A stretch of DNA of 64,000 nucleotides, from assembly GCA_032027045.1 (NCBI GenBank), contig JAVSMU010000001.1, positions 810,646 to 874,645 of the forward strand, read 5' to 3'. This document shows, piece by piece, positions 1 to 64,000 of this stretch. Source of the DNA: Truepera sp. (GTDB lineage: Bacteria > Deinococcota > Deinococci > Deinococcales > Trueperaceae). The notes beneath the pieces are model-generated. The model searched no databases. It worked only from the letters and a program-made list of their open reading frames with translations, and was not told the DNA's origin. Each line of letters opens with the position of its first letter. Positions within the stretch are counted from its first letter, which is position 1. Made by a program: the position numbers and the translations under genes.

Positions 1-939
1 CTCCGCGGCCTCCGCGGCCTCCGCCGCCTGCGGTGCCTCCGCCATCGCGGCCGTGTCGGCCTCGGCGGTCGTCGCCTCGTCGGTGGTCGCTGGTGTGGGG
101 GCCGTGGCGAGCTCCGGCAGTGACTCCGGGGCGGGTGCCTGCTGGGCCCCTCCCGGCGCTAGAGTGCCCTCGCTGCCGGCCCGAGCGGCGTTCGCCAGGC
201 TCGTGAGGGTGAGCGTGGCGCTCTTAGCCGCGGCGTCCAGGGCTGCGGCGTCCTCGTTCACGACGGCCTGGGCGGCGCCCACGAGGTCACGGTTGAGCGA
301 GGCGTCGATCCGCGGCGAATCCTGGACGAGGAGCGACTCGCCGTAGGCCTTTGCGAGGCTCACGTAGGCGGCGTCCTGGTCGCTGGCCATGAGGTCTTGC
401 GCGGAGGCAAGCTCGGTGGTGATGGCGTCGGCCGCGCCGGCTTCGAAGGCGAACCTGAGGGCCGGGCCCGCGTCGGCGGCGGTGAGGGCCGCCACGTCGT
501 CGGCCGTGAAGTCAAGGCGTTCGGCGAGGTGCAGCAGGCGGTTGCGCGCGGTCTCCAGGTCACCGGAGCTGGCGTTCAGGTACGCGGAGTCCATGACCAG
601 GCGGCTGAAGCCACCGGCCAGCACGGCGGTCTGGACCGCCATGTCGGTGTGGCTCTGGTTCTCCACCGCCACGCGAGTGCGCTCGAAGGTGCGCTCCATG
701 GCGCGCACCAGGTTGGTGCTGGTCGCGTCGCGAGAGAGCGTGAGGAGGGCGTTCAGGGCGCGCTCCAGCTCGTCGCGCGCCTGGGCGCCGTCGGTCGGCA
801 CGCTGGCCGTGGCGATCTCGAGGTTCTCGATGGCGAGGTCGTAGCGTTGTAGGAGGGAGTCCTCCTGGGCCATGGCCCCACTCAGGCAGAAGAACACCAC
901 CAGAACACCGGTGGCGAAGGTCAGTTGACGCCGGATCAT
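1..939 (-). CDS. Secreted Ala-rich protein of unknown function (3' end off the left edge)
   Basis: The reading frame is open to the left edge, so only the first 313 residues are visible. It starts at ATG 939 with a GGAGG site just upstream, and overlaps the stop of the roadblock-like gene by 4 bases (ATGA), so the two are translationally coupled. Residues 1-24 form a signal peptide ending AMAQ. The mature part is predicted mostly helical, with many Ala, Glu, Asp and Leu and no cysteine. From about residue 265 it turns into a Pro/Ala/Thr/Glu-rich low-complexity tail made of near-repeats of GCC-GCG-GAG codons. I do not recognise the family. Export is well supported; everything else is unknown. 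Confidence 0.75.
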   Translation of the reverse strand, partial: MIRRQLTFATGVLVVFFCLSGAMAQEDSLLQRYDLAIENLEIATASVPTDGAQARDELERALNALLTLSRDATSTNLVRAMERTFERTRVAVENQSHTDMAVQTAVLAGGFSRLVMDSAYLNASSGDLETARNRLLHLAERLDFTADDVAALTAADAGPALRFAFEAGAADAITTELASAQDLMASDQDAAYVSLAKAYGESLLVQDSPRIDASLNRDLVGAAQAVVNEDAAALDAAAKSATLTLTSLANAARAGSEGTLAPGGAQQAPAPESLPELATAPTPATTDEATTAEADTAAMAEAPQAAEAAEAAE

Positions 940-1847
940 GCAGCCTCCTCAAGAGCGGCGCGCGCGTTCAGGACGGCACCGATGTTCACGTGGGGGAAAG
1001 TGACGACGACCACGCAGTCCTCACCGAATGGGAACAGGAAAAGCACGCCCGCGGCGCGCTCCACGGAAAAGGCGCGAAGGTTGCCCGAGCGCGCCAAGAG
1101 CCCACGAGAGCTGAGCACGAGGTTCGGCAGGTGGTCCGGGTCGACGCCTTGGCCCCGGTGCAACAGTACTTCGTTGCCCCGCACGACGACTACCTGCCTG
1201 ACCGTCTCGATGTCGCCGAAGAGCCTGAGCGCTGAAGCGACAGCGAGCTCGCTCAGGCGCGTGATCTCCTTGCGCGTCGCCTGAGCCTCGTGCGGCGGCT
1301 TGCTGCGGCGGTCGGGGGAGCGCAGCGCCGGCGCGCGGCCGGGAAGCCGCCCATGCCCGGAGGGAGGAGCGAACGGCATGCCCGCGAGGGCGACGAGGTG
1401 ATTCGGCGCCGCGGTTGCCGCTGGGAGGACGGCGTCCCCTGAGCCTCGTGCGGCGGTTCCGGCGTCGCCCAGGGAAACCGGTGAGGCGCCCAATGGAACC
1501 GCGGGGAGCCTCTCGGAGCTGAGTTTCACGAGGGCGCGTTCGGCGTCCGCTTCGGCGATGAGTGCCTGGAGCACGGGGGTAGGCTCGGCGTGGTTCGCCG
1601 TGTTGGGCAGTAACGTCAGTTCGTCCGCCAGGCGTTTCAGCCTACGGGTGAGGCCCGACCTCGGCAAGGAACCACTGAGTTCCTTGCGCACCGCCCCAGC
1701 GAGCAGATGCCGCATGGTGCGCGTGCTGACCGAGTTCGGATCCTGGCCCTTGGCCGCCAGGGCCCCGTCCAACACCGTCGACGCGACGCGGGGAGAGACC
1801 AGGGCCGATAGTGCCTCGTGCGTGTACTTGTAGACGTCGTTAGGCAT
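936..1847 (-). CDS. Roadblock/LC7-like domain protein
   Basis: A 303-residue protein starting at ATG 1847, preceded by GGAAGGAGG. Residues 1-80 are a charged helical region that does not match a family I know, followed by a Pro/Ala/Gly-rich linker. About the last 100 residues alternate short strands and helices (VVVVRGNEVLLHRGQG, then FLFPFGEDCVVVVTFP), which resembles the roadblock/LC7 fold of small-GTPase regulators such as MglB. No partner GTPase is seen nearby. The stop overlaps the start of the downstream secreted protein by 4 bases. The domain call rests on pattern only. An alternative is a lineage-specific protein with an unrelated alpha/beta C-terminus. Confidence 0.6.
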   Translation of the reverse strand: MPNDVYKYTHEALSALVSPRVASTVLDGALAAKGQDPNSVSTRTMRHLLAGAVRKELSGSLPRSGLTRRLKRLADELTLLPNTANHAEPTPVLQALIAEADAERALVKLSSERLPAVPLGASPVSLGDAGTAARGSGDAVLPAATAAPNHLVALAGMPFAPPSGHGRLPGRAPALRSPDRRSKPPHEAQATRKEITRLSELAVASALRLFGDIETVRQVVVVRGNEVLLHRGQGVDPDHLPNLVLSSRGLLARSGNLRAFSVERAAGVLFLFPFGEDCVVVVTFPHVNIGAVLNARAALEEAA

Positions 1848-1947
1848 GCCCCTCCTTCCCGCTTCCCGATGCGGAGCATAGTGCCGCGACGGGCCTGTGG
1901 GTTGTGAGATATTCCGTTGGGCAACGACTCGCCGCCGCGCGCTCAAG

Positions 1948-2907
1948 TCACCGTTGCGCCCCGTCTCGCGGCCGTGGACGCGCAAGCGCGCCCGCGAGTC
2001 CGTGCGCCACCGCGAGCGCGTTCGGGTAGCGCATGCGTGAGGGACCCACCAGGATGAGCTTGCCGGTCGAGCGCCCCAGCGAGAACGTCGACGCTACCCG
2101 CGCGACGTGGTCGTCGAGTTCGAGCGCGAGACCCCCCTCGTGGTCCGGGGCGGGCGCCTCCATCTCGAGCTGTTCGAGCGCGGAGCGCACGAACGCCGGG
2201 TCGGCCCCCTCGGGTTCGCTCAGCAACTGGTGGAGCCCCTCCCGGAAGACGCGGGGCGGTTGCAGGTCGTCCCAGGCCTTGGCGAGGGCGACGAGGGTCC
2301 TGCCCAGCTCCGCCTCTGCCCGCTTGGCAATGTCGAGGAGCGCCGCTGGGACCTCGCCCAGCGGTTGCGAGAGCTGGCGCAGGTTGCGCTCGGCGTCGTC
2401 GATGACGTCCTCGCTGGGCACGGGATCGACCGTCACGCCGAGTTGCCTGACGAGCCCGTTCTCGAGCACCACGACCGCCAGCATCCGGTTGGAGGCGAGC
2501 TGCGAGAGGTGGATCTCGAGGATCTGAAGCGTGTCGTCGGCGGGTAGCCGCACCATGACCGCGTAGCCCGAGAACTCGGCCGCCAGCCGTGAGGCGATGT
2601 GGAAGAGACCGTCCCCCTCGGCGCCCTTCAAGTGGCGGTCGAGCTGGTCGAGCTGCGCGTCGGGGAGCGGCCGGGGCGGCAGGAAGCTGGAGGCGTACAT
2701 GCGAAACCCTAGTGCCGTGGGGATGCGGCCGGCGGAAGTGTGAGGCTGTTGCAACAACCCTTCGCTCTCGAGCGAACCGAAGTCGTACCTCACGGTTGCC
2801 GGACTCACGTCCAGCTGCGCGGCGATGTGCGCGGAGGCGACAGGGTGCGCGGTAGCTATGTACGCTTCCGCCACCATGTCGAGAACGCGGGCGCGGCGCT
2901 CGTTCAT
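1948..2907 (-). CDS. hrcA: Heat-inducible transcription repressor HrcA
   Basis: A 319-residue HrcA, the repressor that binds CIRCE operators and controls dnaK/groE heat-shock genes in many bacteria. Residues 1-75 are the winged helix-turn-helix, with SPATVR (35-40) in the recognition region and the family hallmark PHTSAGRIPT (55-64). The rest is the GAF-like dimerisation part. The usual partners grpE, dnaK and dnaJ are not in the window, and no CIRCE inverted repeat is visible upstream. The start ATG 2907 has no ribosome site, but a TACCAT -10 box sits 7 nt before it, so the message is probably leaderless. The C-terminus ends in an Arg-rich tail (ARPRPRDGAQR). Confidence 0.9.
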   Translation of the reverse strand: MNERRARVLDMVAEAYIATAHPVASAHIAAQLDVSPATVRYDFGSLESEGLLQQPHTSAGRIPTALGFRMYASSFLPPRPLPDAQLDQLDRHLKGAEGDGLFHIASRLAAEFSGYAVMVRLPADDTLQILEIHLSQLASNRMLAVVVLENGLVRQLGVTVDPVPSEDVIDDAERNLRQLSQPLGEVPAALLDIAKRAEAELGRTLVALAKAWDDLQPPRVFREGLHQLLSEPEGADPAFVRSALEQLEMEAPAPDHEGGLALELDDHVARVASTFSLGRSTGKLILVGPSRMRYPNALAVAHGLAGALARPRPRDGAQR

Positions 2908-2914
2908 AATGCCG

Positions 2915-2920
2915 ATGGTA
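2915..2920 (-). promoter_or_regulatory. -10 box (TACCAT) for leaderless hrcA
   Basis: On the minus strand TACCAT ends 7 nt before ATG 2907. It fits the TANNNT pattern seen before many starts in this window. There is no Shine-Dalgarno sequence in the gap. Confidence 0.5.
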
Positions 2921-2962
2921 CCACCGCTCGTCCGGCGGGGACGTAAGGCTTCCCGCGCCGGC

Positions 2963-3424
2963 TCAGCCCGCGGCCAGCGCCAGGACGTGCCGCGCGTGTT
3001 CGGGCTCCACGGGCATCACGCTGAGGCGGTTACCGCGCGCCAGCAGGGCCATGCCGGCAAGTGCGGGGTCGGCCTTCATCTCGGCGAGCGTCACCGGGCG
3101 CTCCAGCTCCCGCACGGGCTCGATGTCGACCAGGAACCACCGGGGGGCCTCGCGCGTGGCCTTGGCGTCGTGGTAGCCGCTTCGCGGGTCGAACTGCGTG
3201 GGGTCCGGATAGGGTTCGGACGCGACCCGCGCCAGCCCGACCACGGCCGGCACCTTCGTGCTCGAGTGGTAGTAAAGGATGAGGTCACCCACGCGCATTT
3301 CGTCACGCATGTAGTTGCGCGCCTGATAGTTGCGCACCCCGTCCCAGGCCGTGCGCCCGTCGCGCGCGAGGTCGGCGTAGGCGTAGCTGTCGGGTTCGGA
3401 TTTCATGAGCCAGGCACGTTCCAT
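2963..3424 (-). CDS. EVE-domain protein (modified-base reader family)
   Basis: A 153-residue single-domain EVE protein. The hallmark MERAWLMKSEPDSY opens the protein, followed by WDGVRNYQARNYMR and DLILYYHSS, the conserved core of the family. EVE domains share the PUA-like fold of YTH and ASCH domains, and family members bind modified bases in DNA or RNA. The exact ligand here is unknown. I start at ATG 3424 because it gives the standard family N-terminus and has TAGACT 5 nt upstream, the leaderless promoter pattern. It lies 17 bases downstream of guaA, so it may also be transcribed from guaA. It is not inside a defence island. Confidence 0.9.
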   Translation of the reverse strand: MERAWLMKSEPDSYAYADLARDGRTAWDGVRNYQARNYMRDEMRVGDLILYYHSSTKVPAVVGLARVASEPYPDPTQFDPRSGYHDAKATREAPRWFLVDIEPVRELERPVTLAEMKADPALAGMALLARGNRLSVMPVEPEHARHVLALAAG

Positions 3425-3429
3425 GCCCG

Positions 3430-3435
3430 AGTCTA
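3430..3435 (-). promoter_or_regulatory. -10 box (TAGACT) for leaderless EVE-domain gene
   Basis: TAGACT on the minus strand, 5 nt before ATG 3424, lying entirely in the 17-base gap after guaA. No ribosome site is present. Confidence 0.5.
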
Positions 3436-3441
3436 TCGGCC

Positions 3442-4977
3442 TCACTCCCACTCGATGGTGGCCGGCGGCTTGCTGGTGATGTCGTACACGACCCGGTTGA
3501 CCTCGGGCACCTTGTTGACGATGCGGTTCGCCACCGTCGCGAGGAACTCGTGCGGTAGCCGGGTCCAGTCCGCCGTCATGCCGTCCACGCTGGATACCGC
3601 CCGAAGCGCCACCGTGTTGGCGTACGTGCGGCCGTCGCCCATGACCCCGACGGATTTGAGCGGCGTGAGTACGGCGAACGCCTGCCAAGTATCGTGGTAC
3701 AGATCGAACTCGCGCAGGGCCGAGATGAACAGGTCGTCCACGCGCCTGAGGACGTCGAGGCGCTCGTTGGTCACCTCACCGATGATGCGGACTGCCAGGC
3801 CGGGGCCGGGGAACGGATGGCGGTCGCGCAGGTGCGGCGGCAGGCCGAGCCGCTCCGCCACCTCGCGCACCTCGTCCTTGAACAGCTTCCTGAAGGGTTC
3901 CACCAGCTCGAACTCCAGGTCCGCAGGCAGGCCGCCCACGTTGTGATGCGACTTGATGTTCGCGGCGCCCGGCACGCCCGCCGATTCGATGACGTCGGGG
4001 TAGAGCGTGCCCTGCGCCAGGAAGCGGATGGGTCCCGCCTCGGCCTGGAGGTTGCGCGCCTCGCGCGAGAAGAGTTCGATGAACTCGCGGCCGATTATCT
4101 TGCGCTTGGTTTCCGGGTCGGTGACGCCAGCGAGGGCCGACACGAAACGCGCCGAGGCGTCGATCACGTGCAGGTTCACGCCTAGGGCGCGCAGGGCGCC
4201 CTCTACCTCGAGGGCCTCGCCGAGCCGCAGCAGGCCGTGATCCACGAAGACGGCCACGAGTTGCTCGCCGATGGCCCGGTGCAGCAGGAGGCCGAGCGTC
4301 GTCGAGTCGACGCCGCCGGAGATCCCCAGAAGGACTCGTTCGGCGCCGACCTGCTCGCGCACCTGCGCCACCGCCGAGTCCAGGATGCCCGCGGGCGTCC
4401 AGTCGCGCGCGACGGAGGTGACGTCGACGAAGCGCTCCAGCAGCGTCATGCCCTTGGGCGTGTGCCGGACCTCCGGGTGAAACTGCAGACCGTAGAGCCG
4501 CCTGGAGGCGTCCTCCATGGCGGCCAGCGCGCCGCTCTCCGTGGTGGCCGTGGCCGTGAAGCCCGCGGGCAGCCGCGTGACGCTGTCGCCGTGGCTCATC
4601 CAGGCCATGAACTCGCCCTCCACCCCCTCGAACAGCATCCCGCCGAGGCCAGAGAGCGCCACCTTGCCGTACTCCTTCACGCCGCCGGTACCGACGGCGC
4701 CGCCAAGTTCCTTGGCCATGAGCTGCATGCCGTAACACACTCCCAGGACGGGGAGACCCTGCTCGAGGAGCCCTGGTGCGAGGCCGGGCGCGCCCACGTC
4801 GTCGACGCTGTTCGGGCCGCCCGACAGGATCACCCCGGCCGGGGCATGGGCAAGGATCTCGTCCAGGGAGCTGCCGGCGGGCACGAGGATGGAGAGCACG
4901 CGCAGCTCGCGCAAGCGGCGGGTGATCAGATGGCTGAACTGTGAACCGTAGTCGACGACCACGATGGACTCGGGCAT
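3442..4977 (-). CDS. guaA: GMP synthase (glutamine-hydrolysing)
   Basis: A 511-residue GuaA that converts XMP to GMP using ATP and glutamine, the last step of guanine nucleotide synthesis. The N-terminal class I amidotransferase domain shows the nucleophile Cys81 in [10 protein letters not shown] and the His167/Glu169 pair in GLQFHPEV. The ATP-pyrophosphatase loop GISGGVDST is at about 218-226. The C-terminal dimerisation domain has [13 protein letters not shown] and ends in the family signature KPPATIEWE. Start ATG 4977 follows a GGGAG site. It sits 31 bases downstream of the pseudokinase-like gene, probably in one transcript. No feature is missing, and I am very sure of this call. Confidence 0.97.
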
Positions 4978-5008
4978 GCGGCTCCCTGGCTGGCGGTGGC
5001 CTAGGCGG

Positions 5009-6505
5009 TCACGGGGTCTCGGGCGGCGTCTCGGGGAACACGACGGTGATGACGGTGTCGTCAGGTACCTGCAGGGTGACGGGCTCGCTGGAGCGCCCCT
5101 GGAACAGACCGTGCACGACCCAGGTGCCGGCCGCATCGAAACCGACGCGTCGCGGAACCGTGCCGATTATGGTGCCTCGCGCGTAGCGCGAGCCGTCCGG
5201 GCTGCGGTCGACCACCAGGCTCACTGGCGGGAGGTTGCCGGGGCTCACCCGCACGTCGACCAGGTGGCTGACGGTGCTCGGGCTCACCTGCGACAGCGTG
5301 GAGTTGCGCTGAGCGCGAAGTGCCAGGAAGATCCCCAGGGCGACAACCAGAACGAGCAGAACGAGGAGCCCCGGCCCGCGCCAGGCACGGTGGCTTACCT
5401 GGTCGTCCGCGTCGTCGTCGATGCGTATCGGCGCGGGTCGCGGCGCGTCGTCCAAGCTTCCGGCCCGGTAAGTGGCGCCGGGCGGCAGGTGCTTCACGAA
5501 GCCGGGGTCGGAGGCCTTGTGGTCGGGCTTGCCGGTCCTCAACGTGCCGCCGCCGGGATCGCTCACGAGCGTGATGGGGTCGGGTTCGAGGGGTGATTCC
5601 TGACGCTTCGCCGCGCCGGGCGGCGGTTGCGGTGAGGAAGGCCGCGGTTTCAGCTCGTCGGGATCGACGCGCATGTCGGTCCGAGTGGCCGAGACGCTGG
5701 GTGAGGCGCCCATGGTGCCGGCCACGTCGTGCGGGTCGTAGTCGATGCCGGCCTCGGGAGCGCGCGGCACGGGGGTGAACTCGAGGGACTCGAGGTCGAG
5801 CGGCCCCCTCCCGACGCTCGTGGATTCCGGGGTGGTGGGCAGGACGATGTCGACGAAGCCCGCGGACGGGACCGTGACGGCGCCGCCGGCAAGCCGCCGA
5901 ACGGTGGCTTGCAGCGCCGCGACGTCGGTGGCGTTCTTGCCAGTCACCGAGGCGCGCAGCGCGGCGGCCACCTCAGTGCTGATCCCCTGTGCGCCTAGCT
6001 CGAGCAGCGCCTTCACGCCGTCCGTGAGGTCGGCCCGTAGTGCGGCGTCGAGTGCGGGGTTGGGCGTCACCTGGCCTGACGCCGGCGCTGGTGGCGTACC
6101 GGCCCGCCAGGGCACGCCGTAACCCTCCAGGTAGAGGCGTTTCCCGGCCCGGAGGAAGCGGCCTGGACCGATGCCGCCGTGGGCGAGTCCCTTGCGGGCC
6201 GCGTCCCTCAGCAGGGTCAGGGTCTGCAGCACGAACTGATCGTCCACCACGGCCTCGCCGGGCGCGACCAGGGTCGAGCCGCTCGGGTAGGCCGCCACCA
6301 ACGTCCCCTTCTCGCCCTCGGTCCACGACGCGAGCACGGTCGGGACGCCCTCCAGGTCGAGCGAGCCTTGGCTCAGCAGGGGCTCACCGGGAAAGTCGTA
6401 GATGAGGACCGAGAGGCCCGTGACGACGTCCACTCCCATGCTGGTCACGACCTGGCCGTCGTGCCTCAGTTCCTGGTTGCGCTGAAAACGCCCGCTTTGG
6501 TCCAC
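5009..6505 (-). CDS. Degenerate protein kinase-like (pseudokinase) single-pass membrane protein
   Basis: A 498-residue protein of unknown role. The first 135 residues read like a decayed Ser/Thr kinase. [27 protein letters not shown] sits where the glycine loop and the VAIK strand belong, [13 protein letters not shown] matches the hinge strand, and [24 protein letters not shown] (about 107-130) matches the catalytic loop and DFG region but lacks HRD, the loop Asn and the DFG Asp. A Pro-rich acidic linker follows, then one membrane helix at about 377-395 ([17 protein letters not shown]) and a beta-rich C-terminal domain of about 100 residues outside. GTG 6505 is chosen because TATACT lies 9 nt upstream and the next in-frame start would run toward the divergent mrp gene. 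Downstream is guaA. The kinase link is inferred from motif order only. Confidence 0.6.
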
Positions 6506-6514
6506 GCGTATGTG

Positions 6515-6520
6515 AGTATA
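6515..6520 (-). promoter_or_regulatory. -10 box (TATACT) for the pseudokinase-guaA unit
   Basis: TATACT on the minus strand, 9 nt before GTG 6505. It is the best -10 match between this gene and the divergent mrp and suggests a leaderless or nearly leaderless message. Confidence 0.45.
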
Positions 6521-6648
6521 GCCAGCCTTCGGGGGCGCCACAAGGCGCGGGTTGCCACTCCGGCATGCCATTCGGCGGCCCGGCACACCGCGCTCCGTCA
6601 CCCAGCGTGACGCCGGTAGGGGTGCGCGCTGTTACGCTTGAACAACTT

Positions 6649-7704
6649 ATGGAAGTCACCCGAGAACGCGTACTGGAGGCCCTCAAGGGCGTCAACGACC
6701 CGGAACTGCACCAAGACCTCGTCACGCTGGGAATGGTCGACTCCGTCGACATCGACGGCGACAACGTCAGGCTCGAGATCACGCTGACGACTCCCGCGTG
6801 CCCGTTGAAGGCGAAGATCGAGGCCGACATCCGGGCCGCGGTCAAGCAGGTCGTCGGAGCGGTTCACCTCGACATCGAGTTCGGCTCCAAGGTCCGCGGA
6901 CCGTCACAGATGCCGCTCCCGGGCATCCGCAACGTCATCGCCGTGGGATCGGGCAAGGGCGGGGTGGGGAAGTCGACCATCGCGGCCAACCTTGCCGCCT
7001 CGCTGAGCTTGGAGGGCGCCAAAGTCGGGCTGCTGGACGCAGACATCTACGGTCCCAGCCAGGGAAAGATGTACGGCGTCGAGGGCAAGCGCCTGATGGC
7101 CGACGACGAGAAGCACATCCTCCCGCTGCGCAACCACGGCGTGAAGGTCATCTCGATAGCCAACCTGGTAGAGGACGGCCAGGCCCTCACCTGGCGGGGC
7201 CCCATCCTCCACGGCACCCTCACCCAACTCCTGAAGCAGACCGTCTGGGGCGAGCTCGACTACCTGGTCATCGACCTGCCGCCGGGAACGGGCGACGTGC
7301 AGCTCTCGCTCTCCCAGCTCGTGCCCGTGACGGGCATGGTGCTGGTCACGACGCCGCAGGACATGGCGTTGGTCGACGTGCGCCGCGCCTACACCATGGC
7401 GCGCAAGACACACATCCCCGTCCTCGGGGTCATCGAGAACATGAGCTATTACGCCCTACCAGACGGCACCAAGGATCACATCTTCGGTGAGGGTGGCGCG
7501 ACCCGGTGGGCCGAGGCCGAGCGCCTGCCCCTGCTGGCGCAGGTGCCGATCACCCGGGCCCTGCGCGAGAGCGGCGACAGCGGCACCCCGCTCGTGATAG
7601 CCGACCCCGAAGACCCCAGCGCCATCGAGTTGCGCCGCGCGGCGCGCCTGATGGCCGGCCAGGTGAGCATCCAGTCCGTCAACGCCCTCCCGGTGGTGGG
7701 TTAG
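6649..7704 (+). CDS. mrp: Mrp/ApbC/NBP35-family Fe-S cluster carrier ATPase
   Basis: A 351-residue P-loop ATPase that carries and hands over iron-sulfur clusters in the cytoplasm. Residues 1-80 are the MIP18/DUF59 domain (VNDPELHQDLVTLGMV). The deviant Walker A GSGKGGVGKST follows at about 104, then the MinD-like core with LDADIYGPS and IDLPPGTGD. The usual C-terminal CxxC is not evident, as in many short Mrp proteins; the region near ENMSYYALPDG lacks the cysteine pair (often ENMSYFxCPxC), so cluster binding may differ here. ATG 6649 is chosen over upstream in-frame codons because it starts the DUF59 domain. TACGCT lies 10 nt upstream. Confidence 0.92.
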   Translation: MEVTRERVLEALKGVNDPELHQDLVTLGMVDSVDIDGDNVRLEITLTTPACPLKAKIEADIRAAVKQVVGAVHLDIEFGSKVRGPSQMPLPGIRNVIAVGSGKGGVGKSTIAANLAASLSLEGAKVGLLDADIYGPSQGKMYGVEGKRLMADDEKHILPLRNHGVKVISIANLVEDGQALTWRGPILHGTLTQLLKQTVWGELDYLVIDLPPGTGDVQLSLSQLVPVTGMVLVTTPQDMALVDVRRAYTMARKTHIPVLGVIENMSYYALPDGTKDHIFGEGGATRWAEAERLPLLAQVPITRALRESGDSGTPLVIADPEDPSAIELRRAARLMAGQVSIQSVNALPVVG

Positions 7705-7779
7705 CGGGCGCGCGTGGCGGCCGGGTAACCGGCGGCCCAACGGCTTTGCAACGGCCGGCGGTGGGTTAGCGATGCGGTG

Positions 7780-7797
7780 GGCCCCGTTCGAGGGGCC
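7780..7797 (+). terminator. Possible stem-loop terminator after mrp
   Basis: GGCCCC and GGGGCC form a 6-bp stem around GTTCGA, 75 bases past the mrp stop and just before the valS leader. There is no T-run, so intrinsic termination is doubtful. Confidence 0.25.
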
Positions 7798-7804
7798 GCG
7801 GTGC

Positions 7805-7810
7805 TATCAT
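7805..7810 (+). promoter_or_regulatory. Probable -10 box of the valS T-box leader (TATCAT)
   Basis: TATCAT lies 8 bases before the first paired base of Stem I of the T-box, the right place for the -10 element. No convincing -35 is seen 17 bp upstream. Confidence 0.45.
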
Positions 7811-7811
7811 C

Positions 7812-8110
7812 CGCCCAGCGGGAAGAGTAGGCGCCGCCGTACCCGCCAGAGAGTTCGCGCCGGAGCTAGTGGCCGGGTGTGAGCGCGAACCGGGTACGGG
7901 TGCCGAACGTCCCCCGCCGAGAGGCCTTCGGGGCCTCCCCGGGGCAGAAAGCCGGCGCCCCTGCTTGGCCGGCCAGTAGAGCCCCCGCAGGCCGCCGCGA
8001 CAGTGCGGTTTCCAGAGCGCCCCCCGGGCAGGGGGGAAGTGCGGTGGTACCGCGGGGTCCTAGCCTCGTCCGCAAGCAGCCGGGCGGGGCCGTTTTGCGT
8101 TGCTACCCTC
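7812..8110 (+). ncRNA. T-box riboswitch, GUC (valine) specifier, controlling valS
   Basis: A complete tRNA-sensing leader upstream of valyl-tRNA synthetase. Stem I is perfect on paper: GCGGG (7818-7822) pairs CCCGC (7913-7917), GGCGCC (7830-7835) pairs GGTGCC (7899-7904), GTACCCG (7839-7845) pairs CGGGTAC (7891-7897), and GTTCGCGC (7853-7860) pairs GCGCGAAC (7883-7890). Between the lower helices sit AGTA (7826-7829) and GAAC-GTC (7905-7911), the two sides of a specifier loop, with GTC a valine codon. The T-box core GGTGGTACCGCGG is at 8043-8055. Its TGGT bulge would pair the ACCA end of an uncharged tRNA-Val. Only a short T-run (8092-8095) follows, so attenuation versus translational control is not settled. 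Confidence 0.9.
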
Positions 8111-8146
8111 CCGGCGGACGCCAAGGCGCTAACGCCGGAGGAGAGC

Positions 8147-10804
8147 ATGACGCGAGAGCCAAGCAGAGAAGCACCATTCGAGGGAGAAGCCGCGGCCGAG
8201 CTGGCCAGCCGCTACGACCCCGCCGCCCTGGAGTCGCGCTGGGTCCGGAGGTGGGCCGAGCAGCCTTTCGTGGCGGACCCCCATAGCGACAAGGAACCCT
8301 TCTGCATCGTCATCCCGCCCCCCAACGTCACGGGCAACCTGCACCTGGGCCATGCGTTCGACAACACGATCATCGACGTCCTCATCCGCTTCAAGCGCAT
8401 GCAGGGGTTCGAGACCCTCTTCCAGCCGGGCACCGACCACGCTGGTATCAGCACGCAGGTGGTGGTCGAGCGCGCGCTCCGCGAGGAGGGTGGAAGCCGC
8501 CAGGAACTAGGACGGGAGCAGTTCGTCGAGCGTACGTGGGAGTGGAAGGAGCGCTACGGCGGCATCATCCTGGAGCAACTGCAGCGCCTCGGGGCCAGCG
8601 CCGACTGGACGCGCACCCGCTTCACCCTGGACGAGGGCCTTTCGCGCGCCGTGAGGCGGCAGTTCGTGGAGCTCTACCACGCGGGCCTCGTCTACCGCGG
8701 CGAGCGCATCGTGAACTGGGATCCCGTCAGCCGCACCGTGCTGTCGGACCTCGAGGTCGAGCGGGAGGAGAGGCGCGGCAAGCTCTACGAGCTGGCCTAC
8801 CCGTTCGAGGACGGCGGCGGCGAGCTCGTCGTCGCCACCGTGCGCCCGGAGACCATCTTCGCCGACGTGGCCGTCGCGCTGCACCCAGGCGACCCGCGCG
8901 CCACCTCCCTGGTGGGCAGGAGCGTGATCATCCCGCTGACCGGGCGTTCCGTGCCCGTCATCCTCGACGAGGCCGTCGAGTTGGGCTTCGGCACCGGGGC
9001 GCTCAAGATCACGCCGGCTCACGACCCGACGGACTTCGAGATCGGCCAGCGCCACGGGCTTCCCCACCCGAGCATCCTGGACCTGAGCGCGAGGCTGGTG
9101 GGCGACCTCGTTCCCGAGGAGTTCCGCGGCATGGACCGCTTCGAGGCCCGCGAGGCAGTCACGCGGCGCCTGGAGGCGGAGGGCTACTTGCGCGGCGTCC
9201 GCGACCACACGGTCGCCCTGGGACTGTCGCAGCGCACGGGTGAGCCCGTGGAACCGATCCTGTCTTTACAGTGGTTCTACGACACCGACTCGGTGGCCAA
9301 GCGGGTGCTCGAGGCGCTGGACGCGGGCGAGATCCGCATTCATCCCGAGCGTTACCTCAAGGTGAACAAGGACTGGTTGGCCAACATGCGCCACTGGACC
9401 ATCTCCCGCCAGCTCTGGTGGGGCCACCGGATACCCGCCTGGTACGACGAGGAAGGCAACATCTACGTGCCGTCGCCGGACGCCCCCGACCTCGACCCCC
9501 CGCAGGATCCCCGCTACGCGGGGAAGAACCTGGTGCAAGACGAGGACGTGTTCGACACCTGGTTCTCCTCGAACCTGTGGCCCTTCAGCACCCTCGGGTG
9601 GCCCGACGAGGACGATCCCTACCTGAAGAAGTTCTACCCGACGAGCGTGCTGGTGACGGGCTACGACATCCTGTTCTTCTGGGTCGCGCGCATGCAGATG
9701 GTCGCGTACCAGCTCACGGGCCAGCGGCCCTTCGACGACGTGCTGCTTCACGGCCTCGTACTCGACGCCAACGGGCAGAAGATGTCGAAGTCGAAGGGCA
9801 ACGGCATCGATCCCCTGGCGGTGATCGAGGAGCATGGCGCCGACGCGCTGCGCTTCGCCATGGGCCACGTGAGCACTGGTGGGCAGGACGTGCGCTGGGA
9901 CGATCGCCGCGTGGAGATGGGCCGCAACTACGCCACCAAGCTCTGGAACGCCGCGCGCTTCGCGATGCTCCACCTGACGGGTGACGAGGGCGAAGCGGTG
10001 CCGGAGGGGCTGGCCGACCGGTGGATCTTGAGCCGCTTGCAGCGCACAGTCCGTGACGTGACGGCAGCCCTGGACGCCTACGACCTGGGTGCCGCCACGC
10101 GCCTCGTGTACGACTTCACGTGGTCGGAGTTCTGCGACTGGTACTTAGAAGCCAGCAAGCCCGCCCTGAAGACGGAGGGCGCGGGCACCCGGGCCACCCT
10201 CAAACACGTGCTGGAGACGATCCTCAAGCTCCTTCACCCCCTGATGCCGTTCGTGACCTCGGAACTGTACGAGGGCCTGGGGCACGAGGTGCAACTCGCC
10301 CTCGAGGCCTGGCCCACCGCCACCGAAGGCCTGATCGACGAAGAGGCCGAAGCCGACTTCGCGCGGCTCCAGGCCGCCGTCGGGGCGGTGCGCAGCCTGC
10401 GCAGCGAGGCCGACCTGTCGCCCACGGCGTGGGTGAGCGTGGAGGTAAGCGGCGAGGGGGCGGCGCTCATCGAGCGCGAGGTGGCGGTCTTCGAGGGGCT
10501 GGCCAGGGCGCACCTGGCCGCGGCCGCCGGCGGTCCGGGCATCAGCCTCACGCTGCCGGGTCTGGAGGTGCGGCTGCCGCTGAGCGGCCAGGTGGCGTTG
10601 GACGAGTACCGCTCGCGGCTCGAGAAGCGCCTGGCGAAGCTGCTGGACGAGCTGGAGCGCGCCGAGCGCAAGCTTGCGAACGAGAAGTTCCTCGCGAGCG
10701 CCCCCGCGGAGGTCGTGGCCGAGGTGCGCCGACGCGCCGCGGAGGCGGCGGAAGTGAGCGCCCGCACCAGGGTCGTGCTGGCCCAACTGGTCGACGGGAG
10801 GTAG
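8147..10804 (+). CDS. valS: Valyl-tRNA synthetase
   Basis: An 885-residue class I synthetase that charges tRNA-Val. The HIGH-type motif is in PPPNVTGNLHLGHAF (about 58-71), the CP1 editing domain follows, and the KMSKS loop GQKMSKSKGNG is near residue 545. The anticodon-binding domain is followed by the C-terminal coiled coil typical of ValRS, which packs on the tRNA. ATG 8147 has the GGAGGAG site at the right distance, and upstream codons would run into the T-box. The gene is regulated by the T-box leader, so its expression should rise when uncharged tRNA-Val accumulates. The stop is 3 bases before hutH, so hutH may be co-transcribed. Confidence 0.97.
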   Translation: MTREPSREAPFEGEAAAELASRYDPAALESRWVRRWAEQPFVADPHSDKEPFCIVIPPPNVTGNLHLGHAFDNTIIDVLIRFKRMQGFETLFQPGTDHAGISTQVVVERALREEGGSRQELGREQFVERTWEWKERYGGIILEQLQRLGASADWTRTRFTLDEGLSRAVRRQFVELYHAGLVYRGERIVNWDPVSRTVLSDLEVEREERRGKLYELAYPFEDGGGELVVATVRPETIFADVAVALHPGDPRATSLVGRSVIIPLTGRSVPVILDEAVELGFGTGALKITPAHDPTDFEIGQRHGLPHPSILDLSARLVGDLVPEEFRGMDRFEAREAVTRRLEAEGYLRGVRDHTVALGLSQRTGEPVEPILSLQWFYDTDSVAKRVLEALDAGEIRIHPERYLKVNKDWLANMRHWTISRQLWWGHRIPAWYDEEGNIYVPSPDAPDLDPPQDPRYAGKNLVQDEDVFDTWFSSNLWPFSTLGWPDEDDPYLKKFYPTSVLVTGYDILFFWVARMQMVAYQLTGQRPFDDVLLHGLVLDANGQKMSKSKGNGIDPLAVIEEHGADALRFAMGHVSTGGQDVRWDDRRVEMGRNYATKLWNAARFAMLHLTGDEGEAVPEGLADRWILSRLQRTVRDVTAALDAYDLGAATRLVYDFTWSEFCDWYLEASKPALKTEGAGTRATLKHVLETILKLLHPLMPFVTSELYEGLGHEVQLALEAWPTATEGLIDEEAEADFARLQAAVGAVRSLRSEADLSPTAWVSVEVSGEGAALIEREVAVFEGLARAHLAAAAGGPGISLTLPGLEVRLPLSGQVALDEYRSRLEKRLAKLLDELERAERKLANEKFLASAPAEVVAEVRRRAAEAAEVSARTRVVLAQLVDGR

Positions 10805-10807
10805 CTG

Positions 10808-12352
10808 GTGAGCGAAGAGCCGTTCGTGCTCGGGACGGAACTGACCTTGGCGGCGCTCGAGCGCGTGGCCCGAGGGGGTGGTGCGGTCACGCTGCCGGCG
10901 CAGGTCAGGGCCCGCCTCGAGGAGAACCGCGGCTTCGTGGAGCGCCTGCTGGCAGAGGGCCAGACCGTCTACGGGGTGACGACGGGCTTCGGCCGCTTCG
11001 CCGCCACGCGCATCGCCGCGGCGGACGTGCGTGAGTTGCAGCGCAACCTGCTCCTGTCGCATTCCGTCGGCGTCGGCGAGCCCCTCTCCACCGAGGTCGT
11101 GCGCGCGATGCTGCTGCTGCGGGCGCAGTCCCTCGCCCTGGGCGCCTCCGGCGTGAGGCCCGTACTGGTTGAGGCGTTGCTCGGCCTGCTCGAGCGCGGA
11201 GTGCACCCGCTGGTGCCGGCGCAGGGGAGCGTCGGCGCCTCGGGCGACCTCGCGCCCCTCGCTCACATGGCCCTGGTGCTCATCGGCGAGGGAGAGGCGG
11301 AGCTGGGCGGCGAGTTGCTGCCCGGCCTCGAGGCGCTTACGCGCGCCGGGTTGAGCCCGATCACGCTCGAGGCGAAGGAGGGCCTGGCGCTCATCAACGG
11401 CACTCAGGCCATGACCGCCCTGCTGGGCCTGGCCGTGCTGGACGCGGGTAGGCTGCTGAACGTGGCCGAGATAGCCGCCGCCATGAGCGTGGAGGCCCTG
11501 CTCGGCAGCCACGCGCCCTTCGACCAGGCCGTCACGCGCCTGCGCCCGCACCCCGGGGCCGTCACGACGTCCGCCAACATGCGGGCGTTGCTGGCGGAGT
11601 CGGAGGTGGTCGCCTCGCACGCCGACTGCGGCCGCGTGCAAGACCCGTACTCGTTGCGCGCCGTGCCGCAAGTGCATGGCGCCTCGCGTGACGCCGTGGC
11701 GCACGTCCGCAGCGTGGTGGACGTCGAGTTGCGGTCGGTGACCGACAACCCGCTCGTGATCACGGACGAGCCGGGGGGAGCGGCGCGGGTCATCAGTGCG
11801 GGCAACTTCCACGGCCAGCCGCTGGCGCTGGCCGCCGACTTCGCGGCCATCGCGCTCGCCGAACTCGCGAACGTGTCGGAGCGGCGCGTCGAACAGCTCG
11901 TCAACCCCGCCCTCTCGAACCTGCCGGGCTTCCTCACGGAGCACGGCGGCCTCAACTCCGGGCTGATGGTGGCGCAGTACCTGGCGGCAGCGCTGGTGAG
12001 CGAGAACAAGGTGCTGGCCCACCCCGCCTCGGTGGACTCGATCCCGACCAGCGCCAACCAGGAGGATCACGTGTCGATGGGCGCGCACGCCAGCCGCAAG
12101 CTCCTGAGCGTGCTGGCCAACGTCCGTTACGTGCTCGCCGTCGAGCTGCTGGCGGCGGCGCAGGGCCTGGACTTCAGGGCGCCGCTCAGGCCGGGGAAGG
12201 GCGTGGCGGCGGCGCATCGGCACCTCCGCTCGCGGGTCCCGCACCTGGGCGCCGACCGCTACCTGAAGCCCGACATCGAGGCCGTTCACGGTGCCATCGT
12301 CGACGGCAGCCTGCTGGCGGCCGTCACGCAGGCGGGCGTGGTGCTCACGTGA
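10808..12352 (+). CDS. hutH: Histidine ammonia-lyase
   Basis: A 514-residue lyase that removes ammonia from histidine to give trans-urocanate, the first step of histidine breakdown. The Ala-Ser-Gly triplet that cyclises to the MIO cofactor is in GSVGASGDLAPLAHM (about 139-153). VYGVTTGFG and the QEDHVSMGAHA stretch are also typical. GTG 10808 overlaps no gene but follows the GGGAGGT site that spans the valS stop. The stop overlaps the hutG start by 4 bases (GTGA). The position right behind T-box-controlled valS is unusual, and would place a catabolic gene under an aminoacylation sensor unless it has its own promoter. Confidence 0.96.
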   Translation: MSEEPFVLGTELTLAALERVARGGGAVTLPAQVRARLEENRGFVERLLAEGQTVYGVTTGFGRFAATRIAAADVRELQRNLLLSHSVGVGEPLSTEVVRAMLLLRAQSLALGASGVRPVLVEALLGLLERGVHPLVPAQGSVGASGDLAPLAHMALVLIGEGEAELGGELLPGLEALTRAGLSPITLEAKEGLALINGTQAMTALLGLAVLDAGRLLNVAEIAAAMSVEALLGSHAPFDQAVTRLRPHPGAVTTSANMRALLAESEVVASHADCGRVQDPYSLRAVPQVHGASRDAVAHVRSVVDVELRSVTDNPLVITDEPGGAARVISAGNFHGQPLALAADFAAIALAELANVSERRVEQLVNPALSNLPGFLTEHGGLNSGLMVAQYLAAALVSENKVLAHPASVDSIPTSANQEDHVSMGAHASRKLLSVLANVRYVLAVELLAAAQGLDFRAPLRPGKGVAAAHRHLRSRVPHLGADRYLKPDIEAVHGAIVDGSLLAAVTQAGVVLT

Positions 12353-13311
12353 GCGGCGACGAACGGCACCTCGAACTGCCGTTCACCGGGCCCGCGACGT
12401 TCTTCAAGGCGCCCCACGTGCCGGCCCTAGAGCTCCACCGCACCGGCGGGCGCTTCGACGTGGGGATACTGGGCGTGCCCTTCGACTTCGCGGTCGGCTT
12501 CAGGCCGGGCGCGCGCTTCGCCCCAGCCGCGGTGCGCGCCGCTAGCGGACGGTACGCCGTGCCGCCCTCCGGCTACTACGACTTCGAGACCGACTCGTAT
12601 TCGCTGGGAGGCGCGCGGCTGGTAGACGCGGGAGACGTCGACGTGGCGCAACTCGAGACCGCGGAGAGCCATGACCGGATCACCGCCGCGGCCAGGGCGC
12701 TGCGGGCCGCCGTGGCACTACCGCTCTTCGTCGGCGGCGATCATTCCGTGAGCTACCCCTTGTTGCGTGCCTTCGACGAGGTGCGTCGGCTGCACGTGGT
12801 GCAGTTGGACGCCCACTTGGATTACTCCGATTCGAGGAACGCCACGCGGTGGGCCAACTCGAGCCCGTTCCGGCGGGCGGTGGAGGCGCTACCCGAACTC
12901 GTCCACGTGACCGTGGTGGGGCTGCGCGGTGTGAGGGCCGACCCCGAGGCGTTCGCGGCTGCGCGCTCCAGGGGCCACGAACTGATAGCTGCCCGCGCCG
13001 TGCACGCCGCCATCACCGACGTGGTGGACAGGCTCCCCAAGGGCGAGAACGTCTACCTGAGCATCGACGTGGACGCCCTCGACGCGGCCGAGTTGCCGGG
13101 CACTGGCAGCCCCGAGCCCGAGGGCCTCAGCTACGGACAGGCGCGAGACCTCGTCGTGGCCACGGTGCGGCGCAACGAGCTGGTCGGAGTGGACCTCATG
13201 GAGCTGGCCCCGGAACTCGACCCCACGGGGCGCAGCGCCCTCCTGAGTGCCCGCCTGTTGGCCGAGACGCTGGAGGCGTGGTGGCGCGTCCGTGCCGAGT
13301 CCGGCGCGTAA
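12349..13311 (+). CDS. hutG: Ureohydrolase, probable formimidoylglutamase
   Basis: A 320-residue member of the arginase/agmatinase family. The binuclear manganese ligands are visible in GGDHSVSYPLL, QLDAHLDYSD and SIDVDALDAAELPGTGSPEPEG. In this context, coupled to hutH by a GTGA overlap, the likely reaction is hydrolysis of N-formimidoyl-L-glutamate to glutamate and formamide, closing a four-enzyme histidine pathway with hutU and hutI across the repeat. Sequence alone does not separate HutG from agmatinase or guanidinobutyrase in this family, so the assignment leans on the neighbours. The gene ends at the start of a non-coding repeat tract facing hutI. Confidence 0.85.
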   Translation: MSGDERHLELPFTGPATFFKAPHVPALELHRTGGRFDVGILGVPFDFAVGFRPGARFAPAAVRAASGRYAVPPSGYYDFETDSYSLGGARLVDAGDVDVAQLETAESHDRITAAARALRAAVALPLFVGGDHSVSYPLLRAFDEVRRLHVVQLDAHLDYSDSRNATRWANSSPFRRAVEALPELVHVTVVGLRGVRADPEAFAAARSRGHELIAARAVHAAITDVVDRLPKGENVYLSIDVDALDAAELPGTGSPEPEGLSYGQARDLVVATVRRNELVGVDLMELAPELDPTGRSALLSARLLAETLEAWWRVRAESGA

Positions 13312-13334
13312 GTAGCTGGGCGAGTGTCCGAGGC

Positions 13335-13478
13335 CGGACGCGACGAGGGCCGGTCGCCACAATGATCGGGCGCCACGAAGGCCGGGCGCCACGAGGGCCG
13401 GGCGCCACGAGGGACGGGCGCCACGAGGGCCGGGCGCCACGAGGGACGGGCGCCACGAGGGCCGCGGACCACGAACGC
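13335..13478. repeat. 16-bp tandem repeat between convergent hutG and hutI
   Basis: About seven units of 16 bp from 13367 to 13478 with consensus CGGGCGCCACGAGGGC, preceded by two more diverged units from about 13335. Units alternate between endings GGGC and GGGA, and each contains the palindrome GGCGCC. Because 16 is not a multiple of three, long open frames arise on the minus strand but are not genes. The tract fills the 179 bases between the two stop codons. It could act as a transcription stop for both sides or simply be a minisatellite. Confidence 0.9.
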
Positions 13479-13490
13479 CGGTGTGGGTCC

Positions 13491-14705
13491 TCAGCCGTCC
13501 TTGCGCCATACGGTGCGCCCGCCGATGACCATCTCCTTGAGCGACGGCGACCCCCACGTGTAGAGCGGAGTGAGCGCCTTGGGTGAGTCGATCACGAGGT
13601 AGTCGGCGACGGACCCCACGGCGAGGTTGCCCCACTCGGGCCGGTCCAGCGCGAGCCCGGCGTTGGCGGTTCCGGCCACGAGCGCCTCCTCGACGCTCAA
13701 CCCCCAGATCGCCACGGCCAGCTGTAGGACGAGCAGCAGCCCGAACACCGGGGAGGAGCCCGGGTTGTGGTCCGACGCCACCGCCACCCTCACACCACTG
13801 GCCCTCACCGTGGCGATCTCCGGCATCGGGCGCTTGAGCAGCAGTGCGGCCACCGGCAAGAACGTCGCGACGGTGCCGGCAGCGGCGAGTGCCGCCAGGT
13901 CCTCGGCGGTAGCCAGCTCCAGGTGGTCGGCCGAGACGCCCCCCAGCTCCGCTACCAGCCGTGCCGCGCCCGTGTGGGTGAGTTGCTCGGCGTGCGCCTT
14001 CACCTTCAACCCGTAGGTGAGCGCCGCCTCGAGGATGCGGCGCGTCTCGGCCAGGGTGAAGGCGCCCTCGTCGCAGAAGACGTCGACGGCATCGGCCAGC
14101 CCAAGCCGCGCGGCCTCGGGCAGGGTCTCGCTCAAGAAGCGCTCCAGGTAGTCGCCGCGCGGCAGGTGCTTGTCGGGCACGTGCGCCAGTAGCGTGGTCG
14201 TGACCCGTTGGGAGCCCTCCTCGCCCAGGCGGCGCGCCACGCGCAACATGCGCAACTCCCCCTCGGTGCTCAGCCCGTAGCCCGACTTGATCTCGAGGGC
14301 GGTAACCCCGCCGCGCAGGAAGGCACCCGCGCGCCGCCTCGCGAGCATGAGCAGCGTGGGCTCGGAGGCGTCGTTGGTGGCGGCCACGGTCTCGTGGATC
14401 CCGCCGCCCGCCGCCAGGATTTCCGCGTAGCTTGCGCCGCGGGCCCGCAACAGGTACTCCTCCAGCCGATCGCCGGCCCAGATCAGGTGCGTGTGGCTGT
14501 CGACCAGGCCCGGTATGACCGCGTTACCGCCAAGGTCGACGCCGGGCCAGCCCGCGAACGGTAGCGGTACGGCCGCCTCCGCGCCGACCCATGCCACCCG
14601 CCCGTCCGCCACGGCCATGGCCGCGTTCGGCACGGCATCGTGGGGCGTGTACAGCTCGCTGATGCCCTTGACCAGCGTGCCTGTAGTGGCGGCGGCGTCG
14701 CTCAT
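13491..14705 (-). CDS. hutI: Imidazolonepropionase
   Basis: A 404-residue amidohydrolase that opens the imidazolone ring of 4-imidazolone-5-propanoate to give N-formimidoyl-L-glutamate, the third step of histidine breakdown. The metal-binding HxH is in VDSHTHLIWAGDR, with later catalytic His and Asp in LLAHVPD and VASDHNPGSSP. The whole length matches the family. ATG 14705 follows a GAGGAGAG site. The gene lies 36 bases downstream of hutU on the same strand, so hutU-hutI form one operon facing hutH-hutG. Both halves together give the full route from histidine to glutamate. Confidence 0.96.
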   Translation of the reverse strand: MSDAAATTGTLVKGISELYTPHDAVPNAAMAVADGRVAWVGAEAAVPLPFAGWPGVDLGGNAVIPGLVDSHTHLIWAGDRLEEYLLRARGASYAEILAAGGGIHETVAATNDASEPTLLMLARRRAGAFLRGGVTALEIKSGYGLSTEGELRMLRVARRLGEEGSQRVTTTLLAHVPDKHLPRGDYLERFLSETLPEAARLGLADAVDVFCDEGAFTLAETRRILEAALTYGLKVKAHAEQLTHTGAARLVAELGGVSADHLELATAEDLAALAAAGTVATFLPVAALLLKRPMPEIATVRASGVRVAVASDHNPGSSPVFGLLLVLQLAVAIWGLSVEEALVAGTANAGLALDRPEWGNLAVGSVADYLVIDSPKALTPLYTWGSPSLKEMVIGGRTVWRKDG

Positions 14706-14741
14706 GTGCTCTCCTCGCTCCTCATGCGTTCCCCTCGCTGA

Positions 14742-16424
14742 TCAGAGGTTCTCCCCGTCCGTCACGCCGGGCAGGTCCATGCCGCGCGCCCGGGCCGTTT
14801 CGATCGCGGCCGGGTAACCGGCGTCGGCGTGGCGCATCACGCCCGTACCCGGGTCGTTGAGGAGCACGCGTCCGATACGCTCGGCCGCGTCAGACGTACC
14901 GTCGGCGACGCACACCTGACCGGCATGCAGGCTGTAACCCATGCCCACGCCGCCGCCATGGTGGAAGCTCACCCAGCCCGCGCCGCTCACGGCGTTCAGG
15001 GCGAAGTTGAGTAGCGCCCAGTCGGCAACCGCGTCCGAACCGTCGCGCATGGCCTCGGTCTCGCGGTACGGGCTCGCCACCGAGCCGGCGTCGAGGTGAT
15101 CGCGTCCGATCACGATGGGCGCCTTCAACTCGCCCTTCGCCACCATCTCGTTGAGGCGCAAGCCGGCCCGGTCGCGCTCGCCGTAGCCCAGCCAGCAGAT
15201 GCGCGCCGGCAGCCCTTGGAACGCGAACTTGTCGACGCCCTCCGTGAGCCAACGCCGCAAGCCCTCGTCCTCGGGGAAGAGCTCGAGCATGGCCCGGTCG
15301 GTGCGGCGGATGTCCTCGGGGTCGCCCGATAGCGCCACCCAGCGGAAGGGGCCGCGGCCCTCGCAGAACTGGTCGCGGATGAACGCCGGTACGAAGCCGG
15401 GGTAGGAGAAAGCGTCGGGGAATCCGCCCTCCTGGGCGAACGCGCGCAGGTTGTTCCCGTAATCGAAGGCCACCGCGCCGCTGCGCGCCAGGTCGACGAT
15501 GGCGCTGCAGTGGCGAGCCATGGACTCCAGCACGCGCGCTCTGTAACGCACCGGATCGGCGTCGCGCGCGGCGCTCAGGTCCTCGTCGGGCGCGGCGACG
15601 GGCAGGTAGCCGTACATGGGGTCGTGCGCGCTCGTCTGGTCCGTCACCAGGTCGACCTTCACGCCGAGGCGAACGAGTTCGGGGAGGACCTCCGCGGCGT
15701 TGCCCAACAGGCCGACCGATAGTGGGAGCCGCCCCGCTCGTGCCTCCTCCACTCGCGCCAGCGCCGTGCGCAGGTCGAGGCTCATCTCGTCCAGGTAACC
15801 CGTCTCGAGCCTGCGGCGGATGCGCTGCGCGTCGGCCTCCACGACCAGCACCGCCCCGCCGTTGAGGGTCACGGCCAGCGGTTGCGCGCCGCCCATGCCG
15901 CCAAGGCCGGCGGTGACGGTCAGCGTCCCCGCCAGCGTGCCGCCGAAGTGGCGGCGAGCGGCCGCGGCGAACGTCTCGAAGGTGCCCTGCAAGATCCCCT
16001 GAGTGCCGATGTAGATCCAGGAACCGGCCGTCATCTGGCCGTACATCATGAGCCCCGCGGCATCTAGCCTGTCGAACTCCTCCCAGGTCGCCCACTTGGG
16101 CACCAGGTTGGAGTTCGCCAAGATCACGCGCGGCGCTTCGTGGGTGGTGCGGAAGACCCCGACGGGCTTGCCCGACTGCACCAGGAGCGTCTCGTCGTTC
16201 TCGAGCCGGTCGAGCGTCGCGACTATCCGCCGGTACGCGGCCCAGTCGCGAGCTGCGCGCCCGCGGCCGCCGTACACGACCAGCTCCTCCGGCTTCTCGG
16301 CGACCTCGGGGTCGAGGTTGTTCATCAGCATCCGCTTGGCGGCCTCTTGAATCCAGCCCTTGGCGGTGCGCTTGGCCCCCCGTGGGGCGCGGATGGGCCA
16401 CGTGGGCGGCGTTCCCAACGGCAT
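14742..16424 (-). CDS. hutU: Urocanate hydratase
   Basis: A 560-residue urocanase that adds water to urocanate using tightly bound NAD+ as an electrophile. Conserved segments include [22 protein letters not shown] (NAD site), YGNNLR and the C-terminal [22 protein letters not shown]. The length is normal for the family. ATG 16424 is chosen because it has GGAGG 7 nt upstream and gives the standard N-terminus; the longer open frame would overlap pstS. It is the first gene of the hutU-hutI unit and is divergent from pstS across a gap of 108 bases. Confidence 0.96.
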
Positions 16425-16482
16425 GCGAGCCTCCTGGCAGGTAGCGAGTGTCCTCACGCCATTATCGCCCGGGCGCGGGACG

Positions 16483-16515
16483 CATGACGGACCCATGACG
16501 CACGACTCGTACCCT
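16483..16515 (+). promoter_or_regulatory. Possible Pho box and -10 upstream of pstS
   Basis: CATGACG occurs at 16483-16489 and again at 16494-16500, an exact 7-bp direct repeat with 11-bp period. This is the geometry of PhoB/PhoP sites, and the repeat resembles the reverse complement of the enterobacterial CTGTCAT unit. TACCCT at 16510-16515 sits ten bases further on, where a -10 box would be expected. No phoB/phoR gene is in the window. Confidence 0.4.
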
Positions 16516-16532
16516 CGGTTCCGGAGGAAGTC

Positions 16533-17513
16533 GTGGGCGCCCCCAGGCACGTGCTCAAACTAGCCGTGGTAGCCGCCGCCGCCGTCTTGGGCCTCGCCGC
16601 GGCGCGGGGCAACATCCGTGTCGACGGTTCCTCGACGGTCTTCCCGATATCGTTGGCCATGGCCGAGGAGTTCAGCATCGATCACCCCGAAACGCCCGTC
16701 TCCGTGGCCTTCTCGGGCACGGGAGGGGGCCTCTCCAAGTTGTGCGCGGGGGAGGTGGACATCGCGGACGCCAGCCGCGTGGTCACGCCGGCCGAACTCG
16801 AGAAGTGCGCGAGTAGGGGCATCGGCCTCATCGAGCTGCCCGTCGCCGCCGACGCCCTCACCGTGGTGGTCAACTCCGGAAACGACTTCGTCGAGTGTCT
16901 CACCGTGAGCGAGTTGCGGGCCATCTGGGAGCCCGGCTCCAAGGTCGAGTACTGGAGCCAGGTCCGCGACGGTTTTCCCGCTGTGCCCATCACCTTGTAC
17001 GGGCCCGGGACCGATAGCGGCACCTTCGAGTTCTTCACGCACGCCATCAACGGCCGGGTCGGCGCCAGCCGCACCGACTTCTTTCCCAGCGAGGACGACA
17101 ACGTCCTGGTTCAGGGGGTGGAGGGTGACGAGTACGCTCTCGGCTTCTTCGGCTACGCGTATTACGTCGAGAACGCCGGCCGGCTGCGTAGCCTCGCGGT
17201 CGACGCCGGCGCCGGCTGCGTGAAGCCCGACGCGCTCAGCATCGAAAGCAACGCCTACTCGCCCCTCTCCCGCCCCCTCTTCGTTTACGTGAGCAGCGCC
17301 GCGCTCGCCGCGAGGCCCGGAATCGCGGAGTTCATCGAGTACTACCTCGCGCCCGAGAACCGCGAGTTCATCGCCGACACCGGCTACGTCGCCTACCCGG
17401 ACGACGTGTACGAAGCGGTCGCCGCGCGCTTCGAGGCGGGGATCACTGGTACGGCGTTCGCCGGGTTCGAGCCGGGCGACAGCGTGCTCGAGGCCGTTCG
17501 CCGGCGTGAGTAG
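16533..17513 (+). CDS. pstS: Phosphate ABC transporter, periplasmic substrate-binding protein
   Basis: A 326-residue PstS that captures phosphate outside the membrane for the PstCAB transporter. A short basic N-terminus and hydrophobic stretch ([15 protein letters not shown]) form the signal peptide; there is no lipobox cysteine. Phosphate-binding signatures are [11 protein letters not shown] near the mature N-terminus, [22 protein letters not shown], and [17 protein letters not shown] 16533 has a GGAGG site 7 nt upstream. First gene of pstSCAB, 57 bases before pstC. A candidate Pho box upstream would fit induction by phosphate starvation. Confidence 0.95.
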
Positions 17514-17570
17514 CCACCGGGCGCGCGCTCGAGCAGGGAGGGGACCGATCTCCGTGGAAGGCACGGTGCC

Positions 17571-18521
17571 ATGAGCGCGAAGGGGCTCGGGGCGGGCCGC
17601 GCCCGGCCTGCTGCCCGTGGGCTCGTTTTGGGCCCGGCGGAGCGGCGCCGCGAGCAGTTGGTGCGGTTGCTACTGGGCACCGCCGCGTGGGTGACCGTTC
17701 TCACGACCGTCGCCGTCGTCTTCGTGCTCGCGCGCGAGACGCTGGCGTTCTTCCGCGACCCGCTCGTGAGCGTCGTCGAGTTCTTCACCTCGGACACCTG
17801 GACGCCGCTCTTCGTCGACAAGCACTTCGGCATCGCGCCGCTGCTCAGCGGAACGCTGCTCGTCACGCTGATCGCCATGCTGGTGGGGGTGCCGCTCGGC
17901 ATCGGCAGCGCCATCTACCTCTCCGAGTTCGCGGCCCCGGCCGTCAGGCGGCGCCTGCAGGGCGCGCTCGAGCTCCTCGCGGGAATCCCCACCGTCGTCC
18001 TGGGCTACTTCGCTCTGCTGTTCGTGACACCCTGGCTGCAGAGCTTCATCCCCGGCCTGAAGCTGTTCAACGCCCTATCGGCGGGCCTCGTCATGGGCTT
18101 CATGATCATGCCGGTGATATCGAGCCTCTCCGCCGACGCCATGCAGGCCGTACCCGTGGCGCTGCGCGAGGCGGGCTACGGTCTGGGAGCGAGCAAACTG
18201 GACGTGACGCTCAAGGTGGTGGTGCCGGCGGCCCTCTCGGGCATCCTCGCCGCGGTCATCCTGGCGTTCTCGCGCGCGGTGGGCGAGACGATGATCGTCA
18301 CGCTTGCAGCGGGACAGCGCCCCTTGCTCACGCTGGACCCGCGTGAGACCATCGCGACGATGACCTCGTTCATAGTGCAGGCCGCCACCGGCGACCAGCC
18401 CGCCGGCTCGCTCGCCGTTCGCTCCCTCTACGCGGTCGCCGCCACGCTCTTCGTCATCACTTTCCTTCTCAACCTGGCCACCCAGGCGCTGGTCAGGCGC
18501 TTCGGGGAGCGCTACGAGTGA
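17571..18521 (+). CDS. pstC: Phosphate ABC transporter permease PstC
   Basis: A 316-residue inner membrane permease with six predicted helices, one half of the phosphate channel. The family features are the first helix at about 40-60, SGTLLVTLIAMLVGVPLGIGSAIYLSEFA, GIPTVVLGYFALLF, and the ATPase-contact loop (EAA motif) in ALREAGYGLGASKLDVTLKVVVPAALSGI. The N-terminal 30 residues are Arg-rich and probably cytoplasmic. Start ATG 17571. Its TGA overlaps the GTG of pstA by 4 bases, so the two permeases are translationally coupled. Confidence 0.95.
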   Translation: MSAKGLGAGRARPAARGLVLGPAERRREQLVRLLLGTAAWVTVLTTVAVVFVLARETLAFFRDPLVSVVEFFTSDTWTPLFVDKHFGIAPLLSGTLLVTLIAMLVGVPLGIGSAIYLSEFAAPAVRRRLQGALELLAGIPTVVLGYFALLFVTPWLQSFIPGLKLFNALSAGLVMGFMIMPVISSLSADAMQAVPVALREAGYGLGASKLDVTLKVVVPAALSGILAAVILAFSRAVGETMIVTLAAGQRPLLTLDPRETIATMTSFIVQAATGDQPAGSLAVRSLYAVAATLFVITFLLNLATQALVRRFGERYE

Positions 18522-19711
18522 CGGCGCCCGGCGCTCGGCGTCTCAGGGGCCGGCTCTTTCACCTGGCCGTGCTGGTGCCGACGCTGCTCGGCCTCGCCGT
18601 CCTCCTGGCGCTGATCTTCGACGTTCTCACCGACACGGTGTCGTGGCAAGTGGTCGAGCCGCGCGGCAGCGGCGTCAGCTTCTCATTCTGGGAGGGGGCC
18701 TCCTTGGCGGGCAGCTGGGAGAGGGTCGCCCGCCTCGAGCTGGCGGCCCGGGGGGAGTCCGCGGTGGCGATCGACGAGCTCTTGTCGGACCCGGAGGAGC
18801 GGCGCAAGTTCGCGGCTCGCAACCGGGTGGAGCTGATGTGGTCGGTCGACGGCAGGCCCTTGCGCTGGGTCGTCTCGACGACCCGCGACAGGCTCGTGGC
18901 AGACTTCTCGCTCGCACGTGGGCTACGCGAGCGCTCGACGCTCAGGGCCTCACTGGAGTCCGGCCAACACCTCTACCTCAACCCCTGGCTCGACGCCTCG
19001 TTCTTCACGCGGCGCGCTTCCCGCTCACCCGCCATGGCCGGCCTGGCCCCCGCCCTGGTCGGCAGCCTCTGGCTGATCGTCCTGGTCATCCTGATAGCGG
19101 TTCCCCTCGGGGTGGCCGCGGCCGTCTACCTGGAGGAGTACTCGCAGGAGTCGCGACTCACGCGGTTGCTGGAGGTCAACCTCCGCAACCTGGCGGGGGT
19201 GCCGAGCATCGTCTACGGGCTGTTGGGTCTGTCGGTCTTCGTGCGCTTCATGCGCCTCGGTCCGGTCATCCTCTCGGCGGCACTCACCCTCTCGCTTCTC
19301 GTCGTCCCGGTGGTGATCATCGCGTCGCGAGAGGCCATCAGGGCCGTGCCGTCAACGTTGCGGCAGGCCGCCTACGGGCTGGGGGCCACCAGGTCGCAGG
19401 TCACCTTCGGCGTGGTGCTCCCTGCGGCGCGCTCCGGCATCGTTACCGGCGTCATCCTGGCGGTGGCGCGCGCGCTCGGCGAGACCGCCCCGCTGCTGCT
19501 GCTGGGTGCCGCCGTGTTCGTGCCGGGCCTGCCCAAGGGCCCGCTGTCCGAGTACACCGTGCTCCCACTGCAGATCTACTCGTGGGTGGGTGAGAACAAG
19601 CCCGAGTTCGCCCACGCCGCGTCGGCTGGGATAGTGGTCATGCTCGCAGTGCTGGTGCTGTTCTACGGGGTCGCGTTCCGGCTGCGCCGAGTGTTCGGGC
19701 GGCAGGCGTGA
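18518..19711 (+). CDS. pstA: Phosphate ABC transporter permease PstA with large periplasmic insert
   Basis: A 397-residue permease, longer than the usual 280-300 residues. The extra length is an extracytoplasmic segment of about 140 residues between helix 1 ([22 protein letters not shown]) and helix 2 ([26 protein letters not shown]). It is rich in charged residues, as in PstA proteins with the N-terminal DUF3333-type region. The EAA loop reads [33 protein letters not shown] 18518 overlaps the pstC stop. The insert may contact PstS or sense phosphate, but nothing in the sequence proves that. Confidence 0.94.
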
Positions 19712-19773
19712 GCGGCGCCAGCGGCCCCTCAGGGGAAGGAGACCGCGTGAGCGGAGCGCTACCGGAGGATCAC

Positions 19774-20553
19774 GTGACGGTTCGCACGCAGAGAGTGCCG
19801 CCGGCGGACGCCGTGGTCGAGATCGACTCCTTCGGCCTCTGGTACGGGTCATTCAAGGCCCTCGACAACGTGTCGCTCACCGTGCCGCGGCATCAGGTCA
19901 CGGCGCTCATCGGTGCGTCCGGTTGCGGGAAGAGCACGCTGCTGCGCAGCATCAACCGCATGAACGACCTGGTCGAGGGGGTCAGGACCGAAGGGCGCGT
20001 GCGGTACGAGGGCGAGGAACTCTACGGCGCAGGGGTGGACCCGGTCGAGGTGCGAAGGAGGGTGGGCATGGTGTTCCAGAAACCCAACCCGTTCCCGAAG
20101 TCCATCTACGACAACGTCGCCTTCGGGCCGCGGCTCGCCGGTCGCCGCGGGGGCCTCGACGGGGTCGTCGAGCGCGCATTGCGGGACGCGGCGCTCTGGG
20201 ACGAGGTGAAAGGCAAGCTGGACGGATCCGCGTTCGGCCTGTCGGGCGGGCAGCAGCAGCGGCTATGCATCGCCCGCGCCCTGGCGACGGAACCCCAGGT
20301 GCTCCTCATGGACGAGCCGACAAGCGCTCTCGACCCGATCGCCACCGACAGGATCGAGCGGCTCATAGGGGAGCTCACGGGGCGCTACACGGTGCTCATC
20401 GTGACGCACAACATGCAGCAGGCGGGCCGCGTGTCGGACCGGACGGCGTTCATGCACCTGGGCAGGCTGGTGGAAGAGGGCCCCACCGACCAGATGTTCA
20501 CGGCACCGAAGCACGAGTTGACGGAGCGCTACGTCTCGGGCCGTTTCGGTTGA
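19774..20553 (+). CDS. pstB: Phosphate ABC transporter ATP-binding protein PstB
   Basis: A 259-residue ATPase that powers phosphate uptake. Walker A is GASGCGKST, the Q-loop [15 protein letters not shown] is diagnostic of PstB, the signature is LSGGQQQRL, Walker B is [12 protein letters not shown], and the switch His is in VTHNMQQ. Three in-frame GTG codons are possible: 19708 (overlapping the pstA stop), 19747 (AAGGAG upstream) and 19774 (CCGGAGG, 6 nt upstream). I prefer 19774 for its ribosome site and normal family length. phoU, often next, is absent. The gene ends 4 bases before the stop of the convergent pth. Confidence 0.95.
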
Positions 20554-20557
20554 GGCT

Positions 20558-21181
20558 TCAGTCGGGAAGCGAGAGGTCCAACCCGTTGACCGCGTTCATG
20601 GCCTCCGGCGCCCCGTGGCGAACGGTCAACTCGACCGCGTCGGCGGCCGTCGCCACGACGAGCCCGACGAGCGGCGCCTCGCCTGCCGTGAAACGGCTGA
20701 GCACCCAGTTCTCCACCTGCCAACCATCCGGCGGGCGGCCGACGCCCACCTTCACCCTGACGAAGTCGGTGCCGACCGCGCGGGTGATGTCGGCTACTCC
20801 CCGCTGGCCGCCGCTCGTGCCGCCGACTCGCACCCGCAGCTTACCGAGGGGTAGGTCGATGTCGTCGTGCACCACGATGGTCTCGGACGGCCGGATGTTC
20901 CCGCGCGTCATGGCGGCCTGCACCGGACTTCCGGAGCGGTTCATGAAGCTAAGCGGTTTGAGGAGCAGAAGGGCCCCGGCGGCCAGGGTCCCGGGCGGGA
21001 GCTTGGCGGTGGCCGCCACGCGCCCCTGCCTGAAGTTCGCGCCGTGACGCCGAGCGAGCTCATCGACGACAAGGAACCCGGCGTTGTGCCGGGTTCCTGA
21101 GTAACGGGGGCCGGGATTGCCCAGGCCCACGACCAGCTTGAAGGTGACGCCCGGCGACCCTTGGTCCGCCGCGAGGCTCAA
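20558..21181 (-). CDS. pth: Peptidyl-tRNA hydrolase
   Basis: A 207-residue Pth that frees tRNA from dropped-off peptidyl-tRNA. KLVVGLGNPGPRYSGTRHNAGF carries the Asn and catalytic His of the family, LKPLSFMNRSG and HDDIDLPLGKLRVRVGGTSGGQRGV follow. The apparent start is TTG 21181, which overlaps the rplY stop (TTGA) and leaves a 15-residue N-terminal extension; no ATG or GTG lies closer to the domain. Coupling of pth behind the L25 gene is a common arrangement in bacteria. Confidence 0.95.
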   Translation of the reverse strand: MSLAADQGSPGVTFKLVVGLGNPGPRYSGTRHNAGFLVVDELARRHGANFRQGRVAATAKLPPGTLAAGALLLLKPLSFMNRSGSPVQAAMTRGNIRPSETIVVHDDIDLPLGKLRVRVGGTSGGQRGVADITRAVGTDFVRVKVGVGRPPDGWQVENWVLSRFTAGEAPLVGLVVATAADAVELTVRHGAPEAMNAVNGLDLSLPD

Positions 21182-21801
21182 TCCTCTTCCGGCTCCTCGG
21201 GAGCAGCGCCGATGACTTCGGGTTCGACGGTCTCCTCGGCGGCCTCGGTCTCATCCTCCTCGGCGACTCGTGGCGGGACCACGGCGACGAGCGCGAGGTC
21301 GAGGTCGTCCAGGACCTCGGCCTCGGCCGGCAGGTTGGCGACGATGGCGCCGATGTGAAGGCTGTCGCCGATGTCGAGGCCACTAACGTCGAGCGTGACG
21401 TGGTTGGGGATGTTCTGCGGCAGCACCGAGATGCGCACTTCACGCCGCTGGACGTCGAGCAGGCCGCCCTCGCGGACGCCCACGGGGGTGCCGACGAACT
21501 CGATGGGCACGTTGACCTCGAGGAGCTGGCCGGCGGTGATCGCGTAGAAGTCGACGTGCATGGGCTCGCGCCGGCGCTTGTCCATCTGCACCTGCTTGAC
21601 GAGCACCGAGCGCGACTCGCCGTCGATCACGAGGTCGATCAGGCTCGAGGTGCCCTGGGACCGGAAGGCCTTGTCGAAGGCCCGCAGGTCTACGGTGATG
21701 GCTTCGTTGAGTTCCCTGTTGTAGACGATGGCTGGGAGCTTCCCGGCGCGTCTCAAGTGCGCGGCCGTGCCCGGCACGCGCTTCTCGGCGTTGATTCTCA
21801 T
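21178..21801 (-). CDS. rplY: 50S ribosomal protein L25/general stress protein CTC (TL5 type)
   Basis: A 207-residue two-domain L25 that binds 5S rRNA. The N-terminal L25 domain is about 1-90 and the C-terminal beta-rich TL5/CTC domain about 95-180, the long form known from Thermus and Deinococcus. The tail after residue 180 is strongly acidic (EEDETEAAEETVEPEV). ATG 21801 with GGAGGA upstream gives the canonical MRINAEKR start. It precedes pth with overlapping stop and start, and follows prs on the same strand after about 95 bases. Confidence 0.95.
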   Translation of the reverse strand: MRINAEKRVPGTAAHLRRAGKLPAIVYNRELNEAITVDLRAFDKAFRSQGTSSLIDLVIDGESRSVLVKQVQMDKRRREPMHVDFYAITAGQLLEVNVPIEFVGTPVGVREGGLLDVQRREVRISVLPQNIPNHVTLDVSGLDIGDSLHIGAIVANLPAEAEVLDDLDLALVAVVPPRVAEEDETEAAEETVEPEVIGAAPEEPEED

Positions 21802-21895
21802 GGTTCCTCCGGTGCGCATGGCACTCTAGGCGACGCGCTTGCAACTAGTGACGATACTAGGTGACGGCCATGGCTGTAAAGGTGTGACGGTGCAG

Positions 21896-22822
21896 TCAGC
21901 TGGCGAAGAGAGAGCTTACCGATACGTGATCGTGTACGTTGCGGATCGCCTGTGCCAGGAGCGGCGCCACGCTCAGCACGTGGATCTTGTCGCTCGTTTC
22001 GACGAGCGGGATGGTGTCGGTGACGTAGATGCCGGTGATCGCCGGGTGGTCGAGGCGCTCCATGGCCGGCGGGGTGAAGACGGCATGCGTCGCGGTTACC
22101 CGCACGTCGGGCTGTGCGCCGAGTTCGAGCAGCGCCTCTATGCCACGGCGCATGGTGCCGGCGGTCGAAATCATGTCGTCCATGATGATCGGCCTCTTGC
22201 CCTCGACCTCGCCGATCACGTGAGTGACCTCGGTCTCGGTGGGGCTGGTGCGGCGCTTGTAGAGCATCACCAGCGGGAGGTCGAGGAGGTTCGCGAGGCG
22301 GCGAGCCTCGGTCGCCCGGCCGACGTCCGGCGATACGACCACGCTGTCGGTGAGGTCCGTGCCCTTTAGGTTCTCGCCCAGGATGGTGAGGGCGGTGAGG
22401 TGATCGACGGGCACGTCGAAGAAGCCCTGGATCTGGCCCGCGTGGAGGTCGACCGTGATGACGCGGTCGGCACCGGCCGTTTCGAGGAGGTTGGCGACGA
22501 GTTTGGCCGTGATCGGCTCTCGGGCCTGCATCTTCTTGTCCTGGCGGGCGTAGCCGAAGTACGGGATGACGGCGTTGATGCGCCACGCGGAGGCGCGCCT
22601 GAGCGCGTCGATCAGTACGAGCAGTTCCATGAGGTGGTGGTTGACCGGCGCGCAGGTCGACTGGATGATGTAGCAGTCGCCGCCCCGAGCGCTTTCGTCG
22701 ATTGAGATGCGCGTCTCGCCGTCGGGGAACTGCGTTACCGTTCCGTGCGCCAGCCGGCCGCCCAGGTGTTTGGCCACGGCCTGCGCGAGCGCCTGCGTGG
22801 CGTTGCCGCTGAAGAGCTTCAC
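21896..22822 (-). CDS. prs: Ribose-phosphate pyrophosphokinase
   Basis: A 308-residue PRPP synthase that makes the ribosyl donor for purines, pyrimidines, histidine, tryptophan and NAD. The ATP loop region, the flexible loop FGYARQDKK, VTVDLHAGQIQGFFDVPVDHL, and the PRPP-binding IIMDDMISTAGTM are all present. Two in-frame GTG codons could start it: 22840 and 22822. I choose 22822 because MKLFSGNA is the normal family N-terminus. The upstream region has TATACT at 23001-23006, implying a leader of about 170 nt with GC-rich inverted repeats. Confidence 0.95.
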   Translation of the reverse strand: MKLFSGNATQALAQAVAKHLGGRLAHGTVTQFPDGETRISIDESARGGDCYIIQSTCAPVNHHLMELLVLIDALRRASAWRINAVIPYFGYARQDKKMQAREPITAKLVANLLETAGADRVITVDLHAGQIQGFFDVPVDHLTALTILGENLKGTDLTDSVVVSPDVGRATEARRLANLLDLPLVMLYKRRTSPTETEVTHVIGEVEGKRPIIMDDMISTAGTMRRGIEALLELGAQPDVRVTATHAVFTPPAMERLDHPAITGIYVTDTIPLVETSDKIHVLSVAPLLAQAIRNVHDHVSVSSLFAS

Positions 22823-23000
22823 GTCCTCGCCGCCCCTCACTGACGACCACCCTGGTGCGGCTGGTCAAGTGCTCCTGGAGCTGCCGTGCCATGGCAAAGC
22901 GCGGGCTGGTTACGGGTTAGAAGCGTCACGGAACACCTCGCAGGGGACTAGGGCCGGGGTGTAGCGCCCCCGGTGGGGCGCCCCTCGTGCGGCCAGGGGA

Positions 23001-23006
23001 AGTATA
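23001..23006 (-). promoter_or_regulatory. Probable -10 box of prs (TATACT)
   Basis: TATACT on the minus strand in an otherwise very GC-rich gap after rny. It would give a prs leader of about 170 nt holding complementary GC-rich segments such as GGGGCGCCCC near 22976-22985. Confidence 0.35.
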
Positions 23007-23074
23007 CCCAGGTGAGCTCGGTCGTTCGCGGCCGCCGGCTGATCGAGGGCCGACGGCCGGCCGGCTACCCAAGC

Positions 23075-24748
23075 TCAGCGGGCGTACTCCACGGCGCGCG
23101 ATTCGCGCACCACCGTGACCTGCACCTGCCCGGGGTACTCCATGTCCTGCTCGATGCGGTTGGCGACGTCGCGCGCCAGCAGCACGGCCGTGGCGTCGTC
23201 GACGCGTTCGGGCTGCACGATGATGCGCAGCTCGCGACCGGCCTGGATGGCGAAGGCGCTGTCGACGCCCGGGAAGCTGGTGGCGATGGTCTCCAGCCCC
23301 TCCAAGCGCTTGATGTAACTCTCGAGCGTCTCGCGGCGCGCCCCGGGCCTGGCCGCGGAGACGGCGTCGGCGGCGTTGACGATGATGGGGAAGAGGGTCT
23401 CGGCGTGATCGAGCTCGTGGTGGTTGAGGATGGCGTCGATGACTTCCTTCGGCTCCCCGAAGCGCCGACCGAGGTTCGCCCCGATCTCCGTGTGGGTGCC
23501 CTCGATCTCCCGGTCTATCGACTTGCCGATGTCGTGCAAGAGGCCCGCGCGGCGCGCCATCGCCTCGTCGAGGCCGAGCTCCGCCGCGATGATGCCGCTC
23601 AGGTGCGCTACCTGCACCGAGTGCTTGAGGATGTTCTGGCCGTAGCTAGTGCGGAACTGCATGCGCCCCAGCAGTTGGACGAGGCCGGGCTTGAGCCCGA
23701 CGACGTTCGCCTCGAGGGCGGCCTCGTCGCCCCGCTCGCGGATGTAGGTCTGCATCTCTTGCTGCGCCTTGTGCACGACCTCCTCGATGCGGGCCGGGTG
23801 GATGCGGCCGTCGGTCACTAGCTCGGAGAGGGCGAGCTGCGCGACCTCGCGGCGCATGGGGTTGAAGCTCGACAGCAAGACCGCCTCGGGCGTGTCGTCG
23901 ATGATGAGGTCGACGCCGGTGAGCGCCTCGAAGGCGCGGATGTTGCGCCCCTCACGGCCGATGATGCGGCCCTTCATGGCGTCACTCGGGATGGGCACGA
24001 CGGAGACGCTGATCGCGGCCGAGACCTCGGAGGCGCTGCGCTGGATCGCCTGGGCGAGGATGTCCTGTGAGCGCTTGCGGGACTCGGCGTCGGCACGTTC
24101 GAGCGCGCCGCGGATGCGCACGGCCTTCTCGCGGTCGAGCTCGCTGTCGAGCTTGTCGAGGATCATCTGGGTGGCCTGCTCGCGGCTCAGCTGCGCGATC
24201 TCGTGCAGTTGCGCCAGGGCGGCCGCCTCGCGCGCCTCGATGCCTTCTTCGCGCGTGACCAGCTCGGCGTTGCGTTGGTTGAGGCGTTCCTCGGCCTCGT
24301 CGAGGCGCAGCGCGCGGGCGTCCTGCTGCTCGCTGCGGCGGTTGAGGCGTTCCTCCTGCTGTTCCAGGCGTTCGCGGTCGCGGCGCGCCTCGTCGCGGGC
24401 TTCTCGGGCCGCCTCGCGGTCGCGCTCGATCTCGGCGAGGGCGCGCTCCGAAGTGGCCTTGGCCGTCTCGCGGACGTGCGCCAGCTCGTCTTCGAGCCGG
24501 CGGCGCTTGCCGGCTTCCTCCTCGGTCCAGGTCTGGCGCGCCCGGGCGAGTTCGGACTCGATGGTCCGCTTCGCCTCGTCGGTGATGTCGCGGGCGGCCC
24601 GCTCGGCCTCGGACAAGCGGGCGGCCACCAGGCGCTGAGCCTCGGCCTCCGCGTTCTGGTCGCTGCGCTTGCGCAGCAGGTACATGCCGACCGCGCCGAT
24701 GAGCAGGCCAAGAAGGAGTAGCAAGACGTAGGTGACAGATCCGTTCAC
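23075..24748 (-). CDS. rny: Ribonuclease Y
   Basis: A 557-residue membrane-anchored endoribonuclease that starts mRNA decay. Helix 1 ([19 protein letters not shown]) anchors the N-terminus. Residues about 30-210 form a long Glu/Arg/Ala coiled coil. The KH RNA-binding domain has [21 protein letters not shown] (about 255-275). The HD phosphohydrolase domain has [10 protein letters not shown] with the metal-binding His-Asp (about 375). GTG 24748 overlaps the recA stop by 4 bases, so RecA and RNase Y are made from one coupled message. The order cinA-recA-rny suggests co-expression of DNA repair and RNA decay genes. Confidence 0.96.
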
Positions 24749-25788
24749 AGGGCACCTTCCTCGAGTTCGCCTTCACTACTGGTGCCGGTCTTGCCTCCGA
24801 GTTTGAGGGCGTCCATGACCTTGCCGCGGATCTCACCGATCAGCTCGGGATTAGCAGCGATGAACTCCACCGCCCGCTCCTTACCCTGACCCAACCGCGT
24901 GTCCCCATACGAGAACCACGACCCGCTCTTAACCACGATCCCAAGATCACTCGCCACCGCCACCAGATCCCCCAACTTATCGAACCCCTTACCGAACACG
25001 ATGTCCACCTCCGCCTCACGAAAAGGCGGCGCCACCTTGTTCTTCGTCACCTTCACCCGCACCCGATTACCCACCCGCTCGACCCCCACCTTCACATCCC
25101 CCTTACGCCTCACCTCAAGCCGCACACTCGCATAAAACTTAAGCGCCCTACCCCCCGGCGTCGTCTCCGGATTCCCATACATCACCCCGATCTTCTCCCG
25201 GATCTGATTGATGAAAATCGCCGTCGTCCGCGACTTCGACAACACCCCCGTCAACTTCCTGAGCGCCTGCGACATCAACCGCGCCTGCAACCCCACATGC
25301 GCATCCCCCATCTCACCCTCGATCTCAGCCCGCGGCGTCAACGCCGCCACACTATCCACCACCACCACATCCACCGCCCCCGACCGCACCAACAACTCCA
25401 CGATCTCCAACGCCTGCTCACCCGTATCCGGCTGCGACACCAACAACTCATCAACGTCCACCCCCAACGCCGCCGCATAAGCCGGATCCAACGCATGCTC
25501 AGCATCCACGAACGCCGCCACCCCACCAGCCGCCTGCGCCTCAGCCACCACATGCAAAGCCAAAGTCGTCTTACCCCCCGACTCCGGCCCATACACCTCC
25601 ACCACCCGCCCCCGCGGCAAACCCCCAACCCCCAACGCCACATCCACACTCAAAGACCCAGTCGAAATAACCCCAGACCCCAACACCCCAACCGGCTCAG
25701 CCCCCAACCGCATGATCGCCCCACGACCAAACTGCCGCTCGATCTGCAACAAAGCGGACTCCAAGGCCTTCTTGCGCTCGTCTTCCAT
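24745..25788 (-). CDS. recA: Recombinase RecA, with strongly atypical codon use in the middle
   Basis: A 347-residue RecA, complete and in frame. Walker A is GPESGGKTT, Walker [10 protein letters not shown], loop L1/L2 regions [22 protein letters not shown] and [26 protein letters not shown] are typical. ATG 25788 gives MEDERKKAL and has GGAGG upstream. An in-frame ATG at 25806 is the alternative. From about 24870 to about 25740 codons end almost only in G or T (TTG for Leu, GTG/GTT for Val, GGG/GGT for Gly), so the coding strand is poor in C. The two ends of the gene and all neighbours prefer C and G endings. The protein shows no damage. The stop overlaps the rny start. Confidence 0.97.
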
Positions 25789-25824
25789 GGTCTCGCAATC
25801 CTCCATCCGGTGAGGAGTGGGCCC

Positions 25825-25887
25825 GTGATGGGCCTACCCCTGTGGTCGCGCCGCCGCCGGTGGCCGGACCCTGCCGGGCCCCATCAC
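25825..25887 (-). other. Inverted repeat in the cinA-recA gap
   Basis: GTGATGGG (25825-25832) and CCCATCAC (25880-25887) are exact reverse complements about 47 bases apart in the short gap between cinA and recA. They could form a stem in the cinA-recA message. Function is unknown. Confidence 0.4.
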
Positions 25888-25897
25888 CGAACGGTCG

Positions 25898-27325
25898 TCA
25901 GCGCAACGCGGACCGGATGAGGTGGAGGCTGGTGAAAGCGGTCCTTTCGCGTTGCCAAGGCCCGCCAAGTGGTGGCAAGTCGAGGTGCTTCACGGAAGTT
26001 CCGGAGTCACTAGCAATCGCGATAACTACCTTCGTCATCAGGCGTTCTTCCTCAACCGGTCGGCCGCCGACGACGTTCGACGCCCCGGAAACACTGCCCG
26101 GTGGGGGCGGCGCTCCGGAGTCGGTGTCAACGTCAGCGGCGCTGCGTGCGTCGAAATCCAAGTTCGAGGGCGCCGCCAGGACCGGAACGCAGGGTCCCAG
26201 GTTGGCGATGCCGATGTCAGCCTTGAAGAACGCTCTGACCGCAGCCGCGAGCGCGGCCACGAGCTCGACGGCCTCGTAAGGCAGTCGCTGAAGGAGTCGA
26301 GTGTGTACCCCGAGCGCTCTCATGGTTTCCACGTCGCATGCTATCACGCTGCCCCTTATGGCCCCTGATCGGTCCGGGGCCACGCTCGGGCTTCCCGCGA
26401 GGTTCTTGGGCCGGGCGAGCGGGTCGGTGCCGTCGTCGGCGCCGACCAGGTAACCGGTAAGCACTCCGCCCGTGGCGCCCTCCGCTATGGCGACGCGTTG
26501 TCCGCGGGCACGCAGCAGGGCCAGCACGAGGCTGGGGAGATCGTCGCCGTTGGTTCCCCACACGCTGTCGCCCAACGCTGCGGCGACCGCGTTCATGGTT
26601 GGTTTCGCGAGCATCAAAGCGTGCTCGGCGTCGTCGGCCTTCGCGGCCACGCGCACGTGGACGCCGTCGGCCTTGGCGTAGGTGGCCACGCTCGGATTGG
26701 CCTGCATGGTGAGCGCGCCGAGGGCCTCGGCCACCGTCGATTCGCCCACGCCGATCGTCTTGAACGTGTGTACGAAGAGCTTGCTGCTGGGCAGCGGGAG
26801 CCGGGGGAGGGCCTCGACCTTCCACATCCTCTCCAGTTCGCGAGGCGGCCCCGGCAACGTGACGATGTAACGGACCGATGCGCCACGCGTGACGCGCGCG
26901 AGCCAGCCCGGAGCCGTTCCGATCGGGTTGGGGAGCACCTCGGCGGAAGGGATGAGGCGGGCCTGCCTGAGGTTCGACTCGGGCATGTGACGGCCGCGGC
27001 CCGCGAAGCGCTGCCGCAGCCACGCTTCCAGCGTGGGGTCGACGTGCTGCTCCTCGCCCAACACGCCTGCTATCGCGTCGCGGGTGACGTCGTCGTCCGT
27101 GGGGCCGAGGCCGCCGGTCAGGACGACCAGGTCGCTGCGGCCGAGCGCGCCCGAGAGTGCTTGTGCGATGCGCTCCAGGTTGTCGCCGACGCGCTGCGAC
27201 CAGTAGACGTCGACCCCGATCGCCGCCAGGTCGGCGGCCACGCGAGCGCTGTTGGTGTCGACGATCTCGCCGAGCAACAGCTCCGTACCAACGGCGATGA
27301 CTTCCGCGCTGCGGATGGCTTTCAT
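25898..27325 (-). CDS. cinA: CinA-family protein with degenerate C-terminal amidase domain
   Basis: A 475-residue CinA. The N-terminal MoCF-like (COG1058) domain, linked in other bacteria to ADP-ribose pyrophosphatase activity, is intact: VGTELLLGEIVDTNS and LTGGLGPTDDDVTRDAI. The C-terminal NMN-deamidase-type domain is recognisable (SVIACDVETMRALGV..) but its active motif ESCTGG reads EGATGG at about 277-283, losing the nucleophilic Ser. About 25 extra residues with Asp, Arg and Pro (GADDGTDPLARPKN..) interrupt the next part, and another Asp/Pro-rich insert lies near the end. ATG 27325 has TATCGT 5 nt upstream and no ribosome site. Located directly upstream of recA, as in Deinococcus. Confidence 0.9.
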   Translation of the reverse strand: MKAIRSAEVIAVGTELLLGEIVDTNSARVAADLAAIGVDVYWSQRVGDNLERIAQALSGALGRSDLVVLTGGLGPTDDDVTRDAIAGVLGEEQHVDPTLEAWLRQRFAGRGRHMPESNLRQARLIPSAEVLPNPIGTAPGWLARVTRGASVRYIVTLPGPPRELERMWKVEALPRLPLPSSKLFVHTFKTIGVGESTVAEALGALTMQANPSVATYAKADGVHVRVAAKADDAEHALMLAKPTMNAVAAALGDSVWGTNGDDLPSLVLALLRARGQRVAIAEGATGGVLTGYLVGADDGTDPLARPKNLAGSPSVAPDRSGAIRGSVIACDVETMRALGVHTRLLQRLPYEAVELVAALAAAVRAFFKADIGIANLGPCVPVLAAPSNLDFDARSAADVDTDSGAPPPPGSVSGASNVVGGRPVEEERLMTKVVIAIASDSGTSVKHLDLPPLGGPWQRERTAFTSLHLIRSALR

Positions 27326-27330
27326 GAGAG

Positions 27331-27336
27331 ACGATA
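27331..27336 (-). promoter_or_regulatory. -10 box (TATCGT) for leaderless cinA-recA-rny
   Basis: On the minus strand TATCGT ends 5 nt before ATG 27325, with a weak CTGTCA 17 bp further upstream. This would drive cinA, recA and rny. It lies back to back with the promoter of the candidate small RNA. Confidence 0.45.
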
Positions 27337-27352
27337 CCAGGGGTAACAACAG

Positions 27353-27381
27353 ATGACAGGTGTCCGCCTATGTAGTAAGGT
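27353..27381 (+). promoter_or_regulatory. Promoter ATGACA-17-TAAGGT before the small RNA candidate
   Basis: ATGACA at 27353-27358 and TAAGGT at 27376-27381 are 17 bp apart. The expected start is near 27387, exactly where the first hairpin begins. No start codon follows at a suitable distance, so this promoter appears to serve a non-coding transcript or a long leader. Confidence 0.5.
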
Positions 27382-27386
27382 TGAGG

Positions 27387-27480
27387 CGGTTCCTCCCCCC
27401 TAGGAACCGGGAGAGGGCCTAGGCCCTCCACCATCTCCTCTCTTTGACCCTGCGTTCCCCCACGCAGGGTCAGACTTTTG
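27387..27480 (+). ncRNA. Candidate small structured RNA with C-rich loops (three hairpins)
   Basis: Three consecutive perfect hairpins follow a good promoter. Hairpin 1 pairs CGGTTCCT (27387-27394) with AGGAACCG (27402-27409) around a loop of six C and a T. Hairpin 2 is the 16-bp palindrome GAGGGCCTAGGCCCTC (27413-27428). A pyrimidine-rich single strand (ACCATCTCCTCTCTT) leads to hairpin 3, an 11-bp terminator stem with a TCCCCC loop. There is no open frame of note. C-rich loops and CCTCC motifs can pair with Shine-Dalgarno sequences, so a regulatory RNA of about 95 nt is plausible. The alternative is an attenuating leader of the AAA+ gene, which however has its own promoter at 27569. Confidence 0.5.
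27445..27472 (+). terminator. Strong intrinsic terminator stem
   Basis: TGACCCTGCGT (27445-27455) pairs perfectly with ACGCAGGGTCA (27462-27472), loop TCCCCC, followed by GACTTTTGG. It is the strongest terminator in the window and ends the candidate small RNA. Confidence 0.7.
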
Positions 27481-27568
27481 GTGTAGCCGGGTGACCCTCG
27501 GTGCGCGCTTAGCCTAGAAGTCCTAGGCAGATGTCCTGCCCGGCGGCGAACGGCTCATCGGCCGGTGC

Positions 27569-27574
27569 TAGCAT
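27569..27574 (+). promoter_or_regulatory. -10 box (TAGCAT) for leaderless AAA+ ATPase gene
   Basis: TAGCAT ends 5 nt before ATG 27580, with no ribosome site between. It sets the start codon choice. Confidence 0.5.
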
Positions 27575-27579
27575 TACCC

Positions 27580-29076
27580 ATGGCAAGCTCCCCGTTCATC
27601 GCAGATAGTACGTCCAGCACGCACCCCAGGCCCGCGACGACGCTGGCGGAGCTGCGCGGCACCAAGTGGGAAAGGCTCGCTGGGCGCAGTGTGAGAGACG
27701 AGATCCGCGCCAACCTCGTGGCCGCCCTGCAGCGGGGCCAACCCCTCTTCGAGGGAGTGCTCGGCTATCAAGACACCGTGGTTCCCGCCATCGTCAACGC
27801 CCTGCTCAGCCGGCATCACTTCATCCTTCTCGGGCTCCGTGGCCAGGCCAAGACGCGGATCCTGCGCCAGCTCGTAACCTTCCTCGACCCGGAGGTGCCC
27901 TACATCGCGGGCACGGAGTTGCGTGACGATCCCTTCGCGCCCATGTCAGTGGAAGGCCGAGAGGTCCTCGAGCGCCAGGGCGACGACACGCCCATCGAAT
28001 GGCTCCAACGCGATCAGCGCTACGTCGAGAAGCTTGCCACCCCGGACACCACGGTCGCGGACATCGTTGGCGATATCGACCCGATCAAGGCCGCCAAGCT
28101 CGGAACCCGGCTCGGAGACGAGCGCGCCGTGCATTTCGGCCTGCTGCCGCGGGCCAACCGCGGCCTATTCGCCATCAACGAACTGCCCGACCTCGCGGGT
28201 AAGGTCCAGGTCGCACTCTTCAACGTCATGCAGGAGGGCGACGTTCAGATCAAGGGCTACCCCATGCGCCTCCCGCTGGACCTTCTGCTCGTCTTCAGCG
28301 CTAATCCAGAGGACTACACCGCGCGCGGCAAGATCATCACGCCCCTGAAGGACCGTATAGGCAGCGAGGTGCGGACCCACTATCCGGTCAGCGTCGAAGA
28401 GGGCATGGCCATCACCAGCCAGGAGGCCTGGACCGAGCGCGAGGAGGGCGTGGTCGTGCCCACCTTCGTTGCCGAGGCGGTAGAGGAGGTGGCGTTCCAG
28501 GCGCGGATCGATTCGCGCGTCGACAAGCACTCCGGCGTCTCGCAACGCCTGCCCATCAGCCTGCTGGAGAACGTCGTCAGTAACGCCGAGCAGCGCGCGT
28601 TGTCGGTGGGAGGACCGGGCATGGCCCGCATATCGGACCTTTACAAGGCCTTACCGGCGGTGACGGGCAAGATCGAGCTCGAGTACGAGGGCGAACTCAA
28701 GGGGTCCGAGAACGTGGCGCGCGAGATCGTGCACCGGGCGATAGGTCAGGTGTACGCGCGGCGGGCCGCCGGCCTGGACGCATCGGAAGTCGTCGAGTAC
28801 TTCGAGGAGGGTAACAACCTGCGTTTGCGGGCAGACACGGCGAGTGGCGAGTGGCAGGGTCAGCTGGCCGGTGTGCCGGGGCTGCTCTCGTTGGCCGACA
28901 GCGTGGCGGCCTCGGAACCTCTACACTCCGCGGAGGGCACCGACGATCTGGTGGTGGTCACGGCCGAGTTCATCCTGGAAGGGCTCCACGCCCGGAAGTT
29001 GATAGGCCGTAGCGAGGAGTTCGGCTACTCCGCGCCCGAGAGCCGGGAACCCTCGACCAGGCCCCGGTGGAACTGA
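27580..29076 (+). CDS. MoxR/magnesium-chelatase-I-like AAA+ ATPase
   Basis: A 498-residue AAA+ protein. Walker A is GLRGQAKT (about 85-92). The Walker B region reads [40 protein letters not shown], with Asn where Asp is normal (INE), a form I associate with this ChlI/BchI-like family. [12 protein letters not shown] carries sensor 1. The N-terminal 45 residues are a low-complexity start. It lies 52 bases before a VWA protein, the classic ATPase/VWA pairing of MoxR and Mg-chelatase systems, where the ATPase remodels a client bound by the VWA partner. No chelatase H subunit or porphyrin gene is nearby, so a chaperone role is more likely than metal insertion. Confidence 0.85.
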
Positions 29077-29128
29077 GGCATAACCCGGCCGGCGCCCTGG
29101 CGTCCGGCGCGCGGAGGAGGTGAGGCCA

Positions 29129-30379
29129 ATGGCAGTAGTCCGCTACTCCAAGTATGAAGGGGGCCTTGACGACCTCGACATGGCCGACCTCATGCGCATG
29201 CTCCAAGACCGCCTCATGCAGTCGGGTTTCGAGCGCAACCCGTACGATCCCGACCCCGACTATCAGCAGTCTCTCCAGGAACTCTACGAGGCGATCGCGC
29301 AGGCGCTGATCGAGAACGCGCTGGTGAGTGAAGACGTCGTCGAAGCGGCGCTCAACTCCGAGAACTGGATGAACAGCGAGCTGGGTGAAGCGGCGCGCCG
29401 GCTGGCCCAGCGACTTGGCCAAGAGGGCTACGTACGCACGATGCCCACGGGCGAGGACCCCACCGAACCAAGCGGGACGGCGGGCGCCAACGGCGAAAGC
29501 CCCGACCCCGGGCAGGTGAAGTTCGAGCTCACCGACAAGGCCATCGATTTCCTCGGTTACAAGACGCTACACGACGTGCTGGGAGGAGCCGGCAGGTCGA
29601 GCATTGGCGCTCACGACACGCGCTTCTCGACCACCGGGGTGGAGACGATCGGCGCCACGAAGGAGTACAGGTTCGGCGACACGCTCAACCTGGACGTGCC
29701 GGCCACCCTCGGGCACGCCGCCGCTCGGGGCCTGCACGCGGGAAGCCTCGACCTGCAGGAGGACGACCTCGTGGTGCAGGAGTCGGAGTTCCACTCGTCG
29801 GCGGCCACCGTCGTCATGCTCGACTGCAGCCACTCGATGATCCTCTACGGCGAGGACCGCTTCACCCCCGCCAAACAGGTGGCGCTCGCCCTGGCGCACC
29901 TGATCCGCACCCAATACCGGGGTGACACCGTCAAGTTCGTGCTCTTCCATAACGGGGCGGAGGAGATCCCGCTCGGGCGCCTCGCGCGGTCGCAGGTGGG
30001 TCCGTATCACACCAACACGGCTCAAGGCTTGCGGCTTGCCCAGCGCCTCCTCATGCGGCAGAACAAGGAGATGAAGCAGATAGTGATGATCACGGACGGG
30101 AAGCCCTCCGCCATCACCCTCCCAGACGGCCGCCTCTACCGCAACGCCTACGGCCTCGACCCGCTCGTCCTAGGCGAAACGCTCCGCGAGGTCAACTCCT
30201 GCCGCCGGCACGGCATCCAGATCAACACGTTCATGCTGGCGCGCGACCCGGAGCTGGTGGCGTTCGTACAGCGCGTCAGCGCCATGACCCAAGGGAAGGC
30301 GTACTTCACGACGCCCCACACGATCGGCCGCTACGTGCTGCTCGACTACCAATCGAGGCGCACCAAGCTGGTCAACTGA
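29129..30379 (+). CDS. VWA-domain protein, partner of the AAA+ ATPase
   Basis: A 416-residue cytoplasmic protein. Residues 1-180 are an acidic helical region without a family I can name. The VWA domain begins near 228; its metal-ion-dependent adhesion site is DCSHS (about 231-235), with the Thr in HTNTAQGL and the Asp in MITDGKPSA. No signal peptide or membrane helix is present. ATG 29129 has GGAGGAGGTGA upstream. The partner ATPase precedes it and the two probably work as one complex. The final codons (RRTKLVN-stop) are copied downstream as a 41-bp tandem repeat. Confidence 0.88.
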
Positions 30380-30497
30380 TCCTTCGGGCGTGTCCGGGGC
30401 GCACCAAGCTGGTCAACTGATCCTTCGGGCGTGTCCGAGGCGCACCAAGCTGGTCAACTGATCTTTCGGGCGTGTCCGGGGCGCACCAAGCTGGTCA
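30354..30497. repeat. 41-bp tandem repeat derived from the end of the VWA gene
   Basis: Three full units (30354-30394, 30395-30435, 30436-30476) and a half unit to 30497, nearly identical. Each holds GGCGCACCAAGCTGGTCAAC followed by TGATC(C/T)TTCGGGCGTGTCCG. The first unit contains the last seven codons and stop of the VWA gene; 41 bp is not a multiple of three, so later copies are non-coding. The tract fills the convergent gap before the TPR gene. A recent slippage or recombination product is the simplest reading. Confidence 0.92.
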
Positions 30498-30548
30498 TCT
30501 GGATCCCGACGCGGTCGCGGGGGCATGGCGCAAGGCGTCGGCACCGGT

Positions 30549-31367
30549 TCACTCGAACGAGCGCGACAGCCTGTCCAGCGCCTGGATAGCCGGCGCGTAG
30601 TTGGGATCGGCCGTCTTGGCCGCGCGGTAGTTGACCTCTGCCCGGTCGATCTCGCCGAGGCGCTCGTAGGCCTCACCCAGGCGGTAGTACGCCTCCACGT
30701 AGGCGGGGCTCCCCGGGCGCGCCTCGCCCGGGTCCGTGGCCTCGAACACGTCTATGGCCGCGTTGAAGGCGGTGATGGCTTCTGGCAGCCGGTCGGTGAA
30801 CACCAGGAGCCGCCCCTTGTCGACGTAGGGCCAGAGTTTCGAGCGACCCTCGTCCGTCGTCGCGGCCGCGTCGAAAGCCGCGATGGCCTCGTCATAACGC
30901 GCGGCCTGCCACGCCACGCGCCCCCAGTCCATGGCGAACTGGTAATCGCGGCTCCTGAGGAAAGCGTTCTGCAAGGCCCGCAGGGCACCCGCAGGATCGC
31001 CGTTGGCGGCCCGAAGCAGGCCCTGCAGGTTGACCACGGCCGGGTCGGACTCACCGTCAATGGCCACGGCCCTGTCGAGTTCCGTGAGCGCGCCCGTTAG
31101 GTTACCGGTCAGGTACAGCGCGCGCGCGTACAGGAAGTGCGCGCGACCACTGTCGGGGTATCGGGCCACGAGTTCGGGACCGTTCAGCCGCGCGGCGGAG
31201 TTGTAATAGCCCTGCTCGAGCAGGTCGCTCATCTGCGTGAACTCGTTCTCCTGAGCCGTGGCAACCGCCGCCACGAGCAGCAGCGCGACCAGCGCCAAGG
31301 CGCGCCAGGCGGCGCGGTCGCCAGAGCCCCGCGGGCCAGGGCGTCGATCGAGACGTTCCTCGTGCAC
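30549..31367 (-). CDS. Secreted TPR-repeat protein
   Basis: A 272-residue protein with an N-terminal signal peptide (ALALVALLLVAAVATAQ) and then four to five tetratricopeptide-like helical pairs, for example AHFLYARALYLTGNLTGALTELDRAV and YYRLGEAYERLGEIDRAEVNYRAA. TPRs mediate protein contacts, here outside the cytoplasm. I start at GTG 31367 because TACCCT lies 6 nt upstream; GTG 31385 is an in-frame alternative. The longer open frame further upstream is antisense-like noise within csaB. It is downstream of csaB with a gap of about 45 bases, so a link to cell-surface polymer anchoring is possible but unproven. Confidence 0.8.
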   Translation of the reverse strand: MHEERLDRRPGPRGSGDRAAWRALALVALLLVAAVATAQENEFTQMSDLLEQGYYNSAARLNGPELVARYPDSGRAHFLYARALYLTGNLTGALTELDRAVAIDGESDPAVVNLQGLLRAANGDPAGALRALQNAFLRSRDYQFAMDWGRVAWQAARYDEAIAAFDAAATTDEGRSKLWPYVDKGRLLVFTDRLPEAITAFNAAIDVFEATDPGEARPGSPAYVEAYYRLGEAYERLGEIDRAEVNYRAAKTADPNYAPAIQALDRLSRSFE

Positions 31368-31373
31368 GGCGTA

Positions 31374-31379
31374 AGGGTA
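31374..31379 (-). promoter_or_regulatory. -10 box (TACCCT) for the leaderless TPR gene
   Basis: TACCCT on the minus strand, 6 nt before GTG 31367, between csaB and the TPR gene. It supports the shorter start. Confidence 0.4.
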
Positions 31380-31411
31380 ACTCACGTCTGGGTGAGAACG
31401 CGTGGTGTTCC

Positions 31412-32422
31412 CTACGCCCCCGCGGTCCGCTCGGGGCCCAGAACGTCGGCCAGCCAATCGAGACCTTCGGAGGCGAGGCGCGTCAGGTGGTCGATGGCGT
31501 GGACCTCCATGGGTGGTGACGTTCTCACGAGGTTCACGAGCGACTTCTGGTCGACGGGCCGCTGGAACGACGGCGCCGCGGCCTGAGCCAGGAAGCCGCG
31601 CACCTTCGGGTCGTAAGACAGCCCGGCGAAGCCGACTCCCGCCCGTGCAGCCAGGATGCAACCGTGCAGCCGCACGGAAACCACGTAGCGCGCGCCGGAG
31701 ACGGCGCGCAGCGCCAAGGCGGGCGTCGTCGCGTCCCTGACGTCCAAGCCGGGCACCAGACGTACCAGTCGGTCTACCGCGGGCGAGTCCTGCTGCGGGT
31801 GAAGCGCCGTCGCCGCGAGCGGCGTGCCGTCCTCCCTCAGTTGCAGCGCGAGGGTCTCGAGGGCGGAGTTGAGGACGTCCTGACCCGACCGGGGCACCAG
31901 GACCACCGGACCGCTGGGGTCGCGGCCGGGCAGGTCGGGCGGTACGTCGAGCAGCAAGGCAGGATCCGCCACCAGCACGGCCGACAGGTTCAAGGTGCCG
32001 GCGAGCGCCAAGGACTCCTGATCGCGAACCGCCACCGGCAGGCCCCTCAGGGCAGCCGCCGTCCGCCCCAACCCGGCAGTGCTCAGCGGCCCCAACGATT
32101 GCCCGTACAAGACGACGCGCTTGCCGAGCCGCCTGGCCAGGCGCACCACGCCCAGGTAGTAGTCGAGGCTGCGGGAGCTGGTCACGTCCTGAAGCAGCCC
32201 CCCGCCACCGGACACGAGCGCCCCGCTTCGCAAGAGCGCGGGCAGGAGGCCGGACACGCGGTCGAACGACCGGACACCGTGGAGCTCCCGCGTGGCCCGC
32301 GGATCGGCGGACAGCACGACGGGCTCGAAGCCACGTTCTCGCAGCCCGCTCACCAGGCCCGCCAGGAGCGCCTCGTCCCCGACGTTACCCGCGCCGTAGT
32401 AGCCGCTAAGCAGGACGCGCAC
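31412..32422 (-). CDS. csaB: Polysaccharide pyruvyl transferase CsaB
   Basis: A 336-residue CsaB that adds pyruvate ketals to secondary cell wall polysaccharide, the modification recognised by SLH domains that hold the S-layer. The N-terminus VRVLLSGYYGAGNVGDEALLAGLV is diagnostic, and GGGGLLQD and SVRLHGCILAARAG are conserved. GTG 32422 starts the family domain precisely and lies 9 bases after the DUF5693 gene stop. The longer open frame upstream is a shadow of DUF5693. The DUF5693-csaB pairing is known from several SLH-bearing phyla, including Deinococcota, and implies a pyruvylated wall polymer here. Confidence 0.94.
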   Translation of the reverse strand: MRVLLSGYYGAGNVGDEALLAGLVSGLRERGFEPVVLSADPRATRELHGVRSFDRVSGLLPALLRSGALVSGGGGLLQDVTSSRSLDYYLGVVRLARRLGKRVVLYGQSLGPLSTAGLGRTAAALRGLPVAVRDQESLALAGTLNLSAVLVADPALLLDVPPDLPGRDPSGPVVLVPRSGQDVLNSALETLALQLREDGTPLAATALHPQQDSPAVDRLVRLVPGLDVRDATTPALALRAVSGARYVVSVRLHGCILAARAGVGFAGLSYDPKVRGFLAQAAAPSFQRPVDQKSLVNLVRTSPPMEVHAIDHLTRLASEGLDWLADVLGPERTAGA

Positions 32423-32430
32423 GTGGGCAC

Positions 32431-34293
32431 TCAAGCATGTGATAGATCGTCCTCGGCCCCTTGCAACCAGCGCCTCACGAGGCGCGTGAGGAGGGCAGCG
32501 AGTGGCGCGAGCACGGCGCCGATGACCAGCCCCACCAGCAGCGCCACGCCGGTGCGTTCGAGCGAGATGAGCAGCGGTGTGTGGTAGTGGCTGAACGAGT
32601 TGAGGATGCTGGCCTGCGCCACCACCCCCGCCGTGAGCAACGGGGCGCGCAACCACACTGGCCAGCCGGGCAGCGCCAGCGCCACCAGCGCCGCAGGGTG
32701 CCCGAGCAGCTCCTTGAAGCGAGGCCGCGCCACGAACTCTCCCAGCAGCGAGCGCAGCGTCAGCTCGAACTGGCTGACACCGATCACCGGGTCGTTGCCG
32801 CGGCGCAGCAGCACCAACCCGACGGCGGTTAGGGCGACGAGGCCCAAGGCCACGTGGCCGAACGTGAGGTTGGTGGTGAGCAGGCGCTTGATCCACACGA
32901 CGGGCCGGTGCAGCCGCAACAGGTAGGCGGCCAGGAAGATGAGCGGGGGCGCAAGCAGAGTGAGGCCCACGCCCGAGAAGGGCCTGATGGCGAGCAGGGT
33001 CTCGCGCTCGCTGCCGACCGCCGCCAGCAGCAGCGCGCCGGCGAGGCTCACCGCGGTGGCCCCGAGGATGGCCGGCAAGCGCTCCTTGAACGTGAGGTAC
33101 CCGAGCGCAGGGAAGACGAGGGCGGCGAGGAGCGCCAGCGCGTCCCACCTGGCGCCCGCGAAGAACAGACACGCCAGGAGCACCAGACCGAGCGCCACTG
33201 CGCCCCAGGGCGAGGGGAAGCGGCGCGCCAACAGGAGTGCGCCCGCGAGAACGCCTAGGGCCGCCAGGCCCCGCAGCCAGGCGTTGGTCCGGTAGGTGGT
33301 GCCCAGGCTCTCGAGCGGACCGACGTCGTAGCCGTGCGCCCGCAGGGCGGGGATCAGGGCAGACACCAGCTTCTCCGTGTTGGCGATCGGGTCGCCCAGT
33401 TCCACGGTCGTGTAGGGACGCAGGTAGAGCAGCCGCACGTTGCGCTCCTCGACTCCCAGCAAGTACTTCTCGACCAGGTCGCCGGGGCGCAGGCGGCGGT
33501 CCACGTAGTCCTGGTTGAAGCTGAGGAGCCTGACGGTGGGGACCTTGTTCGCTATCTCGGCCATGCCGTTCTGCGGGCTGCCCTCGATCACGGCCGTGTA
33601 GAAGCCCTGCGAGGCGGCGACGAGCTCGTCCAAGCCGAACGGCCACCCCGCGACCTGCGTGCCGGCGTGCACTATGTAGCTGGCCTCCGGGGGGAAGTCC
33701 GCACCCACGCCCACCAGGGAGTAGGGACCGTTGCGCGGCCTGTACGCCACGTCGAACCCGGCGCTCTTCCACAGGCGCACCTGGGCCTCGTCCGGACCGG
33801 CCGGTAGTGTCGGCTTGACACTACCTGGCCACAAGTACCAGGTGCGGCCGTTCAGTTCGAACGAGCGCGCGGGAGGCACGTTCTTGGCGATCAGGCGGTC
33901 GAGGGCCCCCGGCGCCAGCGCCGTCACCAGTGTCGCGTTCGACGGGATGGGCGGCGGCGCCTCGCCGGCAGCCACCAGTTGGGCCTTCAGCTCGGAGCCG
34001 AGCAGGGTTGCGGCGTAGCCCTTCGACGCCAGCGTCTCGATGGTGTCCTCGTAAAGCGCCACGCCGGGCAACCCTAACGCTTGATAGCGCCTCCCGAGCT
34101 CCAGGCTCGTGAGCCCGACCATGCTCCCCTGGACGGCCAGCGCCTGCTCGTCCATGACGACGGCGACCTGCTCGCGGCTGCCCTCGGCGGCCACCCTGCG
34201 TAGCCCTAGCACGGCGGCCGGGACCAGCGCCAGGAGAACCACCAGCCAGAGCGCCTGGTCGAGCCTCGAGCTCCTGAAACCGGTGGGGCTCAA
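32431..34293 (-). CDS. DUF5693 family polytopic membrane protein
   Basis: A 620-residue protein. Helix 1 (LWLVVLLALVPAAVLGL) is followed by an extracytoplasmic domain of about 300 residues (EQVAVVMDEQAL.. to ..LESLGTTYRTN) that reads like a beta/alpha enzyme or binding domain, and then eight or more membrane helices to the C-terminus. The family occurs next to csaB, so a role in export or assembly of the pyruvylated wall polymer is a fair inference, but no activity is known to me. The start is TTG 34293, overlapping the udk stop (TTGA). It is translated as part of pyrG-udk-DUF5693-csaB. Confidence 0.85.
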   Translation of the reverse strand: MSPTGFRSSRLDQALWLVVLLALVPAAVLGLRRVAAEGSREQVAVVMDEQALAVQGSMVGLTSLELGRRYQALGLPGVALYEDTIETLASKGYAATLLGSELKAQLVAAGEAPPPIPSNATLVTALAPGALDRLIAKNVPPARSFELNGRTWYLWPGSVKPTLPAGPDEAQVRLWKSAGFDVAYRPRNGPYSLVGVGADFPPEASYIVHAGTQVAGWPFGLDELVAASQGFYTAVIEGSPQNGMAEIANKVPTVRLLSFNQDYVDRRLRPGDLVEKYLLGVEERNVRLLYLRPYTTVELGDPIANTEKLVSALIPALRAHGYDVGPLESLGTTYRTNAWLRGLAALGVLAGALLLARRFPSPWGAVALGLVLLACLFFAGARWDALALLAALVFPALGYLTFKERLPAILGATAVSLAGALLLAAVGSERETLLAIRPFSGVGLTLLAPPLIFLAAYLLRLHRPVVWIKRLLTTNLTFGHVALGLVALTAVGLVLLRRGNDPVIGVSQFELTLRSLLGEFVARPRFKELLGHPAALVALALPGWPVWLRAPLLTAGVVAQASILNSFSHYHTPLLISLERTGVALLVGLVIGAVLAPLAALLTRLVRRWLQGAEDDLSHA

Positions 34294-34931
34294 GCCTCAC
34301 CGCGCCGGCGCCGCCTGAGGTAGCCGTCGATGTGATCGAAAAGGACTTCGAGGGCGACGCGGTTCTTTCCGCCCTCCGGCAAGACGAGGTCGGCATACTG
34401 CTTCGTGGGCTCGACGAAGAGGTCATGCATGGGTTTCACCGTCCGGCGGTACTGATCGATGACCGCCTGAGCGCTGCGCCCGCGTTCGGCGACGTCGCGC
34501 TCCAGGCGCCGGATGAAGCGCTCGTCGGGCGGTGCATCGATGAACACCTTGAGCCCCATGCGTTCACGGAGGTGCTGGTCGTGGAGGACGAGGATCCCTT
34601 CGACGATGATGACAGGCGCGGGCTCCAACCTCACCGTCTCGGCCGCGCGGTCGTGGACCTGGAAGTCGTACACGGGCCGGGCAACGGCGTTGCCCGCTTT
34701 GAGCTGGTCTACGTGGCGCACCAGCAGCTCCGAATCGAAGGCGCTCGGCTCGTCGTAGTTGGTCAGCACGCGAGCCTCGAAAGGCAGGTCTCCCTGCGCG
34801 CGGTAATAGGCGTCCTGTGGGAGCAGCAGGGCGTTGCCGTCGCCGGCCGCCGCCAAGAGCGCCTTGGCGACCGTGGTCTTCCCCGAGCCGGTGCCCCCGG
34901 CGAGACCGATGACCAGCGGGCCGGCGCTCAT
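34290..34931 (-). CDS. udk: Uridine kinase
   Basis: A 213-residue P-loop kinase that phosphorylates uridine (and usually cytidine) in pyrimidine salvage. Walker A is GLAGGTGSGKTT, NYDEPSAFD is the substrate-binding segment, and YDFQVHDR and VIIVEGILVLHD are conserved. ATG 34931 overlaps the pyrG stop by 4 bases (ATGA); the longer open frame upstream is a shadow of pyrG. Coupling of CTP synthase and uridine kinase groups pyrimidine nucleotide functions at the head of the csaB operon. Confidence 0.95.
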   Translation of the reverse strand: MSAGPLVIGLAGGTGSGKTTVAKALLAAAGDGNALLLPQDAYYRAQGDLPFEARVLTNYDEPSAFDSELLVRHVDQLKAGNAVARPVYDFQVHDRAAETVRLEPAPVIIVEGILVLHDQHLRERMGLKVFIDAPPDERFIRRLERDVAERGRSAQAVIDQYRRTVKPMHDLFVEPTKQYADLVLPEGGKNRVALEVLFDHIDGYLRRRRRGEA

Positions 34932-36625
34932 CGGATGGCGCTGTTCGGGGTGGCGCTCGTTGCCGCACCGTGGTCGACGGCAGGCTCGCCGAGTGCCGAG
35001 GAGCGCTCGACGGCGGCCCTGATGAAGCCCGTGAAGGGCGGGCTCGGCCGCATCAGGCGCGACTTGAACTCGGGGTGCGACTGCAGGCCGAGGAAGAACG
35101 GGTGGCCCCTCAGCTCGATGGATTCGACGAGGCCGCGCCCACGGCCGGCCATCCCGGGAGTCACGCCGCCGACCACCAGCCCGGCGGCCACGAGGCGGTC
35201 GACGTACGCGGGGTTCACCTCGTAGCGGTGCCGGTGGCGTTCGTACACCGTCGGCAACTGGGCGCCCGACTCGGCGTAGAGGCGGCCAACCAGGCTGTCG
35301 GCGACTACCTCCATCGGCCAGCTGCCCAGTCGCATGGTGCCGCCCATGCCGGCCACTTCGAGCTGCTCCGGCATCAGGTCTATCACCGGCTCCGGCGTGT
35401 ACTGGTCGAACTCGGTCGAGTTGGCGCCGGACAACCCGGCGACGTGGCGCGCGAACTCGATGACCGCGACCTGCATGCCGAGGCATATGCCCAGGTAGGG
35501 GACGAGCCGTTCACGTGCCACCCGGGCGGCACGAACCTTGCCCTCTATGCCCCTGACGCCGAAGCCGCCCGGCACCAGGATGCCGTCGAAGTCCGCCAGC
35601 CTCTCGACCTCGGCGTCGACCAGGTCCTCCGCGTTGACCCAGTGGATGTCCACGGCCGCGTGGTTCGCGGTGCCGGCGTGCTTGAGGGCTTCCATGAGGC
35701 TGAGGTAGGCGTCGGGCATGGCCACGTACTTGCCGACCACCGCGATGCTGACGTGCCTTTGAGGCTGGCGCAGCACGCGCACCGCCTCTTGCCAGGCGCG
35801 CAGCTCCGGCGTGACCTTCTCCAGGTGAAGCATCTCCTCGATGAAACGGCCGACGCCCTGCTGTTCGAGCATCTCGGGCACGGCGTAGACGTAGTCGGCG
35901 TCGTACGCGTTGAATACCGCGGCCTCCTCGACGTTCGAGAACAGCGCGATCTTGTGCCTCCCGCCCTCGGGCACCGCCTGCTGTGAGCGCAGGACCAGTG
36001 CATCGGGTTGGATGCCCACGCCGCGCAGCGTGGCGACCGAGTGCTGGGTCGGTTTCGTCTTGTGCTCCTCGCTGGTGCCGAGGTACGGCACGAGGGTCAC
36101 GTGGATGTAGAGCGTGTTCTCGCGCCCCTGCTCGAAGCGGATCTGCCGGATGGCCTCGAGGAACGGCAGCGACTCGATGTCGCCCACCGTTCCGCCGACC
36201 TCCACCAAGACGAGTTCGGCGTCGGCGGCGTCGCCCGCCGCGAAGATGCGCCGCTTTATCTCGTCGGTCACGTGCGGAATGACCTGGACCGTCTGCGAGA
36301 GGTAGGCGCCGCGGCGCTCCTGCTCGATGACGCTCAGGTACACCTGCCCGGTGGTGACGTTGTTCTCGCGGCCGAGGTCGACGTCGAGGAAGCGCTCGTA
36401 GGTGCCGATGTCGAGGTCGGTCTCGGCGCCGTCGTCGGTGACGAAGACTTCGCCATGCTCGTAAGGCCGCATGGTCCCCGCGTCCACGTTCACGTACGGG
36501 TCTATCTTCACGGCCGTCACCCGGTAGCCGCGCGCACGGAGTAACGCCCCGATGCTCGAGGTCGTGATGCCCTTCCCAAGGCTGGAGACCACCCCACCGG
36601 TCACGAAGATGTACTTACGGTTCAT
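34928..36625 (-). CDS. pyrG: CTP synthase
   Basis: A 565-residue enzyme that aminates UTP to CTP with ATP and glutamine. The synthetase domain opens with KYIFVTGGVVSSLGKGITTSS and has the CTP/UTP site region DPYVNVDAGTMRPYEHGEVFVTDDG. The glutaminase domain has the nucleophile in GICLGMQVAVIEF and the His-Glu in SHPEFKSR. About 20 residues after the domain form a polar tail. ATG 36625 has AAGGTGA upstream. First gene of the pyrG-udk-DUF5693-csaB unit, divergent from gmk. Confidence 0.97.
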   Translation of the reverse strand: MNRKYIFVTGGVVSSLGKGITTSSIGALLRARGYRVTAVKIDPYVNVDAGTMRPYEHGEVFVTDDGAETDLDIGTYERFLDVDLGRENNVTTGQVYLSVIEQERRGAYLSQTVQVIPHVTDEIKRRIFAAGDAADAELVLVEVGGTVGDIESLPFLEAIRQIRFEQGRENTLYIHVTLVPYLGTSEEHKTKPTQHSVATLRGVGIQPDALVLRSQQAVPEGGRHKIALFSNVEEAAVFNAYDADYVYAVPEMLEQQGVGRFIEEMLHLEKVTPELRAWQEAVRVLRQPQRHVSIAVVGKYVAMPDAYLSLMEALKHAGTANHAAVDIHWVNAEDLVDAEVERLADFDGILVPGGFGVRGIEGKVRAARVARERLVPYLGICLGMQVAVIEFARHVAGLSGANSTEFDQYTPEPVIDLMPEQLEVAGMGGTMRLGSWPMEVVADSLVGRLYAESGAQLPTVYERHRHRYEVNPAYVDRLVAAGLVVGGVTPGMAGRGRGLVESIELRGHPFFLGLQSHPEFKSRLMRPSPPFTGFIRAAVERSSALGEPAVDHGAATSATPNSAIR

Positions 36626-36866
36626 GGCTCACCTTCTCGGGACTCAATGCTAGCATCCGTGCTGCTCGTGCCAGTCAGGGAAGAGGCGTCAGGGCCACGC
36701 ATGGTAGAGTCGCGCCCGACCGCGTTTCGAGGCGCGGAGGCGCAGAAGCTCGAGGCGTAGGCGCTGGCGCTCGTGGCGCGGACGTGCTCAGGTGCGAGGC
36801 GCTTACGCTAACGTTCGATGCGATCGCGCTGACGGTGGACGTTCGTCGAGGAGGCTCCGGCTGCTG

Positions 36867-37550
36867 GTGAACCAGGACGAGAACGAGGTGGCCGAGCCAC
36901 GCGCCGGTGGCGCGGCCGGCGGGCAACCGCCCGGGATACTCTTCGTGATGACCGGCGCTTCCGGCGTGGGGAAGGACACCATCCGGACCGCTGCCGCGCC
37001 CTTCTTGGCCAACGTGTACTACTCCATCTCGGCGACCACCCGCGGACGCCGCCCCGGAGAGGAGAACGGGGTCCAGTACTACTTCCTGACCAGGGAGGCC
37101 TTCGAGCGCATGATCGCCGAGAAGGCGCTGCTCGAGTACGCGGATTACGTGGGCGACTACTACGGCACGCCGGAGGCGGCCGTCCGCGAGGCCCTCGACC
37201 GGGGACAGGACGTGCTCTTGGAACTCGAGCTGGCCGGAGCGCGGCAGGTCAAGCAGCGGATGCCGGAAGCGGTCATGCTGTTCATCGTCCCACCCTCGCT
37301 GCAAGAGCTCGAGCGGCGCTTGAGGGGCCGCGGCACCGACAGCGAGGAGAAGATCCAGAAGCGGCTGGCGCGGGCCAGGGAAGAGATCCGTGCAGTGCGG
37401 GAGTTCGACTACTTCATAGTCAACGACGACTTGCCGCGGGCCGTCCTCGAGTTCGAGTCGGTGATCCGCGCTGAGCGGGCCCGAGCCAAGCGGGTGACCG
37501 ACGAGCACATTGCGGAGTTCCTGCGCACCGGGTCGGCTACCGGCGGCTGA
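36867..37550 (+). CDS. gmk: Guanylate kinase
   Basis: A 227-residue kinase turning GMP into GDP. The GMP-binding segment SATTRGRRPGEENGVQYYFLT and YADYVGDYYGTP are canonical. The P-loop reads GASGVGKDT, with Asp where Ser, Thr or Gly is usual. I start at GTG 36867 (MNQDENEVAEP..), which leaves a 20-residue polar extension; a GAGGAGG lies 12 nt upstream. A short GTG frame (36835-36870) ends in a TGA overlapping this GTG, so coupling to a micro-ORF is possible. rpoZ follows, as in many bacteria. Confidence 0.93.
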   Translation: MNQDENEVAEPRAGGAAGGQPPGILFVMTGASGVGKDTIRTAAAPFLANVYYSISATTRGRRPGEENGVQYYFLTREAFERMIAEKALLEYADYVGDYYGTPEAAVREALDRGQDVLLELELAGARQVKQRMPEAVMLFIVPPSLQELERRLRGRGTDSEEKIQKRLARAREEIRAVREFDYFIVNDDLPRAVLEFESVIRAERARAKRVTDEHIAEFLRTGSATGG

Positions 37551-37671
37551 CGCCCGACTCACCCCGCCGCTGCGTGGTTCGCGGTAACATCCGAGGTCGT
37601 CGCGGGCGCCGGCCGGCCCGTACCCGTGATTCTGAACGCCGCCGCGGCCCACGCCGCGCTTGGAGGACCCA

Positions 37672-37977
37672 ATGGCTCAAGAAGGTTACGACAAACTCAT
37701 CGCGCTCACCGACTCGCGTTACCGGCTATCGATGATCGTCGCCAGGCGCGCCGCGCAGCTCAAGATGGGGATCCCGACGGTGCTCGAGCCCGGGACGCTG
37801 TCCAACCTGGAGAACAGCGTGACGGTCGCCATGAAGGAACTCGAGACGGACGCGGGCATCAAGTGGGGCGACGACCTGCCCCCCGCAGAGGAGTTCAAGC
37901 GCCTCGTCGAGGTTCGCAGGCCCGACCCGATAAGCACTCTGAGCGCCACGCCGTTCGACGACGACGAGGAAGACTGA
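37672..37977 (+). CDS. rpoZ: DNA-directed RNA polymerase omega subunit
   Basis: A 101-residue omega subunit, which helps fold beta-prime and contributes to the ppGpp site. The core DKLIALTDSRYRLSMIVARRAAQL matches the family, with a C-terminal acidic tail DDDEED. ATG 37672 has GGAGG 5 nt upstream, which rules out the earlier GTG in frame. It is placed between gmk and argR, consistent with a gmk-rpoZ unit. Confidence 0.94.
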   Translation: MAQEGYDKLIALTDSRYRLSMIVARRAAQLKMGIPTVLEPGTLSNLENSVTVAMKELETDAGIKWGDDLPPAEEFKRLVEVRRPDPISTLSATPFDDDEED

Positions 37978-38068
37978 GGGCCGACGCCGCGCTCACGCCC
38001 GCCCGCCTTGCGCTCCTAGCGCTCCTAGCCAACTTCCCTTGTCCAGCGTCGGATATGTTGCCGGATGC

Positions 38069-38074
38069 TAGGAT
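38069..38074 (+). promoter_or_regulatory. -10 box (TAGGAT) upstream of argR
   Basis: TAGGAT ends 8 nt before ATG 38083, inside an AT-richer stretch. No ribosome site follows, so the message is probably leaderless. Confidence 0.4.
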
Positions 38075-38082
38075 GATTATGC

Positions 38083-38541
38083 ATGGCGAGCAAAGAATAC
38101 CGTCAACGCCTCATCGCTGAACTGGTCGAGAACGAGTTCATCTCGACCCAAGCCGAGATAGCAGAGAGACTCGCTCAGAGCGGCATAAATGTCACGCAGG
38201 CGACCGTCAGCCGCGACGTGAGCGAGCTGCGGTTGGTGCGGGTCCCCTCCGGCCGCGGCCGCCATCGCTACAGCGCCACGCCGATGGTCATGCAAGTGGA
38301 CGTCGAGCGTGAGCTGAGTGACCGCTTCCGGCTGTTCGTGCGGCACTTAGACCGCGGCGAGAACATCATCGTCATCAGCACCGACGAGGGTCACGCCTCG
38401 GGCGTGGCCTTCGTGATCGACAAGCTCGAGCGCGAGGAGATCGTCGGGACGCTCGCCGGGCAGAACGCCATCCTGGTCGTGGCGCGTACGGTCGCTGCCG
38501 CAGAGTCCCTCTTGGAAGGCTTCGAGCGCCTGCTCAACTGA
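38083..38541 (+). CDS. argR: Arginine repressor ArgR
   Basis: A 152-residue ArgR/AhrC. The N-terminal winged helix has the Ser-Arg pair that contacts DNA in TQATVSRDVSELRLVRV. The C-terminal domain, which makes hexamers and binds arginine, has GTLAGQNAILVVARTVAAAESLL, including the GT-A-D/N type loop near 127-131. The family Asp pair that binds arginine is not obvious here (GTLAGQNAILV rather than GTIAGDDT), so ligand response may differ. No arg gene is in the window. Start ATG 38083 agrees with the family N-terminus. Confidence 0.92.
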   Translation: MASKEYRQRLIAELVENEFISTQAEIAERLAQSGINVTQATVSRDVSELRLVRVPSGRGRHRYSATPMVMQVDVERELSDRFRLFVRHLDRGENIIVISTDEGHASGVAFVIDKLEREEIVGTLAGQNAILVVARTVAAAESLLEGFERLLN

Positions 38542-38601
38542 GGCCTGGCCTGGTTCCCGGCTCATGGGGGCGTGCTAGCCTGGGGCACTCTGGAGGAACA
38601 G

Positions 38602-40929
38602 ATGCCCCGTCCCAACCGACGTTTGTTGCATGCTTTATTCGCCGCCATCGCCGTGGCGGTCGCGCCATTCACCGCCGCCTCGGCGGCGTCCCTCGCGGTC
38701 CACCCCTTCGCGAGCGACGACCCGTTGCTCGGCATGGCCATATCCAGCGAGCTGGCCGCGTCGTTCGGCGGCATGGACGTCGTGATCGGCCCGGAGGTCG
38801 CGGCCGGCGCCGTCCCACCCGTCATGGCTAGTGGAGGCTTCATCGGCCTGACGCGCGTGATCGGCGCCGACCCGATGTACGGTCCCGCCGGTCCGGACCT
38901 GCTCCGGGGCGGTCTAGGAGTGGACGTCGCGGTGTCGGGCCGCGTGCTGGTGCTGGATGACAGCTACCGCCTGGAACTCGTGGTGGCGGGCCCGGGTGGC
39001 GTCACCAACGCCACGGTGGAAGAGCCGCACGGCAGACGTGATCGGATCGTTGCGCTGGCAGCGCGCGTGGTCGCCAAGGCGTTCGCCGGCCCTGTCTCTC
39101 CCACACCACCCGATTCGCCCCCCCTGGACGGGGCGTACGCGACCTACATGACGGCGCTCGTTTACGCCAGCGGCGGGCTGACCGATGACGCCGCCTCGCT
39201 ATTGGCCAGCGTCCCCAGCGGTGAGCTGCCCGCGCGCGGCCTGCGCCTGGAGGAGGACCTCGTCGCCGCTGCCGACCTCGCGTCCGCGGACGACCTCGCC
39301 TCCACCACGCGCCGGCTGCGCAGGGCGCTCCTAAGCCTCGGAGTGGACTCTTTCGACGCCGACGCCTCGTACGGGGCGTTCCAAGCGATCGTCAACGACA
39401 CGGGTCTGCCCGTCGCGGGAGCGTGGGCCGCGGTGCTGGCCGCCAGCGTCGGCGATTACGCCACCGCCGCGAGCGACCTGCAGACGGTAACGGCCACCGG
39501 CTCGTACGGCTACGGCCGGGCGCTAGATGCGTCGCTGGCGTGGGCGCAAGGCGACACCGATGCGGCGTTGGCCAAGGTCGACTCCGTGACGGAAGGTGCC
39601 GCCGCGCTGCTAGGCGCGTCCATCGTCGCTCAGATGGCGCAGGACCCCGCCCGCGAGACTGCCGCGTTGAACGCGCTCACTCGCGCAGCGCCGTTCCTGA
39701 CGTACCCCTTCGAGCGTCTGTCCTTCCTCGCGTTCGACCGGGGCGACGCCCTGGCGGCGGCAGAGGCGCTACTGCCGGCCGTGGAGCTCGACCCCGAGTC
39801 CGACCTCTACTGGACCAACCTCGGCTGGGCGTACTACCTGCTCGGCTTCTTGGACCGAAGCGAGGAGGCCTCGAACCGAGCCGTGGAGCTCGACGCCAAC
39901 CAGTACATCGCGCGCTACAACCTCGGCCTCGTGTACAGCGTGACGGGTCGACTGACGCAGGCCATCGAGGCGTACGACCGCGCCATCGGCCTCGACCCGG
40001 GCGTCGACGACGAGGCCGTTAAGGACCTGGAGAAGGCCGTGCAGGAACACCCCGGGGCCGTGGTGGCGGTCCACTACTCGCTCGGCTACCTCTACGACGC
40101 CGAGGGCCGCCGCGACGATGCCCGGAGGCAGCTCCGCACTTTCGTGCGCCTGGCCGGGGCGGCAGGGGACTACGCAGACTTCGTGAGCGCCGCGCGTGAG
40201 CGCTTGGTGGCGCTCGATGCGCCGCCCCCGCCCCTCGAGATCCTGGGCAAGGTGGTGCCCAGGCTGGGGGTCCGCGGCCCCGAAGCGGAGCCCTTCCACC
40301 CGGGCGACCGCGTGTTTCCCGTTTTCGAGGTGAGCACCCCGGGCGAGCAGCTCCCCAACAAGCTGAACGTCACCCTTACCCTCACCGACCCGGGCGGCAA
40401 GGCGACGGCGACGGCGAGCGGCGAGATCGTGGTGCCGAGTGGCGCCGTCGGCTACGTCATCGACTCGCTCGGCATAGACGTCCCGGAGGACGCCTCCGCC
40501 GGAACTTACACGCTGGCGGTCACGGTCGACGGCATCGACGGCACGCACGTCGAAGACTCGACCTCGCTCGAGGTGGACGGGCTCCCCGACACGCTGCGCC
40601 AACTCCTGAGCCGCGGCGTGGTGATGACGTCCCTGAGCACCTCCACCCCCCTCTACAGCGTCAAGGACCTCGGGGCGCCAGGACGGCTCGTCTCGAGCCT
40701 CCTGGAGGAACTGGCCTCCGGCGCCGCGGCCGCCGAGTCGGCGCTGCCGACGGTGACGGACGGCCGCTTCGCTGGACTCACGGGTGGGGAGCTGTTCAGC
40801 ACGAGTACGGCCGAGGACGTGGAGGACTACCTCGCCTACTTGATCGCGAGCGGTGTCAGCGATTACCGCTTCGTCTTCGTCGACGGCTACGCTCAGTGGG
40901 CGCTGGACGGAGCTCCCACCAAGGAGTGA
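38602..40929 (+). CDS. Large secreted TPR protein with C-terminal beta domain
   Basis: A 775-residue exported protein. Residues 1-30 are a signal peptide (LLHALFAAIAVAVAPFTAASA). Residues 30-180 are an alpha/beta region (ASLAVHPFASDDPLLGMAISSELA..) reminiscent of a periplasmic binding fold. About 190-510 are Ala/Leu-rich helical repeats that become clear TPRs (LYWTNLGWAYYLLGFLDRSEEASNRAVELD, YNLGLVYSVTGRLTQAIEAYDRAI). From about 545 a beta-sandwich segment (FPVFEVSTPGEQLPNKLNVTLTLTDPGG) looks immunoglobulin-like. ATG 38602 has GGAGGAACAG directly before it. Family unknown to me; probably an envelope scaffold. Confidence 0.8.
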   Translation: MPRPNRRLLHALFAAIAVAVAPFTAASAASLAVHPFASDDPLLGMAISSELAASFGGMDVVIGPEVAAGAVPPVMASGGFIGLTRVIGADPMYGPAGPDLLRGGLGVDVAVSGRVLVLDDSYRLELVVAGPGGVTNATVEEPHGRRDRIVALAARVVAKAFAGPVSPTPPDSPPLDGAYATYMTALVYASGGLTDDAASLLASVPSGELPARGLRLEEDLVAAADLASADDLASTTRRLRRALLSLGVDSFDADASYGAFQAIVNDTGLPVAGAWAAVLAASVGDYATAASDLQTVTATGSYGYGRALDASLAWAQGDTDAALAKVDSVTEGAAALLGASIVAQMAQDPARETAALNALTRAAPFLTYPFERLSFLAFDRGDALAAAEALLPAVELDPESDLYWTNLGWAYYLLGFLDRSEEASNRAVELDANQYIARYNLGLVYSVTGRLTQAIEAYDRAIGLDPGVDDEAVKDLEKAVQEHPGAVVAVHYSLGYLYDAEGRRDDARRQLRTFVRLAGAAGDYADFVSAARERLVALDAPPPPLEILGKVVPRLGVRGPEAEPFHPGDRVFPVFEVSTPGEQLPNKLNVTLTLTDPGGKATATASGEIVVPSGAVGYVIDSLGIDVPEDASAGTYTLAVTVDGIDGTHVEDSTSLEVDGLPDTLRQLLSRGVVMTSLSTSTPLYSVKDLGAPGRLVSSLLEELASGAAAAESALPTVTDGRFAGLTGGELFSTSTAEDVEDYLAYLIASGVSDYRFVFVDGYAQWALDGAPTKE

Positions 40930-40963
40930 CCCGACGGCCGGTGTAGGCCGCCCGGCGCTAGCC

Positions 40964-42319
40964 TCAGCCGGTGCCGAAGAGGCGGTGGAAGATGCGAAAG
41001 CCCGCTATGTAGGTGCCGGACGCGGAGCCCAAGGTCGTGAGGATGAAGACCAGGAGGACGCGCGCCGCACGGTTGCGCCACCAACCGGAGACCTTGGTGA
41101 CGTCGTGCCTCAGCGCCTCGAAGTCGCCGACGTTGGGCCTCCTCAGCCATAACTCCGTACCGGCGGCGACGAAGCCCACGCCGATCAGCGGGTTGAGGGC
41201 CGTGAAGGGCGAGGCCGCGGCGGCCACCAGGATCGTGAGGGGGTGCGCGAGCGCTATCGTGGCGCCGACGGCGCTCAGCACCAGGTGGATGAGGGTCCAA
41301 TCCGTCAGCAGCGTCAGGCCGACGTCGGCACTGCGCGAGAAGCCGACCACGAACCCGGCGACGATGATGGCTACGATCACCCAGGGAAGCGCCTTCGCGA
41401 CCTTGCTGGGCGGCGGCACGGCCTCCAGGCGGGCGCTGGCATCGGCGGCGCCCGCCTCCGGCTCCCGCAGCCCGGCAGCGACGCCCTTGAGGTGACCCGC
41501 GCCCATCACGACGAGGACATCCTTGTGCCCCGGCCCCTGCTGGAGGAGCTTCGAGACCATGTACTCGTCGCGCTCGGCGATGAGCGGCCGGTAGATCTTT
41601 TCGCTCTTCGCCGCGAACTCGGTGAAGGTAGATTCGAGGATGTCGCCTTCCTTCAGGGCCTCGATGTCCTCCTCGGAGATCTTCTCGGTGCTGAACGCCG
41701 ACGCTAGCAGGCCGCCGAACAGCGTGATCCTCTGCCACCAGGGCACGTTGGCGTATACGCGCCTCAGGGTCACCCCGATATCGCGATCGACCAGCAAGAC
41801 GGGGAGATTCCTCTGCCCGGCTGCCTTGATGGCGGCCTTCATCTCCGCTCCGGGCTCCACCCCGAACTGCTCTGCCATCCGCTGCTGGAAGGCGGAAAGG
41901 GCGAGGTTGACGGCGAGCATCGCCGCCTTACCCTCCCGCAGGACCTTGAACAGGTCCATCTTGGAGTACGCGTCGGGATCGGTGAGTGCGCGGTAGCGAC
42001 CCGCGTCGAGCTCGATGGCGACGGCGTCGAACCGGCCCCCCTCGATCATGTCCGTGACGGCGGCGGCGCTGGACTTCGAGACGTGAGCCGTGCCCAACAG
42101 CGTGTAGCGCACGCCCCCTTGCGTCACGAAATCAAGCGGCTGGTCGCCCGCCAGCGCACGTAACTCGGCCTCGGTGGGCGGCTCGGTGGCCGGGCCGGCT
42201 CCGGCCGTGGCCCCGGGCGTTCCGCCGGGCACTTCGCCGGCCCGTTCGTCCGCCCCGTCGCCCCCGGCGGAGGAGGTCGTCTCGGGAGCGTCGTCGGCGG
42301 CGCTAGACTCATCTCGCAT
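40964..42319 (-). CDS. TraB/PrgY-family membrane protein
   Basis: A 451-residue TraB-domain protein. Residues 1-55 are Asp/Gly/Pro-rich and disordered. The TraB domain opens with YTLLGTAHVSKSSAAAVTDMI, has AIELDAGRYRAL, and closes with VVMGAGHLKGVAAGL; these Gly-His and Glu-containing motifs are conserved in a superfamily with proposed metalloprotease-like activity. Four or five membrane helices follow at about 310-450. Family members in Enterococcus (PrgY) block peptide pheromone, but the role in most bacteria is unknown. ATG 42319 has TAGACT 6 nt upstream. Divergent from the histidine kinase unit. Confidence 0.88.
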   Translation of the reverse strand: MRDESSAADDAPETTSSAGGDGADERAGEVPGGTPGATAGAGPATEPPTEAELRALAGDQPLDFVTQGGVRYTLLGTAHVSKSSAAAVTDMIEGGRFDAVAIELDAGRYRALTDPDAYSKMDLFKVLREGKAAMLAVNLALSAFQQRMAEQFGVEPGAEMKAAIKAAGQRNLPVLLVDRDIGVTLRRVYANVPWWQRITLFGGLLASAFSTEKISEEDIEALKEGDILESTFTEFAAKSEKIYRPLIAERDEYMVSKLLQQGPGHKDVLVVMGAGHLKGVAAGLREPEAGAADASARLEAVPPPSKVAKALPWVIVAIIVAGFVVGFSRSADVGLTLLTDWTLIHLVLSAVGATIALAHPLTILVAAAASPFTALNPLIGVGFVAAGTELWLRRPNVGDFEALRHDVTKVSGWWRNRAARVLLVFILTTLGSASGTYIAGFRIFHRLFGTG

Positions 42320-42325
42320 GCCCGA

Positions 42326-42331
42326 AGTCTA
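42326..42331 (-). promoter_or_regulatory. -10 box (TAGACT) for leaderless TraB-family gene
   Basis: TAGACT on the minus strand, 6 nt before ATG 42319, no ribosome site. Confidence 0.5.
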
Positions 42332-42389
42332 CCCTCAGGCGGCCGTTCCCGCCGCGGGGCTACCCGCAGCGCAGGCGGACCGCCCCGAC

Positions 42390-42395
42390 TAGAAT
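42390..42395 (+). promoter_or_regulatory. -10 box (TAGAAT) for the leader ORF and histidine kinase
   Basis: TAGAAT ends 6 nt before ATG 42402, the start of the 17-codon leader ORF. It is the best -10 match in the divergent gap. Confidence 0.5.
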
Positions 42396-42401
42396 CGGGG
42401 C

Positions 42402-42455
42402 ATGAGATCGCTCCCCCGCGAACGAGCCGCCCCCTCCACTTCGGCAGTCACATGA
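42402..42455 (+). CDS. Leaderless 17-codon ORF overlapping the histidine kinase start
   Basis: MRSLPRERAAPSTSAVT, stop TGA at 42453-42455. The ATG follows a TAGAAT box by 6 nt, the same geometry as the leaderless genes in this window. Its stop overlaps the ATG of the kinase as ATGA, and the kinase itself lacks a Shine-Dalgarno site, so the kinase is probably translated by coupling to this short ORF. The peptide is basic, with no hydrophobic segment. It may be only a ribosome-loading device or a true leader peptide. It is too short for family assignment. Confidence 0.5.
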   Translation: MRSLPRERAAPSTSAVT

Positions 42456-44293
42456 ACGGTGGCATGGAGGGACCATTGCGAAAACCCAACGGGAGCCTGT
42501 CGGGGCAGGTGCGGCTGGCCCGGCTGTGGTTGCCGTTGGCGATCGTGGGCGTGGTGATCGTCTACCAACTGGCGGTGTTACCCCGGGGCGGGCCGACGTT
42601 CCGGTTCTGGGCACCGCTGCTCTTCTACGGCGTCCTGGGACCACTCGCCACGTACGTGACCCTCAACTGGATAGCCCGGGGAGCGCGGGAGCGCGAACGC
42701 GCTCAGGCCGACCTGGCGCGCCTCTACGAAGAGCTCAGGGCGAGCCACGAGCTGCTAAGCGCCATCCAAGACGTCACGCTGCGCTACGCCGCCGCCCCGG
42801 ACCTCGAGGGCACCATCGCCGTGGCCGCCCGGGGCGTCGCGAAAGTCACCGGCGCCGTGGCGGTGGGACTGGTGGTCGGCCCGGCCGAGTTCGGCGCCTC
42901 GCAAGGCGTGGGCCTCACACCCGTGTTGGAGGCGGACTCGTTGAGCCGCGATCGTCAGCTTCGAGCGAGCGCCGCGGAGGCCGACACCTTCGTGGAGGGC
43001 GAGTTCCACGGCGTGGCCGGCGAGCACCTGGTGGTCCTGAGCGCGCCCCTCTCGTGGGGCGGCAGGCCGGAGGGCTCCCTACACGCCTACTACGAGGCCG
43101 AGCCGGGCCCGAGCAGTCGGGAAGCCCTGGGCATCCTGGCGTCGCAGTTCGCGGCCGTGGCCGAGGCCACTCGGTTGCGCATGCGCGACCTGCTGACCCT
43201 CATCGAGGTCGACCGCCGACTGCGCGCCGAGGGCAACCTGGAGCGGCTGCTCGACGCCGTGCTCAAGGAGATCACCGCCCGGGTGGCGGCTCCGGCCGGC
43301 GGCGTGTTCCTGTTGGACGAGGAATCGCTGTTGCAGCTACGCGCCAGCACGGGCATCGACCGGACGGGTCCGCCGCCTTCGTGGAAGGTGGGGGAGGGCG
43401 TGGTGGGGCGCGTCGCGCTCCAGCGCGAACCCAGGATGATGGAGAGCCTGAGCGACGCGGAGCGCCGGGGCGCCGGACCGCTTCTGAAGGAGGCGGGCAG
43501 CGCCGTGGCCCTGCCCCTCACGAGCGACGACCGACTCCTGGGGGTCATCGTGCTCTCGCACCCGGAGGAGAACCACTTCGAGCGCAGCTCCATCCCGTTC
43601 CTAGGCCTCCTCGCCTCTCAGGTGAGCCTCGCCGTGAGCAACGCGGCGGCTTACCTTCACTCCGAGGAGCTCGCCATCGCGGAGGAGCGCGCGCGCATAG
43701 CGCGGGAGATCCACGACGGCGTCGCCCAGCTCCTCGCCTTCACGCTGTTGAAGCTCGGGCTGGCCGACAAGCTGATGTCGAAGAACCCGCAGAAGGCGGT
43801 AGAGGCGCTGGAGCAGGCACGCGAGACCGTCCGTGAGACCATCAAGGAGTTGAGACGCTCGATCTTCGCGTTGAGGCCGGTCGATCTGGAACGCTACGGT
43901 TTCGTCGAGACGGTGCGCCGCTACGTCCTCGATTTCGGGCAGCAGAACGATATCAAGGTGCACGTCACGATAGGCGACCTTCCGACGCTTTCCGTGAAGC
44001 AGGAGGCGGTGCTCTTCCGGATCTTCCAGGAAGCCATGCACAACGTGGCCAAACACGCGAAGGCCGGGGTCGTCGAGGTCGAGCTGGGCACCGCCGCCGA
44101 CGGCATGGCGTTCGTAGCGGTCAGGGACGACGGCCAGGGCTTCGATCCGCAGGCCGTTGGCGACCGCGTCACCAGCGCCGGGGGCATCGGCCTCAAGCAG
44201 ATGCGAGAGCGGGTCGAGGCCCGCGGTGGCCGCCTCGAAGTAGTCTCGGGCGCCGGCAACGGCACCACCATCTCGGCCGCCATACCGGGCTGA
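42452..44293 (+). CDS. NarL-type sensor histidine kinase with two N-terminal helices and GAF domains
   Basis: A 613-residue kinase. Helices at about 22-42 and 52-72 anchor it. Residues about 95-235 look like a first GAF domain and 245-395 a clear second one (RLLDAVLKEITARVAAPAGGVFLLDEE..LLGVIVLSHPEE). The HisKA_3 dimerisation helix has AIAEERARIAREIHDGVAQLL with the phospho-His near 420. The ATPase domain has the N box EAMHNVAKHAKA, the DDGQGFDP motif and GGIGLKQMRERVEARGG. No response regulator is next to it, so the partner lies elsewhere. Its ATG overlaps the stop of the leader ORF. Confidence 0.9.
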   Translation: MNGGMEGPLRKPNGSLSGQVRLARLWLPLAIVGVVIVYQLAVLPRGGPTFRFWAPLLFYGVLGPLATYVTLNWIARGARERERAQADLARLYEELRASHELLSAIQDVTLRYAAAPDLEGTIAVAARGVAKVTGAVAVGLVVGPAEFGASQGVGLTPVLEADSLSRDRQLRASAAEADTFVEGEFHGVAGEHLVVLSAPLSWGGRPEGSLHAYYEAEPGPSSREALGILASQFAAVAEATRLRMRDLLTLIEVDRRLRAEGNLERLLDAVLKEITARVAAPAGGVFLLDEESLLQLRASTGIDRTGPPPSWKVGEGVVGRVALQREPRMMESLSDAERRGAGPLLKEAGSAVALPLTSDDRLLGVIVLSHPEENHFERSSIPFLGLLASQVSLAVSNAAAYLHSEELAIAEERARIAREIHDGVAQLLAFTLLKLGLADKLMSKNPQKAVEALEQARETVRETIKELRRSIFALRPVDLERYGFVETVRRYVLDFGQQNDIKVHVTIGDLPTLSVKQEAVLFRIFQEAMHNVAKHAKAGVVEVELGTAADGMAFVAVRDDGQGFDPQAVGDRVTSAGGIGLKQMRERVEARGGRLEVVSGAGNGTTISAAIPG

Positions 44294-44322
44294 TGATCCG
44301 GGGCGCGCGGCAGCACGAGAAC

Positions 44323-44351
44323 GGGCGGCGCTCAAGCGATCTGCGCCGCCC
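44323..44351. terminator. Hairpin between convergent kinase and rpmE
   Basis: GGGCGGCGC (44323-44331) pairs perfectly with GCGCCGCCC (44343-44351), loop 11 nt. It lies in the only gap between the two convergent genes, so it may stop transcription from both sides. There is no T-run on either strand. Confidence 0.4.
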
Positions 44352-44400
44352 TCGGGGCACGCTCCGGTGGTCGGGCGGCCCGCTGTTCTAGTGTCGGGTA

Positions 44401-44619
44401 CTACTTGTTGGTGCGGCGGTAAGAGTCGCCGAAGCGCTTCTGGAACTTCTCGACCCGGCCCTCCGTGTCGATGAAACGCTGTTCACCGGTGTAGAACGGG
44501 TGGTTGCCCGACCACACGTCTACGTGCAGCTCCGGCTTCGTGCTGTAGGTCTCCATTACCACTTGACCGTCGCAGATGACCTTACAGGCCACCATCTTCG
44601 GGTGAATGTTCTTCCTCAT
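44401..44619 (-). CDS. rpmE: 50S ribosomal protein L31
   Basis: A 72-residue L31. MRKNIHPKMVACKVICDGQVV and HPFYTGEQRFIDTEGRVEKFQKRF are the family core. Zinc-type L31 has paired cysteines (CxC and CxxC before HPFYTG); here the second pair is replaced by WSGN, so this is a zinc-independent (C-minus) type with two leftover cysteines. ATG 44619 has GGAGGA 8 nt upstream; a longer frame to 44634 is unlikely. Single-gene unit on the minus strand. Confidence 0.95.
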   Translation of the reverse strand: MRKNIHPKMVACKVICDGQVVMETYSTKPELHVDVWSGNHPFYTGEQRFIDTEGRVEKFQKRFGDSYRRTNK

Positions 44620-44707
44620 CGCTAAATCCTCCACGGGCTCGGCCCGGTATCGTCAACCTTGTGATGTTAGCACGCGCGGCCCCGCCAGGTTCGAAGGCCC
44701 TACACGC

Positions 44708-45139
44708 TCAAGCACCCGGCCCCTCACCGAACTTGATCAGCTGACGCTTGACGCGCCCGACTATGGCCCCCATGCCGCGCAGGCGCATGGGCGAGATGAG
44801 CTCCGCCAGCCCCATCTCCCGATAGAAGTCGTCCTCCAGTCCGAGGACCTCGTCGACGGTGGCTCCCTCCAGCCCGGTGCGGACCACCGAAGCGAATCCG
44901 CGCGTGGTGGGCGCTTCCTCGGGAGCATCGAAGTACAGCTTGACGCGGGCGGGCGGTACGACCTCGGCCTTGAGGAAGAGAGGGGTTTGACACTCGTGAA
45001 CCCGCTCGAGGTCGTTCGCCATGCCGGCCGGCAAGGGTGGGAGTCGGTCCGCGTACTCCAGGAGCAGTGGGAGCCGCAGCCCCTTCGGCGCCCCACTGAA
45101 CTCGTCGATGATGGCTTGCAGTCTGCTCGGAACACTCAC
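44708..45139 (-). CDS. sufE: Cysteine desulfuration protein SufE
   Basis: A 143-residue SufE-family protein. It accepts persulfide sulfur from a SufS-type desulfurase for iron-sulfur cluster building. The acceptor cysteine is in VHECQTPLFLKAEV (about residue 50), and the helical C-terminus EMGLAELISPMRLRGMGAIVGRVK is typical. No sufS or sufBCD is nearby, so it is an unlinked copy. GTG 45139 has TACTCT 6 nt upstream and no ribosome site, the leaderless pattern. Confidence 0.93.
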   Translation of the reverse strand: MSVPSRLQAIIDEFSGAPKGLRLPLLLEYADRLPPLPAGMANDLERVHECQTPLFLKAEVVPPARVKLYFDAPEEAPTTRGFASVVRTGLEGATVDEVLGLEDDFYREMGLAELISPMRLRGMGAIVGRVKRQLIKFGEGPGA

Positions 45140-45145
45140 CCAGAT

Positions 45146-45151
45146 AGAGTA
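45146..45151 (-). promoter_or_regulatory. -10 box (TACTCT) for leaderless sufE
   Basis: TACTCT on the minus strand, 6 nt before GTG 45139. Confidence 0.45.
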
Positions 45152-45240
45152 ACAGGGAGCCGCAGGTGAGACGGCGGCGCAGCAGCGGGAGGCTAAGGGC
45201 GACGGCCTACAAATAACGGCGGTGTATCCTGGCGCTGCTG

Positions 45241-46548
45241 ATGTTGCGCCTCCCGCCGACCGTGAACGTAGGACCTCAGGGTGCCGCGCGTGGCGCGCTC
45301 CGCGTGCCCGGCTCGAAGAGCCTGACCAACAGGGCCCTCGTCGTGGCCGCCCTGGCCGACGGCGTCACCACCATCCGCGGGGCGCTCGTCGCCGAGGATT
45401 CCGAGGTCATGCTCCGCGCGCTCGGACGCCTCGGCGTTCGAGTGGAAGCCGTCGCCGACGAACTACGGGTGCAGGGCGCCGGCGGCACGCTGCCGGCCAG
45501 GTCCGCCCAGCTGGACCTGCGCCTTTCGGGCACGAGCCTCCGCTTCCTGGCGGCCGTAGTGGCGCTCGGGCACGGCGAGTTCCGCCTGGACGGCAACGCG
45601 CGCATGCGCGAACGCCCCATCCAGGAGACGATTGACGCCATCAACGAGCTCGGCGGCCATGCCCGCAGCGAGGCCGGGAACGGTTGCCCGCCCGTGGTGA
45701 TCGCCGCACGCGGCCTTGCCGGCGGCACCCTGCGGGTGCGGGGCGATCGCAGTTCGCAGTTCCTTTCCGGGTTGCTGCTCGCGGCACCGTATGCTCGCGG
45801 CCCGCTGACGCTGCAGGTGGACGGCGAGCTGCTGTCGAAGCCGTTCATCGACATGACACTCGACCTGATGCGCAGGTTCGGGGTCAGCGTGCAGCGCGAG
45901 GGCTACCGTTCGTTCCATGTCGTGCCGTCGCGCTACGAGGCCCGCGACTACCCCGTGGAGGGTGACGCCATGGCCGCCGGCTACTTCTGGGCGGCCGCCG
46001 CCGTCTCGGGCGGGCGGGCGCGCATCGAGAACCTCGGCCGCGACACGCGCCAGGGCGACGCGCGGCTGGCTGACGTGTTGGAGCAGATGGGGTGCGAGGT
46101 GGAGCGGAGCGCCGAACACGTCACCGTGCGCGGACCCCGCGGTGGTCGCCTGCGGGGGGGTCAGACCTTCGACCTCAACGACATGCCCGATCAGGCCCAG
46201 ACGCTCGCGGTCGTGGCGCTGTTCGCCGACGCTCCGGTGCGGATCACTAACGTCGGCAACTTGCGGATCAAGGAGACCGACCGCTTGGCGGCGATGGCCA
46301 GCGAACTGTCGCGGCTGGGTGCCAGGGTCGACGAGGGCGTCGACGAGCTTCTCGTTCACCCGCTGGTAAGCGCCCCGGAGGCCCCCGTGATCCTCGAGAC
46401 CTACGGCGACCACCGCATGGCGATGTCGCTGGCCGTGGCCGGTGCCCGTCTACCCAACGTGCTCATCGAGAACCCTGGCTGCGTCTCCAAGACCTACCCG
46501 AGGTTCTTCGATGACTTCCTTGCCTTCCTTTCGGGTCGGCTGGCGTGA
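45241..46548 (+). CDS. aroA: 3-phosphoshikimate 1-carboxyvinyltransferase (EPSP synthase)
   Basis: A 435-residue EPSP synthase, sixth step of the shikimate pathway. The PEP/shikimate-3-phosphate site starts with PGSKSLTNRALVVAALADG, LSGTSLRFLAAV is the loop that in classical enzymes carries the glyphosate-sensitive Gly (here SGTS), GNARMRERPI follows, and NLRIKETDRLAAMASEL and YGDHRMAMSLAVAG complete the active site. ATG 45241 has TATCCT 10 nt upstream and no clear ribosome site. The stop overlaps the GTG of cmk. First gene of a four-gene overlapping unit. Confidence 0.95.
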   Translation: MLRLPPTVNVGPQGAARGALRVPGSKSLTNRALVVAALADGVTTIRGALVAEDSEVMLRALGRLGVRVEAVADELRVQGAGGTLPARSAQLDLRLSGTSLRFLAAVVALGHGEFRLDGNARMRERPIQETIDAINELGGHARSEAGNGCPPVVIAARGLAGGTLRVRGDRSSQFLSGLLLAAPYARGPLTLQVDGELLSKPFIDMTLDLMRRFGVSVQREGYRSFHVVPSRYEARDYPVEGDAMAAGYFWAAAAVSGGRARIENLGRDTRQGDARLADVLEQMGCEVERSAEHVTVRGPRGGRLRGGQTFDLNDMPDQAQTLAVVALFADAPVRITNVGNLRIKETDRLAAMASELSRLGARVDEGVDELLVHPLVSAPEAPVILETYGDHRMAMSLAVAGARLPNVLIENPGCVSKTYPRFFDDFLAFLSGRLA

Positions 46549-47252
46549 CGGTCGGCGGCCCGGCGGGGTCTAGCGGCGGCTTCGACGCTCAGCCCGGGGC
46601 TCGCGTGGTGATCACCATCGACGGCCCCGCCGCTTCCGGGAAGTCGAGTGCCGCGAAGCTGTTGGCGCAGCGGCTGGGCATAGCCTACGTGTCGAGCGGC
46701 TTGCTATACCGCGGCGCGACCCTAGTGGCCTTGAGGCAGGGGATCGACGTAGCCGACGAGGGCGCGATACTCGCGCTGCTCGCGGAACAAGACGTGCGGC
46801 TGCACCCGGAAGCGGGCGGTAACCGCGTCACCGTCGATTGGCGCGACGTGACCGACGAGCTGCATACCGACGCGGTCGACGCGAGCGTGTCGGTAGTAGC
46901 CAAGCACCCGCGGGTTCGCGCCTGGGTCAACGACCGCTTGCGTGAGATGGGCGGCTCCTTCGTCATCGACGGACGCGACATGGGGACGAGCGTGTTCCCC
47001 GGCGCGTTGGCGAAATTCTACCTCACCGCCGATCCCGCCGTGCGGGCGAAGCGACGCGCCGGGGAGCGTTCGACGGGCGTGGAGGCCATCGCGACCGAAC
47101 TCTCGAGGCGAGACGAGCGCGACAAGCGCCAATCCGTGCCCGCCGCCGACGCCGTGGTCATCGACACGGGCCCGTTGACCTTGGTGGAGGTCGTGGAGCA
47201 GGTGCTGACGGCCGTCCTCCGCGTGCTACCCGCCAGGACGGTCAACACTTGA
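46545..47252 (+). CDS. cmk: Cytidylate kinase
   Basis: A 235-residue kinase that phosphorylates CMP and dCMP. Walker A is IDGPAASGKSS; SSGLLYRGATLVAL, and IDGRDMGTSVFPGALAKFYLTADPAVRAKRR contain the CMP-binding Asp and Arg residues. The first 20 residues are a Gly/Ser/Ala-rich extension. GTG 46545 overlaps the aroA stop (GTGA) and the TGA overlaps the nadK start. aroA-cmk adjacency is common in bacteria. Confidence 0.95.
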   Translation: MTVGGPAGSSGGFDAQPGARVVITIDGPAASGKSSAAKLLAQRLGIAYVSSGLLYRGATLVALRQGIDVADEGAILALLAEQDVRLHPEAGGNRVTVDWRDVTDELHTDAVDASVSVVAKHPRVRAWVNDRLREMGGSFVIDGRDMGTSVFPGALAKFYLTADPAVRAKRRAGERSTGVEAIATELSRRDERDKRQSVPAADAVVIDTGPLTLVEVVEQVLTAVLRVLPARTVNT

Positions 47253-48133
47253 GCGAGTCGCGCCACTTCACCATGGCGGCCCCCGAGTTGAGGCTCGTCG
47301 TGATCGCCAGCACCAAGCACAAGCCCGAGGCGCACCCGTTGGCGCGCGAACTCGGCGAGCTCCTCGAGCGCGCGGGAGCGACCGTGATCTACGATTTCGT
47401 GGGTACGGGTCGGCTGGAACCGCGGGCGAAGCTGTCGGACCTCGCCGTGTCGGTCGGCGGCGACGGCACACTGCTGGCAGCGGCCCGGCGCCTGGCCGGA
47501 CTCGAAGTGCCCCTCATGGGGGTCAACCTGGGCAAGCTGGGGTTCCTGGCCGAGTTCGGCGCGGAGGAGGCGTTGGCCTACGCGACCTCCGAACGCGCCC
47601 CGGCCTGGCCGATCCGCGAGAAGATGATGCTCGAAGTCAGGATCAAGGGCCGGCCCGGCGTGTGGCACGCGCTCAACGACGTCATGCTCTCCCAAGGGGT
47701 CATGACGCGCCTCGTGCGCGTCCGCATGCGAGTCGACGGCGCCTACGCGACCGAGTACAGGGCCGACGGCCTCGTCGTCTCCACCCCGGTCGGCTCCACG
47801 GCGTACTCCCTCTCCCTCGGCGGCCCCATCATCGATCACGGGCTCCGCGCCCTCGTGGTCACGCCTGTCGCGCCACACAGCCTCACCAACCGGCCGATCG
47901 TGCTGCCCGGCTCGGCCGAGATCGGGCTCGAGGTCCTGACCAGGTCGGACGAGATAGCCATGGTGATCGACGGCCAGGAGCGGGTCGACCTCGAGGTCGG
48001 AGACACCCTCCTCGTGACCGCGGCGCCGCGAGGCCTCTGCCTCGTCTCGACGGGCAGACGCACCGCGTTCGACGTCTTGCGCCACAAGCTCGCCTGGGGC
48101 GAGGGCCCGCTCCCACCACTGCCAGAGACATGA
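47249..48133 (+). CDS. nadK: NAD kinase
   Basis: A 294-residue enzyme that makes NADP from NAD and ATP or polyphosphate. SVGGDGTLLAAARR holds the catalytic GGDG, followed by GVNLGKLGFLAEF, the NE/D-type AEYRADGLVVSTPVGSTAYSLSLGGPII and TPVAPHSLTNRPIVLP. The start is TTG 47249, overlapping the cmk stop (TTGA); ATG 47273 is an in-frame alternative without a ribosome site. The stop overlaps the next ATG, so translation is coupled throughout the unit. Confidence 0.95.
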   Translation: MSESRHFTMAAPELRLVVIASTKHKPEAHPLARELGELLERAGATVIYDFVGTGRLEPRAKLSDLAVSVGGDGTLLAAARRLAGLEVPLMGVNLGKLGFLAEFGAEEALAYATSERAPAWPIREKMMLEVRIKGRPGVWHALNDVMLSQGVMTRLVRVRMRVDGAYATEYRADGLVVSTPVGSTAYSLSLGGPIIDHGLRALVVTPVAPHSLTNRPIVLPGSAEIGLEVLTRSDEIAMVIDGQERVDLEVGDTLLVTAAPRGLCLVSTGRRTAFDVLRHKLAWGEGPLPPLPET

Positions 48134-49302
48134 ACCGTAGCGAGGCGCTCTTGGTCGTCGCCAACGGGCACGGCGAGGACGTCGTGGCAGGGCGCGTGAT
48201 AGAAGCGCTGCTGGCGCGCTCCCCCGGGCTGCGCGTGGAGGCCCTGCCCATCGTCGGCGAGGGCAGGGCGCTCGCCGACGCGGGCGCGACGTTGGTGGGC
48301 CCCCGGCGCGCACTGCCCTCGGGGGGCGTGACGCTGCACGGTTGGCGCTACTTGTGGGCCGACCTGCGAGCGGGGCTCATCGGGCTCACGCTGAAGCAGG
48401 CCTACTGGCTCGCCAGGGCCAGGCCCCGCGCGGTGTTCGTGGTGGGAGACTTCTACGCACAACTCATGGCCGGCCTGGTCCGCTCTCCCCGGCGCGTGCT
48501 GCAGACCTTGGTGTCGGTGCATCACGCTCACCGGGGCGGCTCCGCGGGCCGCTGGTTCATGGAATCGTTCCGCGCGCCGGAACTCCTACTCATGCGGCGA
48601 GCCGACAGGGTGTACGCGCGCGACGTGGCGACGGCGGCCAGGCTGCGCGAACTCGGAGTCACTCGCGCCGCGTACCTTGGGAACCCCATGATGGACGGCC
48701 TCGACGCGGCGCCCTTGGAAGGCGCCGAAGCGTCGCCGGCGGGGCCCAGGGTGGCGCTGCTCCCCGGCAGCCGCCCGTACGCGGTGCGCAGCGTCGCGCT
48801 CATGATCGCGGCCATCGAACGCGTGCCGGGCGCGCTCGCCCTGGTGGCATGGACGTTGGGCCCTTGCCCCGCCCCGCCACCCGGTTGGGAGGCCGACGTG
48901 GTCGATACCCCGGGCGTGGTCGCCGCCTGGCGCCGCGGCGCCACCCGCCTCTGGTGGGTGAGCGACAGGTTCGCCGGAGTGCTCCGGAGCGCCGACGTGG
49001 CGCTGGGCACGGCCGGCACCGCCAACGAGCAGGCGGTGGGCGTGGGGTTGCCACTGCTGGTGTTCCCGCTGCCGCCCGATTACACGGCGGAGTTCGTGGC
49101 CAATCAGGCGCGCCTCCTGGGGGGAGGAGTGACGACCTGCGAGCCTGCGCCCGAGAAGGTAGCGGCGGCCCTCGTGCGCCTGTGGCACGACCCGGTGGCG
49201 CACGAGAATGCCCGCCTTGCGGGCGCCGAGCGCATGGGGCCCGCCGGAGCGAGCGCCGCCCTGGCACGCGACCTGGAGGGGTGGTTGGAGGGTGGCGCCT
49301 AG
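48130..49302 (+). CDS. LpxB-like glycosyltransferase (lipid-A-disaccharide synthase-related)
   Basis: A 390-residue GT-B protein of the LpxB-related family found in cyanobacteria and Deinococcota, which is not linked to a full lipid A pathway here. The N-terminus ALLVVANGHGEDVVAGRVIEALL is diagnostic of this subgroup, and the donor-binding half has LLPGSRPYAVRSV and ALGTAGTANEQAVGVGLPLLVFP. The substrate is unknown; a surface glycolipid is the best inference. ATG 48130 overlaps the nadK stop. Its TAG shares the tetranucleotide CTAG with the stop of the convergent zapE. Confidence 0.85.
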   Translation: MNRSEALLVVANGHGEDVVAGRVIEALLARSPGLRVEALPIVGEGRALADAGATLVGPRRALPSGGVTLHGWRYLWADLRAGLIGLTLKQAYWLARARPRAVFVVGDFYAQLMAGLVRSPRRVLQTLVSVHHAHRGGSAGRWFMESFRAPELLLMRRADRVYARDVATAARLRELGVTRAAYLGNPMMDGLDAAPLEGAEASPAGPRVALLPGSRPYAVRSVALMIAAIERVPGALALVAWTLGPCPAPPPGWEADVVDTPGVVAAWRRGATRLWWVSDRFAGVLRSADVALGTAGTANEQAVGVGLPLLVFPLPPDYTAEFVANQARLLGGGVTTCEPAPEKVAAALVRLWHDPVAHENARLAGAERMGPAGASAALARDLEGWLEGGA

Positions 49303-50402
49303 CGGGAGGCCGCCACTTCCAGGGCTGGCGCCCTCCCGGGCCCGCCGGCCTCGGGTGCGCCCTCGCCCAGCAACTCGGCCAAGCGCGAGAGGCAGCGGTG
49401 ATGCTTCTTGGCGTACGCGCCCTCGCGGTAGGCCACGTCGAAGACGTCCATGAGCGGCCCCTCACCGCTGGCGCGCAAGACCACCTGGCGGTCGTAGGCC
49501 TTGTCGATGAAGTGGACGAAGCGCAGCGCATCGTTCTGCGACGCCAGGCGTTCCACGCCGTGGAGGTAGATGCTGCCCACCTGTGCCAGTACCCCGCCGA
49601 CGCGCGTCGGGTGGATGCTCCGTAGCAACTCCAGCAGTTCGTGCCACGTGAGCGAGAGGCGCGGTCCGGGCGCCGCCTCGTCGCGCTCTCGCCTGACCAG
49701 CTCGGCCTCCGTCAACCACTCGCCGCGCCTGGTGCGCTCGCGGAAGTCGGGGCCGTCCACCGGCACCACCTGGAACGAGGCGGCCAGCGACTGGATCTCG
49801 CGCCGGAAGTCGTCGGCGTTGAAGCGCCCCTGGCCCTGGGCCTCCGGCGGCGTGTTCGAGGTCGTCACGACCGCCGTGCCGGCCGCGAAGCGCGCGGCCA
49901 GGAACGTCTTCACGATGAGGGTGTTGCCGGGGTCGTCGAGTTCGAACTCGTCGATGCAGAGCAGCTCGGAGTCGGCGAACTCGGTATGCGCGGCCTGCAT
50001 GCCCATAGCGCCGATCAGGTAGACGAGTTCCTGGAAGCTCAGGTAGCGCTTGTGCGGCGTGTCGGCCGCGGCGTACGTGGCCGCCAGCAGGTGGGTCTTG
50101 CCCACGCCGAAGCCGCCGTCGAGGTAGAGGCCGGCGCCGGGCTCCGCCTTGGCGAGGGGCCAGGGCCACCAGCTTGGCGCATGGTGCCTGGACGCCCGCT
50201 GCCTTGCCGCGGCCCGCGGACGATGCCGCCAGGGCCGCCCCAGGACGAACTCGCGCAGGAGGTCGCGGGCGGCCGCCTGGGTGGGGTGCTGTGGCTCGTA
50301 CGTCTCGAACGCGACTCCCGCGAAGCGGCGCGGGGGCCGCAGGTCCTTGAGAGAAGGCGGGGCCGGCGGCAGAAGTTGGTCGACCCTCAACAACTGCGTC
50401 AC
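49299..50402 (-). CDS. zapE: ZapE/AFG1-family ATPase
   Basis: A 367-residue AFG1-like AAA-type ATPase. In Escherichia coli ZapE acts at the division ring, and mitochondrial homologues act in protein quality control. Walker A is GGFGVGKTHLL (about 94-104), Walker B ELLCIDEFELDD, then VVTTSNTPPEAQGQGRFNADDF and the C-terminal YGVERLASQNDALRFVHFIDKAYDRQV (the last third). I start at GTG 50402, because TAGGCT lies 7 nt upstream and the longer frame runs through the antisense of the cobalamin riboswitch and its promoter. Its stop interlocks with that of the LpxB-like gene. Confidence 0.92.
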   Translation of the reverse strand: MTQLLRVDQLLPPAPPSLKDLRPPRRFAGVAFETYEPQHPTQAAARDLLREFVLGRPWRHRPRAAARQRASRHHAPSWWPWPLAKAEPGAGLYLDGGFGVGKTHLLAATYAAADTPHKRYLSFQELVYLIGAMGMQAAHTEFADSELLCIDEFELDDPGNTLIVKTFLAARFAAGTAVVTTSNTPPEAQGQGRFNADDFRREIQSLAASFQVVPVDGPDFRERTRRGEWLTEAELVRRERDEAAPGPRLSLTWHELLELLRSIHPTRVGGVLAQVGSIYLHGVERLASQNDALRFVHFIDKAYDRQVVLRASGEGPLMDVFDVAYREGAYAKKHHRCLSRLAELLGEGAPEAGGPGRAPALEVAASR

Positions 50403-50409
50403 GCACGGG

Positions 50410-50415
50410 AGCCTA
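50410..50415 (-). promoter_or_regulatory. -10 box (TAGGCT) for leaderless zapE
   Basis: TAGGCT on the minus strand, 7 nt before GTG 50402. It sits back to back with the btu promoter. Confidence 0.45.
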
Positions 50416-50425
50416 CCATCCTGGT

Positions 50426-50454
50426 TTGACAGCCACCGAAGCCGGCCGTAGAGT
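50426..50454 (+). promoter_or_regulatory. Promoter of the btuFCD unit (TTGACA-17-TAGAGT)
   Basis: A consensus -35 TTGACA (50426-50431) is followed after exactly 17 bp by TAGAGT (50449-50454). The expected start near 50461 falls right at the 5' end of the cobalamin riboswitch. Confidence 0.75.
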
Positions 50455-50460
50455 GCGGGC

Positions 50461-50640
50461 GGTCGCCAAGTCGGGGAAGCCGGTGAGAACCCGGCACTGT
50501 CCCGCAACGGTAAGTCGCCCAGCTGCAGCCGCCGGGTCGACGAGTCCGAACACCGACGAGCGAACCTCACTGCACCCCTTGCGCGGACGAGGGAGGTAGG
50601 GTCGAAGGCCCGCAGGGGCACGACCATCGCCTCGGATAGC
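50461..50640 (+). ncRNA. Cobalamin riboswitch controlling btuFCD
   Basis: The conserved core is unmistakable: GGGGAAGCCGGTGAGAACCC (50473-50492) and the B12 box CTGTCCCGCAACGGTAA (50497-50513), followed by GAGTCCGAACACCGACGAGC (50544 on). These are the cobalamin-element signature blocks. It lies between a consensus promoter and a vitamin B12 transporter operon, so bound adenosylcobalamin should switch the operon off. The expression platform is not resolved; no T-run follows, and the ribosome site GAAGGAGAG of btuF at about 50662 could be the controlled element. Confidence 0.93.
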
Positions 50641-50674
50641 ATCCCCTCAACCACGCAGGCCGAAGGAGAGCCAC

Positions 50675-51559
50675 ATGTCTAGGCGCCTGCTAGTTCCCGT
50701 CGTCGCCCTGTTCTTGCAGGTGGGCGCCGTGTTCGCCTCGTCGTACCCGCTCACGGTGGTCGACGAACTGGGTCACGAGCTGACCCTGAACGCGGCGCCC
50801 GCTCGCGTGGTGAGCATGCTGCCCAGCCACACCGAGAGCGTGTGCGCGCTCGGCGCTTGCGAGTCGCTGGTGGGAGTGGACCGTGCCAGCAACTACCCCG
50901 CGGCCGTGAGCGCCCTGCCCGGCCTCGGGGACGGGTTCGCCCCCGACCTGGAGGCGATCGTCGCCCTGGAACCCGACCTCGTGCTGGTGGACGAGTACGG
51001 CGGACTGCAGGAGAGCCTGGCCCGCTTGGGCGTGCCCGTCTACGCGGGCTCGCCCCAGACCGTGGCCGAAACCTACGCCTTCTTGAGCACCCTCGGCACC
51101 ATGCTGGACCGTGAGGCCCAGGCGGCCGTGCTCGTGGGGCGGCTGCAGGGCGAGATCGCCGGGGTGGCCGCCGTGCTGCGAGGCGTCAGCGCCCCGACCG
51201 TCTTCGTGGAGCTCGATCCCACCCCGTACTCGGTCGGACCAGGCTCGTTCATGGGTGAGTTGGTGTCGGCCGCCGGCGGCACGAACATCGTCACAGCCGC
51301 CATGGGCGACTTCCCGCAGGTCGACCCCGAGTTCGTGGTCCTGCAGGACCCCCAGGTCATCGTCTTGACCGACGCCCCCTTCGGTGTGTCGGTCGCCGAC
51401 GTGGCCGCGAGGCCCGGTTGGGGCGGTCTGCGGGCCGTGACGGCCGGCCGCGTTTACGAGCTGGACGTCGACCAGGCGGACATCCTCAGCCGCTCAGGCC
51501 CGCGCCTCGGTCAGGCCGTGAGACTGCTCGCGACCCTCTTCCACCCCGACAAGTTCTGA
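50675..51559 (+). CDS. btuF: Cobalamin ABC transporter substrate-binding protein BtuF
   Basis: A 294-residue periplasmic binding protein of the cobalamin/haem/siderophore group. Residues 1-22 are a signal peptide (LLVPVVALFLQVGAVFASS), without a lipobox. RVVSMLPSHTESVCALGACESLVGVDRASNYP and DLEAIVALEPDLVLV are typical of BtuF. The upstream riboswitch makes vitamin B12 the substrate with good confidence. ATG 50675 follows GAAGGAGAG. First gene of btuFCD, 13 bases before btuC. Confidence 0.93.
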   Translation: MSRRLLVPVVALFLQVGAVFASSYPLTVVDELGHELTLNAAPARVVSMLPSHTESVCALGACESLVGVDRASNYPAAVSALPGLGDGFAPDLEAIVALEPDLVLVDEYGGLQESLARLGVPVYAGSPQTVAETYAFLSTLGTMLDREAQAAVLVGRLQGEIAGVAAVLRGVSAPTVFVELDPTPYSVGPGSFMGELVSAAGGTNIVTAAMGDFPQVDPEFVVLQDPQVIVLTDAPFGVSVADVAARPGWGGLRAVTAGRVYELDVDQADILSRSGPRLGQAVRLLATLFHPDKF

Positions 51560-51572
51560 GTAGCGGGGACGC

Positions 51573-52616
51573 ATGACCGTAGCGGCGGAGCCTCGTCGGC
51601 GGCGCGTCAGGCCGCGGTTGGCCTGGGTGTTGAGCGCCTCGGTGGTGGCGTTGCTGGCGGTCATGATCGTGGCCGTCGGCCTGGGCAGCGTCAGTGTGGG
51701 ACCAGCCGAGGTCGCCCGAGCGGCTCTCAAAGGCCTGCGGGGCGACTCGTTGCAGGCCCTCGACCGCGTCGTCTGGCAGCTGCGGTTCCCTCGGGTCGTC
51801 CTCGCCGCCGTCGTCGGCGCCGCCCTGGCGCTGGCGGGGACGGTGTTCCAGGGAGTGTTCCGCAACCCGCTCGCCGAGCCGTACCTCATCGGTACGGCGA
51901 GTGGAGCCGGCTTCGGGGCCGTCCTGGTCATGTCGCTCGGCGCCTCGGTCCCGCTGCTGGCGCGCCTCGGGGCGCCGCTGGTGGCGTTCGCCTTCGCGCT
52001 TGTCACGGTATCACTCGTGCTCTTCCTCGCCAGGCAGGGCGGCGCGGTGCCTACCGTCCGGCTCATCCTGGCCGGCGTGGTGGTCGGATCGCTGTTCACC
52101 GCCGGAACCTCTTTTCTCCTCGTGGCCGCGCGGGAACAGGCCGCCGGGATCCTCTCGTGGCTGCTGGGCGGCTTCGGCTTCTCCAGCTGGCACCGGGTCG
52201 GCATGATGGCGCTCTTCGCGCTCCCGGCCATGCTCCTTGTCGGCGCCTTCGCTCGCGCGCTCGACCTGCTGCAGCTAGGGGAAGAGGGCGCCGCGTTGCT
52301 CGGCTTGAACGTGGAGCGCATGAAACTCCTGCTGTTGGGGGTCGCGACCCTCGTGACCGCGGCCGCCGTCAGCGTGGCGGGGGTCATCGGCTTCGTGGGC
52401 CTTATCGTGCCGCACGCGGCGCGCCTCGCGCTCGGGCGGCCGCACGCCCGGCTCCTGCCCGTCGCCGCGCTCTGGGGGGCCGCGTTCATGGTCCTGGCCG
52501 ACCTACTCGCGCGCATGGTGATCGCGCCCGTCGAGGTGCCGGTCGGCGTCGTCACCTCCTTGGTCGGTGGCCCGTTCTTCTTGTGGTTGTTGCGGCGCCG
52601 GGGAGGGCCGGCGTGA
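51573..52616 (+). CDS. btuC: Cobalamin ABC transporter permease BtuC
   Basis: A 347-residue FecCD-family permease with about ten membrane helices, the core of the B12 importer. RFPRVVLAAVVGAALALAGTVFQGVFRNPLAEPYLIG and the ATPase-contact loop GFVGLIVPHAARLALGRPHARLLPVAALWGAAFMVLADLLAR are diagnostic. ATG 51573. The TGA overlaps the GTG of btuD, so permease and ATPase are coupled. Confidence 0.95.
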   Translation: MTVAAEPRRRRVRPRLAWVLSASVVALLAVMIVAVGLGSVSVGPAEVARAALKGLRGDSLQALDRVVWQLRFPRVVLAAVVGAALALAGTVFQGVFRNPLAEPYLIGTASGAGFGAVLVMSLGASVPLLARLGAPLVAFAFALVTVSLVLFLARQGGAVPTVRLILAGVVVGSLFTAGTSFLLVAAREQAAGILSWLLGGFGFSSWHRVGMMALFALPAMLLVGAFARALDLLQLGEEGAALLGLNVERMKLLLLGVATLVTAAAVSVAGVIGFVGLIVPHAARLALGRPHARLLPVAALWGAAFMVLADLLARMVIAPVEVPVGVVTSLVGGPFFLWLLRRRGGPA

Positions 52617-53389
52617 GGGCAGGCCTGGAGCTCGACGGCGTCTCGGTGGAGTACGGCAGGGGAGGTGCCAAGGCGCTGGACTCGGTGAGCCTGGGCGTGG
52701 CCCCGGGTGAGGTGGTGGGCGTGGTCGGGCCCAACGGCGCCGGCAAGAGCACCCTGCTGCGGGTCCTCACGCGCATGGTGCGGCCCAGCGCGGGCGTGGC
52801 CCTGCTCGACGGGGTGCCGCTGACCAGGTTCTCCCGCCTGGGGCTCGCCCGCGAGGTCGCGCTCGTGGCCCAGGCCCCGGAGGTCCCCGAGGGCTTCAGC
52901 GTCCGTGAGGTGGTGGCCATGGGCCGCGCGCCTCACCTGGGGCTCTTCGGCACGTTCCGTAGCGGCGACGAGGAGGCGGTGGAGCACGCCATGGCGGTGA
53001 CCGAGACGACCGCCTTCGCCGAGCGCTTCGTGGAGACGCTCTCGGGCGGCGAGCGGCAGCGCGTCGTGTTCGCCCGCGCCGTCGCGCAAGAGCCGAGTTA
53101 CCTGCTGCTCGACGAACCCACCAGCCACCTCGACCTGCGCTACCAGGTGGACCTGTTGCGCTACGCGCGCGCCCAGGCTGCAGCCGGGGTGGGCGTGATG
53201 CTCGTCATCCACGACCTCAACCTGGCCGCGCGGAGTTGCGACCGGCTCGCGCTGCTCGCGGGGGGAGCCGTGGTGGCACAGGGGGCGCCAGGTGAGGTGC
53301 TGCAACCCGGCACCGTGGAGCGGGTGTTCAGGGCCAAGGTCGACGTCCTTAGGCACGGCGAAGTACCCGTGATCGTGCCGCGCTTCTAA
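52613..53389 (+). CDS. btuD: Cobalamin ABC transporter ATP-binding protein BtuD
   Basis: A 258-residue ATPase. Walker A is GPNGAGKST, the Q-loop VAQAPEVPEG, the signature LSGGERQRV, Walker B LLLDEPTSHLD and switch HDLNLA. GTG 52613 overlaps the btuC stop (GTGA) and gives the correct N-terminus (RAGLELDGVSVEYG); the longer open frame starting further upstream is a shadow of btuC. It ends 20 bases before the convergent glycosyltransferase. Confidence 0.94.
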   Translation: MRAGLELDGVSVEYGRGGAKALDSVSLGVAPGEVVGVVGPNGAGKSTLLRVLTRMVRPSAGVALLDGVPLTRFSRLGLAREVALVAQAPEVPEGFSVREVVAMGRAPHLGLFGTFRSGDEEAVEHAMAVTETTAFAERFVETLSGGERQRVVFARAVAQEPSYLLLDEPTSHLDLRYQVDLLRYARAQAAAGVGVMLVIHDLNLAARSCDRLALLAGGAVVAQGAPGEVLQPGTVERVFRAKVDVLRHGEVPVIVPRF

Positions 53390-53408
53390 CATAGGCCTCG
53401 CGTGAGGT

Positions 53409-54554
53409 TCAGTAGACGCTAGGCGGGTCGAAGCGGTGACGCACCTTGATGGCCAGGTCGTAGAAGTCCACCATCGCCTCCGTGGCCGCTTGCCAGCCGA
53501 AGCGTTGCATGTCGGCCCGCGCCCTCGCGCCCATGCGCTTGCGGGTGGCGGGATCGAAGAGCAGCGTCCGCAGTTTCTGCGTCAGGTCGCCCAAGTCCCC
53601 GGGCGTGAAGAGGAAGCCGTTCTCCCCGTCCTGGATGACGTCCGGGATGCCGCCGGCGCGGGCGCCCACGGCCGGCACGCCCGAGGCCATGGCCTCCATG
53701 GCGACGAAGCCGAGCGTCTCCGTGTCGGAGGGGAACGCGAAGACGTCCGAGCTGGCGTAGGCGGCGGCAAGCTCGAGGCCACCCATGTAGCCGGTGAAGA
53801 CGGTGTTGGTGCCCTTGAAGCGCCGCTTCAGCTCGGCCTCGGCCGGTCCGGAGCCCACGAGGGCCAGGCGCACCCCGGGTAGCTGCGTCACCGGTCCGAG
53901 CAGCCAGTCGAGGCGCTTCTCGAACGACAGGCGACCCACGTAGGTCATCAGGGGAGCCTCGGGGTTCCCGTCCGTGAGGCGCTCACGCATGGCTTTGGTC
54001 CGGCGCTCGGGGCGGAAGAGGTCCGTGTCCACCGCCTTCGGCCAGAGGCGCACGCGGCGTATCCCCAAGGCCCGCGCCGACTTCACCATGGGGACGCTCG
54101 TGCAGAGGTTCACGTGCGCCTGGTTGTGGACGTCGCGAAGGAAGCGCCGCGAGGGCTGCTGGAGGATGGGCAGCTTCAGGTGCAGCGCGTACTGCGTGAT
54201 GTCGGTGTGGTAGCTCGCCAGCAGGGGCAGGTTGCGCTGCTTCGCCAGGGCCGTTCCCCACAGCCCCAACACGACCGGATTGACGACGTGAACGACGTCC
54301 GGCTGGAAACGGTCGAGTTCGCGGCCCAGCCTGGGACGAGGAAGGCCGAGGAACAGCTCCGGGTACCACGGCCTGAACGGTAGGGCCGGAACCCGCACGA
54401 TGCGGTGGCCCGCGTAAGACTCGGGTGGGTCGTGCGGCGCGAAGACGAGGACCTCGTGGCCCAGGACCGCGAACTGTTCGAGGGTGCGCGTTATGCGCGT
54501 GACCACCCCGTCGACCTTCGGCAGGAAGACCTCGGTGAAGAGCGCGATCTTCAT
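53409..54554 (-). CDS. GT4 glycosyltransferase, probable sulfoquinovosyl-diacylglycerol synthase (SqdX-like)
   Basis: A 381-residue GT-B enzyme. KIALFTEVFLPKVDGVVTRI at the N-terminus and VVHVVNPVVLG and SYHTDITQYA in the acceptor half are typical of the SqdX/MgtA subgroup. The donor site shows YVGRLSFEKRLDWLL and PSDTETLGFVAMEAMASGVPAVGARAGGIPD with the EX7E glutamates. The next gene upstream is an SqdB homologue, so transfer of sulfoquinovose to diacylglycerol is the favoured reaction. A related GT4 using another sugar cannot be excluded. ATG 54554, 22 bases after sqdB. Confidence 0.82.
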   Translation of the reverse strand: MKIALFTEVFLPKVDGVVTRITRTLEQFAVLGHEVLVFAPHDPPESYAGHRIVRVPALPFRPWYPELFLGLPRPRLGRELDRFQPDVVHVVNPVVLGLWGTALAKQRNLPLLASYHTDITQYALHLKLPILQQPSRRFLRDVHNQAHVNLCTSVPMVKSARALGIRRVRLWPKAVDTDLFRPERRTKAMRERLTDGNPEAPLMTYVGRLSFEKRLDWLLGPVTQLPGVRLALVGSGPAEAELKRRFKGTNTVFTGYMGGLELAAAYASSDVFAFPSDTETLGFVAMEAMASGVPAVGARAGGIPDVIQDGENGFLFTPGDLGDLTQKLRTLLFDPATRKRMGARARADMQRFGWQAATEAMVDFYDLAIKVRHRFDPPSVY

Positions 54555-54576
54555 GCCGTCGCCGGGCCGGTCAGGC

Positions 54577-55788
54577 CTAGCCGACCGCTTCCGGCTCGAC
54601 CAGCGCTGGGTCTCCCGGCTGGTTCTCCCGCGTCCAGGTGCTCGTGGCCGGGATCTTCGACAGGTCGGCCCTGTCCGCGTACTTGTGGGCCACCTCGGTC
54701 ACCTCCGTGAGCAGCCCCTCCTCCAGGGTGGTGGGTTCCAGCCCCAGGCTCAAGAACAGGTCGTTGCGCACGAAGAGCTCGTTCTCTGCGTCCTCGCGCC
54801 GGGGGTTGGGCGTGTGGGCCACCTTGGTGCCCGTGAGCTTGGCCACGAGCGTGGCCAGGTCGCGCACGCGGTGGGTCTCGGTCATCTGGTTGAGGATCTT
54901 CACCCGGTCGCCGCGCTGCGGCGGATTCTCGAGGGCGAGCTGCACGCACTTCACGGTGTCGGTGATGTGGATGAACGCCCGGGTCTGCCCGCCCGTGCCG
55001 TGCACCGTCAGCGGGAACCCCACGGCACCTTGCATCAGGAAGCGGTTGAGGACGGTGCCGTAATCGCCGTCGTAGTCGAACCGGTTTATGAGGCGCTCGT
55101 CGAGGTTGGTCTCGGGGGTGTTCGTGCCCCAGACGATGCCCTGATGCAGGTCCGTGATGCGCAACCGGTCGTTCTTCGCGTAGTACGCGAACAGGATCTG
55201 ATCGAGCGACTTGGTCATGTGGTAGATGCTGCCGGGGTTGGTGGGGTAGAGGAACTCCTGCGGCACCCTCTTACCGTCGTCGGTCGTGACCTCGACCTTG
55301 AGGTAACCCTCGGGGATCTTCATGCCCGCGGTGCCGTAGCCGTAAACGCCCATGGTGCCCAGGTGCGCCAGGTGGATGTCCTGGCCGCTCTCCACCACCG
55401 CCGCCAGCAGGTTGTTGGTGGCGTTGACGTTGTTGTCGACCGTGTAGCGCTTGTTGCGGCTGTTCTTCATGGAGTAGGGCGCGGCGCGCTGCTCGGCGAA
55501 GTGCACCACGGCGTCCGGGTGCTCGGCTTCGATCAGGGCGAGCAGGCCGGCGTAGTCCTGGGCCACGTCCAAGTTGACGAAGCGGATGACCTTGCCCGTC
55601 CGCTCCTTCCAGGCGGCGATCCGAACGCCCATGGGTTGTATGGGGGTGAGGCTCCCGGCCTCCAGCTCGTTGTCGATGTTGCGCCTGGAGAGGTTGTCGA
55701 CGATCAGGACGTCGTGCCCCAAGTTGCTCAGGTGCAGGCTGGTTGGCCAGCCGCAGAAGCCGTCTCCGCCAAGGATGATGACCTTCAT
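54577..55788 (-). CDS. sqdB: UDP-sulfoquinovose synthase-like epimerase (SqdB)
   Basis: A 403-residue short-chain dehydrogenase-type enzyme strongly resembling plant SQD1 and bacterial SqdB. GGDGFCGWPTSLHLSNLG is the NAD loop, followed by VHFAEQRAAPYSM (about 95-107), LGTMGVYG with Thr145, and the YxxxK pair at Tyr189/Lys193. LHQGIVWGTNTPE and HGTGGQTRAFIHITDTV also match. SqdB makes UDP-sulfoquinovose from UDP-glucose and sulfite. RBS GGAGGCAGAAC precedes ATG 55788. With the GT4 gene downstream it forms a two-gene sulfolipid module. No sulfite-supply gene is adjacent. Confidence 0.85.
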   Translation of the reverse strand: MKVIILGGDGFCGWPTSLHLSNLGHDVLIVDNLSRRNIDNELEAGSLTPIQPMGVRIAAWKERTGKVIRFVNLDVAQDYAGLLALIEAEHPDAVVHFAEQRAAPYSMKNSRNKRYTVDNNVNATNNLLAAVVESGQDIHLAHLGTMGVYGYGTAGMKIPEGYLKVEVTTDDGKRVPQEFLYPTNPGSIYHMTKSLDQILFAYYAKNDRLRITDLHQGIVWGTNTPETNLDERLINRFDYDGDYGTVLNRFLMQGAVGFPLTVHGTGGQTRAFIHITDTVKCVQLALENPPQRGDRVKILNQMTETHRVRDLATLVAKLTGTKVAHTPNPRREDAENELFVRNDLFLSLGLEPTTLEEGLLTEVTEVAHKYADRADLSKIPATSTWTRENQPGDPALVEPEAVG

Positions 55789-55933
55789 GTTCTGCCTCCG
55801 GGAAGCGCGCCAACTAGGCCAGGCCGGTAGGCACGCAAGTAGCGCTCAGTGTAGCACCGGCCGGTGCCGCGGCCTGGCGCCCGCACGCGACGTCGGAACG
55901 CGGGCGCCGTCGCCACCGCGGCCCGGCCGGGCC

Positions 55934-57148
55934 TCAAGGTCGGACGGCGCCTTCTTTCACCCGGCGCCTGAACTCGCGCAGGCGCCGCTGGAAGAAGCGC
56001 GTGCGGTAGCCGTCGGCACCCGCATGCCAGGCGCTCGGTTTCAGGAAGGAGCCGATCACGGCCAGCGCGATGAAGAGGGGGTGCAGCAGCGACCACCAGA
56101 GCGTGGTGAACCCCCAGAGGTCGCGCCGCCCCCACTGGCGCGTGCCGACGCCCATGCCGACGAACTCGATGGCGACCTTCACGCCCCAGACTCCGAGGAC
56201 CCAGGGAAGGATCCCGGGCACCAGCAGGGACAGCAAGGCCGCCGCCGTCAACAGCACACTCTGCAGGCCCAGCACGGCGATCCCGGCCAGGAACCCGAGG
56301 TGGTAGTGCAGGACGTGATGGTAGCGGCTCACCCACCTGCGCCGCTGCCTGACGAGGTCGGGCGCGGTCTTGACGCCGGTGGTGACTACGCGGCACTCCA
56401 GGGCGTCCGCGAAGGCGAGCCTGGCGCCGGGGAGGGCGCCCAGCTTCTGGGTAAGGAGGTCCTCGTCGCCGCTCGGGGCCCTGCCGGCCGCGCCGAACCC
56501 GCCCACGGCGTCGAAGGCCGAACGACGGTAGGCGAGGTTGTTGGCGCTACTGGCGTACTTCAACCCGAAGCGGGTGAGGCTCCTCGAAACGAGCATGAGC
56601 GTGAACCAGTCGACGGACTCGAAGCGCTGCAGCAGTGTCCTCGCCTCGCCGGGCCGGCTGGTGGAAACGTAACCGGCCACCATCACCACGTCGTCGACGA
56701 AGTAAGACGCCATGCCGGCAACCCAGTTCGGGTCGTGGACGCAGTCGGCGTCGGTGGCCACGATCAGCTCGCCGCTCGAGGCCCTGATGCCGTGGTCCAC
56801 GGCGTTCACCTTCGGCGCAAGCCTGCGACTGGGCCGCTGGACGCTCACGAGCTTGAAGCGCTCGTCGGAGGCCGCGAAGCGTTCGATCACTTCTCGCGTG
56901 TCGTCCCGGGAACGGTCGTCCACCACCACGAACTCGAGCCGGCCCGAGTAGCGCTGGGCGGCCAGCGAGGCGAGGGTTCGCGGCAGCGTCGGACCCTCGT
57001 CGCGGGCGGGCAGGATCACGCTGACGCTGGGCGTAGCCGACGTGCGTCCGACGCGCTGGCGCCGCAGGGCGCCGACGACGACCATGACCATGAGGAACAG
57101 GTACGGCAGCTCGGCGAGGTACAAGATGGTGATAAGTGCAGTCTGCAC
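55934..57148 (-). CDS. GT2 membrane glycosyltransferase
   Basis: A 404-residue GT-A enzyme. An N-terminal helix (ALITILYLAELPYLFLMVMVVVGAL) precedes the catalytic domain: VSVILPARDEGPTLPRTLASL, VVVDDRSRDDT, the DxD-type ATDADC, and the C-terminal QRRRWVSRYHH (QxxRW motif). Three or more membrane helices follow at about 265-350. The QxxRW places it with processive or ceramide/hopanoid-type GT2 enzymes. The substrate is unknown. GTG 57148 has a GGAG/GGGAAG site. About 145 bases separate it from sqdB, so a joint envelope-lipid role is only suggested. Confidence 0.85.
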   Translation of the reverse strand: MQTALITILYLAELPYLFLMVMVVVGALRRQRVGRTSATPSVSVILPARDEGPTLPRTLASLAAQRYSGRLEFVVVDDRSRDDTREVIERFAASDERFKLVSVQRPSRRLAPKVNAVDHGIRASSGELIVATDADCVHDPNWVAGMASYFVDDVVMVAGYVSTSRPGEARTLLQRFESVDWFTLMLVSRSLTRFGLKYASSANNLAYRRSAFDAVGGFGAAGRAPSGDEDLLTQKLGALPGARLAFADALECRVVTTGVKTAPDLVRQRRRWVSRYHHVLHYHLGFLAGIAVLGLQSVLLTAAALLSLLVPGILPWVLGVWGVKVAIEFVGMGVGTRQWGRRDLWGFTTLWWSLLHPLFIALAVIGSFLKPSAWHAGADGYRTRFFQRRLREFRRRVKEGAVRP

Positions 57149-57249
57149 GGGCTTCCCGGTCTCCTAGGCGGACTTTGGCCGAATCCTAACACCGGTCACC
57201 GAGGGTTCTGGGTCCGGCGTCCGCGACTGCTTGGCACCGCGCTCGAAGG

Positions 57250-57255
57250 TACGCT
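57250..57255 (+). promoter_or_regulatory. -10 box (TACGCT) for leaderless helicase gene
   Basis: TACGCT ends 6 nt before GTG 57262; there is no ribosome site. It fixes the start. Confidence 0.45.
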
Positions 57256-57261
57256 TCCAAG

Positions 57262-59580
57262 GTGGTGGTCAAGGACCCACAAGCGAGCTTCCATGCCTTC
57301 CTGACCCAGCTGCCCGGCTACGAGGGGCAGGTCGCCTCGTACCACTTCTTCCCGCCGCGCAAGGGTGCGGTGGAGGACGACTACTCGGGCCCGTTCGCGC
57401 CGCTGCTGGGCCGCGCGGGCATCAGGCCTTACGCGCACCAGGCCCGGGCATTGGAGGCCGTGGGGGCCGGCCGCGACGTGGTGGTGGCCACGGCGACGGC
57501 CTCGGGCAAGTCCTTGTCGTTCCAACTGCCCGTGCTGGACGCCCTGGAGCGGGGCGCGACCAGCCTACTCCTCTACCCCACGAAGGCGCTTGCCGCCGAC
57601 CAGCTCCTCAAACTGCGGGGCCTGGCGGCCGCGATGGGCGCCGAGCTGGATGAGGTTGGCGTCGCCTTGTACGACGGCGACACGGCCGCCGAGCGCCGCG
57701 CCGGGGTCAGGGCCGGGGCCGGCGCCCTCCTGACCAACCCCGACATGCTGCATTACGGGATCCTGCCGCACCACGCCGCCTGGGCCCGCTTCCTTGGCGC
57801 GCTCGAGTACCTCGTGCTCGACGAGCTGCACGCCTACCGGGGAGTGCTCGGCTCGCACGTGGCCAACGTGGTGCGGCGGCTCCTGCGGATCGCCCGGGGT
57901 TACGGCGCCGACCCTCGAGTCATCGCCGCCTCGGCGACGATCGGTAACCCGGCAGAGCATGCGCAGCGGTTGGTGGGCCGGCACTTCGAGCTGATCGGCG
58001 AGGACCGGGCGCCGCAGGGCGCCAGGGAGTTCGTCATCTGGCAGCCGCCCACCGTGAAGGGCGCGCCCGCGCAGAACGGCGGGGAGAGGCGACGGTCGCC
58101 AAACTCGGAGGCTGCGTCGCTTGCCGCGGAGTTCGTCAGGGCGGGCGTGAAGAGCATCTTCTTCTGCAACTCGCGCAAGGGCGCGGAGCTGGTGCGGCGT
58201 TACGCGGTGGGCCTGCTGGGGGAGGAACAGGCCGGACTCGTCGAGAGCTACCGCGCGGGTTACACCCCCGAGGCGCGCCGCTCCCTGGAGGACTCGTTCC
58301 GCTCGGACGCCGTGACGGTGCTGACGAGCACGAGCGCGCTGGAACTCGGCATCGACGTCGGTGGCGTGGACGCGGTCGTGCTGGTCGGCTACCCGGGATC
58401 CAAGATGGCCATGTGGCAGCGCTCCGGGCGTGCGGGCCGGGCCGGCGGTCGCTCCCTCACCCTACTGATCCCCGGCGCCGACCCCCTGGACGAGTACTAC
58501 CTGACGCATCCGGACGCCCTCGTCGACGGTCCCGTGGAGGACGCCGTCGCCGACCCCTTCAACGATGTCTTGCACCCGCGGCACGTGGTCTGCGCCGCCG
58601 CGGAGGCGCCGCTCCTCGCCGGGGACCCGCTGGTCGCACCGTGGCTGGAACTGGACGGGGTAGAGGGCCTGGCGAGGTTGGGCAACGGCGCTTACGTCAG
58701 CCTTCGGCGCTACCCTCACAGGCGTGTCGAGCTGCGAGGCGGCGGTGGGAAGCGGATCAGGCTCAAGGACGGGCTCGGCCGCACGTTAGGGGTCTCGGAC
58801 CTCGGCACGGCGCTACGGGAACTCCACCCCGGTGCCGTCTACCTGCACCGGGGCGAGCAGTACCTGGTTGCCCAGCTCGACCTGAGGGCCGGGGTCGCCC
58901 GGCTCCTGCCTCACATCGAGGACTACTACACGCAGCCGAGGTCCGAGACCGAGATCGAGGTGCTGGGCCCGTTGCCGGCGCACGCGGCTCAGGCGGGCGT
59001 GCTCGGGGACTCGCCGCGCGGGGTCCACGTCGGGCGGGTGCGCGTCACCAACACGGTCACCGGTTTCGTGTGCAAGCGCTACTTCAGCGAGGCCATCCTC
59101 GACGAGCGGGCACTCGACCTGCCGCAGCTCTCCTACGACACGCAGGCGCTGTGGTTCGAGGCCGTCGACCTCCCCGGAGGCCCCGCTCCCGCTGATTTGC
59201 CTGCAGCGCTACACGCCCTGGAGCACTGCCTCATTGGCCTGCTGCCCGCGTTCGTGCTGTGCGAGCGCGCCGACGTGGGCGGCGTCTCCTACCCGACCTA
59301 CCCCGGTACGCTGAAGCCGACCGTCTTCATCTACGACGGGCACCCCGGCGGCGTGGGCTACGCGCGGGCGGGCGCGGCCGTGTTCGGTTCGTGGCTCGAG
59401 GCCGCCGCCCAGCTCCTCGAGCGCTGCCCGTGCCAGGGCGGCTGCCCCCGCTGCGTGCTGTCGCCGAAGTGCGGCAACGGGAACCAGTTCCTCGACAAGG
59501 ACGCCGCCGCGCAACTGGCACGCGCCCTTCAGGCGGCGCTCGCAAGAGCCAAGGCGGCCACCGTGGCTGCAGAGGCCTAG
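57262..59580 (+). CDS. MrfA/YprA-type DEAD/DEAH helicase with C-terminal zinc-binding DUF1998
   Basis: A 772-residue superfamily 2 helicase. Motif I is ATATASGKS (about 77-85), motif II DELH (about 186), motif III SATIGNP, motif VI WQRSGRAGRAGG. The last 150 residues are the DUF1998/MZB region with YDGHPGGVGYA and four cysteines in CPCQGGCPRCVLSPKCGN that probably bind zinc. Bacillus MrfA, with this layout, repairs mitomycin C damage together with the exonuclease MrfB; no mrfB is nearby. GTG 57262. The family match is strong and the repair role inferred. Confidence 0.88.
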   Translation: MVVKDPQASFHAFLTQLPGYEGQVASYHFFPPRKGAVEDDYSGPFAPLLGRAGIRPYAHQARALEAVGAGRDVVVATATASGKSLSFQLPVLDALERGATSLLLYPTKALAADQLLKLRGLAAAMGAELDEVGVALYDGDTAAERRAGVRAGAGALLTNPDMLHYGILPHHAAWARFLGALEYLVLDELHAYRGVLGSHVANVVRRLLRIARGYGADPRVIAASATIGNPAEHAQRLVGRHFELIGEDRAPQGAREFVIWQPPTVKGAPAQNGGERRRSPNSEAASLAAEFVRAGVKSIFFCNSRKGAELVRRYAVGLLGEEQAGLVESYRAGYTPEARRSLEDSFRSDAVTVLTSTSALELGIDVGGVDAVVLVGYPGSKMAMWQRSGRAGRAGGRSLTLLIPGADPLDEYYLTHPDALVDGPVEDAVADPFNDVLHPRHVVCAAAEAPLLAGDPLVAPWLELDGVEGLARLGNGAYVSLRRYPHRRVELRGGGGKRIRLKDGLGRTLGVSDLGTALRELHPGAVYLHRGEQYLVAQLDLRAGVARLLPHIEDYYTQPRSETEIEVLGPLPAHAAQAGVLGDSPRGVHVGRVRVTNTVTGFVCKRYFSEAILDERALDLPQLSYDTQALWFEAVDLPGGPAPADLPAALHALEHCLIGLLPAFVLCERADVGGVSYPTYPGTLKPTVFIYDGHPGGVGYARAGAAVFGSWLEAAAQLLERCPCQGGCPRCVLSPKCGNGNQFLDKDAAAQLARALQAALARAKAATVAAEA

Positions 59581-59603
59581 GTGGGCTCCTGAGGCGCTGA
59601 TGC

Positions 59604-59609
59604 TAGACT
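59604..59609 (+). promoter_or_regulatory. -10 box (TAGACT) upstream of the gene at 59618
   Basis: TAGACT ends 8 nt before GTG 59618. It overlaps an alternative in-frame ATG at 59600, which argues for the GTG start. Confidence 0.4.
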
Positions 59610-59617
59610 CTCAGCTC

Positions 59618-60481
59618 GTGCGGGTGGGCTTCGTCACTCAACTCAACTGGCGCCGCTACGGCCACTTCTGGCAGGCGCTGGTCGAGTCCGCTGGGCTGAC
59701 CGCGGTGTTCGCGGACCCGGGCGCGGTCAGGGAGCGCCTCGTCGCCCCGGAGCTGGCGCATGTACCCGCCCTGGCGTTCCGCGTGGCCGCCGCCCAGGCC
59801 CTGGTGCTCGCGGACTGCGACGCCCTGGTGGTTCCGCGCCTCGTACGCGAGACGCGAGTGGCGCGCGGCGCGGGGCAGGATCCGTGGGTGATGGACTTCG
59901 GGGGCAGCCTGCGCTCGACGCTGCCGGGCATGCAGGCGCTCACCGCCGTTCCAAGTTGGTTCGACGAGTCGGTCGAGTCACTCGCCTTCGAGTTCATGCA
60001 GGCCCAGCTCCATGACGCCGCGCTCGTGCGCCGGGCCCTCGACCGCACGCGCCCGTACGCCCGGGCGCCCAGGGTAGCAGCGCCGAACCTGGTCCGCCTC
60101 CCCGGCCAAACACGTACGGTCGCGCTTCTCGGCCAGCCGTGGTTGGTGACCGACGCACTGGAGAAACTGGCTAGCCGCCCGGGTGAGCACGTGGTCGGCC
60201 AACACCGTCTCGACCCGGAGGAACTCCGCGAGGAGGGCCTGCGGGAGGACGCGCGGCTCGTCGATAGCGATGCGGAGGTGCTGGGTGCGGCCAGGATGCT
60301 GGGCCGCAGATCGGCCGTCAGCCTGCTGCGCCTCGTGGTCGACGAGGGTTCGGGTTCCGACGCCTGGCTGGCGCGGCGCGTCGGTCGCGGCGCGCATAAG
60401 CCGTTCGAGGTGGTCACGCTGCAAGAGCTCCTGGCCGATCGCGACCTTGTCGACACCTTGATGGATCCCCGGCTAGACTGA
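59618..60481 (+). CDS. Unknown protein, weakly like DUF2229/acyl-CoA dehydratase activase-related proteins
   Basis: A 287-residue soluble protein. VRVGFVTQLNWRRYGHFWQALVESAGLTAVFADPG and LAFRVAAAQALVLADCDALVVPRLVRE resemble the start of DUF2229/HgdD-type domains (K-hGhP-x-hh-a-PFW-x-FF), but the expected cysteines are mostly missing, so a metal cluster is unlikely. The C-terminal part has no feature I can name. GTG 59618 is chosen from the TAGACT box; ATG 59600 is possible. The last codons contain the -10 box of the next gene. Function unknown. Confidence 0.65.
   Translation: MRVGFVTQLNWRRYGHFWQALVESAGLTAVFADPGAVRERLVAPELAHVPALAFRVAAAQALVLADCDALVVPRLVRETRVARGAGQDPWVMDFGGSLRSTLPGMQALTAVPSWFDESVESLAFEFMQAQLHDAALVRRALDRTRPYARAPRVAAPNLVRLPGQTRTVALLGQPWLVTDALEKLASRPGEHVVGQHRLDPEELREEGLREDARLVDSDAEVLGAARMLGRRSAVSLLRLVVDEGSGSDAWLARRVGRGAHKPFEVVTLQELLADRDLVDTLMDPRLD
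60474..60479 (+). promoter_or_regulatory. -10 box (TAGACT) inside the end of the preceding gene
   Basis: TAGACT ends 6 nt before GTG 60486 and spans the final codons and first stop base of the upstream gene. Confidence 0.45.
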
Positions 60482-60485
60482 CCTC

Positions 60486-60803
60486 GTGCACGTCGTGCTG
60501 ATGGTGGTGGCGCTGGCGCTGGTCCTGGTGAATGCCTTCGGAGCGTGGGCGGTCAGCCGGCGCAAGCCCGTAGTCGCGCGGCTCTTCCTCCTGTCGGCGA
60601 TGATCCTGATGGTCGCCCTGGTCGCCTACGGTTTTCGAGACGGCTTGGCTTGGTGGATCCTCCTGGCGGGCGCGGTCCTGGGTTACGTCGCCTCCTTCCT
60701 GAACGCCCTGCTGGTCATCGGCAAGGTGGTGTGGCCCTACCACCTGCTGCGCGCCGGCATGCTCGCCGGGGTCCTGCTGGTCGCCCGCCTCATCGCGATG
60801 TGA
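60486..60803 (+). CDS. Small membrane protein of unknown function
   Basis: A 105-residue protein with three to four predicted helices: VVLMVVALALVLVNAFGAWAV, LFLLSAMILMVALVAYGF, WWILLAGAVLGYVASFLNALLVI, and LLRAGMLAGVLLVARLIAM. Short basic loops (SRRKP, RDG) orient it. No conserved motif is recognised. GTG 60486 has a TAGACT box 6 nt upstream and lies 4 bases after the preceding stop, so it has its own leaderless start inside what looks like an operon. Confidence 0.75.
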   Translation: MHVVLMVVALALVLVNAFGAWAVSRRKPVVARLFLLSAMILMVALVAYGFRDGLAWWILLAGAVLGYVASFLNALLVIGKVVWPYHLLRAGMLAGVLLVARLIAM

Positions 60804-60958
60804 GCGCTGAGCGCGGCCTGCTCGGCTGCGCCCGCCGAGGGCGTGTCGAAAGTATCGGAAATCTTATCTGCGTTGGTGTGGATTTCGGGCTAACTTGTGC
60901 CGAGGCCGCCTTCGTCCCAACGCAGCGTGCCACAACACACCACAACAGGAGGCACATC

Positions 60959-61549
60959 TTGAACCGTTCCCGTTTCTCCTCCCTAGCCATGGCGCTCTGC
61001 GTGCTCGCGCTCGCAGGCGTGGCGGCTGCTTTCTCCTGGGAGGACACCACCTTCCCGGAGGGCGACCACCATTACGTGTTCGAGATGGAAAGCGATTCCC
61101 TCGGGCCAGGAGTGACGTTGCGAGTCGAGTACTCCTACAAGCAGGTCGGCGGCACCTACGACACGACCTCGGTGACGACCGTGACGACCACCGGGGTGGA
61201 GGCGGACGAGCTCGCCGATGGGTTCATGGGCGGGGGAGCGGGCGCGATGCTCATGTTCGGGCCCTTCCTCACCTTCTACGGACCGGCCGCGTTCATGATG
61301 CCGTTCCTGCTGGGGGGCGAAGACATCCACGTCCGGAGCGAGCCCATCGTCAAGGAGGGCATCGGCACCGTCTACATGGACCGCACGGAGACCCATGCCG
61401 GCCTGGAATGCGTCGTCGTGAGGCTCGAGCTCGAGGACGAGGACTCCGTCATGGAGTTCGGCCTGGCCGAGGGTCTGCCGTTCCCCTGCTTCAGCCGCTA
61501 CGGTGACGAGGGCGATTCGACCTCGATGCGCCTGATAGAGGCGCGCTGA
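60959..61549 (+). CDS. Secreted protein of unknown function
   Basis: A 196-residue exported protein. Residues 1-24 are a signal peptide (SSLAMALCVLALAGVAAAFS). The mature part is acidic and beta-rich, with a short Gly/Met/Phe-rich hydrophobic middle segment (GGGAGAMLMFGPFLTFYGPAAFMMPFLLGG) that may sit in a membrane, and two late cysteines (LECVVV and PFPCFS) that may form a disulfide. The start is TTG 60959, which follows a strong AGGAGG by 6 nt; no ATG or GTG is available. The AT-richer stretch at 60845-60895 probably holds the promoter. Family unknown. Confidence 0.75.
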   Translation: MNRSRFSSLAMALCVLALAGVAAAFSWEDTTFPEGDHHYVFEMESDSLGPGVTLRVEYSYKQVGGTYDTTSVTTVTTTGVEADELADGFMGGGAGAMLMFGPFLTFYGPAAFMMPFLLGGEDIHVRSEPIVKEGIGTVYMDRTETHAGLECVVVRLELEDEDSVMEFGLAEGLPFPCFSRYGDEGDSTSMRLIEAR

Positions 61550-61586
61550 CACCGCCCTCGTTTCAGGAGGGGAGCAGGTCGGGGGG

Positions 61587-62777
61587 CTAGAACGCGTTGA
61601 TGCCCGTGATCTCGCGCCCGAGCACCAGAGTGTGCACCGCGTCGGTCCCCTCGTAGGTCGCCACCGTCTCGAGGTTCAGCATGTGACGGATGGCGGCGTA
61701 CTCGGTCGTGATGCCGTTGCCACCAAGCATGTCGCGCGCTGCCCTGGCCACACCAAGGGCGCTGCGGCAGTTGTCGCGCTTGGCCAGCGAGACCCGCGAC
61801 GGGTGGTCCTTGCCCTCCTCCTTCAACCGGCCCAGGCGGTAGGAGAGGAGGTTCGCCTTGGTGATCTCCGACAGCATGTCGGCGAGCCGAGACTGAACGA
61901 GCTGCTTGGCGGCGAGCGGTTCGCCGAACGCGGGGCGGTCCGAGACGTACGCCGTGGCCTCGTCGAAGCACGCTTGTGCGGCGCCGACCACCCCGAACGC
62001 GATGCCGAAGCGTGCCTGGTTGAGGCACGACAGGGGGCCCTTCAGGCCGCTGACCTGCAGCTGGTTGCCCGCGGGCACGGTCACCTCGTCCAGGTAGAGC
62101 TCGCTCGTCACCGAGGCCCGCATCGACGCCTTGGTCTTGATGTCGACGGCCTCGAAGCCCGGCCTGTCGGTCTCGACGACGAACCCCAGGACCTTGCCGG
62201 AGTCCTCGTCCTTGGCCCACACGATGGCGACGTCGGCGCGGGACCCACTGGTGATCCAGCGCTTGACGCCCATGATCACCCACTCGTCGCCCACCTTGCG
62301 GCAGCGCGTGCGCATGGCGCCAGGATCGGAACCGGCGTCCGGTTCGGTGAGCCCGAAGCAGCCGACGGCCTCGCCGCTGGCGAGCAGCGGAAGCCACTTC
62401 TCCTTGATCTCGTCGGTAGCGTACGCGCCTATCGGGAACATGACCAGGCTCGACTGTACGCTGACGAAGGAGCGCAGGCCGGAGTCGACGTACTCGACCT
62501 CCTTGCACACGAGCCCGTAGGCCGTGTACGAGGCTCCCGCGCCACCGTAGCGTTCGGGAAGCGTCACCCCGAGCGCGCCGAGGTCTCCGAAACGCCGAGC
62601 GAGGTCGGTCGGGAAGACGCCTTCTAGCCACCAACCGCCGATCTGAGGGAGGATCTCGGAGCGCACGTACTCGCGAACGCTGCCTTGGATCATGCGCTCT
62701 TCGTGGCTGTGCAACGAGTCGACGTCGTAGAAGTCTGTCAGCGACAGGGCGCTGCCGCTGGCTATCGGGGTCGTCAT
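61587..62777 (-). CDS. Acyl-CoA dehydrogenase, glutaryl-CoA dehydrogenase-like
   Basis: A 396-residue flavoenzyme. GLTEPDAGSDPGAMRTRCRK binds FAD, WITSGSRADVAIVWAK follows, and the catalytic Glu is in NLETVATYEGTDAVHTLVLGREITGINAF, a C-terminus very like glutaryl-CoA dehydrogenase (lysine/tryptophan breakdown to crotonyl-CoA). The substrate-binding Arg region reads SGLRSFVSVQSSLVMFPI, as in that enzyme. ATG 62777 has AAGGAGG 7 nt upstream. No lysine or tryptophan degradation genes are next to it, so the substrate stays probable, not certain. Confidence 0.88.
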   Translation of the reverse strand: MTTPIASGSALSLTDFYDVDSLHSHEERMIQGSVREYVRSEILPQIGGWWLEGVFPTDLARRFGDLGALGVTLPERYGGAGASYTAYGLVCKEVEYVDSGLRSFVSVQSSLVMFPIGAYATDEIKEKWLPLLASGEAVGCFGLTEPDAGSDPGAMRTRCRKVGDEWVIMGVKRWITSGSRADVAIVWAKDEDSGKVLGFVVETDRPGFEAVDIKTKASMRASVTSELYLDEVTVPAGNQLQVSGLKGPLSCLNQARFGIAFGVVGAAQACFDEATAYVSDRPAFGEPLAAKQLVQSRLADMLSEITKANLLSYRLGRLKEEGKDHPSRVSLAKRDNCRSALGVARAARDMLGGNGITTEYAAIRHMLNLETVATYEGTDAVHTLVLGREITGINAF

Positions 62778-62808
62778 CGACCGCCTCCTTGTCGGGAACG
62801 GCTGCTGA

Positions 62809-63051
62809 TCAACCGTCCCGGAAGAGCTGCTTCATGGCGTCCTCTTTCGAGGTACGCCTGGCGGGGTAGTACCGCTCGCCCTCGAGCGTAACCTTACCCG
62901 CCGCCAGCAGGGAAGCCAGCGCGGCCTCGAGAGTATCCACCGCGAGTTCCTCGAAGTGGTGCTCGTCTATGTACGACTGCACGTTGCGCAGGGTCACCCC
63001 CTTGGGGGAACCCTCCTCGACCGCTTCGAGTACCCAAGCGTTTACGGTCAT
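62809..63051 (-). CDS. Small winged-helix-like protein
   Basis: An 80-residue protein: WVLEAVEEGSPKGVTLRNVQSYIDEHHFEELAVDTLEAALASLLAAGKVTLEGERYYPAR. The helix-helix-helix-strand pattern with a final basic beta hairpin looks like a winged helix, perhaps DNA-binding. ATG 63051 has TAGACT 6 nt upstream and no ribosome site. The gene ends 31 bases before the dehydrogenase start, so it may be its regulator or just a neighbour. Confidence 0.7.
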   Translation of the reverse strand: MTVNAWVLEAVEEGSPKGVTLRNVQSYIDEHHFEELAVDTLEAALASLLAAGKVTLEGERYYPARRTSKEDAMKQLFRDG

Positions 63052-63057
63052 GCCGTA

Positions 63058-63063
63058 AGTCTA
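63058..63063 (-). promoter_or_regulatory. -10 box (TAGACT) for the leaderless small gene
   Basis: TAGACT on the minus strand, 6 nt before ATG 63051. Confidence 0.5.
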
Positions 63064-63126
63064 CGCCCTGGCCCCGTTAGAATAGTCCCGCAAGTAGCCG
63101 AGTGGGGGCTCGGACGTGGGGGCGCC

Positions 63127-64000
63127 TCAGCGGGGGAGGGCGCCGGTTCCCAGGCGGTCTGCGCCCGCGCGGAACGCCACGGTCTTGCCGCCGGAGAGCT
63201 CCTGCCAGGTGACCTCGTCGTCCATGCTCATGACGTTCACGGGGCACGCGGGGACGCACGCGGCGCAACCGACGCACAGGTCGGGGTCGAGCATGAGGGC
63301 GCCCTGGGGGCCGCTGAAGTCGCGCGAGAGGGCGTTCGTGGGGCAGGCGCGGGTGCAGGCGGGGCACAGGATGCAGCCGTCCGCGACTCGCGGCAGGCTC
63401 CACGGCACGAGGGCGTGGGGCTCCGGCTCGCTGGCCGCCACGATGCGGTAGCGCCTTGCCGCCTCGGGCGGCGGCTCGGCTTCCTCCACCGGTCCGCCCG
63501 CGGTACCCTCGGCGGGTAACCAGGCCTCTAGCGGCGCAATCGCCCCCGCCACTCCCTGGGCCGCCTTGCGAACCCCTCCGCCAAGCAGCGCTCGGCGGCT
63601 CACGCGGGCTTGTGCCACGGGCGCGTCGAGCCGCTTCACTTGCTGGACGTTCACGTGCAACTCGCGGCCATGTAACGCCAGTAGGGCCTTCGCGTCCGTA
63701 ACGGACTCGGCCAGCGCCTCCGGTACGCCGGCGCCGCCGACCTTGCAGCCGGCGCACTCGGAGCGCGCGAGGGTGACCGACTCGCTGGGGCCGGCAAGGC
63801 GCACGAGGTCGGGGCCCGAGAGCTGCGCCAGGCAGCGCACGCTTGGGGCGTCGCCGGCCACCACGCTACAACGCAGGGCGGGCGCCGGCTCGAGCCTGAC
63901 CGGGTCGGCGAGCGCCTCGCTCGGGCAGGCGCGGATGCAGAGGCCGCAGCCGGTGCAGTCGACGGCGTCGAGCTCCACCCTGGTGCTTATCGTTATGGCG
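63127..64000 (-). CDS. Polyferredoxin-type 4Fe-4S protein (5' end possibly off the right edge)
   Basis: At least 283 residues. Near the visible N-terminus CTGCGLCIRACP is a cluster motif. CAGC follows at about 74, and the C-terminal pair CILCPACTRACP and CVGCAACVPACP makes a typical 2x[4Fe-4S] ferredoxin. Between lies an RRALLGGGVRKAAQG segment resembling a twin-arginine-type or membrane-proximal stretch, and a Pro/Glu linker. GTG 63978 is a possible start, but the frame stays open to the edge (..ITISTRVELDAVDC), so the true start may lie outside. It probably shuttles electrons to a partner oxidoreductase beyond the window. Confidence 0.8.
   Translation of the reverse strand, partial: AITISTRVELDAVDCTGCGLCIRACPSEALADPVRLEPAPALRCSVVAGDAPSVRCLAQLSGPDLVRLAGPSESVTLARSECAGCKVGGAGVPEALAESVTDAKALLALHGRELHVNVQQVKRLDAPVAQARVSRRALLGGGVRKAAQGVAGAIAPLEAWLPAEGTAGGPVEEAEPPPEAARRYRIVAASEPEPHALVPWSLPRVADGCILCPACTRACPTNALSRDFSGPQGALMLDPDLCVGCAACVPACPVNVMSMDDEVTWQELSGGKTVAFRAGADRLGTGALPR

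Follow-up and report, generated by a model that had tools for sequence, protein, structure and literature searches.

The locus between cinA and the gene of an AAA+ ATPase

We asked whether the element at positions 27353-27480 of the window, the whole stretch of 64,000 nucleotides of Truepera sp. DNA that was analysed, is the gene of a small RNA in its own right or a leader of the operon that follows it. Read from the sequence, the element consists of a promoter, three hairpins and a 13-bp terminator with a loop of C residues. On one side it is flanked by the divergently oriented cinA (25898-27325, minus strand), whose product matches the Pfam domains MoCF_biosynth and CinA_KH and which is the first gene of cinA-recA-rny (Pfam matches downstream of it: RecA and RNase Y). 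Of the C-terminal, PncC-type domain of CinA, Pfam recognises just the first 32 residues or so, and the remainder seems to be degenerate or replaced. On the other side lies a gene for a MoxR/ChlI-like AAA+ ATPase (27580-29076, plus strand), followed by a VWA gene at 29120-30379.

A preliminary description of the locus had proposed a promoter with a 17-nucleotide spacer. Such a promoter is present on the plus strand (27353-27381), with a -35-like ATGACA at 27353-27358 and a -10 element TAAGGT at 27376-27381. ATGACA-N17-TAAGGT is too weak to be detected in a consensus scan, but it gains weight because the position of the -10 element is conserved among relatives. In 12 of the 13 aligned loci a TANNNT motif ends 5-6 nucleotides 5' of the first hairpin (hairpin A), the exception being L011, where none is clear. 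Moreover, an RTGACA-like -35 element is seen in most loci of the same genus. With the start site placed by its spacing from the -10 element, the predicted transcript is about 93 nucleotides long (27387-27479, plus strand) and scores 90.9 bits with the covariance model R1.

The -10 element that had been assigned to the ATPase gene itself, at 27569, was likewise recovered. It reads TAGCAT (27569-27574, plus strand) and ends 5 nucleotides before the ATG at 27580. In most of the relatives compared, GGTGCTAGCAT is conserved a few bases ahead of this ATG, which implies that the mRNA is leaderless or nearly so. For cinA, whose start codon is at 27325, the likely -10 element is TATCGT on the minus strand (27331-27336, read from the sequence), and a similar A/T-rich element precedes the ATG of cinA in several relatives. 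Since cinA, the RNA and the ATPase gene have separate -10 elements, they appear, as judged from the sequence, to be served by three promoters.

Hairpins and terminator

The minimum free energy of the stretch is -57.2 kcal/mol, compared to a mean of -41.4 kcal/mol for shuffled sequences (z = -4.2; 0 of 200 shuffles as low), and every one of the aligned loci folds at z -4.3 to -6.5. In members of the same genus most of the folding excess comes from hairpin C, and hairpins A and B alone reach z values of only -1.0 to -1.7; the corresponding values in other genera are -2.6 to -3.9.

Hairpin A (27387-27409, plus strand) has the stem CGGUUCC/GGAACCG in the window and GAUUGG/CCAAUC, CAGUUUA/UAAACUG or UGUUUAG/CUAAACA elsewhere. 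In the sequences compared, it plainly turns over almost completely between genera while the pairing stays. Compensatory changes in relatives, the check that the preliminary description had set for itself, are found in all of its pairs: 7 of 7 have changed on both sides across genera and 0 of 500 shuffles match the covariation score, the strength of which is overstated because the arms, which were hand-picked with bulged bases omitted for L007 and L008, were chosen for pairing. In total 95.2% of the cells are paired versus 68.2% in shuffles. Sliding the arms by one column halves this signal, the covariation is lost when the arms are slid, and arms taken from different genera pair only to 64%.

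Hairpin B (27413-27428, plus strand; GAGGGCCUAGGCCCUC, folding as GAGGGCC-UA-GGCCCUC) varies less within class I, the class of copies to which the RNA of the window belongs. Its pairing is retained as AAGGG/CCCUU and AGAAG/CUUCU in other genera and as GGAGG/CCUCC in short paralogues. Hairpin C, the intrinsic terminator (27443-27479, plus strand), consists of a stem-loop at 27443-27474 with 13 bp and CCCCC in the loop. Its T-tract is short, the tail being just CUUUU. No other terminator-like site in the surrounding 20 kb comes close to its 13 pairs (others 5-6). All of its cells (100%) are paired, and three pairs have changes on both sides. The three hairpins and the strong terminator proposed initially are therefore all present. 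The proposal that two of the loops are runs of C stands for the window genome, where loop A is CCCCCC. Class I copies generally have 4-6 C in the loop of hairpin C, whereas the C-run of loop A is limited to the window genus and some neighbouring genera and is absent in L007, L010, L011, L013 and L014.

A conserved unpaired linker

In the alignment the least variable part of the RNA is not a hairpin loop, it is CACCAUCUCCUCU(CU), the linker that joins hairpin B to hairpin C. CACCAUCUCCUCU is identical in 12 of 12 class I loci of alignment A5, and the longer form CACCAUCUCCUCUCU (27429-27443, plus strand) is identical in 11 of these 12, L009 being two bases (CU) short. The linker core AUCUCCUCUC has a predicted mean unpaired probability of 0.93 in the window and of at least 0.93 in 11 of 13 loci, the others being L008 (0.72) and L009 (0.54). 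We take the linker to resemble the anti-Shine-Dalgarno (anti-SD) tail of 16S rRNA, CACCUCCUUUCU, and it is a putative single-stranded seed of anti-SD type. Judging by their conservation, the parts that look functional are this linker and loop C. Thus, the exposed C/U-rich, anti-SD-like motifs of the preliminary description exist, but the conserved motif is formed by the linker and loop C, not by the C-run of loop A. The class I RNA of genome G009 (L009:1443-1562), in which the linker is two bases shorter, has an additional hairpin between A and B.

Distribution and synteny

A DNA search of 100 relatives found the element in genomes of the same family. It is present in 13 genomes besides that of the window, all of them Trueperaceae. 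In 11 genomes (L001, which is the window, L002-L006, L008, L009, L011, L013 and, in G007, L084) it has cinA on one side and the ATPase gene on the other. L007 and L010 display the flank with the ATPase gene only, and in L014 (G013) the element lies at cinA with another gene downstream, a matched ATPase gene being missing from the following 1.5 kb. The remaining intergenic DNA is mostly unmatched in relatives, save for the -10 region of the ATPase gene.

Searches with R1 over 111 genomes of the order gave no convincing match beyond the family (f1); a search at the level of the phylum comprised as many genomes. Within the family, R1 has no match in G017, whose genome is a single contig. The best match outside it (L091 in G081) looks like coding sequence and was discounted, as were the weak matches L093, L096 and L097, which resemble coding sequence too. 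In an exact-pattern scan of 84,980 species the element was found only in Trueperaceae/Deinococcota MAGs, apart from chance-like matches in Nocardioides, Actinokineospora, Bathyarchaeota and others, which were rejected; the one in Nocardioides (24.1 bits) falls where an rpsA-like reading frame begins. The named records that contain the element are Trueperaceae, Truepera and Deinococcales MAGs, and its core pattern occurs in none of the named Deinococcus records.

Paralogues and a direct-repeat box

R1 detects two paralogues in the genome of the window, a tandem pair upstream of rpsA at C1:1781438-1781514 (E = 1.7e-3) and 1781612-1781725 (E = 2.5e-4), corresponding to L060:2039-2115 and 2213-2326; the next match has an E-value of 1.46. 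In the tandem copies, a hairpin whose loop is CUCCC is combined with a linker of the CCCAUCCUCUUCC type and the terminator loop CCUCCCA. Class II copies lie upstream of rpsA in six genomes, namely that of the window, G001, G019, G013, G009 and G010; other copies are located elsewhere. The linker differs between the classes (CAUCUCCUCUC versus CCAUCCUCUUCC). G006 and G022, with 8 and 5 R1 matches, respectively, contain dispersed short copies of the form GGAGG...CCUCC-AUCUCCUCUCUGACGG. Finally, class I-like copies occur three times in about 1.2 kb of G014 (L070, G014:C334:2793-4015), with neither cinA nor the ATPase gene detected nearby. Homology of the other copy classes to the RNA of the window, which rests on model score, shared architecture and the linker, is likely, though for individual copies not always proved. 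Next to the class I RNA in L007 (G010:C6:53052-53303), the terminator region is partly duplicated in tandem.

A direct-repeat box, GTAAGAAT-N3-GTNA, is found about 10 nucleotides before the -10 element in many class II copies and in the class I copies of G016 and G013; the copy in the window has no such box. The tandem genes upstream of rpsA carry GTAAGAAT-N3-GTAA boxes ahead of their -10 elements. This placement resembles that of class II sites of the PhoB/OmpR type. In the window genome the box occurs in ten places versus one for the reversed control. Two of the ten are the tandem small RNA genes and two lie inside EF-Tu-like genes. Others (L100, L102, L105, L106, L107) precede genes whose products look by eye like a GGDEF/EAL protein, an HD-GYP response regulator, a type IV pilin, a DUF805 protein and a PKD-domain lipoprotein. 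It is possible that the box sites form an OmpR-type regulon of surface and cyclic-di-GMP functions.

Putative targets and mode of action

Hfq was not found in 39 genomes of the family, while the controls (E. coli, B. subtilis and others) were positive. A gene for a small protein was considered and rejected: the transcript has no open reading frame bearing an SD, only SD-less TTG starts. The search for targets, which the preliminary description had recommended, lent no support. Complements of the extended seed occur 9 times in the genome and 9 times in the control, and one of the 9 is the small RNA gene itself. AGAGGAG-N-ATG occurs 40 times versus 27, an excess as expected of any SD motif. The AGAGGAG-ATG list includes icd, sucB, an aldolase gene and a pyrroline-5-carboxylate-dehydrogenase-like gene, the last two identified by eye. 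Of four recovered relatives from the same genus, three retain AGAGGA in the icd leader; the SD of the sucB leader varies among relatives. Conservation of these leaders is thus partial at best and no target is claimed. A literature search found no paper on Truepera small RNAs. The association with DNA repair or RNA decay that had been conceived for the RNA is not upheld: its sole basis was the proximity to cinA-recA-rny, and the paralogues are found upstream of rpsA and elsewhere.

From its sequence, the stretch almost certainly encodes a regulatory RNA of about 93 nucleotides that has been long kept and several times duplicated in the stress-hardy Trueperaceae. We consider it probable that 27387-27479 specifies a small regulatory RNA that acts in trans and belongs to a new, Trueperaceae-restricted and Hfq-independent family with a C/U-rich seed. 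Since the target searches gave no support, trans-acting pairing with SD sequences is rated most likely because of the anatomy of the RNA and by analogy. The RNA would be transcribed from its own promoter, with hairpin A protecting its 5' end. The linker AUCUCCUCUC, aided by the C-rich loop of the terminator, would pair with the G/A-rich SD regions (AGAGGAG-type) of several mRNAs, block ribosome loading and expose the mRNAs to decay, all without Hfq. The different copies may answer different signals via their different promoters. A broader reading, which we offer tentatively and regard as rather doubtful, is that multi-copy, Hfq-free anti-SD small RNAs form a global post-transcriptional layer in Trueperaceae, with one copy fixed at cinA-recA and the tandem rpsA copies under an OmpR-type box common to type IV pilin and cyclic-di-GMP genes. 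To our knowledge, few conserved families of trans-acting small RNAs are known in the Deinococcus-Thermus phylum. An invariant seed, covariation and differently promoted paralogues would make this one a defined system in which to study how small RNAs find targets without Hfq, and the family lends weight to the view that anti-SD seeds rich in C and U evolve again and again in bacteria of this sort.

The main rival to pairing with mRNAs is a decoy, in which the linker would titrate an RNA-binding protein (S1, KH or cold-shock) or, as an anti-SD mimic, the ribosome, and would pair with no mRNA. Conservation of the linker extends beyond the positions that a 7-nt seed would typically require, rpsA directly follows class II copies in the six genomes and no conserved mRNA complement was found. 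However, the linker diverges between the classes, as seeds that pair with mRNAs do, and the copies are not in large arrays; on balance we hold a decoy to be unlikely. It is improbable that the element acts in cis as a 5' leader or attenuator of the AAA+/VWA operon, even though in most genomes it precedes the ATPase gene in the same orientation. A conserved -10 element beside the ATG belongs to the ATPase gene itself, a matched ATPase gene is absent from the 1.5 kb downstream of L014, none lies near the copies in G014 or near most of the dispersed ones, and the 3' hairpin appears to have no visible antiterminator alternative. With a separate conserved promoter at the ATG of the ATPase gene and further copies in other contexts, the element looks like an independent small RNA gene, as had been proposed, and not a mere leader. 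The multiple copies in G006 and G022 and the partial tandem duplicates in G010 could also be expected of a repeat or mobile hairpin element (REP/MITE-like) that carries a terminator hairpin by chance. This is very improbable, since the window genome has a single class I copy, the synteny is fixed over many genera, the copies come with a promoter-like region and a terminator of their own, and the paralogues differ by compensatory changes and are not recent copies.

Relation to known RNAs

In line with the earlier remark that no named family of this shape was known, no Rfam family scored above threshold for the element of the window, and ten loci from relatives gave nothing at E <= 1. The best match was 6C RNA (RF01066; 22.9 bits, E = 8.2, gathering score 47), and alphaproteobacterial ar7 (RF02342) reached 18 bits (E = 2.4, gathering threshold 60). 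Like the 6C RNA of Actinobacteria, the Trueperaceae RNA is an independent gene of about 75-95 nucleotides with C-rich hairpin loops and a terminator-like 3' hairpin. However, 6C has two adjacent hairpins, each with a loop of about six C, whereas the Trueperaceae RNA has three, of which loop B is not C-rich and loop A need not be. Its conserved feature, the unpaired CACCAUCUCCUCU linker, is absent in 6C, which belongs to a different phylum. According to PMC9569102, 6C is reported to work without RNA chaperones, and some species have additional copies. A diverged 6C RNA, acquired from or common to Actinobacteria, is hardly credible: 6C is the top-scoring Rfam match, has C-rich loops and, going by the title of Mai et al. 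2019 (cited in PMC9569102), binds mRNAs through them chaperone-free, but the score is far under the gathering score, RF01066 has no match anywhere in the whole genome, loop A keeps its C-run in some genera only, the extra hairpin and the invariant linker are foreign to 6C, and the exact-pattern scan places the element, chance-like matches aside, only in Trueperaceae/Deinococcota MAGs.

The CCUCCUCCC anti-SD small RNAs of Rhizobiales (SmelA075/SmelA099, 'cuckoo' RNAs) also expose an anti-SD motif, which is repeated on hairpins with variable stems (PMC3927594). There the motif sits in every hairpin loop, whereas the main copy in the Trueperaceae RNA is single-stranded between hairpins and of another sequence; loop B and, in several genera, loop A are without an anti-SD motif. 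RoxS, FsrA and RsaE of Firmicutes share with the RNA a C-rich region, which in their case pairs with the SD of central-metabolism mRNAs (PMC8216469). They differ from it in that Rfam reveals no homology, the host is unrelated and the class I linker alternates C and U. Within the same phylum, the trans-acting small RNAs OsiA, DsrO and a pprM-regulating RNA are described for Deinococcus radiodurans (PMC6843392, PMC9195949, PMC8217566); it is the R1 and core-pattern searches that set these apart from the Trueperaceae RNA. By analogy, the RNA would represent a new family among regulators of a known kind, similar to 6C RNA or RoxS in action and a member of neither. Of the general features of trans-acting small RNAs, it has an independent promoter and terminator, by sequence, and a predicted conserved structure with an accessible conserved seed.
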